Below, piece by piece: positions 1 through 64,000 of a stretch of DNA of 64,000 nucleotides (positions are counted from its first letter, which is position 1; every line of letters begins with the position of its first letter). This DNA is from Polytrichum commune. Lineage: Eukaryota > Streptophyta > Polytrichopsida > Polytrichales > Polytrichaceae. The stretch is from assembly GCA_950295325.1 (NCBI GenBank), contig OX485809.1, forward strand, positions 5,582,001-5,646,000, given 5' to 3'. The position numbers were made by a program, and so were the translations under genes. Below the pieces are notes generated by a model. It was not told where the DNA came from, ran no database searches, and was given only the letters and a program-made list of their open reading frames with translations.

Positions 1-37
1 TGAGAGCACGCATTTCCTCATCTCGCAACCAACCGGG

Positions 38-88
<51 letters not shown>

Positions 89-224
89 CCTCTCCTGCCC
101 GATTCAGCACATGAATTGCAGTCAAACAAAAACCAAACCTCAGCTACTAAGGTAATGGCCCACACTGAGCTCAGCTATGGCCATACCAATAACCCCCCAT
201 TACTCTCCCATCTGCCATTTGGGT

Positions 225-259
<35 letters not shown>

Positions 260-441
260 CCTGTAAGCAATGCTAAAAAAACAGTTGAAGCAGTCCAGCT
301 AGCTACATAAGCCCCAGCTGCAGCGGGGACTGAAGTGGACAGAAGCTGCAAGACAGACAAACAAACCTCCACTTAAGCTTCCGGCAACCTAAAAAAAGGG
401 TGAAATAAGAGCACCCATTTCTTCATCTCGCAAACAACCGG

Positions 442-490
<49 letters not shown>

Positions 491-860
491 ATCGGTTCAA
501 ATCCGATAAAGGGTTCCTTTTCTGCAGTGAAGTTTCACTTTTGTGCCCGGATCAGCACATGAATTGCAGCCAAACAAAAACCAAACCTCAGCTACAAAGG
601 CAATGGCCCACACTGAGCTCAGCCCAAAAACCTCAGCTATGGCCATACCATTAGCCCCCCCCCCCCACCCCACCCCACCCCACCATAAACCTCAAGCTCC
701 ATAACCACACCTGTCCACATACGATACACTCGCACTGCAACCACACCACCTCAGCCAAAAACACCCACTTAAACCTCGGCCTAAAACTCCCCCTCCCTCT
801 CTCTTTCTCTCTGTCACTCTCTACCAAGCAGCTAAGCTAGGCTACGTCACGGATAATGAT
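1..860. repeat. Direct duplication of a CT/GA-microsatellite-rich unit
   Basis: Two diverged copies of one unit lie head to tail. The first starts near position 3 (gagcacgcatttcctcatc) and the second near 408 (gagcacccatttcttcatc). Both contain the block beginning cagcacatgaattgcag (105 and about 555) and a block ending in agctatggccatacca. Microsatellites are (CT)n at 39-86, (GA)n at 226-257, (CT)n at 444-487 and a C-rich run at 656-690. The short open frames here encode Arg-Glu repeats that come only from the GA tract. I see no gene. Confidence 0.75.
488..522 (+). other. Fragment like the 3' end of plastid trnT-GGU (possible NUPT)
   Basis: The sequence holds a perfect T-arm: a 5-bp stem ATCGG/CCGAT around a seven-base loop TTCAAAT, preceded by GTC and followed by AAAGGG. 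From memory this matches the end of plastid trnT-GGU in land plants with one or two differences. There is no D-arm, anticodon arm or 5' acceptor strand, because (CT)n adjoins directly, so it cannot make a tRNA. The second copy of the surrounding duplication has this insert and the first lacks it, so it came in after the duplication. A nuclear tRNA remnant is the alternative. Confidence 0.45.
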
Positions 861-2765
861 CTCACCCACATAAAGCTCCCCGCGAAAGCTGCCCGGAGGG
901 GGGAGGTGTACCCTACGAACCCAAAAGACTGCGTCGACCGTGATGGACAACAGGTACAAGCCATACTTTACTTACAAGAGTGAAGATAGAAGCTCCTCCT
1001 CCTCCGACACCGCAGGGGGGGGGGGGTGGGTAAGTGAAGTGAGTCAGTGAGTCAGTGGAGTTCAAGTCGAGGAGTGGGGTACGTAAACAAACCAACCTCG
1101 AGTGGTGCCTGCGCGCGCGCAGCGACTTCACAGGTTGTTCCCGGCACAGAATGCCGTGAAATTAGAGGGTGGCGAGTCGCAAGTGCGAGCGACCCAGTGG
1201 TAAGGAGCGCGGTGGGAATCCAGCGAGCGATGCCTCGCGCGAATCCGATGCCGAACGAGGCGAGGCGAGGCGATCACTCCCGTGCCCCTCCCTCTCTCCT
1301 CTTGAAGAGCTGAAGACGGTCAGCCGACGAGGTTCTCGAGCCTCCCAGCTCGGGCCTTCTCATCAAGGCCAGCTGAACACAGTCTGAGACCCCTTGGGGG
1401 ACAGTTATCATCCGCAAGTGCTTGGTTTTCTCATTCATCCACACTTTTCTCATCCGTTTCTTGATCCCCCGATTCTTCCCTCCTCCCTTTGGGCCTTGAC
1501 CTTCGCCATAACTTCCCTTTTGGTGGCATGAAACCTCTTGCGCTCCCCCATGGAACCTGCACTCCCAGCTACAGTCCGATGAGACCCTCCTCCGACTTTC
1601 ATCCATCCCGTGTTTCTCATCCATCATCCATCCCCACCCCCCCCTCCAAGTAAAGAGGACATGATCTGATCAGCTTTATTGTTGTGCTGTGTGCGCCTCA
1701 TCAAAGGGAGGGAGAGGGAATTATCGCATACAATACAAGCATACCCACCTCTCATTCCTCCAACATAAAAGCCCTTGAATAGTATGGAGCGGGAATGTTG
1801 TTATTTTTAGCCGATTCAACAATGGATTTAGTTCCAAAGACCTCGAATTTATCTACTCCAAGTCATTTGAGATGAATTGGCAACAAACCTATAAAGGATC
1901 GAGTTCCGTTGTTGGATGGATGAGAGGTACGCCGATATGTGATATTTAGTTTCCCCCCTCTCCGCTCATCAAGGCCAGCTAACCCATAGACTGCAACCCC
2001 AGGGACAGTGACCACCTTCCACGTCTCATCCACCCAGTCTTTAGTCATCCACTCAGTGGACCTTGGCCTTCGCCTCTCCCCCTTTATCACTCAAAACAAA
2101 CCTCTTCCGCTCCCATAACATTATTCAAGTGTCTAGTCCTATATTTAACATCTGGCATTTGCCTCCACTATCTTACGTTCATGAGAAGAACCTCATAAAA
2201 TAGGAAGAAACTAATGCCAATACGAATAATGAATAATACCAATATGAATAGTAAAAATACTAAGAATAGTGTCGATACTCCAATGATAGTGTTTATAATA
2301 AATAGCATTGACACTCCAATGATAGTGTTTATAATAAATAGTGTTGACTATAAATAGTGTTGGGAGTATAACTCCACCCAAATATACAAGTATTAGCCTA
2401 CATATATGAATAATAAACAAATATTCTTACTTTATTCGGGACCCACAAAATATCATTGACATATTCTAGGGTCATTAAACAAACCCACATGGTTGAATAA
2501 TGTTATGCCCCTTGAAACCTGCAGTTTAACCCTTAAAGGACAATGCTGCCCCACGGGCTTGGTATTATTTTGGGAGAATCTTGTTCAAAATTTCTACTCC
2601 ATTGCACCAAATGGGGTTTTTAGAATGCCAAATCGAGCACCTTAGCAAGATCTATACTTCTTTAGAATAGAGCCTATGTAAATTAATTGGTTAATCATGC
2701 TTTAAATGAATTTTAAAATATATTTTGGGTGTGGTATTGGGAAAGCATATGTCCTTTAAGGATTA
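861..2765. repeat. No gene seen; diverged copies of a dispersed module
   Basis: Two related pyrimidine-rich blocks are found here, at about 1355-1630 and 1970-2110, and a third lies at 3718-3960. They share the order ctcatcaaggccagct, then ...ccccttgggggacag, then ...ccttggccttcgcc or similar, then catgaaacctctt. The rest is unstructured; 2210-2420 has short AT-rich tandem repeats (caatgatagtgtttataataaatag occurs twice, given here only as a description). Open frames in the GC-rich 900-1630 part have no recognisable domain. Confidence 0.5.
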
Positions 2766-3707
2766 CCGTAGGTTCATAGCTGGTTCGACACATGTTAGTC
2801 GAATAATTAATTAAATTCAAAAAGTAGGTTCGGCACCTAAAAATAGTATATTCATATTTTCGGCAATTTTCTCTTTTAATTTTAAAATTTTCGGATTAAA
2901 TTCATTTCCAATTTTCTATTTAAGCTTATATCTTGTACATCTCTCTTGCATTGAATGACAAGTAAGATGTGAGTGAAGAATTGAGAATGCTCTGTGCTTT
3001 ATGCAAGTAGAGTGGAGTTGTGTTCAACAATGCATATGGGATATGTAAACTTTGAGGTGAAGCACCGAGTTAGACTTCATTTTTATAACACGCATAACTT
3101 TTGCATAGAGTCTTCAAATGACATAAAATTTGTTGGAGGTGAAAGATTACTTGATTTCTAAACTTTCCTTAGACCAACAAAATTCCAAAAAAGTTGATCT
3201 TCTATGCACAAATGAGCTCCGAAAAACTGTTATGAACGCATTTTAATTGTTTGATCTTTACACGGCTGCAATGTTTTGTCCATATCTTTTGCATAAAGAC
3301 TTATTTTGACACAAAACTTGTTGGAGGTGGAAGAAGGATTGATTTCTCAACTTTTGTTAGTTGGACAAAATTCTAAAAAACTTCATCTTCTATGCTCAAT
3401 TGGACTCCAAAAATTTGTGTACAACACATTTGAAAAGCCTCACCTAGAGTCTTGCTACTTTTTAACCCATATTCTTTGTGGACTAATGTAAGTGAGCTTG
3501 ATTACAAAAGGAGCACCTTCTCTCTTTCAAAATTCACATATGCTTCCACTGTAAGTAAAACTCTAGTGAGAAGTAAAAATTTCTAACTTTTCGGCAATTT
3601 TGAAAAATAATTAATTGTGTATTCGGCAAAAAATGCCAATAATATTCCAAAATTTTCGGCATCTATTTTTAGAATTATTTTCTGTCGAACCAGCTATGAA
3701 CCTACGG
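2766..3707. mobile_element. 942-bp TA-flanked element with 25-bp terminal inverted repeats
   Basis: The left end (2766-2790) begins CCGTAGGTTCATAGCTGG and the right end (3683-3707) is its exact reverse complement. Each end is flanked by TA (2764-2765 and 3708-3709), the target duplication of Tc1/mariner-type elements. The interior encodes no transposase. It contains two diverged direct copies of a block of about 180 bp (about 3088-3260 and 3280-3430, each with the string cttgttggaggt or a close variant). I read it as a non-autonomous Tc1/mariner-like element; the superfamily rests on the TA alone. Confidence 0.7.
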
Positions 3708-3717
3708 TAACTAAACT

Positions 3718-3960
3718 AGAGATTGCAACCCCAAGGGAAAGTAACCATCCTCTATTTTTCATCCACACAATGCTCCTCATCCAACCATTGGGACATCGAC
3801 CTTGGCCACATCGCTTTTTGGCATACAAAACCAAACCTCTTGGCCCACACTCCTCCATGGAACCTCCCTCGGAGTTTCATCCGTTACATATTTCTCATCC
3901 ATCTCATTGACCCTCCCCGTCCCTTTTGTCACGGAAACATCTTGTGATCCCCCATGGAAC
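3718..3960. repeat. Third copy of the dispersed pyrimidine-rich module
   Basis: This stretch resembles 1970-2110 and 1380-1630: gattgcaaccccaaggg, then ccttggccacatcgc, aaccaaacctctt, ccatggaacct and tttctcatccatctc in the same order. The 942-bp element at 2766-3707 ends ten bases upstream, so it may have inserted at the edge of this module. I see no coding sequence. Confidence 0.5.
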
Positions 3961-4384
3961 GTGCATATGAAGTGCTTTTAGAAGCACACACGTGCCTTCC
4001 TATTTTACGACCCCCTTTACCATTACTACAAACAAGCGCAACTTGATGGCCTTCTATTGAGATCAAACTTATGAGTGGAGGAGAGAAAGTCGCCATGACC
4101 CCGATTTCATTTTTGTTTCCATTCCAACCAAATATTTTTCAAAAGCCACCATGAGGATCTTCACTTGCACTACGTGTCGATTGAAAGTCCTCATCATCAT
4201 TCTCCGTGTTTTTCAAGCTCTTCTTCACCACGGTCAATTGCATAGTGGCCTATGTGTGTTCATAGCGTTGGTCAAAGGCCACGGCATGTTTCGTTGTATG
4301 GTCTAGAAAATAAGAAGAAAAAAATCAAAATCAAAATCAATGTGTTTATATTGACATGCAAAATTCATTTATCACCAGCTCAGG

Positions 4385-4961
4385 TATTGAGGCCTTAACG
4401 TGCCACTTTTAGAGTTTTATGCAAATGTCATATCGTAAGAAGTGTCAAAGTGTCATAGATTAGCGAACACGAGTCATATTGAAGCAATTGGTTTTCAACG
4501 CAAACACAGTCTATATGAATGTAAGGGAAATTCAGAAGAGGTTTTTCTTTTTCTTTTTTAAATGAGCCTTTCAGTGCTAAGTAGGAGGGGTTTTTTTATG
4601 TGTGTGTGCTCCCTTGTACTCCAATCACTCGTGTACCTTCAAGTAGCTTGGAGATAGGCGGTGACACATGCTACACTAAATATGATATTTAGTGTTGCTT
4701 ATTGTTTGGATTTACACAGTGCTATATTTTTTTACTATTGATGTGTTTTTTCCTAATTGAAGTTGTTGTTGTTCTATAATGTACAAACAACCAATTTAAC
4801 ATTTTGTTGGTAAAATATGAGATATACAATAAATAGATATAGCATTGTGTAATTCCACATAGTAAGTGACACTAAATATCATATTTAGTGTAGCTAGCTT
4901 CAAGCCAAAGACCCAAAGCAGGTGTCACTATCAGACATGTGTTACTTTTAAGGCCTCAATA
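4385..4961. mobile_element. 577-bp foldback element, TIR TATTGAGGCCTTAA
   Basis: A perfect 14-base inverted pair (4385-4398 and 4948-4961) brackets the stretch, and similarity continues inward with mismatches (GTnnCAC). TA is the outermost dinucleotide on both sides, so a TA target duplication is possible. A smaller MITE (4670-4894) is nested inside. There is no coding capacity. Confidence 0.45.
4670..4894. mobile_element. 225-bp MITE with about 58-bp inverted repeats, copy 1
   Basis: The ends are inverted repeats of about 58 bp. Each end starts with a 23-base palindrome (ACACTAAATAT, one central base, then its complement), so each terminus is itself a small hairpin. TA lies just outside the CACTAAAT core on both sides. 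A diverged second copy lies at 36313-36530 and shares the internal block aacaaccaattcaacattt or close variants. There is no coding capacity. Confidence 0.65.
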
Positions 4962-6045
4962 TCTTTACTCATGCTCGCGTGAGCATGGGGAATGTGGTTA
5001 TGGCTTCTTGCCCACTCCTTAATAGGTGGACCGAGGGATATGTAAAAAAGAAAACTAACCTCACGGGACTGGGGATTGTTTGCTTTTGAGTTCACATTGA
5101 CTAAGAATGATGTGGGTTGAGTGTTAAATAGCAATATGTGAGAAAGTTTTCATAAGTTTATGGACTTACGTGTGTGGGGATTTTAAGTTCAATGATACAT
5201 TTGGTGGTTGGGTTGTGAATGCAACCACATATGCTTGTATTGGTGATGATGGCAAGGAGGGTTTCCCATCCCTAGTTGGGATAAGAAGGGGTTGAGTTGT
5301 GGTGTACTTGTCGGTTCTTCGAGTCATGGCAACCTCAAAAGATATGTCGATGCAATAGACGAACTCAAGAATTTGTATTTTTCAATTGGGATTGAGAGTG
5401 AATCGTGAGGGTGGGATGTGGGTGGGCTACCTTGGATACAAAAGGATGTCATAACTTGGACACGTAAGACATTTGCATCGAGGAAAATAACATGAAAACA
5501 AGGGAGGAGCCATTGTATGGTCTAATTTATGTGGAGTGCAACATCACATAACTTATCAATGTCGCTAAAGTGATTGTGTGTCATACTAGGGTGTCGTATT
5601 TAGATTAGCGGACACCCTTGAGAAACTTTTGAAAAAAGTAACTAAGATAGTATCTAGGATGGAACAATAGCAAGGTTTACCAATAAAGTGCCTCGTGTAG
5701 CAAAGCTTCTCCATCTCCATTTCCATTTGTCGCATGGGCACCTTGAGCGTCTAAAACCTATGAGTGGAGGAGAAAGTCATGAGTCTCTCATAACTTAGCA
5801 CCGATCTAGCATTCTCTTCCTTTTTCAAGGTACTTCACCTATGATCAAGGTTGGTGCTACAATGGCTTTACACGATATGAGATGAAAGGCATGAGATTCT
5901 TAGCACGATAAGAACTTTGTTCAAGCATTGTTTTTAGTTTACATTCGGCTAAGAAAATGGGCTAGTATTGTTGATTAATGAAGCTATTGTTTGAATTATC
6001 TACCTATTATATCAAAAATATGGCAAAGTTGCCATAAAGATCCGA
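4962..6045. other. No gene seen
   Basis: AT-rich sequence with only short random open frames. The segment 5582-5700 (with gattagcggacaccctt) has a diverged partner at about 9250-9350, so it is part of an unclassified dispersed repeat. Confidence 0.5.
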
Positions 6046-6314
6046 AATAAGGCTCAGATAGATAGATAGATAGAAACTCCGGTCCCTTTTTAGCAAGGGG
6101 CCGGCGTGAATAAAGTGTCCGTTCGTAATGCCAATGACCCGATGCCCACTGGACAAGGGGACATTGGGACAATACTACTCTCCCCTTTCGAGGATGGACA
6201 CTATAGTGACACACTATACTAGTTCCTAGCTAGCCACTAGTGCCTTGAAGATACCGGACATGGTATCCCCCCAAAGGGCTTTGAGGTACCCATACAACAA
6301 GGTAATAAGGCTCA
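6046..6314 (-). mobile_element. SINE-like insertion, 5'-truncated copy with 11-bp target duplication
   Basis: The body at 6057-6303 is almost identical in reverse complement to about 39121-39364. It is flanked by the perfect direct repeat AATAAGGCTCA at 6046-6056 and 6304-6314. On the minus strand it ends in a (TATC)n tail (6056-6074), and its 5' end is missing relative to the 39-kb copy. Truncation at the 5' end, a simple-repeat tail and a variable-length duplication are the marks of LINE-mediated retrotransposition. The 3' half resembles the 3' UTR of the LINE at 34180-34328. Confidence 0.8.
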
Positions 6315-7003
6315 CTGCATACTAAACCACTTACCCGCATTCCTTATAATCTCTTGGTTGTATCGTGTGCCTTAGGAAACAAGGCACATGGTGTTTGGAT
6401 ATGGGCCTTGAGATATTGGAATTCTTTGTTTCTCATAGTGAATCTAAGCCTTGTTATTTCCTTGTTGTCTTCTTAAGAAGTGAACGATGTTACTTTATTC
6501 ATGGGTACAAGCACGATCAAGTACACAATTCCATTACCGTGCATAAGTTTAAGGAAACATGATTCAAAACAATATACTAACTTTGAATTTTGTGAAGGAA
6601 ATTTTTTTTCACAAACATTCATAAAACACATTGATTTACAAAGCCAAGCAATTTATGTTGAAAAAAAATTTGAAGAAAAAACCTAAATATTTTAGAAGAC
6701 AATCCAAATAGTGTGTAAATACATATATTGAACACATAATTGTTTATAATTTGTTTTAAATATGATAAAATTACATCAAATTAATGTTTTCCTACAATTT
6801 TTGTAATGATGCCATGAGATTTATATTGAATTCAAGGATTACGAAAAGAAATTCCAATTTCTAAATTTTTAAGATCATGGAATCTACATCCAAAACCAAA
6901 TTTAAACATTATATTTTGAGCAATACTTTTAATGATAAGTTTTGAGGATCCCATCTTCATATTTTATATTTGAGTACCTAATATATCAATAAAGGGCAAC
7001 ATG
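6315..7003. other. No gene seen
   Basis: AT-rich sequence with short open frames (for example 6365-6562) that have no recognisable motif and no codon structure. Nothing supportable was found. Confidence 0.5.
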
Positions 7004-7429
7004 AAAAAAAACACGGGGAGGTCACTTCATTGTCAAGTTGACACCACGTGCGGACAAAGTTTGCTACCCCTATATTATATGCCATATATAATTTTAAAAT
7101 TTATGATATTTTTTCTACATATACATAACCATTGATAGTATCTTTTGTATAATTTTTTGAAATTTTTAGTCATCTTTATTTTTTTAGTAATTGTTTTAGT
7201 TCAATTTTGTGTCATTCTAGTTAGAAATGGTATGTTTTATGAAAAAAAACAAATCATCAAATTTAGTTACCACTTTTGACTATGTCATAGGTACTGTGTA
7301 TATCTACTCATGAAAAAAATTTGATAAAATTTTGACCCATATTGGTGGTGCAACTTACCAAAAGAAGATTTTTTTTGGTCGCACGTGGTGTTCAACTTGA
7401 CAATGGAGTGATCTACCCGTGAAAAAAAA
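7004..7429. mobile_element. hAT-type MITE, copy 1 (410 bp), with 8-bp target duplication
   Basis: The body is 7012-7421. It starts CACGGGGAGGTCACTTCATT and ends with an imperfect inverse of this, giving terminal inverted repeats of about 43 bp. It is flanked by A8 on both sides (7004-7011 and 7422-7429). An A8 duplication alone would be weak, but two sister copies (9883-10304 and 52445-52854) have unambiguous 8-bp duplications. Eight-base duplications and termini starting CAnGG fit the hAT superfamily. The AT-rich interior has no coding capacity. Confidence 0.85.
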
Positions 7430-8349
7430 ATCCAATTTAAACAACATTTTGCTACTACTTTTAGGTGTATGGCCATTATATTTATGGTTTTAATATACTT
7501 GACCATGCTTTTCTCATGTATACTTGGCCATACTTGCTCCCTGCCAAATAGCATGTACATCACTTGAAAGCATTTAATTGTGTTGCATTGTATAGTGATC
7601 AATAAACGTCCCTATCCTCCATACACAAAGATTCATCCCTTTCTCCATTGATCAATGTTCATTTGCCTTTGCAATATATGCAACTTGATTGTGTATAAAC
7701 CCATAAGTGGAAGAGACATTCATGAGGAGTCTTCAAGTTACACTCATACTTCTTACAACAAAATATCAAAAGTTGCCACCCATAATGACACACTACATAA
7801 TATAATACAATTTTGTGGTGTTTCACACTAATGTGAATGGGAGACCATTCTCCAATACAATGGTCATGCTTTACCAAGTTTTAAGATGAGGACATTACAC
7901 GAAATATCATATTTAGTGTGCCAATTCTAATTGTCTTGCTCAATACTAATTGTAAACCGCAGCATAGTGTCACCAACACTAAGTGCTAACCCAACATTAT
8001 TTGTCATTCCTTGTAAATTGTTTGGGGGTTATAGATTGACAGTGTTGCAATTATTGTCACTTACCAAGATATTTTTCATCCAAATTTCAATAATCTATGA
8101 CAATATTTCATCACAAGTTGTTGACAAGAGAAGGTAGGGTTTTGGCCAATGGATGAGCCCATCCATCATCCATGACAATATTTATTAACTTACTCATAAG
8201 AAGTGTCATCCGGAAAGTTACCACAGTGACATAAAATATCATATAACACTACATATCATATTTAGTGTACTTTCCTTTTGGAGAGTGGTTGTCATAGAGA
8301 AAGAAAAAGGGGTTCGATAGATATTGCGTGGGAGGGGGGGGTCAAGGAG
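7430..8349. other. No gene seen; isolated copies of the ACACTAAATAT palindrome
   Basis: AT-rich DNA without convincing coding sequence. At 7898-7920 and 8229-8272 there are half or whole copies of the palindrome that forms the ends of the MITE at 4670-4894, so solo ends or decayed copies of that family are likely. Confidence 0.45.
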
Positions 8350-8943
8350 GCTTGTTTATTGTCCATTTTTCAATTATATAAGATTAAGTATACAATGTAT
8401 TTGATGACTATTTGGTGATTTTGTTTCATTGATATTTTGGTTTCTTGTGATAGTGCGACGAGCCATTTTAATTTACATATTCATTGCTTGTGAATTTCAC
8501 CTCTTAATCATGTCATGATGGTGATGAGGGGTCCACATGAGTCTCACAATTTAGTTACAAAGAGTCATACATCTGATGGTCCTTATAAGGAATATGTTGT
8601 GATAGAAGTTGATTTTTATAAATCATAATGTGTTGGGATTAATGATGCTTGTTTATTGTCCATTTTTCAATTATATAAGATTAAGTATACGACGTATGTG
8701 ATGAATATTTGGTGAATTTGTTTCATTGATATTTTGTTTTCTTGTGATAGTGCGATGAGCCATTTTAATTTACAAATTCATTGCTTGTGAATTTTGCCTC
8801 TTAATCATGTCGTGATGGTGATGAGGGGGTCTACATGAGTCTCACAATTTAGTTACAAGGAGTCATACATCTGATGGTCCTTATAAGGAATCTATTGTGA
8901 TCGAAGTTGATTTTTATAAATTATAATGTGTTGGGATTAATGG
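8350..8943. repeat. Tandem duplication of a 297-bp unit
   Basis: The block starting gcttgtttattgtcc at 8350 recurs at 8647 with about 95 percent identity over the whole unit. A third copy seems to begin at 8944 (gcttgg) but diverges at once. The duplication is local and recent. No gene was recognised in it. Confidence 0.85.
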
Positions 8944-9874
8944 TGCTTGGCTATCATTGGGAGCATGTGGATATGCAAAGGACATTAGACCTTAGTATGG
9001 CTATGCATGTGCATGGTGTGAAATCACCTGTGCATCTAAATAGCCATTACCGAAATGGTATGTACTGTGGTCTATTATGTCCGTTATCCTACATAAACAA
9101 GGGTGTAGAATATTGTATGTTTGTTTGATTGGAGTGCACGGGCTATTTGAACACTACATACTAATTTGCTCGCTCATCATACACCTATTTTAGCATTTCA
9201 CTAGGCTTCATTTCATTACATAATGTCTATAAATATTCATGTCCTATCATGGGTCTCATATTAGATTAGCGGACACCCTTAAAAATGCATTTTTATAAGA
9301 CTAAATAGTGGGATGGAACATGACAATGGATAAGTTTAGCAATGTACACTAATAATAATAATAAATATATACCAAAGTACATCCATCTCTCCACTTATCT
9401 AAATAGTGTCACAACCCCCCCCCCCCCTCCCACACACACACACACAATGGCCTTAAGTTGCTCATGTGTAATTCTTCTATGAAGGTGTGTGGGTATTCAA
9501 TGTATTCTTTCGTGTCCTCCAACTTCTACCAATTAGAATTACACTAAGAAACATGTGTTGCATTAGAAAATCTACAAAGAATCATCAATGAAAATCAGAT
9601 TGAATTTTTAGTGATGGTTATTGGAAGTGCTCTCTCTCTCTCTCTCTCTCTCTCGTTCGTTATGACTATTGAGTGTGGAGTAGTCTGTAAAATTTGAAGA
9701 CATTATCCAATCTTTGCTAAACATGTGTTGTCATTATGTTTGTTCTTTGATGCTCACCTAACCACGCACCAATCAAATATAATAGTTAGATAAAGAAAAG
9801 TAACCAAAGAAGCCCACATGCCTTATTGTGTGAATATAATTCCACATTGTTCGGCCAACAAGATGTTCTTTCAT
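8944..9874. other. No gene seen; microsatellites
   Basis: Contains a short (AAT)n at about 9349-9362, a poly-C then (CA)n run at 9414-9446 and (CT)n at 9632-9652. The part around 9250-9350 is a diverged partner of 5582-5700. There is no supportable gene. Confidence 0.5.
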
Positions 9875-10312
9875 GTGGACACCACGGGGAGGTCACTCCA
9901 TTGTCAAGTTGAACACCGTGTGCAAACAAAGTTTGCTACCCCTATATTACATGCCATAGATAAATTTAAAATTCATTCTATTTTTCTATATATACATAGC
10001 CATTGATAGTATCTTTTGTATGTTTTTTGAAATTTTTAGTCATCTTCATTTTTGTAGTAATTTGTTTAGTTCAATTTTGCGCCATTCTAGTTAGAAACAA
10101 TATGTTTTATAAATTAAAAAAAATTATCAAATTTAGTTACCATTTTTTTACAATGTAATAGGTACCGTGTATATCTACTCATGATTTTTTTTTAAATAAA
10201 ATTTTGACCCATTTTGGTGATGCTTTATGTAAAAAGTTGGATTTTTTACATGTAAAGTGTTCGCACGTGGTTGTTCAACTTTACAATGGAGTGACCTCCC
10301 CGTGGTGGACAC
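9875..10312. mobile_element. hAT-type MITE, copy 2 (422 bp), with perfect 8-bp target duplication
   Basis: The body is 9883-10304, flanked by GTGGACAC at 9875-9882 and 10305-10312. The ends begin and finish CACGGGGAGGTCACTCCATT and its inverse, and the interior is colinear with the copies at 7012 and 52445. It is more diverged internally than those two are from each other. It sits about 65 bp upstream of a LINE fragment. Confidence 0.92.
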
Positions 10313-10369
10313 CCAAATGTTAATGTTCATATACACAAAATACATGGTTAACCACACGAAGAATATCTT

Positions 10370-11064
10370 CTGACCCCTCACATATCAAAACCCCAACTGC
10401 ACTCTCTGCCATCTCAACAACATGGACACATGGCCCCACTTCTTGTCCACATGCCAAACCCCATACTTAAAAGGCCCAAGAATTGCACGCCACAATGAAG
10501 CAATACATCTCATTACCCAAACACTAGAAGTTAACAAAAGCACCCGGTTCCTCACACTGACAAATGCATGCAAACTTAACAACAGACGACCCGAAAAAAC
10601 AATTCCAAATTGGCTTCTTAAATGCACATGTTCACAAATAACATGCCATGCCAAGCCAGATTACGACCATATATCCTATGCATAATCAGAGCCCCGAATC
10701 ACACACAAACTCCAATACCACCTTCGCCTACACTCGCAATCCAACTCATTGAATTCACATACTACCACGACAAATACCCGGAACAAACCCTCACACACAA
10801 GCACGCTAAATATGACCCACTAATTAACACCGTACAAAATAATGGATGGAAAAGCAACCCCTCATTATCATCACAGCCAGAGTTAGAGAAACCATACATG
10901 AACACTCCATTAACAAACTTATCAATCTAAATATTGCAAAACCAACCACCAAAACCCTCATAAAAAACATACATCAAAATGCCATCAAATATGTCAGGTA
11001 CCTAGTCCTAAACAAAAAGAATCTCAAAAACGACCAAACACCTGGGCCCCCCCCCCCCCCCTAA
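10370..11064 (+). pseudogene. 5'-truncated LINE ORF2 fragment: zinc motif plus restriction-like endonuclease
   Basis: Translating in shifting frames gives the C-terminal end of the LINE protein at 33445-34106. First comes a CCHC motif (C-x2-C-x9-H-x4-C, starting near 10395 and running through MDTWPHFLSTC), then PNWLLKCTC, then LRPYILC where the family has RPDILC, then IQLIEFTYYHD and ITARVRETIHEH. The key Asp of the PD motif is Tyr here. The frames change around 10640-10680 and again near 10850. It ends in a C-run next to TAATAA at about 11062. It keeps the four CCHC residues that the full-length copy has lost by a small deletion, so it is useful for inferring the ancestral motif. Confidence 0.85.
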
Positions 11065-14000
11065 TAAGTTGGGATAATTTACACACCACCAAAGCCCACC
11101 TCCCGAGAGGCATAAAGCCTTATGATTCATCATGGACAACCATGATCAACATTAGGCCAATGGGCTCGCATTCATGCCGGTAGTACCTAGGTACATGCAT
11201 TATCTTTTCTTTTATGTGGTTGGCAAACAACAATGTTCGTTGATTTTTTTTCTAATATTCTATTTTGTCCCTCTCAAATAAAGACAACATAGTAGGGCCA
11301 ATAGGCTCAAACTCACATTGGATTGCCCGACAATCATTTATTTATTTTTATTTTTTTCTCTTTCTTTGTCTTTTGCTCAAAGAGGTACTACTTTGATTTT
11401 GATTGAGTGTTGATACATAACATGTATTAGTCGGATATTTTTCAAATGCTAACCCAACATCACATTTGACGATTGATTCAACGTTTTGGTCTTGGAACCT
11501 TAAGACATACTAACAAAATAGCAACCCTATATTTGGTAAATGTTCAACGTTGTGGTTTGTTGTGATTCAATCATGTTAAAAATTGGTGCTAGTAAGTGAC
11601 ACAAACCATTGCTACTAAAGCATGAGCATCTCTCGTACATGTAAAACCTTGCACTCATAGTTGCAAGAGAGCTGCATTGTTTCATGGGTTGTGGCTTTGG
11701 CTGTTTGAAATTGGAGTTGTGATTTATAAGGTGTCAAAGTAAGTATTTTTCTTCTTTTAACTCGCTACTTCCCTAAGCCTATTCTTCCCCAAAATTGAGC
11801 AAGCCATATGCGTGAGTTACACTATATGTATATGAAATATGAGAAGATTGTGGCTTATCTACACATATTTAAGTAGGATTGGATTGAGTTTAAGTCCATA
11901 ATGATAACATGTTGTATTCTATCATAGGATCTTACAATAGGATTGTATGGTAAGGTCCCTCGCTAGAATTTGCAAAGTTGATCATGATATTGTATAGCAG
12001 TTGTTTTGATTGTATTTTCACTGTTCAACACATGTTTATACATAGCATACATAAAAAATAGTTATTTGAAATTTTCATCATATTTCAACAACAAAACATT
12101 GAAGTGATCAATGAGGATTCATACATCTTCCATAAAGGTTAGGTATATCATAAATGTATCATAGGATCTTATGATAGATGTGAAGCAACCACAAAGTCTA
12201 AAATTTGAAAATATTCAAAAGCTCGCGTTTTCAATTATGGGTTGCAATGCAAATGGGGTGAAAACTTGGTGCATGAGATCATAAAATGATATAAGATAGA
12301 CGTGTGTACTTCGGATATTTTGTCTCTGCACCCAGTTCTTGTAAGATGCGAAATCAATGTGTGGTAACCAACAAATTGAAACTGTGCATGTAGCCATTTG
12401 CCTTCTAAAGCTAGTACAATGTCTTGTTATTGACAAAGTGGAGATTCGCTTGCTCTTTAAATGGTCATACAAATCCCCCCCCCCCAAATTATGTTGACTA
12501 TTGAACCTAGAACGATTAGCATATTTGGAGCACGTGGCTCAATCTCTTTGAATACACGTCTTTATGGCGCTTGTTCCACACCTAACTACCTAGCACTCAA
12601 ATATAGGTGTCCATATTATATCCATGTCAGATAACACACATCTGCCTTATGTATGACCCGATCTTTAAATTTGGATCTTTCACTTGTAATGTACCAAGAT
12701 TATTTCACAAATGATAAAGGGACAACTTCAAAATCTAGGCGATAGATGTCTACTATGAAAAGTGATAAGTAATCTTTGCAAATTTTTAGGGCAAATGAGA
12801 TGAGGCAATTTATGATGTTCATTTCCAATGGGATTCACAATGCACTTTGAAAGTTTTCTGCAAGAGCAATTTGGAGACGTTGAAAATTGCTCTATATGAA
12901 AGCTTTTGTCCAAATCCACAAAACAATTAAAAAAAACAAGTAAATAAAATTGGTACGCTTAGGTTCCTATTAACATTCCCCAACATTGATCCCCAAAAGA
13001 ACCTAACCCTCGATCCTCGTATATGGAAAACACACAAAAAGAAACTTTACCGTTCTGGGTCATTTATGGAGTTCATGGGTTAAACGAACATTGTGAGAAG
13101 GCCTTCCAAGTGTGTCAATCACTTATCCTACAATAATGTCTCTATTCTAAACACATAAGCCAATCTCATCATAACATGTGCCTTTAGACTACTCATTCTT
13201 AACTACAAGATTTGTCGTATACCACCTGAATATATATAGACACGTTCAATCAAGAAGAGTGACCACACGAAACCCCTCTACTTCACCACCCACACCTTTC
13301 ACTAACTATAAGGCTCGTGGATTGTTACAAGCTTAATTACTTAACATAATAACTCGAACATTAATTGTGCGACATTCTTTTACAACTAAAGATGTGCAAC
13401 CAGTACAATGTTGACTTTAGGTACAAGTGGAGCTCCCAACTTAGCCATTGAATGCTCCATATGTTTTCCTATTAGGACACAACTTCCCAACTTCCCAAGT
13501 CCTAGAGTACTCTAGTCCCGAATTGTGAGATCTTGAGCAAGCAAAGCGTGGGCGTGCCCCTTGAATACTTTCAAGTTTCACCAAAAAACTAACCACCGTG
13601 CAGCTATGTACATACTATATAGTTAGTCCTCAATGTACATATATATCTAATTAACAACTTCCATAAATATGGAGGTCGGACTTGGATACATACTATATAG
13701 TCCTCATTGTACATTTCTTAACTTATTTAGAGCATCCCATGAGAGGTGGCAATGCCTTGGGTGGCGGTTAATGGTATTATAGGGAGCTTGGGGTGAATGG
13801 CTTGGGTGGTGCGGTGGCGAGGATGTACCATACCCTAATAGATCCGTTTGTAACGTTTCTTTTGTGGAAAATTGGGCGTGCTCCCAGCCTTCGGTTCGAC
13901 TCTCTATTGTGTTTTTTTGTGGCTGCTCTAAGGCCTGCCCAACCTAGCGTGACATCACTATATTTGTCCCAACATGTAAATAAACGGGTGCCCCATCTCA

Positions 14001-17000
14001 AAACATTACAGTTCATGAGCTACTTTGTCTATGGTCTTATCTTAACTCAATAAATATTGGCCAACACTATTTTTTTTTAAATTTGAGTCATTTTTTTGTC
14101 TCATTCATTTCTTCGGTCTAGGAATAATTGCGTGGGGTACCAATTGGACATTTCCTTGCCGTACGTACTACAATTTGCATGACGGTCTTGTACAACACCT
14201 ATGGGAACATAAAGGCTCAAAGGCCTTTTAGTCATACTCATTCCATTCCATGCCTTGAACTGTGATGTTTAGGATCGAGAATCTTATTGAAGCTTTATGG
14301 AATTGTTTTGTTTTGGATCAAATTTGCATTGGCATTTATGAGGGCAATTGCTTGTGTAAAATCACATTGGCCCTGCACTAATGTTTGTGAAGATTAATCA
14401 TGAACGTGCAATGTTAATGTTGTCTATGCATTATTAATGTTTGTTTATCCAATGTTCATATGTGTTTATGCAGGGTTTATAATTGTTTGTGCAATGTCCA
14501 TGGTTGTTCTTGCAAAGGATAGGCTTGTCTCTATGCAATGTGACTGAACTTGAAAGGAATGTAACAAATTTTCATTTTTTTCAAATTGGTAGTTCACGCA
14601 ATTGGAATGCAATTTCAACTTGTAGTGTCAACCTAGACTCAAATGAAATTTGCGTTGATATGCAACTTCAAGCAAAAAAACCTCAAATCAAACCGGCTGA
14701 ATTGTCACCTTCAACATCAACCCCAAGTGTCAAGTTGCCCAAGGCACATGCACTTGGCACAAATTTTCATGTGCAACAATTTGAAGGTAGAAACTTAAAG
14801 GACCCTTGCACCGTGCAACTAAGGGGATGGAGTTGCCCAATGCATTTGTGTGTAATTACTACCAATAGGGAGAGGGATAGACATGGAGGGAGAGGTAGCA
14901 TCGAAAGAATTCATGGATGCATAGTTGGAGGCCAAAGCCACATTCCAAAGAACCTACTTTGAGGCTACAAAGAACTGAGCATAAGGGTTAGGATGGTTGC
15001 CAATGTGGCGACGTTGTGAAGGGGGAAGCTCAAACAACTCTTCCCCTTTCGTTTCAGAAACCACATGTATGTCACTTCGATCCTATGCGGAGATATCGAA
15101 GTGACCATGAAGCCTATCATAATTACCCTGCTCTACCACAATTTTCTCTTGTGAAATCTGTCTAAAAAGGTTGGGCAAAGAGTTGTGATAGCAATGGCAA
15201 TGGGTTGTTGGCTATTGAAGCCCTCATCGTCTCTGTCTTCATCTTCCTCACCTGATAACCCCCCCTGGCCCATTTATTTAGATTAGGTTGCAGTGGGTGT
15301 GAAGGAGAAAAGGGGGTGGATAAAGGAGGTAATGCAGTAGCTACAACGGTTGCAACAGTTGGTGTGTGCACTCACACACCAACAATCGGCGCAATAGCCT
15401 CGCCCAATGCAACTTCTTCGTCGGTTGCCATATCCTTCTCCAAACGTTTGAATTTATGTTCTCACCAGAAAAGTAGCCATCATTAGTTATTATGCAAGTG
15501 ATTAGAGAATCCTCCAAAGTGAAGAGGCCAAAAACATTTTGCTAAGCAATATGCTCAGTTTTTTTGAGAATTGTTTGTGCGAACTCAATTGTTACCATTG
15601 CATTCGCCCTCAAGGTTGCTTCTTTTACCCTCATGTCTTTGTGATTTGACTTGGCTGACTTCCCTCTTGGTGGCATGTGCATGTTCACATTGCCGTCAAC
15701 GCCTTGACACTGCAACTGCAACTCCACAAAGTTTGCCTCTCTTATGTCAATGGGTAGATCCGGTGCCTCACTACTTACAACCTTTCGCTTCAAGTCCATG
15801 GGCCATAAGATTGCAGCAAATTGTGGGTGATCTTAGAGTAGCAACCAACAATGTTTGGATGCAAAGGGTCTGCCCACCTTCTACTAAAAAAACTGCAAAA
15901 CACCAAGGATATTGTTGTCGTTTGTTCACCCGTTCTCATCGCATGCTTTGATATGCTTATAGCAGCCTACAAACTTGGGAATGCTAGCCGTCAAGTCGCC
16001 CCACTTTGTTTCGAGACTCCTCGCAAGCCGATCCGAACTTGATGCACATTTGTTTCATGCATAATGCGCAACAACAACCACCCAAAATGCAATTTGTTTT
16101 GCCTAATCCCTCGCCACACGTTGGTTGACATGTACATGAAATTTGTGCAACATTGTTCTTATTCCTCGGGCAAGAAATTTTTCCTTTTTTGTTTGGGCCA
16201 ACCCATGTTGACATGAGCATCCATAAACCTCACACACCTAATTTCAGGGAATTTGATTGGTAGAGGGGGAAAGCTTCGCATGGCAAGTGAGGCAAATTTG
16301 GTGGAAAACTTGTTGGAGTATGCCCGCCCACTCGTATCTTATGGAATTAACTTCATCAATCTAGGGTTTCCTAAAATTACAAACAAAACACCAACAATGT
16401 GTTGACTACACTCATCATCCCAATTAGTGCATATTACGATTTGGAGTTATGCAGTGTTATAACTATTTAAGGAGAATTTAATATTTTGCCAAACAAATTC
16501 ATTTATGTTCTATGTTGTCTCAACAACTTATTAAACTTTTGTTATTAAAAATTAAACTCATGAGTAAGATGTTATTGCACTGCATAACATTGAATAATAT
16601 CATGCATGATTAGCGTAATATATTTGGTGCATCACAATCATTCAAGTTGAAAAAGAAAATGGAATGAAACTCATTTGAGTGCTTCGACACCTTCTTAAAC
16701 TTGCAATTATGCAATAATTGTTTAATTTGATTTCTCTTTCAAGGCAATAATATAACCATGGTGAAGCTCCTTGGCCTTGGCCTTGCCAAGCAAGTCATTG
16801 CAATTTATTTATTGAGTTTTTTTTGGGGGTTAAGCATATGAAACACTTTATTTCGTTGCCAAAAAACCACAAAAACCCTATCATGACTTGAAACGAAGTG
16901 TTGGGAAGCTCTACAAGGAGCATTGATGTTGGCATTGTCAAGGTACTCAACTCTTCACGGTCAAACACGTATAATGGAGTGGCATATGACAAAGATTGAA

Positions 17001-19215
17001 GCTAAGAAGGGACCTTTAAAAAATACACGTCACAATCAGATCAGACCACGTGTACATAATACATAACCCATTACAAGCCTGCATAACATTACTTGATAGC
17101 CTTGAACACTTCCAACAAGATCAGCATGCCATTATAGATTCTACATGTAAAATCGATGAGATCCAGCAATAATAACCCCCTTAGATTCCAAGGCCCCACC
17201 CAACTCACCATACCTTCTAGTTAATCGTTATGCACCCCTTATACCCTTTTTCATTTTATTTTTTTGTAAAAATCTTCATTTGAACATCTCATAAGATTTA
17301 TATCTATACTCCAATTTTGAAACCTAACATGACAATCCTCGTAATGCATATTCGCTAACCAACTAAAGACATTCTTCATACTTTTTGTATGTGGAGTTGG
17401 AAATGTCTACAGTAGGGCGTTCTAAGTTACCTTATATGATTAGGACATGTATTCCGCATCCTTACCATCTTTATGAATGAATAATATTTTTCTCGGAATT
17501 GTATCCTTCCGGTAGTGTGAACAAGTCCATGCTAATTTTATCATGGACGCAATTGGATGGAATTTGGATAACATTATGTATGAGAGTGTGTTTTTATTAG
17601 GCATTGAAATCCCGATTCCGAGAGGGCCACGTGCATGTTTGGGTTCCCAAGAGAGACCATGACCATGAATTGAGGGGCAATAATAGAAGCAACCGGAATA
17701 CTTGGTACATAGCTCAAAGTAATTATACCGACCTTTTCACCGACCATGCATCATATGGGGTGATTAAAAGCCATTTGGATCCCTATAGAGGGGTAATAGT
17801 GAAAGAAAGAAAAATTACCCTTTCGAGGTTGGTTGCTTATTCATCCCAAGTTCAGTGGATTAATGTAGGAACTGTGATCCCGATGTAGGGGTTGATTCTT
17901 CTTTAAAATAGCAAACGTCAAGTTTTACACAAGGGATCATCGTTTTTATTCTTTTCTCCCCTAGTTCGCCCTCCCTTTTGACAGGTGTCACAAGCATTCA
18001 CTCATTTGGAACATAATTTGTCAATTCATGGACTGTGGTTTGTTAGATTCGGTAACTTAAGGTATATTTGATGGAGTATGGTTTGTCAAACTTATGTGAA
18101 TTTGCTACTATTGGAAGAGACATCTTAAAGGCAACCAAACTATGCTTGAACAATTGAATACACGTTAAATGCATGATATGGTGTGGCCCGAACTGTTCAT
18201 CACCACTCTCACTACCCCAAATAGTTTCATAATGCCAACCAAGGGGGGTTCTCAAAAATAATACCCCTATAGGTTTACTGATTATTCATCCCAAGTTATA
18301 TAAGTCCATGCTTTTGATCTTTATTTAGTAATTCAATTTACTAAATCATAATCTACAACAATAATCAATAATTATGCACACCCTCCCCTCGATTTAGTCT
18401 CCCTCCTTGATAGGTGTTGTGAACATTCATCCCACACTGCCCTACGGAGTGACCATCAATTCCAAGAACAATAAGCTGATTACGATTTTGCTTGGAAAAT
18501 TGAGAATATTCATCAAGAATTCCTTGATTGTTAAATGATTTGAAATAAAATCTAATTTCATATAAATAATTTTTGGAAATACAATGCAGAATTCTAATGA
18601 TTATAACATGACAAGAGTGCATGGATTGGCTCCTATCCCTTTGTTGAAGAAGTTACATGCACTAATTGGGCATAAGCAGCGTAGCAAGTTGCGTAATGAG
18701 AACTTGTCACTTACTACATAAGTACTATAGCCGTGTAAGTCAATCAATAAGTGCAACTAACATTGCACCACAAACCTCAATTAACTCCCAAACTCATCAC
18801 ATGGTCCACCCATTCCCAACTAACATACACTTTGAATTAAAGGCTCCTTAATGACATGAATGCGATTAGGTATGTAGTAATGGGACATCTTCATTACGTG
18901 GAAACAACAATGGATTCGCAAGAGAATCATGGAAATCCTTACTAAACTTAGACGACGGGACCACACATAGGGTTGGTAATGAATGACACTTCATTAATAT
19001 GTCCTCCAAGGATATCTCTCTTTCATAAGATTTCTCATCAATGGGAGATCCTTGTATTTTTCTATATATGCTTTTTAAAATGAAGCCCTCCAATTCAAAT
19101 GTGTGGTCATAAGTTCGGTGTTGGTGATAGGTTGAACTACCTTATAAGGGTTGTAATTTGTGGATATCTTCGTAACAACTATGAGTAAATGCAACAATTA
19201 GGTGGATTGAATAAA
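11065..19215. other. No gene recognised over 8 kb
   Basis: AT-rich DNA with scattered short open frames. The longest, 14483-14962 on the plus strand (159 codons), has low-complexity Ser/Thr/Pro content, no recognisable domain and no clear splice context. A minus-strand frame at 15542-15799 encodes a basic stretch (MPPRGKSAKSNHKDMRVKEA) of the sort seen at the start of DNA-binding transposon proteins, but nothing around it supports a gene. Two diverged direct repeats occur at about 17820-18070 and 18270-18490 (shared attcatcccaagtt and ctccctyyttgayaggtgt). Confidence 0.4.
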
Positions 19216-19338
19216 TCATAACATTATTTATATTCATCACAATGTAATGTGGGAGTGACAATATTCCATGGACTATTCCCGAATATTTTCCACATTCGCT
19301 CCCACATACCATTGTTATGGATCTGAATAATGTTATGA
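19216..19338. mobile_element. 123-bp foldback MITE, copy 1
   Basis: Two arms of about 40 bp starting TCATAACATTATT are inverted around a short loop, so the whole element folds into one hairpin. The arms share a conserved ATGTGGGAG block. A longer relative is found at 35834-36000. There is no coding capacity. Confidence 0.7.
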
Positions 19339-20003
19339 TGTCATATCGACTTGTTTGTAAAAAAAAACAAAATCGTTAATGCACTCATGGAAACAAACTC
19401 ATCAATGAACAATGTTGTTCATGAGGATTTTTTTTCATGGTAAGAATCTTGATTTCAACCACTCACTGTGCTCTTATCATGTCACTTCTAGTTGTCAAGT
19501 GAGGCGGTGATTTAAAGTTGTTGAGAATGCAAATCCAAAGAGGATAAAATCACTTCTAGATCCAGGATATGAGGGACTGGAAAATACGAAAAATCGACAC
19601 GGAGGTGTATCTTGAAGGTAAATACAATTCATCCTTGGATGGTCATTGCACCTAAATGCCTTAGGGTTAGAAGACAAACTTGGTGTTTGTAGAGAAAACA
19701 CCATAAGCCTTGCACAATACTTTGTTTTATTTATAAAAGATGAACAAGATCTCAAAAATATCATCTTTTGTGTTTGAACCTCTAAATATATATTATGGGT
19801 TTACAAAATTGTGTGCACCCATAGTAATATCCCCTACTATCTTAGTGTGGATAACTCTATTGTAGTATGGCCCATAATATTGACAATCATCATTGGAGTG
19901 GGGATGAATTGGCCCTCAAATTATAGAGAGATTGTTTGAACCCTTCATTTTCCAAGCCTATGAAATGGTTGTTTTGAGTGCATTTCACTCAATGTTGGTT
20001 TTG
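19339..20003. other. No gene seen
   Basis: AT-rich intergenic DNA. The minus-strand frame at 19495-19764 has no recognisable motif. Confidence 0.4.
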
Positions 20004-20536
20004 GAATCTACATGGACAAGGTTTGAGGTTAAAATGGGATTTATCCATAGGGTCTTGAAACATGGGAGATGAGTTGTTTCAAGGGAATAAATGGGCATGA
20101 ATGACCCTCATGGATTTGTAGATTACAGCAATTGAAGGAATTGAGACACTAGAACATGCCATGTTTTATCTCCCAAAAGAGACCTTTGGCCCATCAAATT
20201 CACCTAGAAAATGAGCATAATGCTTTGTGTGATCCAATATATGGGGACAACTTAATAGTTGAGCAACTCCACCAGTTCTTGTGCCAAAATGTGCAAACCA
20301 CAATAGGTTGGGCACCTTGCATTTAGAGTACATAAATTGTCCCATATTTCTAGCCACATATATGCAAACAATTTCTTAAAAATCAAAGATTGTCCAAATG
20401 TTAAATTGCAACGTCGATGTGAACACATTGGCCAATTCTACACGAGCATTAAAAAATCACCTTTACCAACAATTTTTTTTGATGTTCATACAAAGTTTGC
20501 ATTGAAGTAGCAAACATTCAACACCCTCGCATGAGC
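20004..20536. repeat. Dispersed repeat of about 540 bp, copy 1
   Basis: Colinear with 42250-42790 over its full length at roughly 75-80 percent identity by eye. Both begin near ttggttgtggaat or a close variant and share caatagttgagca and tgatgttcat. It has no coding signature and I could not find its ends or a target duplication. It may be a part of a larger element. Confidence 0.7.
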
Positions 20537-22189
20537 TCCCAACACAACAAAAACATGACCACAACCCACTTTAACGTTTTTTTACCACATTCTAACAATC
20601 TCCAAATTGCATGGGTCATGAATTTATGGGTTGATATCCATGTTGACTTGATGTTACAACCGAAAGTGCTCCGCGTGAAGGAGCACCACCCAAACCCTAA
20701 CTAAGGAGATCACATGACGAATGAGCACCCAACAAAAAACAAACACATTAGCAAGAAGGAAGTGCCGAACACAAGCATCAATGTAGTTGCGGAAGAACAC
20801 CATTCACAAATCACAATCTCAATCTACTTGTGTGCCACAAATGTTACATTATGGAAACAAACACCGGAACACTAATGTGCAAACAATGGAGATTATACAA
20901 CTCCACATATCTCTCACCCTCCTCCTTTTCATATACCTCTCCACTAAGACTTTAAAGTGTGAATATACAATCATCTTCCTAACCCAAAGCCCTACATCTT
21001 TTGATGTACTTCGAGCAGTGAATGCAACAATAGCAGCTAGATCAACAAAATGGCCTCTAAAGCACAACCTCCATTGCCACCAATGCATCAACAAACACTT
21101 CCACAATCCACAACACTTCACCAACATCAACATTGCACTCACAATAGGTACACCCTCACTCTCCCCATCCCCCACCAATGTCCCCTCTATAGGGCTTATG
21201 CCCCCTTATCACACGACTTTATCAAATAACCGAAGTCTTTTCTAAAAACCATGTAAAGCTCCCTCGGTTATAGCGGAGGCATCCGTCTATCTCAATGCAC
21301 CTACAAGAACTTGCTGTGGAGATTGTCAAGTTGGGTTTAGTTAAGTAGTTTTCAAACATGTTCATTGTTTTACCTACCAAGTAATGCATGTTGGATAGTT
21401 TTTGTCCCATCCCCAAATGCCTTACTACTCATCCATCTTACCATCGGTTTTTGTTAACGAAGCTTCTCGTGACCTTATAACTAAGACTAAAAGCAACCAA
21501 TTACAAGAGCAAGAGGCAACACTTTTAAAGGTCTTGCATTCTTGCCTCGTGTCTAGGTACCAATGGGAGGGTCGGTGCTTAAGGCTTAAAACCTCCACTT
21601 TTAAACCATGCCACATCATTTGCCAACTAGGCTCGGGACTAGATAGTGTCGATGGTGTGAAGGTTGTGTTTAGAAAACCAACTTTTAGGCTTAGCTAAAG
21701 TCGAGTGGGAAGGGGGCATTACAAAAGTATCCCATACATATGTCACAAAAACCTCCCACAAAGAAACCACAAAGTCATTCCTCAAGCAAAAGTCATCATA
21801 AAGACACCCTTCTATACGTGTACCACTCCCACAAATCTATCACACCTAAGGTCCTAATACCAACCTAAGTGCTCACCATAATGTTGACTCTCTCATCAAA
21901 GCCACAATTGCAACTTGCTACTCACACTCCTCCTATCTGCTTCCCAATAATCTCCCAAGAAAACACGAGCTTGGACACCCTAGCTTCAACAAATCCCACC
22001 AAACAAAATACAACAATTGCTATTGCCAACACTTCAAGAACAAACCTTATGCATGACCTCCATCAACTCACCTCCGCCGCCGCCTACATTCCCACACTCA
22101 AACACACACAACAAGGCACGCCCTTATTCCCTCAACCCTCTCCCGATACCATCCAATCAAGGCCCACAAAGATTCATCTTACCATTTAG
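20537..22189 (+). other. A+C-rich stretch, possibly decayed LINE ORF2 sequence
   Basis: The plus strand is poor in G and rich in A and C, like the ORF2 strand of the LINE downstream, and recognisable LINE C-terminal sequence follows directly at 22190. The plus-strand frames at 20787-21245 (152 codons) and 21869-22189 (106 codons) lack an identifiable domain. I infer that part of this block is an old LINE copy, but the evidence is composition and position only. Confidence 0.25.
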
Positions 22190-22600
22190 TCCCAAATCCA
22201 CCACACACTCACAACAAACATAATCAACCCCAAGACATCACAATCCTGGAATGGTTAACACAATGCACATGCCTCCCAACACATGCACATGCAGAGCCCA
22301 ACTAAGACTCAACATCACATGTTGGAGCCCCGATCGGTAGCCACATATCTATCCCCCCGAACCTATCAAAGACCATATAATTCATATAATTCACTTTATT
22401 ATCATGATGGACTTCCCAATACAACCATACGAGAAAACTCCTACAAGTATAAACCCCTCGTCGAGACATTACAAATTGCCAATTGGAATGTTAACCCCCT
22501 AATTACCATCACATCCGGGTACATGGAGCTGTTGACAAACAATCACACGAAGCTCGACAACAACCAAGCCCCAATCGACTTGGCCCATGAACTCTAACAT
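22190..22600 (+). pseudogene. Decayed LINE ORF2 fragment: restriction-like endonuclease end
   Basis: Interrupted plus-strand translation is colinear with 33610-33950: NPQDITILEWLTQCTC matches NPQENTVPNWLLPCTC, then AQLRLNITC, then TI-FI-FT-YYHDG (two codons are now TAA), then YKYKPLVETLQIANW and NPLITITSGYMELL. Several stops and frame changes show it is old. The full-length LINE inserted about 115 bp downstream in the same orientation. Confidence 0.8.
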
Positions 22601-22628
22601 CAAAGCCAATAGCACCAAAAACTCACAA

Positions 22629-22667
22629 GTGGCACCCTCCCTTGACATTATTAAGGGAGGGTGCCAC
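22629..22667. repeat. Perfect 15-bp stem-loop next to the LINE target site
   Basis: GTGGCACCCTCCCTT at 22629-22643 pairs exactly with AAGGGAGGGTGCCAC at 22653-22667 around a nine-base loop. It ends 36 bp before the 13-bp target duplication of the LINE. It may be the end of the older LINE copy, a small foldback, or chance. A terminator role is not implied in a eukaryote. Confidence 0.7.
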
Positions 22668-22716
22668 CTCCCGGAAGGTAAGAAGTACGCCTACCCTAAT
22701 GCTTGGTAAAACATGA

Positions 22717-23507
22717 CCGTATTTTGAACATGCTTTTGTACAGAAGTTCACCGAGGGATTCGGGATGAGGTGTTGCTAAGGGGCTCCGAAACCCTGGGGA
22801 GGTGAGTGACTGTGGAGTAGCCGTTGAGATCGGTGTGTGTGCTGCTAGGAGCTGGACTTGCAGTTACCCCGCACGCATTTGAGAACAGTTGGTCAGGGTG
22901 TTTGAAGAGGTGCTTAGAAGTGTTGGAGGGGTACGTGTGAATGCTCAGTATTAAATCCAGAAACTCAATCAGGTAGGAATGGCAGTTAGATTTCATGATT
23001 AGAGAATTCTGAAGAGCTGGGGCTCGGTTGGTAGCATTGTGATTGAAAACTCCATCCTCCTGTCTTGAATTCTCTAGATCTGAGATTAGAAGCACCACAT
23101 TTGGGTGGAAGCGAAGCACCGAGGACATAGACACACTGATACTCCCGGCCACTGCTCCGAACCAGGAACACATTGTCTAGAAAATAGATCATACATCACA
23201 CAGAAGGAGCCTTCTTTCTCTCATATACATCGCAAGCACATTCTCCCTCTTTCTTCAACCCAGCACAGACACATCCCCTATAGATCCAGTCCTTAACCTT
23301 AGTAGGTCACACAACAAGTTAGATTTACTTGCAAGCAGGAGCGGCGATCCAAGAGCAGCGGGAGCAGAGGTCTACAACATCGATCTACACCGAGTGATAA
23401 GCGGCCCACCCCAAGTTGACAAGACTGACCCTCACAACTCCCGGCGACATCATCAACAACTCCGAAATCAAAGATCTGACAGAGGAGAAACAACATATCC
23501 GATCCCA
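22717..23507 (+). promoter_or_regulatory. LINE 5' UTR
   Basis: The stretch between the left target duplication and the first ORF1 methionine is GC-richer than the flanks. A full-length LINE must carry its promoter here, but I see no recognisable core element. ORF1's frame stays open upstream to 23394 without an ATG. Confidence 0.6.
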
Positions 23508-25250
23508 ATGGCCTTGTCGAAAGCCTTCGAAGTGGACGAAGACGTCATGGAGGTAGACTCTCCCTCTCAGAGTCTGAAAAAACTCCTAGCTGATAAGGCT
23601 AAGAACCAGCCCAAAGGAGCCGCAAGCAGGAAGAGGACCAGAGATCGTGTCGGGACATCCCCCTCCTCAACTTCCCAGCAGAGACAGTCGCCCCGAACAG
23701 CAACTCAAGGGCCGGAACTCATCTCCAAACAGAAGCTCAAACTCTGGCTTGGGTTCGAGGCTATGGAAAAGCTTGCGGCAGAGCAAGGACTGGACGAGCT
23801 GTTCACTGACGAAACCATCGCTGATAGAGTCACCAGAGGCATCCCCCGCAAAGAAGCAGAAGAACTAGAAAACGTAAGCATTTCCTACCCCAGAGTGCCG
23901 CAGATACTTTATCCCGGTGAGAGAAATGATGGACCCCCTGGGCAGCACCTTAACCTTACTCAACTCCCATCTGAGATTGAAACTGACCCTATCTCTTGCA
24001 TGTCTTTGGACTTCCAAATTGCCATTCATTTTCAGCTCCCTAACAACCCCCTCTTCCATAATCATGTAAAGGAGCTTGTTAAGAAAAGATTGAATACTAT
24101 GCAAATTCCATTAGGCACCAACCTTATTGAACCCATTTCAGTTTTATGCATGAGTATTAAGAGGGGTGGGGAAAAGGGAGTATGGGCTGGAATAGTCAAA
24201 CTTCACCTCCTTCATCCCGAAACTGATGGAGTTGCCCTACTCACAGGCCTTAGACCCTTCATTCTCCACCTTGAGCCCCACTCAAATATTGGAAGCCTTG
24301 GTAAGGTGTGTAAATCATATCACTCAATTGCTCGAAACAACAACCTCTCCATCAAAATCTCTAATGACACATTGATTGGAGTGTCATCCCATGCCCTCTT
24401 TCTTGATATACTAGAAAGTAGTTTTAGAAGAGGCCATGATTTTGAGATAGTAGAGGTGCAAAAGAGCACCCCTAATAACCATGCTTACATTGTTGCTCCC
24501 TCCCCCCACCAAGCCAAGAAAATCCAAACCCTCCAAGTATCAACACATCAACTAATCCTTGAAGGCCAAGTGAAGAAAGGCCCCTCTCTCACCTTAGAGC
24601 AAAAGGTAAAGAAAGAAGCTCTTACCCTCACCTTCTACAACCTCCCCATCTTGATGAATATTGATGATACTTCTCTTGAAATTTGCAAAATTTTGGGAAC
24701 CAAAAATGTTGTATCTATTTGGTTCCACAAACAAGATGGCTTGAGACATAATGGAAGTGCAAATGTGGAATGCCTTAACCCCATTGTGTATAGGAAATTC
24801 GTAGGGAAAGAAGCAAAAATCGGAGCTTACCATGTGGAAATTACCCCACACCGTCGAAGTCTTGAAGGTAATGAAAAACCCTCCAAAGAATTACTAGTCA
24901 AATTTGGTTTTGAAGATACTAACATTTGTTTGGTAAACACAATTGAAGCAATCCAAAACCAAAGCCAAGGGGAAGCAAGTGCAACAAAGGGAGACGTTTT
25001 TATCATCACGAAGGAGGCAATTGAAGAAGGTAACAAAAAACTCAAAACCGAATTACACAAAGACATGAAGGATTTGAAAGATGATATAGTAAAAGAGGCC
25101 CACATCTACGCGGATGAAATCAATGATAAATTGAAAGAGCAAATGAGGGACATCCAAAGCACTTTGACCTTGGCACTTACAGGAATGCAACAAATTACAG
25201 GCTTGGTAAGCCCGAACCTTATGCTAAACGACCAGCCAAATGTGGATTGA
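23508..25250 (+). CDS. LINE ORF1 protein (RNA-binding-like, C-terminal coiled coil)
   Basis: The frame is 580 codons from the first in-frame ATG (MALSKAFEVDEDVMEV) to TGA, with no interruption. The N-terminal 60 residues are acidic then Ser/Lys-rich, with a basic cluster (SRKRTRDR) that could be a nuclear localisation signal. Around residues 375-440 the string LTLTFYNLP followed by IWFHKQDG and SANVECLNPIVYRKF looks like an RRM fold (beta-1 FYNLP-type, then an aromatic beta-3 strand). The last 80 residues contain heptad-like Leu/Ile spacing (KLKTELHKDMKDLKDDIVKE), a likely coiled coil for oligomerisation. LINE ORF1 proteins coat the element RNA, so this is the expected role. No CCHC zinc knuckle is seen. 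The frame is intact even though ORF2 is broken. The stop overlaps or abuts the ORF2 region with no spacer. Confidence 0.85.
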   Translation: MALSKAFEVDEDVMEVDSPSQSLKKLLADKAKNQPKGAASRKRTRDRVGTSPSSTSQQRQSPRTATQGPELISKQKLKLWLGFEAMEKLAAEQGLDELFTDETIADRVTRGIPRKEAEELENVSISYPRVPQILYPGERNDGPPGQHLNLTQLPSEIETDPISCMSLDFQIAIHFQLPNNPLFHNHVKELVKKRLNTMQIPLGTNLIEPISVLCMSIKRGGEKGVWAGIVKLHLLHPETDGVALLTGLRPFILHLEPHSNIGSLGKVCKSYHSIARNNNLSIKISNDTLIGVSSHALFLDILESSFRRGHDFEIVEVQKSTPNNHAYIVAPSPHQAKKIQTLQVSTHQLILEGQVKKGPSLTLEQKVKKEALTLTFYNLPILMNIDDTSLEICKILGTKNVVSIWFHKQDGLRHNGSANVECLNPIVYRKFVGKEAKIGAYHVEITPHRRSLEGNEKPSKELLVKFGFEDTNICLVNTIEAIQNQSQGEASATKGDVFIITKEAIEEGNKKLKTELHKDMKDLKDDIVKEAHIYADEINDKLKEQMRDIQSTLTLALTGMQQITGLVSPNLMLNDQPNVD

Positions 25251-25439
25251 CCACAAATTGCCGAGGCAAAAAGTATTTATTGCAATACTCCACTGTATAC
25301 ATACACGTATACATATATAATATTATACACAGAATAAATACTAAATACCACAATACTACACATGGTATTCTTCAATGTCCAAAATACTATTTGAAAAACA
25401 AATACAAATTCTGTACCTCATACCTGTACAAACTCCATC

Positions 25440-26120
25440 AAAAAAAGACCCAACCAAAATACAGTACCCATCCAAAATACAATATCTACTCAAAATACAG
25501 TTTCCATCCAAAATACAGTTTCCATCCAAAATACGGTTCCCATTCAAAATATAGTACCCATCCAAAATACAATACCCACCCAAAACATAGTACTAACCCA
25601 AAATATAATACCTACCGGCCTCGCCACATAACTAATTACAAACACCACTTCACAAACAATTGGAAACCTAACTCAATACCAAATCAAATACCTAAAAACT
25701 ATGCAAAACCACACCCCTTACCCAAACAACAAGAAAACATAATACCCACCCTACCCAACATTTTCTCTACAACAAAACTTGCACTCATTAAATATCAAAA
25801 ACTAAATAAGAAAAAACCAAAAATACGTCACTTATATGGATACTACTTCACTACATCAAGCACATCAAGTATGTATCAAAAATCTACCCACAAACCAAAT
25901 TACACTAATCACCCATACAATAACAACTACCCAAAATACACTTTCCGAACAAAATACAACACCCTCCCAAAATATACCTCTCATCCAAAACACAAAACAC
26001 AAAGGCCTCACCCAAAATACAGATATTACCCAAGAAATGAATGCCACCCAAAATACAAAGCATACCCAAAACATAGCTTATATCCAAAACAAAGACCACA
26101 TCCAAAACTCAAACTCCATC
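25440..26120 (+). repeat. 18-bp minisatellite encoding an HPKYxx hexapeptide repeat
   Basis: Two clusters (about 25470-25615 and 25920-26120) of an 18-bp unit of the type ATCCAAAATACAGTTTCC. Translated in the frame that is open from 25247 they give repeats such as HPKYSF, HPKYNT, HPKHST and YPKQRP. The unit length is a multiple of three and the reading frame is kept across both clusters, which argues that the repeat was translated. The region between the clusters holds the first copy of the longer linker module. Confidence 0.85.
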
Positions 26121-27056
26121 ATAAACACCCCCCCCCATCCAAACCTTAACCTCCATCCAAAAATTTGCTTCCAAGCAAAACTCTACTTCCACTCAAAATA
26201 TAAGATTCATCAAATAAACAAAATGGCCTCGGCCTACCAACCTCGCCACAAAACAAAGTACCGATATAACTCCACAAGCAAGAGGAAGCCTCACATAACA
26301 CACACCCTACCCAACCATTCTACCACAACTAAAAACGAACACATAAAATACCAAAAAACAAACAAAAAGCCACAAATAATCAACTCCCACCCAAACCTCA
26401 AACCCTATCCAACACTCCACTGCAAAGTAAAACTCAACTTTCACTCAGAACACAAAATCTGCCCCAAAAACCAACCAACCTCAGCCTACCAGCCTCACCA
26501 CAAAACTATTAATAAATACCACCCCACAAACAAATGGAAACCTAACAAAACAACAAACCACACACCTAAAGACAACACATACACACACTTTTCATCCATA
26601 CATTTAGGAAACATAACAGCCAATCCCTCTACTGTACCCAAACTCGTACCCATAAAACACCAAAAAGCAAATAAAAATAAATCAAAAACACTCAACCCAT
26701 ACCCATACCAAAACCTCAAACCACACCCAAAACTTTGCCTCACAACACTACCTCACTTCCACACAAAACACAAAATTTCACCCAAAAGCAAAATGGCCTC
26801 GGCCTACCGGCCTCGCCATAAAACTAATAACAAATACCACTTCATAAACAAATGGAAACCTAATGCAATAACAAATCACATAACTAAAGACAACACACAT
26901 GCACATTTCTTACCCAAACAATTAGAAAACATAACACCCGCCCTACCCAACCTCTTTACCACAGCCAAATTCATAACAATAAAATACGAAAAAACAAATA
27001 AGAAAAAACCAAAAATACTTCACTTCCGTGGATACTACTTCATCAACAAGTTAACT
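25612..27056 (+). repeat. Four-copy linker module upstream of the 2A motif
   Basis: Four diverged copies of a module begin at about 25615, 26236, 26489 and 26802. Each starts YRPRHKT or YQPRHKT (codons ctaccggcctcgcca or variants), continues with NKWKPN, then a segment like LPKQLENI, then a K/Y-rich string such as IKYEKTNKKKPKI. The first and last copies also share GYYF. Only the last runs into the 2A-like motif. The first copy is in a different frame from the others because of the shift near 26130. The function is unknown; the sequence is basic and low in complexity. Confidence 0.75.
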
Positions 27057-27095
27057 CTACTACAATGTGGAGACATAGAACCCAACCCCGGACCA
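27057..27095 (+). other. 2A-like ribosome-skipping motif
   Basis: The codons read LLQCGDIEPNPGP, which fits the 2A consensus D-(V/I)-E-x-N-P-G-P together with the usual upstream hydrophobic-Cys/Gly part (LLxCGD). In 2A peptides the ribosome fails to join the final Gly and Pro, giving two proteins from one frame. Here the break would fall between 27092 and 27093 and release a downstream protein starting with Pro that carries the APE, RT and later domains. 2A-like sequences in the same place, just before the APE domain, are known in trypanosome L1Tc/ingi elements and some animal non-LTR elements. Confidence 0.85.
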
Positions 27096-27743
27096 ATGCC
27101 TAATGTTCTCCAGACACACCCCGCTACACACAAAAAGCGAGCTAAACTATATTTCATCCCAAACACAATAAAATTACAACCCGAATACCAACACATAGCA
27201 AACACATTTGCCCCCATACTCAAGCACACACACCCCCTACACCACCACACAATCACTACATACCCACACCTACACCAATACATCATAACACAAAGTCATT
27301 CTCCGCTAACCCATATGTTATATGCTCTTACCATTACTATACACCCCTCAATAAACACATGCAACAATATACTAGCCCAACCCCATATTTATTACTTTAA
27401 CAACATATGGACAAACACATTACTCATCAGACTAGCCAACCTTTCCAACCCCCCCGAGCGACACATTCTAACACCACATCCATACACAACATTTACAAAC
27501 AATAACTAAGATATAATACACCCCAAAAATTCAATACATAAAGAATTATATAAATTTATCCACAACCAAAAGATCACGCTTACACCCACCACTCTTCAAA
27601 GCAAATTCCCTTTTCTCCCAAATCAATTAATAACTGAATCACTCCGTTGCCTAGAAAATATTAACGAATACTCACACCCGCCCCCATCCCCAGTCACCCC
27701 CACACCAGAGCCTAGAACCAACACTAACACCAATCACGAAACA

Positions 27744-28520
27744 AATATAATAACTTGGAATGCCTCCTCACTCAACACCGCACTACCAAACTTACAAAAC
27801 CTAATCAATAACTCTCTAAACAATACAGCACTCATACATATCCAAGAAACCAAACTTACAGCAAACAAATCCACAAAATACATACAGAACCTATTCCCTG
27901 AGTTCAAACTCATTTTTAACAAAACACATGCTCTCACAAGATGCATACAACAAAGATTGCCCTACACCCCTGGAAGAGGCGGCCTACTCACACTTATCCA
28001 TAACAAGTATGCATTCCCTGGAAATGTCATCAAAATTCCCACGCCGGCAAACATCTCCCCGTATTTACAAATAATCAAAATAAATAACCATCCCTCAATA
28101 CCATGGCTAATCGTACACATGTATATGCCCACACACTTAGAAGACACAGGCCTTATTCCATTTCTCAAAACCGAAATCACTAACCAAATCACTACAAATC
28201 CAAACCACATATACATACTATGTGGTGACTTCAACAGAGACATTGCACTCCAAGGAAGACATACTAACAACACTCACACCCCTCCCCAAGAAGAGGATCT
28301 ACAATGGAAACACTTTACCACATCTCTCAACCTTGAATACATATCAACTAACACCAGTTTTTCCCGACAAGGGGGCTATAATTACACATCAACAAGTCTA
28401 ATAAACGGTTTCTACATCCAATCTCCAGACAATAGCAAATTTACTTCCACTACAAACACAACCATGAACCTAAACTCAGACCACTACCCAGTCACCTTAC
28501 ACATCCCACACAACACACTT
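27744..28520 (+). other. APE-type (exonuclease-endonuclease-phosphatase) endonuclease domain of the LINE
   Basis: The frame has ITWNASSL at 27750, the metal-binding QETK at 27843-27854, GDFNRD at 28221-28238 and SDHYPV at 28476-28493. These are the characteristic motifs of the apurinic-type endonuclease of LINEs, in the right order and spacing. The catalytic Glu, Asp/Asn and Asp-His pair are all present. The frame is unbroken between them. The enzyme nicks target DNA to prime reverse transcription. Confidence 0.92.
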
Positions 28521-29429
28521 ATAGCCAGACCCCCACCCCCCACAAACATACCACCAAATAGAATACTAAATCCGATACCACCAAAAAACATAGAAAACTT
28601 TAACATAATATTCTTCGAAGAAACTCTACACAACTAAAGGAACTTACCACACTACTAGGAAATCATCAATATTTAATCCCTGATCAATGGTAAGAAGCCT
28701 GCACTTCATTAGATAACATTATTAATAAAATTTCAGAAACTATTGAAAAAACCTGTAAAGCCGCCCCACTACCCAACCTCACGTACAGAACATCACAACA
28801 AGGAGGGTTTCTACCACGAAAACTAGCTAAAGAGTGGAAAAAACACCTTACCACATACCACCTCATTAGGAAAACTATATACATTACACAACACGACCCA
28901 CACTGGCTAACCCACCCCATCCTAAACGAAATCCGAAACCACCAATATGTAAGTATCCCACACCCACCCATAACAACCACATCTACTAATGAATGGATTA
29001 ATGTCATAGCTGTCATTGCAAAAACTGCCAACAAAGAAGCCAGGAAAATCACCACCAAATACACTAAAGACTGTATACTAAAAGCTGTATCAAAATACCG
29101 TCAGATGTATGAAAAGAGTCCCAAAAAATAAACAGAAAAGTCTTCAAAAACTCCGAAACCTCACCTCTGGACTCCATCATGGACAGACACAACAATATAC
29201 TAACTAACCCTAAAGACATCACATCAGAAATATACACACAACAATTCATCAGTAACCGCCCAACAGTCCCTACATGCCACTACCAAAATACCCACCCACC
29301 ACACTGCACATGCGGAGTAAGGCAATATCCATGGCACGACTTAGACGGATACACAATTGACAAACGAGGAGAACCCCAAACTCCCCTACATACATACTTT
29401 GACCAAGAAACCTACGACTTCTGTCTCAA

Positions 29430-30300
29430 AAATCTAGGAAATAACAAAGCCCCAGGCCCTGATAAAATTCCCAACTCAATTCTAAAAAATATGCCCCCAC
29501 GTTTTCACAAACTACTCTTCCTATTCTTTAAACAATGCTACAAACAAAAATAAATTCCCGCATTATTGGAAACCAGCCTAACAATTTTATTATACAAAAA
29601 AAGAAATCCATCACATCTTACAAACCATAGGCCTATTGCACTAGCTAACATCATATATAAACTTTATACAAACACATTAACATCTATACTATCCGCATAC
29701 GGAGAAAGACACCAAATACTACATGATAGTCAAGAAGGATTCAGAGCAGAAAGAAGTACCTCTAGACAAATTCAATTACTTATCGCAGCACTAGAAGACG
29801 CAAGATTCACGAATCAAGACATATACATACTTTATATCGACTTCAAAAATGCCTTCGGCTCCATTGACCATGCCAGACTCTTAGCCATAATGAAAGATCT
29901 AGGATATCTCACTGACTCCATAAACCTCATAGGAAACATATACGCACAATCCTCCACCATATATATCGGGGAACACTTCGACAAAACCTTACCGATCCCC
30001 ATCCAAAGAGGTACAATACAAGGAGACACTCTCAGCCCATACTTATTTATAATATTTTTAGAACCCCTCCTTAGATGGTTACAACAAGGGGACAATGGAT
30101 ATACTTTTAGTACATCCAAAACCAAAATCTCATCAGCAGCATATGCAGATGACCTAGCGGCAATTGCCAACAAACTAGAATCACTACAAACACAACTAAA
30201 CAAATTAGACAAATTATGTGAATGGGCAGGAATGGATATCGGAATATCCAAGTGTGCAGTGACTGGATGCCCAAACAAATCCAAACTGAATCCCATAACT
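29430..30300 (+). other. Reverse transcriptase domain of the LINE
   Basis: NKAPGPDKIPNS marks the start (RT block 0/1). After a compensated frame break come NHRPIALANIIYKLY, DSQEGFRAERST, YIDFKNAFGSIDH, RGTIQGDTLSPYLF and AYADDLAAIA, with the catalytic YADD at 30142-30153, then GMDIGISKC. All three catalytic Asp (FKNAF region Asp and the YADD pair) are kept. The thumb region follows. This is a standard non-LTR RT. Confidence 0.95.
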
Positions 30301-32016
30301 TTCAAAGCCCTAATCCAAGCCACTAACATAAATTATCGAAACCAACCTATACCAACCCTACATCAACACGAACCATACACCTATATAGGAATAAACCTTG
30401 CACCCTCACTCAAATGGAAAACACAAATAAATACCACTACAGCTAAAGTAATCAAACAATGTCAAGCTCTCGTTATATGCCCAGCAACTATGAAACAAAA
30501 AATCAATATGGTAGATACAATCATACATACTGGAATAGCATACAGCTTCTACGCAGTACCATATTCCATACCGGCTATCAAAAAACTTGACAAAAGAATT
30601 ATAGCACTCCATAAAACGATATGCGGAATACCCAAATGTACATCTAACATTGCTACACAACTCCCGCATAACCTATTCGGCATCGAAGCATTCTCACTAC
30701 AAAATGCCTCTTTAAGATGTATTGGAGAACAACTACAAAATGCCCTAAATGATAAAGGAAGAATTGGAAAAATCTATGCCGGCCTAATACAATACATACT
30801 TGCCAAATATGGAGGATCTAAGGATTTAACCCGCATTAAATACCACCACTGTGTCAGATCACCTATCACTAGAACACTATTCTTGCTCAAGCATAAAGCC
30901 GGAGTCCACCTAAAAAGTACTATAAACAACTTCCTACTAAATCCATCCCCACTCGAAATTGCGTGGACTCAAGAAGCACAAGAACTACACGGCCTAAGCC
31001 CAAACACTTCACTTAAATTACTACACAAATTGCTAGAACATAATATAATAAAACTAGACCAAATAACCATGCCTAATGGCACCACTCTAATGAACTCAGA
31101 CGAATTTAAAATCTACCATTCCAACCCTTCTAAACTCATCAAAAGTGCACTAAACATTGCTAACCAACTATTTTGTCACCCACCCTGTGACCAGGAATGC
31201 CCCCTAACATGTCAACACCACCATCCACCACGATCCCTCAAAACCAAATACACAATAAGACACCAAAACATCCTACCTCATTTACCGACTCCCCCTATAC
31301 ACCCTCCAAACCCTCCCATTCCCCATCTACCCCCTCCTCCCAACAACATGATTAAAAACCCCCGACAATTTCCCATACACAAAATACTCGATCACAAACA
31401 ACGACAATCCAACGACCCTAACAGAATAAAAAGAACAGTCACATCATACTTATGCCAATGGACTACAACAAATAACAATACATATAATAAATGGCAAACC
31501 CAAAGAGACTTATACCCTTATTGTGATGCCAACACAAACAACCACAACACCGACCTACTCTCCCAATACTACACAAGAAAACAACACAAACATTTCCTAA
31601 ACATTATTAATGCCTACTTCTCCATAGAACAACAAAGAGACACAAGACATGTCACACCTACCACAATTATTCCACTGGCACACATTTCTATTAATGAATG
31701 CAATCCAGAAAATGACATCGAAACAAATTCTGACACTATCCAAATACAATTTGACGTCGCTCACATATACGAAGATAGTGGCCGACACCTCATCACCATC
31801 CCAAAAACTAGATTAATATGGTTATGGCAACAATATCAACAAACAGAACATTCCACTCACAGACTAGAACCACCTACCCAATCATTCGAAACTGAAATTG
31901 TATGGCTATACCAAAGATACAAATACCGCATTCCGAAAAATGACCCACTCAAACGAGCCCAATACACAATTCCAATCCCAATATTAGATCTTTTAATAAC
32001 CACATTTAATATCAAC

Positions 32017-32420
32017 CACTCATATTTTTCATCTCCAGTTACATGCCCTACACAATTCACCCAATTATACTCACCATTCGCACGAGACATAATATTTGGA
32101 TCCCTCGGGAAAGCATTTGACCATAAATGGCAAGGAATTGGCTACGCCCACCCCCACAACGCAACGGAATTACAACAAGCTATCCACTGGGCTCGCCTGG
32201 CAGCCAAAAACGACCCATATACAATCACTATACTCATATCACCGGATACTTATTGGTACAAAAACTTCAACCCATACATAGGTCCATTCCAAGACACGCA
32301 CGTTATCGCCCACTTTGCCGCCGATACGATCACATGTGAGGAACCCACAATACCCCCAGAACTCAATACTACAAGGAAAGAACCATCTACTATACAAATA
32401 TTCTGCATCCACCATCAAAC
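32017..32420 (+). other. Unclassified domain between RT and RNase H, methyltransferase-like in pattern
   Basis: The residues run FSSPVTCPTQFTQLYSPFAR, then DIIFGSLGKAFDHKWQGIGYAHPHN, with AIHWARLAAKNDPYTITILISP and then WYKNF. The order (small-residue strand, W-x-G before an H/N-P-x aromatic site, a helix with WA, and a hydrophobic strand ending in P with a following WY) recalls the part of Dam-like N6-adenine methyltransferases around the NPPY site. I have seen similar blocks in algal retroelement proteins with NPxY where this has AHPH. If it is a methyltransferase relative, the catalytic motif is not conserved. This is inference by eye. Confidence 0.35.
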
Positions 32421-32649
32421 CAACAACATTGGTACTTACGAACAAATGAAGCAACTCAAGGACCTAGCAAATAATCTCCAAATAACACAAAGTCACACCC
32501 AAATTGCACCACCCACCCCTTCAAATACCACTGTTAACCCCAGTAAAAAATGGTCTAAATTAAACTACCCACAAATAGTCGCACATAACACCACACTTGC
32601 CCCACAACTCCCAAATTACCAGACAAATCTACCTCTAAAATTCCACCCA

Positions 32650-33100
32650 CAATTTAGCTACTACACTGACGGTTCCTTTATAAAACCCAAAGAAATTGCC
32701 CCTGGAGTATGGAGAAGAGAAAGAGCTGGATATGGTATTTATAGCCCCAAAGGTTTAAATATTACCAAAAGACTACATGGACATCAAAACATATTACGCG
32801 CAGAAATGATAGCTATACACAAAACACTAAGAATAATCAATACACAATATCCTAACGAACCCGCATTCATATTCACAAACAGTCTAAATGTATTATACCT
32901 ACTCAACACACAAATTAAACACCCCACCCTTCATAATAGCCACCCAGACCAAACCACACTTGCCTCCATGGTACAAATACTTCAACACCGGACACAACCA
33001 ATCACATTACACAAAGTTAAAGCACACGTCAACATTGACGGCAACGAAAAAGCCGATAAACTAGCAAAAGAAGGATTAGAATTAGAACACAGAGTTGCCA
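32650..33100 (+). other. RNase H domain of the LINE with an altered catalytic Asp
   Basis: YYTDGSF carries the first Asp, ILRAEMIAIHKTL the catalytic Glu, and KAHVNIDGNEKADKLAKEG the His and final Asp. The third acidic position, usually D in F-x-D-S, reads FTNSLN, with an Asn codon at 32878-32880. Without this Asp the enzyme would be expected to be inactive. A single G-to-A change explains it. RNase H is kept in several plant and algal LINE clades. Confidence 0.85.
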
Positions 33101-33444
33101 CCCACCCATATGAACATGCCCACGCCACCCCATGCTATTACCAAAAGGATGTTTGGGCCTCGATGATAGACGTTCCAGACAAAGGTCCAGTCAGATTCTT
33201 AGAGAAACAAATTAAAAAATATGACAGGGAAAATAACCTAGCAATCATGGCCACACACACCCCCAACATTTGTAAATGGACAGAAAATGTAGATATAGAC
33301 AAGGAGCTGTCGAACGAATTTTGGGAAAATCCTTCAATCACCGACAAACAAAAATCATGCCTCATTAAATTCCGCACAGGAACTTACATGGGTAATGCTA
33401 GGAAACAACTGTTTTTCGGCTGCCAAAGATATCCCTCTATTACG

Positions 33445-33960
33445 TGCCCCATATGTAACTCAAATGAACCAGATACATGGCTACATGTAAACATCAACAT
33501 ATACACTCACTTCGAGTTAAAAGACATAACAAAGCAGTGGGGGAAATTAGGAAACTCTTAATCTCATCCGAAAAATCCCGATGCTTTATTCTCATGAATG
33601 CTGGCACCTTCAATAACAATCCTCAAGAAAACACAGTTCCCAATTGGCTACTCCCCTGCACATGTGGTACACAAAGATGCCACTGTAACGCAAGATTTAG
33701 ACCTGATATCCTTTGTGTTAGGGGACTACCATATCAAAACGTCCCTCCCGTAGACATTGACCCTAACCTCACCATACAATTTATTGAATTTACATACTGC
33801 AATGACAGATTCTCCCCAGAGGCAGTTGAAGCAAAAAATAACAAATACAGACCACTAATTGCTAGTATCGCCTCCAGAGGATGGAAAATCGAACCACTTA
33901 TTGTCATCACTGCTGGTGCCAGAGCTACTGCTCACATCCCATCTATGAAATTACTCGAGA
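33445..33960 (+). other. CCHC plus restriction-like endonuclease (RLE) domain of the LINE
   Basis: CPIC and then DTWLH begin a C-x2-C-x9-H-x4-C motif whose last Cys is lost in frame because ACAT-flanked sequence is missing at 33483. After the frame change, PNWLLPCTC and CHC precede RFRPDILC (PD at 33702-33707) and, 26 residues later, IEFTYCND (Glu at 33786). Then come NNKYRPLIASIASRGWKI and PLIVITAGARATAHI. In R2, R4, NeSL and CRE elements the RLE has a CCHC motif, then (K/R)PD, then (D/E)-x-T and a similar C-terminal hydrophobic strand. The 26-residue PD-to-E gap is longer than the usual 12-14. Confidence 0.8.
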
Positions 33961-34106
33961 CTAACTTCAAAATGCCTATGCCTACCATCAAAAATACATT
34001 TAAAAATATTAATACCATCGCAATACAATATGCCATGTCTATCCTCCTCCACAAAAGGAGAATAGAAAACCACCAACCGCTTCCCCTCACTCTAGACCCC
34101 CCATAA

Positions 34107-34328
34107 CTTAAAACTTAAAAGTTACAGGTAAGGGTCACTGGGTATAATATAAGGTGTGGTTCCGTGTTACTGGTTTCTTGTGTCTAAAGTGTCTACTCTC
34201 GAAAGGGGGGAGTAGATCTTTTCCTCCATACCCTTGTCCTGTGGGCATGGGATTGGAGGTGGATCGAACAGACACTTAACTCACGTCGGTCTCCTCCGGA
34301 GACCGAAGTTGTTTCTCTCTCTCTTCTC
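34107..34328 (+). other. LINE 3' UTR and tail
   Basis: The sequence from the ORF2 stop to the right target duplication. The last 150 bp (CTCGAAAGGGG...GAGTAG, CCCTTGTCC, GTGGGCAT, GAACAGACACTT) match the 3' half of the SINE-like elements at 39200-39340 and 6060-6200. It ends tttctctctctcttctc, with no poly(A), so the RT may recognise a structured 3' end. Confidence 0.85.
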
Positions 34329-34341
34329 TGGTAAAACATGA

Positions 34342-34895
34342 TCAAGATAAGGAAAAAGGGTCTTCAATTCAAATCGTTCAAACTAAAGGCAATGATGTTA
34401 TCTTATTTTATTCATTATTGGCTTGATTTATATAGATTATTTGATTGCGGATGAATGAGTTAGGTGGGGTAAGTGTAGGGAAGCAATCATCTATCAACAA
34501 TAAATTGGTTGCTTGGAAAGTTAGGGTTGATTTGGGTGGAGCCCCTTCATAGTTGAGTTTAATAGACACAACACAAAGGTCTAGCTGACACGATTGGGCA
34601 AAATGACACTAAATACCATAAATCAAATAGTGTATTACATGGACCATTTTGGCCTCTTTTGCTTGAATATGCAAATTGTTTTTAGCAAAGCGGAGGTAAT
34701 CATTATTGAAAGAGAACCTAAACATGCATGAATTGGTGTTGTCCACAATACACATCAATAACTCACACAACTTGTGTTCCAGTCACCAGGTGTTATAAGA
34801 CATTTGGTATTACATGACAAGTCATCGAGACCACTTTATTGAGCATGGCACACCGAGTTTGGTGTTGAACCAACTCAAATGTTTTGTGCAATAAT
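34342..34895. other. No gene seen
   Basis: AT-rich intergenic DNA immediately 3' of the LINE. Fragments such as gacactaaataccata near 34603 resemble the palindromic ends of the MITE family at 4670-4894. Confidence 0.4.
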
Positions 34896-35432
34896 ACAAC
34901 TACATCGTTTATGGTATTTAATGTCACATACGTGATAGTGTCATCATATTTTGAAGCGTATCCTCGGTTACATTGATGATTAACAACTTCACCATAATTG
35001 TCACCTCATAACACTTGGTGTTCAAGTGCCCTTACTAATATCTTGACATGAGCATATTCAACAATGTTGTGAGGTGCATGCCTATGCTACACAATGGTCT
35101 ACAAGTTGACTAAAGTACAAATTGACACTTGCCATCAGCATGCTCAAGAATACATTCCTTTTCGTACTTAAATGTAAACACATCACACATGCCATTAGTA
35201 CAATAACAAATATCTTCCCCTTGCATATTAAAATGCATGACTACCATCGAACATAGTGCTTAGTCTAAATGTCATGATGTAGATACTTTTAACACTTAAA
35301 ATAGTGACTATGTTGGCAATGGAATCATATTGGCAGTTAGCAAGCATGACACTTTTTAGACCTCTAGGGATGTAGTTTAGGCACTTCCCAAATAGTGTAT
35401 GTGATACTAAATACCATAAACGTTGTAGTTGT
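34896..35432. mobile_element. Foldback element of about 537 bp with roughly 40-bp inverted repeats
   Basis: The left arm starts ACAACTACATCGTTTATGG and the right arm is its imperfect inverse ending ...CGTTGTAGTTGT. The arms include a TGGTATTTA block related to the ACACTAAATAC palindrome family. There is no coding capacity and no clear target duplication. Confidence 0.5.
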
Positions 35433-35833
35433 GATGTCCATCATGTGCAAAAGTTTACTGGGGAGAAATTTGCATGACACATATAAAGGGAATGATGAAA
35501 ATGCTAAGAATCTTTCGTAAACCATAAGGCCTTTAATTTTTAGCTAAAACCCTAATGCGAGGTTAGGTACCTCGATTTAGTCTATTGGAACTTAATTATA
35601 ACAAGAAACTTAGTTTCAACCAGTGTTGGACTCGTGTTATTTAAAATACAAATCGTATACCTATGATGAGGGTTCCAATAAATAAGTAAATAGATAGTAC
35701 CATGAGAGTATGGATATCTGATAGTATTTGTGTTTCCAATACCATTCGGGTCTACATATATACCATGGATGAACTTTCACACATAGGAAATATCACCGTA
35801 TTATCAATATGGTTTAGAATGATGATGACCCAA

Positions 35834-36000
35834 CATAACACTAATCATATTCATAACAATGTTATGTGGGATTGACAATATGTCACAAAATATTCTTGGA
35901 TATTCTCCACGTTCAAATTGAACATGGGAATATCCATGAGTATTCTATGGAATATTGTCAATCCCACATGATAGTGTTATGGATCTTAATAATGTTATGA
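35834..36000. mobile_element. 167-bp foldback MITE, copy 2 of the TCATAACATTATT family
   Basis: The arms are colinear with 19216-19338: ATGTGGGATTGACAATAT on the left and its inverse on the right, with outer TCATAACATT. The loop is longer than in the first copy. No target duplication can be resolved. Confidence 0.65.
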
Positions 36001-36312
36001 AATGGTATCTCTGATATAGAAAGATTTTCTCACCTTGACACACCTACGAAATACAATATCAATACTCTTGAAATTGATTTTACAATTTTGATACCCACGG
36101 GTAGGTCCTTGATACCATATTGACATTGAGGTTAGGGATTCACTACAATAAAGTATTTTCATTGATGAAGCGTTCTTCATTTGCTTTCATCTCATCAATT
36201 ATAATGCCAATTTTATTACAAGCAAGTTAAGCAATAAGCAATGAGATGGTCCCATGTTTCATGCAAGATAATAATACATGCATGTTGGCAAATTCTAAAA
36301 AAAATTTAACTA
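36001..36312. other. No gene seen
   Basis: AT-rich spacer between two MITEs. The short minus-strand frame here (35995-36180) has no motif. Confidence 0.4.
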
Positions 36313-36530
36313 TAGTAAATGACATTTAGTATCACATCTTATTTGAAGTTACATAATGTTAGATATTTTACTATTCATGTAATTTTTTACCAAGTAAGGT
36401 TGTCAATGTTCTATAATGCCCAAACAACCAATTCAACATTTGTTGGTAGGATATGAGATACACAGTAAATAGGTAGAGCGATGCATAATTCCAAATAGTA
36501 AGTGACACTAAATACCATATTTAGTGCAGC
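36313..36530. mobile_element. MITE copy 2 of the 4670-4894 family
   Basis: Colinear with 4670-4894: ttctataatgcccaaacaac, ttcaacatttgttggta, agtaagtgacactaaata. The right terminal palindrome is kept (36505-36527) and the left one is degraded. The orientation is the same as copy 1. Confidence 0.65.
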
Positions 36531-38329
36531 ACACTAGGTTGTTGACTTTGTAATTTTGCCAACTTGCGGCCATGTGAGACCCTCGTCATCATTGTCACTT
36601 CATAACTTAAGCCACATCAACTACTTGTAGGGTTTTGCCTCACTTCAATTCCTCTTTGTAATTGCCACGCCCAAGCTTTGTTTCACTTCTTTATTGTTTT
36701 CCTTTCCTTATGTGATATTCATGTTATTCTTATTTTAACTACTCATTATCTTTGAGAGTCTTCTTCTTCTTCTGTTGTTTTAGGTCTCATCATCTAAATC
36801 TTCATGTTTTAAAAAAAAGAAAAAATCTATTTCTTTGAGATCACCTTGTTTTTCTTCTTCCTTGAGATCCTCACAATTCTTGTTCTTCAGGTCCCCTTGT
36901 TATACTTATCATGTCTACATTATCATCTTTGAAATAGATTCTCTATTGCTCTTCATAATATTTGATTGTATCTCTTCATACTTAGAATTTATCATTTCTC
37001 TTACATTTAGAGATCAATTTTCTTCAATTATTTTGGTAGTGTTCTCATTATGAAGATCAAATTGGTTGTCTTCTTTCTTAAATTTTTTTCTTCTTTTATT
37101 TCTTAAACTATCTTGCTCGTCTTATACATGTATACTCTTGAAAATCACATTTTGTTTTTAGAATTTGTAATTGAAATTAATCATGTTACTATTTTCATTT
37201 AAATGCACTCAACACAATTAATCATTTTTGCTACTCTCATTCGTAGGAAAAATGGGTTTTTGTGAGTCATTCTCTCACTATACTCTTTTCTAATGATATT
37301 GACATCGCTATCTATGGAACAATGTTATGAACAATCATTGATTACTTCAAATATATGTAATTAATGTGATCAACCAACTTTGCGACTCTTATGAGTAACA
37401 ATGATGGTTTTTATGGTAATTTATAACCTATCACGAGTATAATAATATCCATGTCCTAATATATTCACATGGATAAGGTGGCATCAAGAATTTTAAACTT
37501 TAGATTATATCCTATAAGTGGAGTTGATTCATCATGTTGAAGTACTATACATATTTGATGGAATAATCGTAATGCATGTTGTGAGATATGATGTGTAAAA
37601 ATATTCCTAAAATTTAATCATTTATATATATATATTTCATATAAAAAATCTTAGATAATATATACATAAGAATAGTGTGATTTGTTTGTAACATTTATAT
37701 TGACCACACTCTAAGTTATTATTAAATATTATGAATATGTCAAAAAATGATGCTTGCAATATAAATGATAGAATAATAAAACATTAAATTATTTATGACA
37801 GTATGTCTTAGTGACTTGCCACATGTTACACATTGGACACCTACATTATTGTTTAATATAGATACGTTGAATCCAATGCCATATTTGGACTTGGTGACTA
37901 CTTGCAGAATGTTAGAATATAGGCTTAAAGTATCCAAAGCCACATCATGGCACCTTCCCATTATTTGTTATTTACAAAATGATAATGCTTGACAATAGCC
38001 AAGGCGGGACAAAGGCGTCTTATGTGCCCACACGAAGGTATTGTCCTGAACTAAGTTCCGCCCAAGCCTCTTGATGGACTCATCTGGTTTTTGTGACTGG
38101 ATGACTTTACTTGAGTGCCACGAATCCTCGCCCCAATGTTGATTGTTGATACCATGCATTCATGTACGAGTAGAGGCACCCATAATTGATCACTTAAGAA
38201 TTTATGTTCCAGACATGGAGAAGTATAAGGTAGTGCAAATTTTCCATGTACAAGGAAGATAGAAATCATGAGGTCAACAAATTGTTTGGTATAAATTTAT
38301 TCCTTAAATTGAAATTACGATGTTATTTT
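36531..38329. other. No gene seen
   Basis: Strongly AT-rich DNA, with a T-rich run at 36700-37080 giving hydrophobic random frames. Nothing is supportable as a gene or a known repeat. Confidence 0.45.
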
Positions 38330-39400
38330 AAAGCCAAAAGTTGGTCCAAACATATTACCAATGTCTACAATCTACCATTACCGCTTATTTTCCCTCATTT
38401 CAACACTCAAAACCATGACATGTATCATGACACTGTTGGTTCTAGCCTAATCGAAATCTAGTGCCAACCTTATCGAAGTTTTGGTACCCTTTAGATTGCC
38501 GACGAGGTCCGGATCAGGAGTAGGTGCCTCTACCATATACCAACCCAACAATGGGTTTTACCACACCTGAAGTTTTTTTAAAACCAAAAGTTGGTATGAA
38601 CATATTATTCATGTCTACAATCTACCATACCCGCTTATTTCCCCTCACTCCAACAACAGTCAATACCACGACACGTATCATGGCACTGTTGGTTCCGGCC
38701 TAATCGAAATCTAGTGCCAGCCTGATCGAAACGTTGGTACCCTTTAGATCGCCGACGAGGTCCAGATCAGGAGTAGGTGCCTCTAGTATATACCAATCCA
38801 ACAATAGCTTTTACCGCACGCGAAGCTTTTTCAAAGCCAAAAGTTGATCCGAACATATTACCGATGTCTACAGTCTACCATAACCGCTTATTTGTCCTCA
38901 CTCCAACAACACTCAAAACCATGACACGTATTATGACACTATTAGTTCCGGCCTGATCAAAATCTAGTGCCAGGCTGATCGAAATTTTGGCACCCTTTAG
39001 ATTGCCGACGAGGTCCGAATCGGGAGTAGGTGCCTCTACTATATACCAGTCCAATTGTGGGTTCTCTTCCCCATGCCGGCGTGGTGCTCACCACCTTAGT
39101 CCACCCAACTATGGTGGGGGGTCCTTGGACCTTGTTGTATGGGTACCTCAAAGCCCTTTGGGGGGATACCATGTCCGGTATTTTCAAGGCACTAGTGGCT
39201 AGCTAGGAACTTGTATAGTGTGTCACTATAGTGTCCATCCTCGAAAGGGGAGAGTAGTATTTGTCCCAATGTCCCCTTGTCCAGTGGGCATCGGGTCATT
39301 GACATTACGAACGGACACTTTATTCACGCAGGCCCCTTGCTTGAAAGGGGTTGGAGTTTCTATCTACCAGTCCAAGAATGGGTTTTACTGCACCCGAAGC
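38330..39400. repeat. Tandem repeat, unit about 250 bp, interrupted by a SINE-like insertion
   Basis: Units begin at about 38330, 38580 and 38833 (aaagccaaaagttggtcc or variants), each with cgacgaggtcc, aggagtaggtgcctct and ccaacaatggg. The third unit stops at 39054 inside atataccagtccaa and resumes after the insertion at 39365 with taccagtccaagaatggg, continuing to about 39400. Unit-to-unit identity is roughly 85 percent. No open frame is kept across units. Confidence 0.85.
39044..39375 (+). mobile_element. SINE-like insertion of 310 bp with perfect 11-bp target duplication
   Basis: The body 39055-39364 splits the tandem repeat and is flanked by TACCAGTCCAA at 39044-39054 and 39365-39375. 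The host repeat gives an independent check on the boundaries. The 3' part (about 39225-39345) resembles the LINE 3' UTR, and it ends in TTTCTATC, a short version of the (TATC)n tail of the 6-kb copy. I found no convincing tRNA-type A and B boxes in the 5' half. It is either a SINE that borrowed the LINE tail or a short 3' end of a sister LINE subfamily. Confidence 0.85.
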
Positions 39401-39788
39401 ATGTAGGGTGTTGGCATGTGTGAAAAGGGTTCAGGACTTATGGAAAGATGATCCAACTGTACATTAGAAGATACCTGCCTGTATATCTTACTTGCTTTCC
39501 ATATGTAGACCTAAAAGTAGCATCAAATCTTTGTCACTTGTGTGATGCGAAAGTGCAGCTCAGCCACACACCAGTTTATATTACTCAAGCATATATGACC
39601 ATGATCATAATATTCTATGGGAATTATTGTATATGAGCATATATACCTCTTGTTCATCCTGCATTAAAGCTCTCCAACAATACGCATCTTGCATTTGTTT
39701 ATTGATTTATTAATTTATGGTTCATTGGACACCGGGATTAGTTTGCTCAAGGTCGTCTGAGACAAATTGGCAACGAATCTATAGGGGT
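39401..39788. other. No gene seen
   Basis: Intergenic DNA between the tandem repeat and a Harbinger-like element. No supportable feature. Confidence 0.4.
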
Positions 39789-40666
39789 TAAGGGCCACTT
39801 CACACATGAGACTGAATGCCCGTGACCATGACCATTACACTTCAAGTACTCTCATTGGTGGGAAAGGCAGAGCTTTCACACTACGCTTTGAAGTGAGTTT
39901 TCACACTAAGGTAGGGGTGGCAATTTCCGTGCGGGTCCTAAAGTCGACCCCTATGTCGGAAGCACCTTTTTAGGTGCTTTTACCTGGGTTTACAAAAGCG
40001 CTTATCAAGGTGCTTTTACCGTTCACATCACTGCCAACATTTCATTGGCTGCCAACGGTCGGTTTAATGCTGCCAGCGGTCGGTTTTAGAAATCCACCCA
40101 GTGGATATACCACGTACCCTATGTGTGAGTGTTGGTCACTCTACAAGGTTTCCTTTAAAAATTTGTAGGAAATCATAAACATGCCGGAAATTTTTGATTT
40201 TTTCATAGTTGCTCTTGCACCAGCTTTGCGGAGCGCTCAAAATTTATAAAAAAAATAATTTCAGCATCCCAACTAGGCACATCTGAAATTTGGACGGAAA
40301 TAGCTACCCCTACCTTATGCTTGAGGGACCAACGGAGCATGTGAATGCAAGACGGACGTAAAGTCCACATGGATTCCTACATGGCATTGCATGGATCATG
40401 TTTCACGGTCACTTGGACTGTTTTCAAAAACCACCTCTTGGAGGTAAGCCTAACACAAAACCGGGAGACCATGGCATTCCGAATGTTCACAACCGTTGAT
40501 TTATTCTATTTGATCATGTGTGAGGACCCGCATGAATAGAGATTCATTGAAATAGCGTTTGGTTGATCACGTGTGATTTCACACTACACTTTGGACACTC
40601 AATTTTCTTTTGGGCTTTCACAATTTCATGGTCATGGCTCTTGGCTCGTGTGTGAAGTGACCCTGA
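39789..40666. mobile_element. PIF/Harbinger-like non-autonomous element carrying a nested MITE
   Basis: The body 39792-40663 starts GGGCCACTTCACACATGAG and ends with an inverted copy that has two mismatches. Flanks are TAA (39789-39791) and TGA (40664-40666), close to the TWA target duplication of PIF/Harbinger elements. An unrelated 407-bp TA-flanked element sits inside at 39909-40315. A right-half fragment of the same family lies at 46225-46372. There is no transposase. Confidence 0.6.
39907..40317. mobile_element. 407-bp TA-flanked MITE nested in the Harbinger-like element
   Basis: Terminal repeats AGGTAGGGGTGGCAATTTCC and its near-inverse bound 39909-40315, with TA on each side (39907-39908, 40316-40317). 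Inside are repeated aaggtgcttttacc motifs. The TA duplication suggests a Tc1/mariner-type transposase mobilised it. Confidence 0.65.
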
Positions 40667-41089
40667 GATTTTGTAATAAGCGGACGAGAGGTACACTCTT
40701 ATACAATAGTTCCCTTTCTCATGGTAAAAGATTCATGCACTATAGGAACACATGTTTTTTAGAGTTTGGTACAATTTGAATTAATATCAAGTGCAAGAAG
40801 GAAGTGAGTAACAAGAAGAGAAACGTTGTTGCCAAAACCCATGTGATATGGAGTGTTTGGGTGGGAATTGGATGATGCATACTTATGGAGTTGCCAACTA
40901 CCCTCCCTTTGGTTTCATTTACGGAATCACTTATAGAGATAGAAAAATATGAACGTCATTGTTTTCATCAATGCGAACATGAGACCATTTAGCCCTATTG
41001 TGTTCAAGAGTCCCCTTGTTACATGGGAGGGTGAATTGCCTATCTTTGTGCAGATGGGCTCTAGAGATAGCATTATGTAGGAAACTATG
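40667..41089. other. No gene seen
   Basis: Intergenic DNA with no supportable feature. Confidence 0.4.
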
Positions 41090-41450
41090 GTCCTATGTTT
41101 TTAGGGGATTAGGGGTTAATTTGTTGTATGATGTATTTTGGTTGAGGATGAGGATGAGGTATGTGTAGTAGTTTAAGGATATATACTTTTTTTTTGCCTT
41201 CTTTGATTTTGTTTTCAATGATTTAAGATTGGTGATGCGTTGGTAATGTATTGCCCTTCTACTGCATGCAGTGATGATAATGAGGAGATCCATGTTCAAG
41301 TCCTTCGAGTGTGTTTTATTTTCCCATCTATTGATATTTCTTGATTTCATGATTAACTTGAAATATCTAGCTTCTTTGTAGTTTGTTTTACTAGAATTTA
41401 CCAAGGAGGCAATAGTGGAAACAATCCCCTCATATTTTGGTTGCAATTCA
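41090..41450 (-). pseudogene. LINE ORF2 C-terminal fragment, minus strand
   Basis: The minus-strand frame of 124 codons contains KYEGIVSTIAS, which lines up with KYRPLIASIAS of the RLE domain. After an unrelated stretch comes DLLIIITACSRRAIHYQRIT, then SLNYYTYLILILNQN, lining up with the final part (LIVITAGARATAHI, then the last helix) at 33895-34050. It is a 5'-truncated and partly disrupted LINE copy in reverse orientation. Confidence 0.6.
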
Positions 41451-41725
41451 TCCCAATGTAAGTTCACTAGACTTACTATGGGTACGTGACCCCAATTTAC
41501 ATGTTAATTTAGTTAAAAACAAGAAATTGGACTCCACAACAATGAACGATGTTTTCGCCCTCCCCTCCCTGATGCTCGCCCTGCCCCCTTGGTAAATACT
41601 ATAAAGACTCACTCTCCTTGTTTTGTGCATCTACCTTGTGTGAAGGTGAATTTGATCATTTAAACTGTTAGTTTTGGGTGGGGTGAATGTTTGAAGAGGA
41701 AGATGAATCAAGGACGGAAGCAGGA
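41451..41725. other. No gene seen
   Basis: Spacer with no supportable feature. Confidence 0.4.
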
Positions 41726-42247
41726 ATGCTATCTTGTGAGCGGTGAGTAGTGAACCGTGAGCAGAAAATTTGAATTTTTATTCTTCAAATTTTTCAATGA
41801 AATGTATGATATAGACCCTATGACCGTGGAGAATTTATGGTTTCATTCTATAAAATCTGCATATTATTTAACAAAAAATAATCAAGGTCCTATTTCCTTT
41901 TTTTGAGTTTTCGTGGATAAATACTTAAAATTTTAATTTACATTCTTATCCCTTATTTTATGTTCCCTATTATTTTGGAAGTTTTTTTTTCTAAATTTTT
42001 TTTTTGTTTTCTTCCGTTTCTTTTTATGGATGGTTTTTTCAAAAGTTTATAATTTCTTCCACTCCACGGTTATAGGCACCATCCACAGTTAAACGTACCA
42101 TCTACTTTTAGTCATATTTGTAAAGAAACTATACGAAGAGTCCTACTCGGTGTAAGAATTAAGTCAAATATTCTGATTTTTTTTCAAAAATTTCAAATTT
42201 TCTGCTCACCGCTCGCCGCTCACTGCTCACCGCTCACAAGATAGCAT
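41726..42247. mobile_element. 522-bp foldback element, TIR ATGCTATCTTGTGAGCGGTG
   Basis: Inverted ends of about 50 bp contain repeats of the 7-base string GTGAGCG or its complement. The interior is AT-rich and non-coding. The element ends at the start of a dispersed repeat (42250), so it probably inserted near the edge of that repeat. No target duplication is evident. Confidence 0.65.
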
Positions 42248-42249
42248 CG

Positions 42250-42790
42250 CTGGTTGGTTGTGGAATTTCCATGAACAAGTTTTGAGGTTAAAATGAGATT
42301 TTATCTATAGGATCTTGAAACATGAGAGATGAGACTTTTCAAGGGCAACACCGGGCTTGGATTAGCCTTTTTGGGTTCTTAGAATACGACAATTGAAGGA
42401 AGGAATGTCCAAAGAAATACCATTATTGTGCCCTCAAAAATCGCTTCCAACCGATCAAATTCACTTGAAAAATGAGCGGAATGCTTGTGTGACCCACTAG
42501 ATGAGAACAACTCAATAGTTGAGCACCTCTACAAATTCTCGTGCCAAATGTGTAAACCATATTAGGCTAGCCACCTTGCACTTGGTGTATGTAAAGTGTT
42601 GCATATTTCCAATTACATACATGCAAAGAATTTCTTCGAATCGTAGAGTATCCAAAAGTTGAACTAAATGGTTGAATGGAACATAAAGGCTAGTTTTACA
42701 TGAACATCGGAAAACATTCCACTTTTATCAAAATGAACATCATTGATGTTCATGCAAAGTTTATAGTGGAGTGGCAACCATTGATTGAAG
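42250..42790. repeat. Dispersed repeat of about 540 bp, copy 2
   Basis: Colinear with 20004-20536 in the same orientation. Both copies run from ttgaggttaaaatg through gttgagca to tgatgttcatgcaaagttt or close variants. It has no coding signature. Confidence 0.7.
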
Positions 42791-43247
42791 TTAACATCAA
42801 CACCAACAACAACAACAACAAAGTTTTTTATGTTGGACGCATGAGAGGTATGCTCAAATGCAGTGAATCCCTCTACCCCCCTATAGGAGGCACATTTTTT
42901 TTACTTGTACCCCCTCGATAGGTTTTAGGAAACCAAATTGCTTTAGGTGTTGGTAAACACACTTCTAACTTCTAAAAGGAACACTCAACTAAAAAATACA
43001 CACACCCGCAATTACATTTAATCCAGTGTCCGGGGAGAATTTTGGACATAATTGGCAAAGATCCGAGTGTTTCCAAGTCCAACCGGTTACATGTTAACAT
43101 CTTTCAGTTTTTCTATATCAAATTGAGGTGTATTCCATAGATTCCTCTAAAATGATGAGTTATTTTCCCAAACTCTTGAATCTTCAACCGGACCATCTAT
43201 AAGTAGCAGTGGGTTCTCCACGTTCGTTGTGGCGTGCCTGTGAGCCT
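42791..43247. other. No gene seen; short (AAC)n
   Basis: A (CAA)n run is at about 42807-42822. The remainder is featureless to me. Confidence 0.4.
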
Positions 43248-43790
43248 AAGGGCTGCTTTACAGCTAGAGACCGGGCCAATTCCCCTTGAGGCCAATTGCA
43301 TGAAATTTCAACCCCTTTTGGGTTGGAGGCCAACCTCAACTACACATTATAATAGGATTATAATCGGGGCCAATTTTCCCATATGTAAAGGCCTTAGGGT
43401 CAAGAAGCTAGGCCGATTCAATAAATCTAGCATAATCCAACAGATCTAGCATAATCTAGCATAGAACCGTTCATATTTCCACATAATCCAATGGATATGG
43501 TTTGCTAAAAAATCATATCTTATTAAAAAAGTTTTTTTTAATTGAATTTGACATTGGCCCCTGAGGCCAAGAATTGGCCATTCATTTTAGGTACACCCAA
43601 TTCAATGAGCTTGGGCTGTGTCATACCATACATTTTTTGATTAAAAAACTCATGTATACCACCAAATTGGCCCGGCCTCTAGGTGTAAAGGGGTTGGGAC
43701 CGATTTCAGCCTTTTGACCAATCACAAGTGAAGATTTCAAGCCTCTCACACAACGAATTGGCTCGGCCTCTCGGTATAAAGCGGCTTTAA
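43248..43790. mobile_element. Probable PIF/Harbinger-like element with TAA target duplication
   Basis: The body 43251-43787 starts GGGCTGCTTTACAGCTAGAG and ends in an inverted match of about 75 percent over 37 bp, flanked by TAA at 43248-43250 and 43788-43790. The interior repeats the ggccaatt string in both orientations. There is no coding sequence. A short duplication and imperfect arms make this moderate. Confidence 0.5.
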
Positions 43791-44128
43791 GATTGGGACT
43801 TGAGGTTTGTGGCCAAGGCGTGGCCACATGGCCTCCAAAACAAGAAGAACCTTCTTTCCGTGCAAAAGTGGTTGCAAGTGTGCAGCCATTAAGCAGGTGT
43901 AATAATAAGAATAGGCAGGCTCATGTGGGAGGCAAGTTGTACTAATTTGGTTAAGACCGTACTAACTTAGCATGTCCAAATTTATTCTCAATGTCGGCAA
44001 AAGAGAATTTGGCACCACAAGACCTGGGCCTTCTTCCCATTTTGCCTAAGATTTAATTTGTTCGTACTTGATTTTGGCTCATTGAATTTGGCGTTGGCAA
44101 GGTGACCTCCAATTCAAGCCCTAAAGGT

Positions 44129-44471
44129 GCTAGATCACATCTTCATTCGGTTGGGCCCCGCCCTCCCACGCCTCTTGCACTGCCTAATCTTCATGTTTGC
44201 ACATGCGTGGGAACTTTTTCCTCGTTGGGAACCAATGTGACAATACCCGGTCATTTAAGCCATTATACTCTTTTCGCATGTGAAGGAACTCCATCAATTA
44301 ACTTGGGAATAATGAATGGGATGTCAACTTAAATATTTGTAATTTTACCCGGTTTATTTTCACATTGGTTCCCAACGAGGAAGAGTTCCCACGCACATGC
44401 GGGCAGGAAGGCCAGGCAGTGAAGGAGGTGTGAGAGGGGCATGGCCCAGCCGTATGAAGATGTGATCTAGC
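44129..44471. mobile_element. 343-bp foldback element with about 110-bp arms
   Basis: The arms begin GCTAGATCACATCTTCAT and share CACTGCCT, CATGCGTGGGAACT and CCTCGTTGGGAACCAATGTG. They surround a loop of about 120 bp. No target duplication or coding sequence could be seen. Confidence 0.7.
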
Positions 44472-45151
44472 CCGGAGCGTACATGACCCTCATTTGGGCA
44501 CTTCTAAACTCCACATCAATGAAAGGGGAGAAATTTAAGCCAACTCAGTCCCTATCCTTGTTATTATTATTATTATTTTTTATCATCAACCGGTTGTTCA
44601 TTGTAATGCTTCGGTTATTCCTTTTTTATTTGGTCTTTGTCTCTTAGAATAGGTCATTTTCCAATATATGGTTTGGTTCATGTCCTAGAGTTTTGGGAAA
44701 ATGAACCGTCTCATATGTAACTAGTTCTCCCTCGTTTGACACTCCGTATATAAGTAGTTGTGGTTGTTGGATCATGGTGGGATTCAAATCCTTTGTAATG
44801 ACATACACATGCATATGAGGTTACCTTCACGAATAAGGTTGCCTCTTTACCCATGCAAGCTACCTTTGGTCAAAACCTTGTTACAAAAACTTATAACTTT
44901 TGTTTATTCATCCGTATAGGAACCACAGTAACAATAAAGTCATGTCCTAAATTGGTATTGTGGTAGTAAAATTTTCAAAATAGTGTGGAAAGTCGCTTAA
45001 TTCAAGTGAGGCAACAATTGTAGTTAGCTTAGCAATTAGGAATCGTGAAGATAGTTGTCTCAAGTTCTACAATTGGAGTTGTAATCCACAACTTATAAAA
45101 GGTGTGATGTAGATAATTGTACGGGCCACACTGATTGTGAAAACCCCACAC
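44472..45151. other. No gene seen; (ATT)n at 44567
   Basis: Spacer with a short (TTA)n run and no supportable feature. Confidence 0.4.
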
Positions 45152-45724
45152 TAAGGGGCACTTTATATTAGGGCCCATTTCTAGGGCCCATTTCCAAACC
45201 CTAGGCATCAACCAATGAGAGTGCTTACATTGCCCAAATGGGCCCTAATATGGACCCAAGGGCTTTATATTGAGAGTCGGCCCACTTCTCCTAAATCTTA
45301 CGTGGCGGGTGACATGGCGGCGTTTTGGAGGGAAAGAAATGGACCGATGCCAAAAAATTGGGTCGAGGGTTTATGGAGACCCACTTCGCACCTTCGGCCT
45401 ACTTCACCCAACTTCCGTCATATAGTCATTTATGACTTTATGACTTTATGACTTTAGTTCAAGCAAGGGCATAATTCATTTAAGCCCAAGTGGGCTGTGG
45501 ATTGGGCCTTACAATATAAAGTCCCTAGGCCCATTTGGAAAGCCCACTTTAAAGTAGAATTTCCAATTTGGGCCCTACAAGTGGGCCTATGGACTTTATA
45601 TTGCAAGGCCCACTCTACGGTCACTTTGTAAAGTAGGGCTAAAGTTAAGGCCCACTTCAAGTCTAAGTGGGCTCAACTCCAAATGGGCCCAACTCCAAAT
45701 GGGCCCTAATATAAGTGCCCCTAA
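45152..45724. mobile_element. PIF/Harbinger-like element with perfect TAA target duplication
   Basis: The body 45155-45721 starts GGGGCACTTTATATTAGGGC and ends with an inverse that lacks one T, flanked by TAA (45152-45154 and 45722-45724). The interior is rich in short inverted GGGCCC/CTTTATATTG motifs, so it can fold extensively. There is no transposase. Confidence 0.75.
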
Positions 45725-46224
45725 TTGTTCATGTGAAACCAACTGGTTGTTTTGATGTGACTATTTACAAGATCTATGTGAACATTGAGCCCATGCGGCT
45801 TACAAAAATTATTTTTGTTTGTGTGTAAATAATTAGTGTGGAGTTTAACATAAATCATACTCATATAATAACATTGACTTCATTGATATAATTGCATGTG
45901 TTTCAAATAATTATAAAATTAATTGATCAAACTCCACACTAATTGCAATTTATGTTCATAAATAGTGTGTCATGTGAAAACATGGTATGGTAGACCAATG
46001 TTATCTTCCCACTTGCTTCATTTGCAGTCGATGCATACATATATTATAATTTGTGCTGAAAATGACTCCAAATATCATGTAGAATAACAACAACAACAAC
46101 AATAATAATAACCAACGTCAGGCAATCCGACGTGAATTTGAGCTCATTGGCCTTACCTTGCTTAACAATCCTCTTGATGCAGGGTGGGGTATACTGCCTA
46201 CTTTGCAGTGGGTGGGGCTCTTGA

Positions 46225-46372
46225 CTTCCGGTCACATATGGCTTCACACTACACTTGAGGGTCCGTGACCACACTACATGGTTTTGGAGGTGTGTTGGGA
46301 TGGCCTTTGGACACTTTCTTTTGGGCTCTCACAATTAATTGGTCACGGCTCTCGGCTCGTGTGTGAAGTGGC
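46225..46372. mobile_element. Right-end fragment of the 39792-40663 family
   Basis: Shares ttcacactacacttg, tttggacact, cttttgggct, ggctcgtgtgtgaagtg with 40570-40663 in the same order. It has an extra insert of about 40 bp in the middle. The left terminal repeat is absent. Confidence 0.6.
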
Positions 46373-49300
46373 CTTGAGCTCCGGTTAGAAACCAAGTTTG
46401 TCACCAGCTAGTCAACCGTTTCCGGCATGTAACCAGGACGGGCCAACAAGTTTCGACACCGGCTCCATCTTGCGGGCCCAGTATCCTAAAATCTGTGGTC
46501 ACATGCCTCTTCCCATGGTGGGCCCTCAAGTGCGGCCTGGCCCCTTGCATCACCTCCATAAATTCAACATGGGACAAACTTACAAAGCTTGCTACCCAAG
46601 GCAAATTTCTACGTCTTATGAGGATGTCTGCCCTTATTATTCTGTAAAATATCATATTCTATGCTCTATTTGGTTCTTTGTCTATGCACCTTACATAAAG
46701 ACATTAACACGTAAAAGTTGCTAGTCGAATATAGGGAGAAATCTTACAATAATTGACCTTCATGTAGATAATATTCTAACATGATGTTGATCTTTAATTC
46801 CTACGTGTCAATGAGGCCCAACCCGGGCACGTTCATGGACAAATGGGTATGTGTATTCAAACCTCCAATTTGAGCTAATTTTTCAAAATTAGTCTTATAT
46901 AAATTTATCTCAATCTTCAACTGTGCTTTCCAAATCGGTTAAATACCTTAATGTTATCGAGGACGTGGTGTTAAAATACACTTATGACAGTTGACACTAA
47001 AGATGGGTGCCTTACTCATATAAACATACACACACATTGTTCTTTTATGAACGTTTTGGAGTGATACTACTACCTATAAAGTAGAAAGTGGTATAATAGT
47101 AATGGTGCCCAAAAAATCACAGTGTTAATACCCCTCTCATCCAAGTATTCCATATACTCCTCAACTCCTTATTGAAGGCGAAGAACATCATATTACAAAA
47201 TCTAAATATGTAAAATAAAAAATGTTTCTATGGATTCAAAATCATCATAAACATCTCCAAAATCATAAAATGGATGATTAACATGTTACAGTCAAATATG
47301 CCCATATTTAGGTACACATATTCAATATCATCCTTACTAGATTCCATCACTCCACTCATTGTCTCCATTTCTGCTTTTTGAAAAAATTATAAAAGAACAA
47401 GGTTTTTCTTCATCGCAGATTGGAAAGAGTTATGATGGGTGCAACAAAGATGCCCTACGGATTAGTTTCCATGCAGGCTACTCACCCACCATATTTTAGT
47501 GGAAATATGGATTCCATTTGATATTGTACTCAACAACTTATGTACGTAATAAGTACGGAGGTGATACGCTTTCCCCTTGAATCTATGATGTGAGGGTATA
47601 CGTCAAGTATCTTGGTATAAATACGAGTGCATGACATCAAAAGTTATTGACACGAGACAACTTGGAAAATTCGTGCACAATTAAATTAAAGGCCAACATC
47701 CTCATAATAGGGCATCATGCTATGATGACAAAGCCTCCTATTAATAACTATCACCAAAACTCCAAACTCTTTTCCTCTTCTAGAAAGGCCAAAGATGTGG
47801 TGGGCTTCAAGGACCTGTTGAGCAATGAATGTATGGATGGGTTGTCCATAGATGCATGAATGTATTTACACCGAGAATTATTATTCCATGTCAAGTTTCA
47901 TGTTAGCTAAGTTCTCGTTCAATAATCCACACATATTGAAAACTTGAGTTGAGTTCCAAACCCCAAGTTTATGAAAATTAACACAAATCTATTCAAGCAT
48001 TTTTAATGTTAAACTTACCATACACAAAGAGTGGTGTTGAGCTCTTAAAAACTGGTTTTTTGGTTTGTCATATTAGGATGGGTGGGCCGACTTAGGTTTG
48101 TGTAGGTTGATTCCGGATATTTAAGAGAGCGGGTCCCATAAGCATACCCTATTATATATCTTAGATTTCTCTCAAAGTTTGAGAGGTGGAAAGAAGGAGG
48201 TCCCAAATGCTTCTCCCAACTTTCAAAGTAGGCTCTCTAGTACACAACAAGCTAATGGGCTCTAAATAGAATGTTGTCTCAAAACAAGGATCAAACCCAT
48301 GGTTTCATCTCTCTTCGAGTGACTTTACATATAACTCAATTATCTTGAAGTTGTCGATGGGAGTCCAAAAGCGGATGACTCGTGTTCAAATAAGCGTTAG
48401 CAATTATGTTATAAGCAATGTTGGTCTTGTAGTAGGTAAATGCTTGGTATGAAACAATCAACATCAACAATGGTACGTATCAAAGAACCTACTTTGGGTA
48501 TCAAAATTGTATGACCATTCATATATTGACATTTGATGGGTATGTCAAGGTGTGAGAATCTTTGCATACTTTGCTATTATAATCTTTCTAAACCATATTG
48601 ATACTAGGGTGGTTTTACATAGGTACAAAGATTCTTGTACGGTATATACACCTGAATAGTATAAAAATGGAGAAATACTACCAATTACTCATACCTTGCT
48701 TGTAGCAAAGAAAAGTGAAAGCCTTATTATAGACACAAGAATCATCTAAAGAAATGATACTCAACCAACTTTGGTTACAAGCTTCTCATCAAATGAATCC
48801 AAGAATCAATTACCATGGTCCCATGGTAGTTTAGGTAAATCGTAGTCAAATGATTAATTTATTTTCAAGGTTTTAGTTCAACAATTACTATTTTGCCTCC
48901 AGATATTCACTTCCCTATTACAAAAACTGGGATATTTTGACAACAATAATTTTAAAATTAGATACAATTTCCCAAACAATGTAATTAACGTTGAAACTGC
49001 CATGGCACTACGGGAAGGGTCCTAGAGGGTCAATGGGGTGTTCAAAATGGATGGAAAAGCAAGTGAGTCCATAATGGGTAAGGTATTGTGACATAAATTC
49101 TCCCGCATATGAAGGATCTTTCCACATGGATGTCTTTCGGGAAGTATGTATTGGTAAGGGAGGCAAACAACATCTTTTTGTTGTGTCCTTAGGGGCCACA
49201 TCCTTCCATGTTGCTCCAACTTTCAGCTTTTGTAGGTTTAGCTAGAATTTGTGGAAGAGAAAGAAAGTGTGCAAAGAAGATGCAATCACGTGTAGCTAGT

Positions 49301-51831
49301 GGCACGCTTTGACCGATCAATTTTGCAAGTGAAAATTCAAGAGCAATAATTGCATGGGAGCCTCTATTGCAAGTGCGAGGAAATAAAACATCTACCGTAC
49401 CATAGGGTGGGTTGACTTTATGATCCAATACCAAAGAAGCTCCAAAATCAAGTGATCCTAGTGGTTGAGAGCAAACTTTTGGACCCAAGGAGTTTTCATT
49501 AGGGTTTGGGTCCAAAGTATGATAAAAGGAAGTGGTGCTATTGTGTCTTCACTTTGTTGGCAAATCTTAGTAGTCCTTACTCAAGAAAACATCCTTGTAG
49601 TTTGAGAAATAAATCCGCAAATCTGAAAGTAAGGTCCATTGAGGGGTGTTTTGTACTTGAAATTTCATGGATTCAAACACTAGTGTAAATCCATCCTTAT
49701 AATGTTGTTAGGACATCTCCACTATTGCCGTTGCATCTCCTTTCATCATTATTTTAAAGGGAGCGAAAGCATAACAATCATCACAACATCTCCCTCCACA
49801 TTTAGAGGGACTCAAACTAAAAGCACATATTAATAATTTATGAATATAGAGAGTCATCTACCCTAGTCAAGCATCTTCCAATGTTACATTATGTTTTCTT
49901 CATAACATTGCATGCTTTACATTAACCTTTACTTTCTTACTTTGTAAATATCAATACACATGCATTATTTTGTACACATTTTAGGATGAAACATGCCCAT
50001 GACAATGTCATGAGGGAGGTTAGAGGCCTCATAGTGTCATATACCTATTTAGGTTATGTCCAAGATCTTGTAATTTACGTTTTTTTGTTTTTTGTACTGG
50101 GTTGGTGGTGTCTTTGCCATCATAATTCAAACACCCCTCACTTAGAACTCCACAAACTCCTCTAAGGTTCCTCCACCTCCACTTTGGAGTAGGAGTTTGT
50201 GGAAAATGATGTGGTGGAGAAGGGGTTGCCCCTGGGGCATCTCCAACTCAACCCCATAATAAACTCTGGAAGTTGTTAGTGGAGGGGGAGTTTAAAGGGG
50301 TTGGATGTCATGCTTGCAAAATGTCCACCATTGCTCCCCACCAAAATATATGGGGGCAATTTAACTAATTTCATATAACTAGAGGTAGACCAATCACATT
50401 AATTTTCCATGCAAGTAAAAGCTGCACTAACCAATATTATTAGGGTGGATGAAAACTACTGCGGGCCACACTAATTATACCCAAGATAGAAATAATGTGG
50501 ATCCAAGACCCCAAGTATGACCCTAATTTCTCTCGGAGACTTTTGACCAACACCTTTAGTACTAGAGTTCAAGGACAAAAGTGGCACAAAATGAAATAAT
50601 CATCCATATCAATCTCCTAAGTATGACCAACACTAACATGGGCCAAGGAGGTCGGCGTCCACCACAACATGTGATGGCAACGTTATGCCATACTCAAAGA
50701 TGTCTTGTCGGGTGGGGGCAGGGGGGGGGGTCAACAATGTACTCTAGGGTAAATTGTCATGGTTAATCCCCTTGGTTAACGATTAGGGCGATTGCATGAG
50801 AGATTGTTGATGGCGAAGTCGAGTGCCCATTTGAGCACTTAAGTAGTAGTCATCTTGGAAGTCAATTGCTTTTCATTAAAGGTATGCATGGGTAGGACAC
50901 GGAGGTGTGACACCCTCCCTATGGGTATATACGGGCCCCGTTGCCTTTTCCACTCTAGTGCACTTTGGTTGTGAAATCCCATTGTTATTCGAAGACTAAG
51001 ATGAGTTGGAGGGCCCCCATTGGGGGTTTGTCACTGTATTTTTCTAGAAATACATTACATTATATTATCCATTGCATACCATTGGGGGCATCCATGGTTG
51101 GTATATATTATATGGACAAGGGCAAAGCATTCTCGAACAATAATGGTTAAATTTGTGAAAAATTATTTCGAAATTGTTTTACATAGTATATTATTGCAAT
51201 GCCAATAGTTTAGGTGTATTTATAATAATATTTTGGGTATTAGCACTTATTTTGAAAATGTGACCATATTGTATTAATTTTGGTTTAGTGGCAATGATGG
51301 CAGATGAAGAGAATACACCACCAAAATCTCCATGTCGTCTGGATTTGGGTTTGGGGGGCCTCCAAGAAGGTTGTTAGGGTTGACTTCATAAAATATACTT
51401 GGAGATGATAACCAAATGCACTGAGGGGTAAACCACAACCCCATCATATATGGAGATGGCATGAAGTCCCAACATTCTTGTTAATCCCGTTGTCGTGATG
51501 TGTGTTAGTTAAGGGTCGAAACTTGGCAATTAGATGAGTTGGTAGAGTTTCTATATGTTAGTAAAATGATGTTAATATGGTCATATTCTTGTTTGTACCG
51601 TAGTAGTTGAAGACCGGTCTTAGTTTGAGGACCGGTCATAATTTAATAACCAATCTTAGTTTGAAGACCGGTCATAGTTTAATAATTGGGTAGGTTAAAG
51701 TTAGGTTAGGGTGGATTAAGGCTAAGTGGCGGCGGCGGCCGAGCCTTAGCTGCAAAGGGGTCTTAGTACCCTAACCCCAAAGGCTTTCTCTTGGCCAAGG
51801 GGGTCCAAATGAATGGTATTTAAGGGAGGGA

Positions 51832-51862
<31 letters not shown>

Positions 51863-52436
51863 CTTGGAGGTGTTCGCGTTTTGAAGCTTAGAGTGTGGGA
51901 GTTTCTTGAGAGTTAGAGAGTTGGAACTTCTTGAGGGTTTGAGAGTTTCCTTTAGTGTTTCTAGGCACTAGGGAGCTTGAGGGTGATGAGGTGATTAGAA
52001 GACGTGTGGAGAGATACTCGAGGCATAGTTGTATTTCTACACTTCATTTATAAAGAGTATATTTTGAAACTTGGTTAACTTGGTTTATACATATTAGATT
52101 ATAAACTTGATGTGAGAATTTAGAGAGATGTTTGGTGAGGTACTTCATGTGTATGTAAGTTTTGAAATATACTTAATAGTGGATGATGATTAGTTTAAAG
52201 GAAACCTCCATCAACCTACCACGTCTAGAAACTTCGTGTTTTCCGGACATCTCACAACAAATTACATGATACTGCTTCACAAATTGAGAAGGATTGTGGG
52301 TGGTTTAATTCTTAGGTATGTGGAGTGAACATGTAAGATGAGGATGTTCATCATGAGCTTGACTATTAAAACAATGTCCAAAAAGATGTTTGGATTATGG
52401 AAGGAGGTAAGCTATAGGAGTTATGGAGGTTGGTGC
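46373..52436. other. No gene recognised over 6 kb
   Basis: AT-rich DNA with short random frames. The longest is minus-strand 49189-49515 (108 codons), which has no recognisable motif. Repeats seen are (CTT)n at 51833-51865 and a local repeat at 51610-51695 built from GACCGGTC plus TTAGTTTGA or TAGTTTAATA. There is no supportable gene. Confidence 0.4.
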
Positions 52437-52862
52437 CATGAGGTCACGGGGAGGTCACTTCATTGTCAAGTTGACACCACGTGCGGACAAAGTTTGCTAC
52501 CCCTATATTACATGCCATATATAATTTTAAAAATTATGATATTTTTTCTACATATACATAACCATTGATAGTATCTTTTGTATACTTTTTTGAAAAATTT
52601 CGTCATCTTTATTTATTTTAGTAATTGTTTTAGTTCAATTCTGTGTCATTCTAGTTAGAAATGGTATGTTTTATGAAAAAAACAAATCATCAAATTTAGT
52701 TACCACTTTTATTTATGTCATAGGTACTATGTATATCTACTCATGAAAAAAATTTGATAAAATTTTGACCCATTTTGGTGGTGCAACTTACCAAAAGAAG
52801 ATTTTTTTTGGCCGCACGTGGTGTTCAACTTGACAATGGAGTGATCTACCCGTGCATGAGGT
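52437..52862. mobile_element. hAT-type MITE, copy 3 (410 bp), with perfect 8-bp target duplication
   Basis: The body 52445-52854 is nearly identical to the copy at 7012-7421 and is flanked by CATGAGGT at 52437-52444 and 52855-52862. Same orientation and terminal sequence (CACGGGGAGGTCACTTCATT). High identity to copy 1 suggests recent spread, while copy 2 is older. Confidence 0.95.
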
Positions 52863-54764
52863 TTGGGATTTAATATGGGTGCACCAAAGGAGGTTGATTA
52901 TGGGCACTTACACATGTGATTGTGCCATATGGTGCATGATGAGGTTATATTGGGTGGAGACATTGATTGGTCCGCCATCCCACATAATGGCACGGATTTA
53001 AAGGCGACACTCTTTGAATGGGTGATGCCAAGTGTTGTGCTATAGTAGAACAATATTCGTCAATTTCCATTGGCATGGCAACCTCCAACCAATCCTCAAG
53101 CGGTTCCATCCATCTTTGATTCCCCTAAGTCACATGTGATCAAATTGCGGGGACTGCATCCTCAAACCCGGTTGACAACATGGATTACAATATGTTGTTG
53201 GGTTACCTCTTAAAACACCTAGCATGCGACGAATAATCCAGGTGACATGACCACATGGACCCCACTTGGTTTGTCCACCATCTTTGCGAATAGATGTGGA
53301 GATGGCAAAGTGCAAGTTGGACTATAAACGGGAATTATAGTTGGTTTGATAGGAACACGTGAACAAAGTTTGAGACTTGAAGGCCCATATCAAGGAGTTG
53401 ACAAATATTATGGATGTACTTTATGAACACCAAAACTTATTAGGAGTGGCCAAGATTGATGGCGAAGGTGAAAACCTAGGGGACCAGGAAACACCACTGA
53501 CAATATATTGATGACAATGCGGGTTGATTACAACGTGGTATTTAATAGGAGCCTAGCACATGAAGGTCACTGCATGGGCATGTCACTGACAATATCATGC
53601 ACACAACACGCAAAAGGCACTGAGGGATGAAATTTAAAAATTGAGGAATCCGGCAAAGGAATGACATGCTCATCAATTAATTTTCACCTTGTGGCCATCA
53701 TTGGGATTCACGCATAGTGGCAACCTTCCACCTTGCATGCAACATGATCTTAGCATTGATTGGAATGCCAAATTTGATTTTGAATTCTAGTGGAAGAGTA
53801 CAATCTCCTTGTTCATCATGCAACCTCCAGGCATACCGACCTTGTTGTGGCCATGCATCCATGAGTGGATGAAGGACATGAGCCATTGCCTCATATGCTC
53901 AAATACTTGGGGACCCCAAGGTGATTGGACATTGGCCCTTATGGCCCATGGGCTTAAATGGGCTCATTTGACCCATTCCAATTTGTTGATACTTTACATG
54001 TTGCAATAATTACATCATCTGACATGCAAAGCCCTTTTATACCATTGTACGAGAAATATGGCACTCAATGGCAAATGCCTCCCAATTTTAAGTACAATCA
54101 CTCCTATACAGTACCGCCGTCACACTACAACGATTAGCCATGAATTTTACCTCTAGTCTTCTCATACTCCCCAACATTAATGGGGCATTTTTATATCGAG
54201 TCGTGATGGACCGTGTTGGTGAGACATGGTTGTTCGTATGAGGCCTTTAACCCCAATGTTACATTTATGAATCTAATGGTTATGTGATCGTAAGGGTGTT
54301 GCCACAAGAGCCCATTCCTAATGAGAAGACGGCTTGGGATGTGGAACACAAGATGGACATTGAAAGGTATGAGGCCAATGCCAGAATGAACTCCGCCATT
54401 GTGGGTGAGGCATCGTTCATTGAGCAAGCAAAATACAAGATATTGAATGAGTGTAAATACATCAACAACCTTATTGATGTGGAATGAATGCAATAGCTTG
54501 AGCATGCAACACGTACTTCGTCACTCAATTTCTATGCGGGGATTGGTTAGTGGGGATGACATGTGTACTTGTGCACAACTATGTATTGAGTGTAGTGCGT
54601 AGGTTTGTGGTTCACCAACGATATTATGTACAAGGTGAGGTGCCATACCCTTCAAGCACAAAATCCATCTATTGGGAGCTCGAGTTGCAGCCCAACCATA
54701 CAATTACCATCCGTAGTAGGATTAGAAGGCTATTGCTTATAACCACCGTTTCCTTCCCTTGGTT
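52863..54764. other. No gene recognised
   Basis: Open frames at 54284-54487 (plus) and 54191-54505 (minus) overlap each other, and neither has a known motif. The plus frame has a coding-like acidic composition (EKTAWDVEHKMDIERYEANA) but no supporting context. Confidence 0.3.
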
Positions 54765-55020
54765 CTAATCTTCCATTGTTCCCCTTGAAGCACTAATTAC
54801 CAAAGCCCTTACGTTGGTTTCCTCATTAGGCGACATCCTATCCCTCAACCCTAACAATTCACTTGATTCCGATGGTGTATCCCATGGTAGTCCAATAACC
54901 TCCAAACCCTCTACAATATGCGTGGTATCGTTAGATAGTTCAATAACCTCTACATCCTCTACATTATGCATAATATTGTCTGAAGGTTTAATAACCTCTG
55001 CATCCTCTGCATGGTATCAT
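54765..55020 (-). pseudogene. Minus-strand coding remnant with a 16-residue repeat
   Basis: A 48-bp unit occurs three times (starts near 54892, 54941 and 54988 on the plus strand). Read on the minus strand it gives EDAEVIKPSDNIMHNV, EDVEVIELSNDTTHIV and EGLEVIGLPWDTPSES, an acidic 16-residue repeat, followed by about 30 more residues to a stop. The frame closes upstream at a TGA within about 20 codons of the first repeat. I do not recognise the protein. Confidence 0.3.
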
Positions 55021-55149
55021 CTAAATCCATTGGTACTACATTTTGCTCAGGATGCACATGGCCATGAGGGTTAATAAAGTTATATTTTGACATATTGAAA
55101 TTTTTAAGTGCCGGTGTATCTGTATTTCTACGTTGTCTATACATGTCTG

Positions 55150-57465
55150 TGGGCGTAGATGTAGCGAGAGGAGCTGGACGCATCGTGACGCGTCCTCATT
55201 TCTGGTGGCCGTTGGTGACCGCCTCCGCCGGTCGTGTCGTTGGAAGGACACGCTCGTGTGGCGATGGGATCCCCACAGCATTCCCCCGCTTTTGCGTCGA
55301 ATTCCACCTTCTGCACTCCAGGTTTAGGTTTTTGGAGAGTCTCATCTTTTGTTGAGTGCCATACGGACGTCATGGCGCCGGCGATTTTGATGTGATAGTG
55401 TAGCTCTTTCGATTGTGACCACCACTCCTGTGGTACTGACCATTGGGACAGGGGAGAAATGGAGTTCGTGTTTCGCCACAAGAGGTTTTGGTTGCTTCGG
55501 ATTGTCTTGTTCCCGCGTCCAAACTCTGCTTGCCCTCCGTTTTCTCGGTTTCGGCGTCGATTCTCCGAGCGAGACGAGAGCACATGGAGTGTAGCAGCAC
55601 CTTGCAGATTGCGAATCGCGTTTCGGTGGAGTGTGAGTTGCAGAACTGGTTCGCATCCCAAGGGGTTTCTCAGGAAGGCGCCGCACGGGCGGTGCAACTC
55701 CTGGATAGGAGCACACTCCTCGCGCAGCCACGCCTGAGTCGTTGGAATCGGAGAGGCCAGTTTGGGGTGCAGGAACGCTGCCGCTATCTGTGGTACCGGC
55801 ACGCTGCCAGGATTCTTGGTTGGTGTGATCGCCGGAGGTTCCCCGACATTGTGACGGGCATCCTGCGTCAACACGTTTTTCCATCGCCTTGTGGGAGGGA
55901 TGAAGCGCCTCGCGAGGATGGCGAGGGGAGGGTCACAGCCGCCCATCATGCTCAACCGATCGCCACCGCGGCCGCTCGGCGCACCGCAGGTCAGTATTCT
56001 TGCGCCTATGCATGTGAGTTGCCAAAGTTGTTGTGGGAACTTGGGTATTAGGGTTCAACGAGCCTTGTGAGATTGTGCAAGCAGGGCGAGTCATTGACTA
56101 TTGCTTGGCCAATCTGTAGTTTGCGGTCATTTGTTGTGTGTAATGCCCCGATTGCTCACGAATCGACAACGGCTGGGCGATGAGCAGTCTGTGGCGATGA
56201 TCCAAAATGTCCATGGCGTCCGCACCCGTGTCTGTGAAGTCCGTAACGCACTTGGTGGCCTGTAATACATGATGTGAGAATTAGGGTGTTCCCTCGCATG
56301 TTTCTGATGCATTCATTGGAAACATTCGATCTGGGCTAAATGATAATACAATGGTGTTTGGTTTGTGGAAGTTGCTTTCGAACATGCTGCGTGTAAAAGT
56401 GGTAGTGTGCCTGCCCTCTTGTGTCATTGTCATGCGAACGGGTCGCGGAGGCATCCACTCCTATACTCATCATCCTGCATGATCGTTATTGGCGTGCGAA
56501 TGTTGGAGAATTCGGGCTTGTCGCTATGACCATGTGGTAGGAATTGGTTTGTAGAAACATGCTTCAATCGGGTGCTAACACAAACGTGTGAAAGGGATGA
56601 TGGTTTAATGAGAGCGGTAAACCTCAATTTCATGTTGCCGGAGGATTTTCATGCGAGCGCTGAGATTAATGAGGGGATTAGAGCAGCGCCAACCTCCTCT
56701 ACAAGTTTGCTGACCAGCAGGTATGCTAATTCTGTTTTTTATGTCGTGGGGACAAGATGAATTGTTTTAGTTTAATGGTAATCTATCACAACACAGTTAC
56801 CTTATATGCCCTCCAGGTGTCTATGGGTTAGTCATTAATCCGTCACACAATTCGTCACGGGAGATATCGCAGCTATCAAACAAAGCTCCCCGAGCCTGTA
56901 ATGGTCACCCAAGTGACATGGGCATTTGTGCGAATGTTTCGGTTTGCTGTGATTTCCAGTATAGCCTTAGATCTTGGACAGCTGACACAATGCGCTGGTT
57001 GGATCGATCGGTGTTGTGGACCAGCCGGGTTTGATGACCGGAGCACCCATCTTGCTAACAGCCTCTAAGGTGCACCATGACCGTTTCTTTACACCGCGAA
57101 CCATGACCGTTTCTTTACACCTGGTGCTACAGCGTGCACCGAACGCATTGGTAATTTTTAACCCTGTGGTGTTATTTGAGATGGGCGACGGTGGCCGAAC
57201 TGAGGCTGCCCAGCATGTCATGGGGCTGGCAGGAGATATGCCATGCGGAAGTCAACCTTCCTCTCACGGCGCCCGTGAGCAGAGCACCAACCCTGAGGCA
57301 GAGAAAGCCTTGGCAATGCAAGACCAAGGTACTTTCAAGCCTTTCCTCCTGCGCTTGCGGTGCACATTGAGGTGTGACAGTCATGGGTGCACTCTGTTGT
57401 GAGTTCGAAACTGCATCGGCCACCTCTGACACTTCACTTCCTGACTCTCGTGGCACGCGTTGCAG
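55150..57465. other. GC-rich segment with overlapping open frames, no gene resolved
   Basis: GC content rises sharply here. Long frames occur on both strands over the same bases (minus 55137-55955, 272 codons; plus 55443-56051, 202 codons), so at most one is real and GC content alone explains most of their length. Consensus-like donor sites on the plus strand (CAG/GTCAGT near 55988, CAG/GTATGC near 56719) hint at upstream exons of the piggyBac gene or a separate gene. Nothing could be identified by domain. Confidence 0.3.
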
Positions 57466-57868
57466 GTCGGGTTGGTCCCGTGCGGGTCAGGCCGGGATGG
57501 TGGGAAGGAGAATGTGGACCCGACACCGACACCGAAGCATCCTCGGTTGCCCAGGGCGAAGAAGGTAAGTTCCAATCTGGCGCACCCAAGTAGGGGAAGG
57601 TGGTGCGCATCGCTTTCGAGGATCAATGCTCAGACGTTGACTTTGACACTGATAAATGATGCTATGTGGCAATGTGTATTTTCGAGCGATGAGATTAGGC
57701 CGACAGAGGCGTGGCATGACTCTGATTTGCCTTGTCATTGGGAATTGTCTTTACTTGTATGTGAACTCGAGAATGTTGTTACAAAACAGGTCCTGGTTCG
57801 ACCCCGCAGCAACTTGGTTCATCCTCTTGGTGCTCAAACTCCCCGCTCTTATGATAACTATAATCCAG
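57466..57868 (+). CDS. Probable upstream exons, perhaps of the piggyBac-family gene
   Basis: Exon candidate one is 57466-57564, preceded by a good acceptor (cgttgcag) and followed by a perfect donor AAG/GTAAGT. It encodes 33 residues that include KENVDPTPTPKHPRLPRAKK, a basic low-complexity segment typical of nuclear proteins. Exon candidate two is 57790-57868, between acceptor aaaacag and donor CAG/GTGATT, encoding VLVRPRSNLVHPLGAQTPRS and further residues in phase. They lie 0.8-1.2 kb upstream of the transposase in the same orientation. I could not trace a continuous spliced frame from here to 58600, so membership in the same gene is inference. Confidence 0.35.
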
Positions 57869-58313
57869 GTGATTCCGTCAAGAGGAAGGGTGAGATGGTG
57901 CTCATATAGGACCTAGATGAACTGCATTCCCTTCGACATTGGGCATTGTTTTGGCTCTCATGTGGCGCCAACACCTGTGCCAAATTGTCCCATTTCGGTT
58001 CAGAGGTTTTGGGGGTCATCCTCTTCAATGTCAATATTCTTGCTCTTGCAGTTGTAACAGGATTGTGCTGAAGCCGTTCTTACTCGTGTGGGGCCTCTAT
58101 CATCACAATCTCGCGGGTATAGCCTGGGCACTTGGTGTGAAGATGAGCTTGCACAGCTCCATCTCCAGATTCTCTTCCATCATCACTTGAATTCTGCGTA
58201 GGAGATCAATGCAGATGTCGACTGCACATTGCCTTTGACATTGAGCGCAGTGTGAATGTTGTGGTCTGTTGTCGACTTATGGGGTTGCTGGTGGTGCTGC
58301 CTCAGATCCTACA

Positions 58314-58600
58314 GGTTCACGTAACGGTGGCGCCAGAGGTCGGGGAAGTGGTCAGTTGCACGCAGGTACCCAACACGCGAGCGAAGACAGGCTTGAAGCG
58401 CTTGAGGAAGGAGCGGCAGGGGTCGGCGTTCGCAGGGGGGGTTTGTACACCGAAACCACAACGGAGCGGGAGATTGAAGCAGGTGTCCACAGAGGAGTGC
58501 GGATTGGCGGTCCTGACGCTGCAGACGCCAATGCCGCAGAGCGAGGCTGGAAACGCATTCGGACCTCCGCCGCCTGATTCGACGCCGCCACCCCAACGCG
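58314..58600 (+). CDS. Exon immediately upstream of the piggyBac transposase exon
   Basis: The frame that is open from 58252 to beyond 58600 ends at a donor (CGCG/GTAATT, 58600/58601). Joining it to the acceptor at 58700/58701 keeps the reading frame exactly (phase 1, Gly codon split G/GT). Acceptor candidates for its start are cctacag/G at 58313 and cacgcag/G at 58366. It encodes a basic then Pro-rich segment (VCTPKPQRSGRLKQVS, then PPPPDSTPPPQR). A second frame over the same bases (58269-58577) also looks plausible, so this choice rests on the phase match. Confidence 0.5.
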
Positions 58601-58700
58601 GTAATTTTTCATCTGCTGGTAACCTCGGCGATATTTGTGGAATAGTTGTGGCTGTGATAGTTGTAGTTTGGGGACTGCTGATTGGTCCGTAGCTGCGCAG

Positions 58701-61501
58701 GTGGACAGCGTGCTCTGAGTGTAAGACAAACTAGGGAGGAGAAGGGGAAGCTGGTTCGCTCGAAGTCTAGGAGGCCAAGAGCATGGATGCCTCCATCACT
58801 ACAGCCTAACCTCACCGACGGAGTGCGCACGCGTGCTTTGGCGGCACAGGTGGCAGAGTTCGAGCAGCAGATGGTGAATGACGACGCCATCTGCGAGGTG
58901 TTGGCGGATTTTGGTGGGTGCGAGGGCTTGGAAGACTTTGTGGGGCCTGTGAAACAACATTCCATTGGCAGCATGGACACGATGAATGTCAACCTCTGGG
59001 ACTCTGTGTTCCGCAACGACGCTTGGAGGACATCGGCGCCTATTTGTAAGCACACGGGCTTTGGAGCTACACACCCAGGCGGATCATTGGACAGGCCGGT
59101 TCTTCTTGAGGTGGGAATGTTGCCGGAGCGGTTCCAGGGGACGTATGTGCATTGGAGTTGTAGGCGGGCTAGGTGGGCCGTGCTTGTACCCAATCGATTT
59201 TTGTCTGAGCATTCGTTCCACACGGGCGACACACCTTCTTGGACGCAGGGGGATGTCATAGGTGAGGGTGTGCACGCCGCGACTGGGAAGAGGATGGTGT
59301 TGTGCGACCTGGGAGGATATGACACAGAGTGCCACCTAAACGAAGAACACGTGAGAGTTGCAGCTGGGCCGCAGGTGCGTGCTTACGGCAGCGAAGGTGG
59401 ACATGGCTACGGATGGTGGAAGAGGCAGCATTGCTTCAGCCCCGTTCCAGACTCGGGCGGTGTGTTTGCAGGTGCAGCCGCGAGTCTGAGTGCCACAGTG
59501 CTTTTGGGGGGAATTGCAAGCGGTGTGGGAAGCGGCACGGGACCTGGCCTGACTGAGCTGGTAGACGAGAACATCGATGGTACGCAAGCGTCTCCCACAC
59601 AACCTTTAACATGCCCCATCGTTGATTACGATGCACCCTCCGACATTGAGGGTATCGATGGTACGCAAGACTCAATAGCCAGAGACACTTTTCCCAAGGT
59701 AAGTATTGGGCTACCGGAATATATGCTCTGCTCTAACACATCTGTGCACTCAGCCGGTGGGGTGGATTCGGGGATGGTGTCGGTGGACTCCAGTGGTGAC
59801 GAGTGGCTCCCAGAATTCTGCGATGTTTTGGAGAGCTTAGACTCGGATTATGATGTCGATAATTTGGATGAGAGTGACCCGGCTGCACCTGGCCTGGAAC
59901 GATGGTGCATGACCCCGGATTCTTTCAAGCCCGTACACATGGATGGTGAACAGCTTGCGCAATACTATAGGAAAGAGTCGTGGAATTCCGGAAGCGTGGA
60001 CTTTGTCGGGACACGTGACAACTTCACGGGCCCTCCGCCAGGTTTGAAGTCCCCGCGATCTGAAGGAATCCCTCTGCCGCATACGGTTTTTGATTTGTAC
60101 TGGACTGATGCCTGTGTGGATCGAATTGTACTTGAGACCAACAAGTATGCGAGGGCAGTTCAGCCACCTGTGGAGAACGAGTTGCCACGCACAAAGGGCG
60201 GCCTGTCGTGGAAGGATGTGAATCGCGCGGACATTCGTGGATGGTTAGGGATTTGTATCCTCATGGGATGCAAGCGGCTTCCAAGCGTGAGGCAGTATTG
60301 GATGCGTAGCCAGCCTTTCCTGTATTGCCCGCTTATATCGTCCATCATGTCGCTAGAGAGGTGGGAGCATATCATGCGTTGTTTGCATCTAGTGGATAAC
60401 AACAGTATAGTGAGGGATGTTAGTGACCCTAAGTTTGACAGGATTGCGAAAACTAGATGGCTTGTTGAAATGTTTGTGAACGTTTCAAAGGACATTTATA
60501 ATCTCGAAAGGGAAATAACTGTGGATGAGTGTGTCATCCCCTACAAAGGGCGTTATTGTTTCATTAGGCAGTTCATGCCGGATAAGCCTGTAAGATTTGG
60601 AATTAAGGTGTGGTTGTTGGCGAGCTCCAAGAGCCGGTTTGTGTGGCAGATGGAGGTCTACTTCGGAGAGGGAACAGGGGCGGGTCCTCATGGGTTGGGC
60701 TACCACGTGGTCGAGCGGATGGTTAGGGGTCTTGAACACCGGGGTCATTGTTTGGTGATCGACAATTTCTTTGCAAGTGTAAACCTCTTCCATGAGCTAA
60801 TGTGCAAGGGGATATGGGCCACGGGCACCGTGCGCCGCACCAGCAAGAACTTGCCTAATGGCCTCTATCGGGAGCCTGACTCCAGTGTGAGAGGATCCAT
60901 GGTTATCTGGAACCACGTCCATCGTCAGATGGGCGTTGTCTCTTGGCAGGATAAGAAGATGGTGACCCTCCTGAGCACCGCAGCCGCCCCGTGGGAGCCG
61001 AATAGTAAGGTTCTTCGACGGATACCTGGGCTTCGAGGGCAGCTGGTGGTGCCATCGTCTCCCATGCACCGGCAGTATGTTGAGTACATGCGCGGTGTTG
61101 ACGTGACAGACCAGCTCCGTGGCAACTATTCATCACAACTGCGGTGCCACAAGTGGTGGGTGAAAATTTTTCACCTCATTGTGGACCAGATGATGGTGAA
61201 CTCCTACGTCACATGGGTGAAGCAAATGGAGGACCTCGGATTGCCAATTACATCACATCTGGCCTTCAAGATAGCCGTCGGGAAATATCTTGCCACAGAG
61301 GCAATACAAGCCCGGCATCCTGTTCACGGCCCTCCTGATGGTGTACATCGACACCACCACCCTGTCCACACACTACGGCGGTCCAAATTGAAGCGACGAT
61401 GTGTGGAGTGTGGCCGTGTTCAAAAGTGGTTTTGCAGCTCTTGTGGACACAAATGGATGTGCCCGGAAACCTGTTACCAGGCACAACACGAGAGGTTATA
61501 G
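58701..61501 (+). CDS. piggyBac-family DDE transposase, complete catalytic core
   Basis: Open for about 933 codons to TAG. Upstream splicing (intron 58601-58700) is likely; if the exon stands alone, the first ATG is 58787. Residue blocks match the DDE_Tnp_1_7 family: LYWTDACVDRIVLETNKYA and WLGICILMGCKRLPSVRQYW at the start of the core, then TVDECVIPYKGR (first Asp codon 60524), CLVIDNFFASVNLFHELM (second Asp, 60761) and GVDVTDQLRGNYSSQLRCHK with WW (third Asp, 61100). The last 40 residues form the Cys-rich domain (RCVECGRVQKWFCSSCGHKWMC...CYQ) that in known members binds DNA ends. About 430 residues precede the core, with Gly/acidic low complexity and a block near GDVIGEGVHAATGKRMVLCD that may be a Tudor-like fold. 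No stop or frameshift. No TTAA-flanked terminal repeats were found, so it may be an active element or a domesticated gene. Confidence 0.9.
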
Positions 61502-64000
61502 TTTGGCGAATGGTTTGTGTCACATTGTACATGGCTGAAAAGTGTGGTGTTGTCACAGGATGGAGCCTCGCATCGGACGTGGAAGGCAACGTGTGTGGAT
61601 CTTGGCACAGTCGCGGAGTCTGCGAAGAGCCAGTGCAATCAAACCTCGCCACCCCGATTCCGCCGTCGATCGCTCTGAGTATCCTCTACATGAACACTGC
61701 TTGGCGTCCAATGCGTCGCCCGATTCTGAATGTTTGTTAGACAGTCAATTCGTTGCTCGAAGTCTAGGCAGGGTTAGTGTGGTCGCTACGGGCTTTGTGG
61801 TATGAGCACAGGCCCCGTGAATTTTACAGCTCTCACCGTAGGCGAATTTTTGGTGTCGTCTAGGCAAAGGGGGGACTCCCTAAGTACATTTTTTGGACTT
61901 GGTGACGGACATGTTTGACTCGCACGCGGAGTTTTTTGCAAAGACATAGCTGGCCATGTGAGAAATTTTTGGACATTAGGACGTCACAGCCACCCCTCTG
62001 TGACGACCCTGACTGCGTCCGTGAGCTCTGCTTGTAAATGCTGATTTTTTGTAAATGCTGCATGGTGTCGTCTGTTGCATGCGCTTTCTCTGTTCACATC
62101 GACTATGGTGCCTCGAGGGCTATATACAGGTCTATCCGTGGGACTAGCGGTCAGGTTTGGGGTTGTGTGAAAGATATTTCTCGGTTTTGCCGGACTCTTA
62201 CTATATCCACTTGGAAATACCTGTTGCTTATTGGTTGGGTTCACAACTTCTGTGCAGAGAATTGGGCGTGTAGGCCTCTGGTGTCTGAGATCACGATGCG
62301 GCACCGCGTGTATGTGGAGCAAATTGGACGGGAGCGGGTTATGTGAAAGGAACATTTCGCCTCTACAGGTTTGATGTGAGAACAAGGTAATTCAGCAGCC
62401 TCTCTCGTACTCGGATTGTCTTACCGAATCGCTGAGATGAAGCAGAGCTCGCAGGCAGCAACTCAGTTTGCGAAGTCGGACAATACACACTGGTGAGCCA
62501 CATATTTACCTTGTTTCTGTGACCTTTACATTTTGTGTACAAAACATGCCTGTCTCACTCAATAGGTCGACCATAATGTGACCCCTTCACTTGGCAGTGG
62601 TGAGCGCCTTGACGGTGGGCCTCATGTACATGAAGATGGCAGGTTTGCTTTTGGATCTGCTGCCTTTGCAAACAGGCTCCAATTTGTTAATGGCTGTGGT
62701 CTCGGCCATTGAGATGGACTCATATTCTTGTAGTTTTGGCACACCAGCTCTTGGGCCCATTGTGGCATATTTGACTTTTGCGCCCTGGCTTTTTAGAAGA
62801 TGTGAGGGGTGGCGAATTTGTAAATGGCAACTAGAGAATGCCTGGTGCGACGGCTGCGTGCTGGGATTTAACCCTACATCTGGCATCGAACACGGTGTAA
62901 TGGATTGAAGGAACATCTATGTTTGTCGTTAGTTGGTTTTCGTGTGGGACCTGTAGAATTTCTCATATTTAGCCTTCTGGGCCCTGTAATTTGGTAAGCA
63001 TATTAGGTATGCCCTAAACTTGAATAGCGTCTCCGTGGTTCATGCAAGGCAGAGGCTTTTTACTGAAATTTAACTTTAGCATCTGTGCAGCAGTCTACGT
63101 AGTTATGGAGGACACCTGTTCTTCTACCATTCCAGCCTATCACAGTTTTACAGCAGGAGGCAAGTCATGCGGCGGCTTGCAAACTTACCTGAGGCAAGGT
63201 GCGCTGCATGAAACCCTCATTGATCTCTTAGCAAGTGGATCAGGTCGGTGATTTGAAGATGTTTCTGAGGCATTGTAACGCTCTAATAAAGCAACATGTC
63301 CATATTCCTGAGTGTTGGAACGTAGAGGAGAGGTGGTTATAACATAAGGCTTAGAGGGACAGATGTAATAGAAGTTTATTTTCCAAATGACAGATTTGCG
63401 TCCTCCCCATAGTTGCTCACTATGAGACTTATGTCCAAGGGTTTGCCTCAAAGTGCTCGTCGTTGGCATGAGCTAATTTGTGGAGTTCTTTTTGCTAGAT
63501 GAGAGTGGTTGGGACCGATATGCAATGATGGAATGCAAACGGATGGTTGTGAATTGGTTGTTCCTACAGTCACATGACAGCTAATGTTGCAATCAGGCCT
63601 TCCACATTGTTCCCTGTGGTTAGTTGTGGTATGACATATATTGGTTCTCCCTCTCCTGATATTGGAAAGCCAGGGACGTTTTATATGTTTCATTTATATG
63701 TATCCCCTACAAATAACCTGCTTCATTAGCATTTCCGTTGCAGTTGTTCAGAGCTTGAAAGCGTATTGTATGGATTGGGTTTAGGGTTTTGCTAGCTATC
63801 ATGACTGTTCTTCGCTGGTCTCCATATCTGAACAAGAGTGTTGAAATTGGAACTTGACATACCTATCTTTTATTTGTGTTGGGCGGCAGGCAGTTTTGGG
63901 TTGAGCTGTGGAGGATGTCACAGCGGAGTAAGAAATCAAAGCAGTCTCGAGACTGGGCTCACCACTTCCAGTCTAGGTGAAGCTTCTCAAAGAATCCCAA
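61502..64000. other. 3' flank of the piggyBac gene; no further gene resolved
   Basis: GC-moderate DNA with overlapping short frames on both strands. The plus frame at 62591-62908 (105 codons) is hydrophobic and unrecognised. AATAAA occurs at 63285-63290 and could be a polyadenylation signal, though it is 1.8 kb past the stop. TTAA, the piggyBac target, occurs at about 62873 (TTAACCCTAC) and 63068, but I could not pair either with an inverted partner upstream. Confidence 0.3.

Follow-up and report, generated by a model that had tools for sequence, protein, structure and literature searches.

A full-length but inactivated LINE, probably of the Dualen/RandI clade, with two endonucleases and a PCIF1/CAPAM-like domain in Polytrichum commune

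In this study we analysed a window of 64,000 nucleotides from Polytrichum commune (contig OX485809.1); all coordinates are positions in this window. A LINE occupies 22717–34328 on the forward strand. It is bracketed by 13-bp target-site duplications (TGGTAAAACATGA at 22704–22716, with its partner at 34329–34341, forward strand), from which it follows that the element spans 11,612 bp and includes ORF1. The original prediction had named a 13-bp duplication, which is present, and had placed the element at 25251–34106, beyond which its ends lie on both sides. The flanks share one further 13-bp match, and the 3' end was equalled by 1 of 2000 random 40-mers. By sequence or predicted fold the order of parts is ORF1, a 2A motif near the N terminus of ORF2, an APE endonuclease, a reverse transcriptase (RT), a PCIF1/CAPAM-derived domain, RNase H, a CCHC knuckle, an R2-type nuclease and a structured 3' UTR. 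ORF2 (26223–34106, forward strand, with its start ATG at 26223 or 26793) is broken by two in-frame TAA stops (27507–27509 and, inside the RT region, 29551–29553) and at least three frame changes; the length, ends and open ORF of the earlier description were wrong. Some residues of its catalytic motifs are unlike those of relatives. An alternative genetic code was ruled out as an explanation of the stops, since frame changes are present too. This copy is full-length but dead. Over the parts covered it is 75% identical to P0001 and 87% to P0002, close relatives taken from a protein search that found 238 proteins, the best 120 of which were used.

ORF1 (23508–25250, forward strand) runs from its first ATG to a TGA and encodes 580 aa, with a start that agrees with P0121. 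A Pfam search of ORF1 returned no domain matches. There are 27 ORF1 homologues, and a protein of the moss Ceratodon purpureus, matching at 47% over 25%, is the sole named land-plant relative found. Between ORF1 and the APE domain lie a stretch of degenerate 18-nt repeats (25432–26216, forward strand) and, in several tandem units, the ORF2 leader (25611–27042, forward strand); 25611–25850 and 26803–27042 are 80% identical and more units lie near 26223 and 26478. The last leader unit is closed by a 2A-like ribosome-skipping motif, RGYYFINKLTLLQCGDIEPNPGP (27027–27095, forward strand), with LLQCGDIEPNPGP ending at 27095. This agrees with the pattern D(V/I)ExNPGP in a similar upstream context, and the motif recurs in the two close relatives that reach that far, as LLQCGDIEPNPGP in P0074 and as LLLSGDIQPNPGP in P0046, the latter having DIQPNPGP. 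The motif marks the subfamily of the window LINE, because it is absent from 11 other proteins of the clade described below that have at least 130 residues before APE. In 2A-bearing LINEs such as L1Tc, D(V/I)ExNPGP likewise stands in frame with retrotransposon proteins, according to parts of PMC4981915; these LINEs are APE-type by the paper titles cited there, whereas the window LINE has a restriction-like endonuclease (RLE) too.

The domains of ORF2, all on the forward strand, are the APE endonuclease (27750–28493), the RT region (29440–30753), the PCIF1/CAPAM-like methyltransferase-fold (MT) domain (31726–32478, with HPH at the NPPF position), RNase H (32656–33078), the CCHC zinc knuckle (33445–33488), disrupted by a frame change, and the R2-type RLE (33486–34106), with RPDI at 33699, IEF at 33783 and a K downstream. 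Of the two regions that the original prediction proposed to check, the first matched an APE domain and the second an R2-type model, whose margin over bunyavirus nucleases sharing that fold is small (12.1 against 9.9). A scan of viral contigs gave four pattern matches, none of them a relative. R2 LINEs have CCHC, RHN and the RPD...E...K nuclease in common with the window LINE and provide its best RT matches among solved structures, whereas the window LINE also has APE, RNase H and the CAPAM-like domain; with APE present, the RLE is not its only endonuclease as it is in the R2 clade. An APE before the RT, an R2-type RLE after it and an RNase H are the features of Dualen/RandI, a clade reportedly described by Kojima and Fujiwara in 2005, and the window LINE has all three. 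As described in parts of PMC3636483 and PMC4640811, Dualen/RandI elements resemble it in having APE and a PD-(D/E)XK nuclease, RNase H and an RT near RLE groups; the window LINE adds the 2A motif, the repeat-rich stretch before ORF2 and an ORF1 related to a moss protein, and it has the CAPAM-like domain, which those parts of the two papers do not mention for Dualen.

The original prediction had overlooked this domain. Both its profile and its predicted fold match the methyltransferase domain of PCIF1/CAPAM, and as the two concur, a Pfam false positive for PF12237 was ruled out. PF12237 bears the name WW domain and corresponds to a CAPAM-like methyltransferase in a portion of PMC7641849. Compared over that domain, the fold and sequence are like those of the cap adenosine-N6 methyltransferase PCIF1/CAPAM, but the window domain is without NPPF and is fused within a LINE polyprotein. 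The MT domain is present wherever ORFs of the clade extend to RNase H, and at least 18 environmental proteins labelled PCIF1, among the best 120 of 238, are retrotransposon proteins. Our MT profile was made from 25 rows, so matches to those 25 arise by construction; in P0148 the Pfam match to PCIF1 is weak (E 0.00099) and below cut-off. P0150 and P0151, a pair sister to the clade, have RT and RNase H and gave no match to MT, APE or RLE. The PHD finger label PF00628 occurs on the clade members P0023, P0029, P0042 and P0050, in P0029 at 738–784, between the RT and the CAPAM-like domain.

For the motif count, MT rows scoring 45 or less were excluded, and 5 of 35 rows were without the catalytic columns. 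NPPF occurs in none of the 30 rows counted. The position of the catalytic Asn holds Asn in 12 and His in 9, NPEY stands at the motif position in 9, and the active-site loop has SP followed by L or V in 24. The subfamily of the window LINE has HPH (window, P0003, P0005 and P0008), HPN (P0001) or YPT (P0017). Relatives have retained the fold of the domain while lacking NPPF. Most likely, we infer, the domain lies next to the RT as a module without catalytic activity and binds RNA, an RNA/DNA hybrid or the cap. Alternatively, it might still transfer methyl groups despite its diverged motif and modify the RNA cap or cDNA of the element, for example against host defence. The predicted methyltransferase fold, the SP loop and the NPEY rows would agree with such an enzyme, and parts of two papers describe that PCIF1 acts on RNA/DNA hybrids and DNA too (PMC10544176) and that DNA methyltransferases occur in other retrotransposons (PMC5890265). 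However, the loss of NPPF from every row, the inconstant Asn and the motifs of the subfamily argue against activity, as does the statement in a section of PMC10544176 that PCIF1 is inactivated by changing that Asn and Phe; we therefore regard an active enzyme as rather unlikely. Returning to the non-catalytic module, a tentative proposal that we regard as slightly less likely than not is that a whole old LINE clade captured the eukaryotic mRNA-cap methyltransferase PCIF1/CAPAM. The captured protein would have become a pseudo-methyltransferase holding on to capped RNA, or to the RNA/cDNA hybrid, between RT and RNase H, and would give dual-endonuclease LINEs a means of recognising the 5' end or the hybrid that differs from that of other LINEs. 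Dual endonucleases in one LINE are already known. The CAPAM-like domain as a common part of the clade is apparently new: among the titles and opening lines of abstracts listed, none reports a PCIF1/CAPAM domain in a LINE, and Kojima and Fujiwara 2005 or Iyer et al. 2016, a paper about adenine methylation in eukaryotes, may mention one. The domain offers a testable handle on how dual-endonuclease LINEs recognise their own RNA or its 5' end.

For phylogenetic placement, an RT match was present in 139 rows; 11 of these fell short of the length needed, and the RT set comprised 128 rows. P0001, P0003 and P0005, among 18 relatives, have RT pieces too short for trees and count as relatives by identity. 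An 88-row tree took 34 MT-bearing rows, two R2 rows and, four excepted, the rows following P0074. Its 34 MT-bearing rows form one clade (support 99), which is partly a matter of choice because rows before P0074 with no MT were excluded; a 21-row group of R2 and RLE-bearing LINEs has a support of 98. A 66-row tree of chosen rows contains a 40-row clade (support 100/98), made up of 28 MT-bearing rows and 12 whose ORFs stop short. Presence of the MT domain takes 13 changes on this tree because the 12 relatives with no match, whose ORFs end within ~450 residues of the RT, lie interspersed. The window RT falls within a six-row subclade (100/100) on a stem of 0.47, nested inside the 40-row clade. 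The tree check proposed in the original prediction could thus be run with a stand-in for curated Dualen/RandI sequences, the Pleodorina starrii protein P0064, and in these trees, unrooted and drawn at midpoint, the window RT lies near R2 and RLE-type groups, at a distance from the APE-only ones. P0064 falls inside the 40-row clade; its precomputed Pfam label is PF02099, presumably Josephin. We take Pleodorina to be kin of three relatives of Chlamydomonas. Dualen is carried by these three according to part of PMC8226300, and expanded Dualen in cryptophytes other than Guillardia theta is described in part of PMC12747079. Architecture, tree position and the algal member, the last standing in for a curated Dualen/RandI reference, support the predicted membership, and the window LINE is best filed as Dualen/RandI. 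A separate clade sharing the dual-endonuclease layout of Dualen without kinship could account for the long stem of the six-row subclade and for the 2A motif missing from other clade proteins, but the nesting of the window RT in a strongly supported clade that contains an alga sequence makes this improbable.

The claim that one LINE holds both APE and RLE was confirmed in relatives. P0148 and the outgroups came from a third search of proteins, which used an alignment of 13 proteins as query and gave 17 matches. P0148 is a single ORF of 3,601 aa with APE at 1245–1497, RT at 1877–2285, MT at 2741–2950, RNase H at 3101–3242 and RLE at 3368–3582. APE and RLE matches lie within one ORF in four proteins, both being complete only in P0148, and many relatives are cut short. 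In P0058 the APE is complete and the RLE match is shorter; P0036 and P0022 have a complete RLE and an APE cut at the N terminus. RLE was matched in 15 of 18 relatives; P0005 and P0038 stop in or soon after RNase H, and P0071 continues for ~200 further residues that gave no match. That an APE-type and an RLE-type LINE became nested or joined by chance, as the split of the window copy over several frames and another LINE remnant at 10287–10861 might suggest, is ruled out for all practical purposes, as the original prediction had argued, by the single-ORF relatives, by the same domain order in P0074 and P0001 (contigs of 13,377 each, presumably one contig) and by the one duplication pair that encloses the whole element.

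The 3' UTR contains a predicted structured RNA with a terminal hairpin (34178–34309, forward strand), and ~110 nt of it match two other sites of the window at 72–74%. These are SINE-like insertions that both carry the 3' tail of the LINE and are 95.8% identical over 238 bp. One (6057–6303, reverse strand) has 11-bp flanking repeats, TGAGCCTTATT, terminates with (TCTA)n and extends less far on the 5' side; the other (39055–39364, forward strand) has 11-bp flanking repeats, TACCAGTCCAA, found only on searching further out on the 5' side, so that its 5' end is putative. The three tails fit a common predicted structure in which 94.2% of cells pair. In ten pairs both partners changed, whereas shuffling gave a mean of 3.5 and reached ten in 0 of 500 runs (slid partners give 0–3), in an alignment of three rows that amount to two independent lineages, two being near copies, and from which the structure itself was derived. 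Against shuffled sequences, folding gave z -5.3 for the LINE tail and z -3.9 for one SINE-like tail. An Rfam search of the window gave no matches. The sharing of tails fits an enzyme that would recognise the 3' RNA and move short elements in trans. SINEX elements of Chlamydomonas likewise are short insertions carrying the 3' tail of a LINE, and SINEX tails pair with RandI tails, in the relevant part of PMC3747384; compared with SINEX, the tail sequence and repeat in the window differ, and the window tail has covarying predicted RNA pairs.

Taken together, we consider it very probable that the element is a full-length, inactivated dual-endonuclease LINE of Dualen/RandI type, as placed by trees with an algal stand-in for curated members, carrying a non-catalytic CAPAM-derived module. 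To judge from its sequence, predicted 2A ribosome skipping would separate the enzyme from its short leader. Binding of the folded 3' UTR by the enzyme would be followed by opening of the target by one nuclease, which would allow target-primed reverse transcription. RNase H would strip away the RNA template, and the second nick may be the work of the other nuclease; the process would leave duplications of 11–13 bp. The 3' RNA structure common to the LINE and the short insertions makes template recognition testable. Dualen has been suggested as a bridge between RLE- and APE-type LINEs in a passage of PMC4640811.

Several other features were observed in the window. A second, diverged LINE remnant of this type (10287–10861, forward strand) represents a C-terminal RLE part, is 35–49% identical to P0003 and is apparently truncated at its 5' end. 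A 939-aa transposase ORF at 58682–61501 (forward strand) matches DDE_Tnp_1_7 (E 3.1e-70), which we take to be of piggyBac type. A dispersed repeat of ~410 bp is present in three copies that are 81–96% identical (7012–7421, 9883–10304 and 52445–52854), and long imperfect palindromes lie at 35834–35999 and 44129–44471, where identity to the reverse complement is 80% and 70%, respectively.
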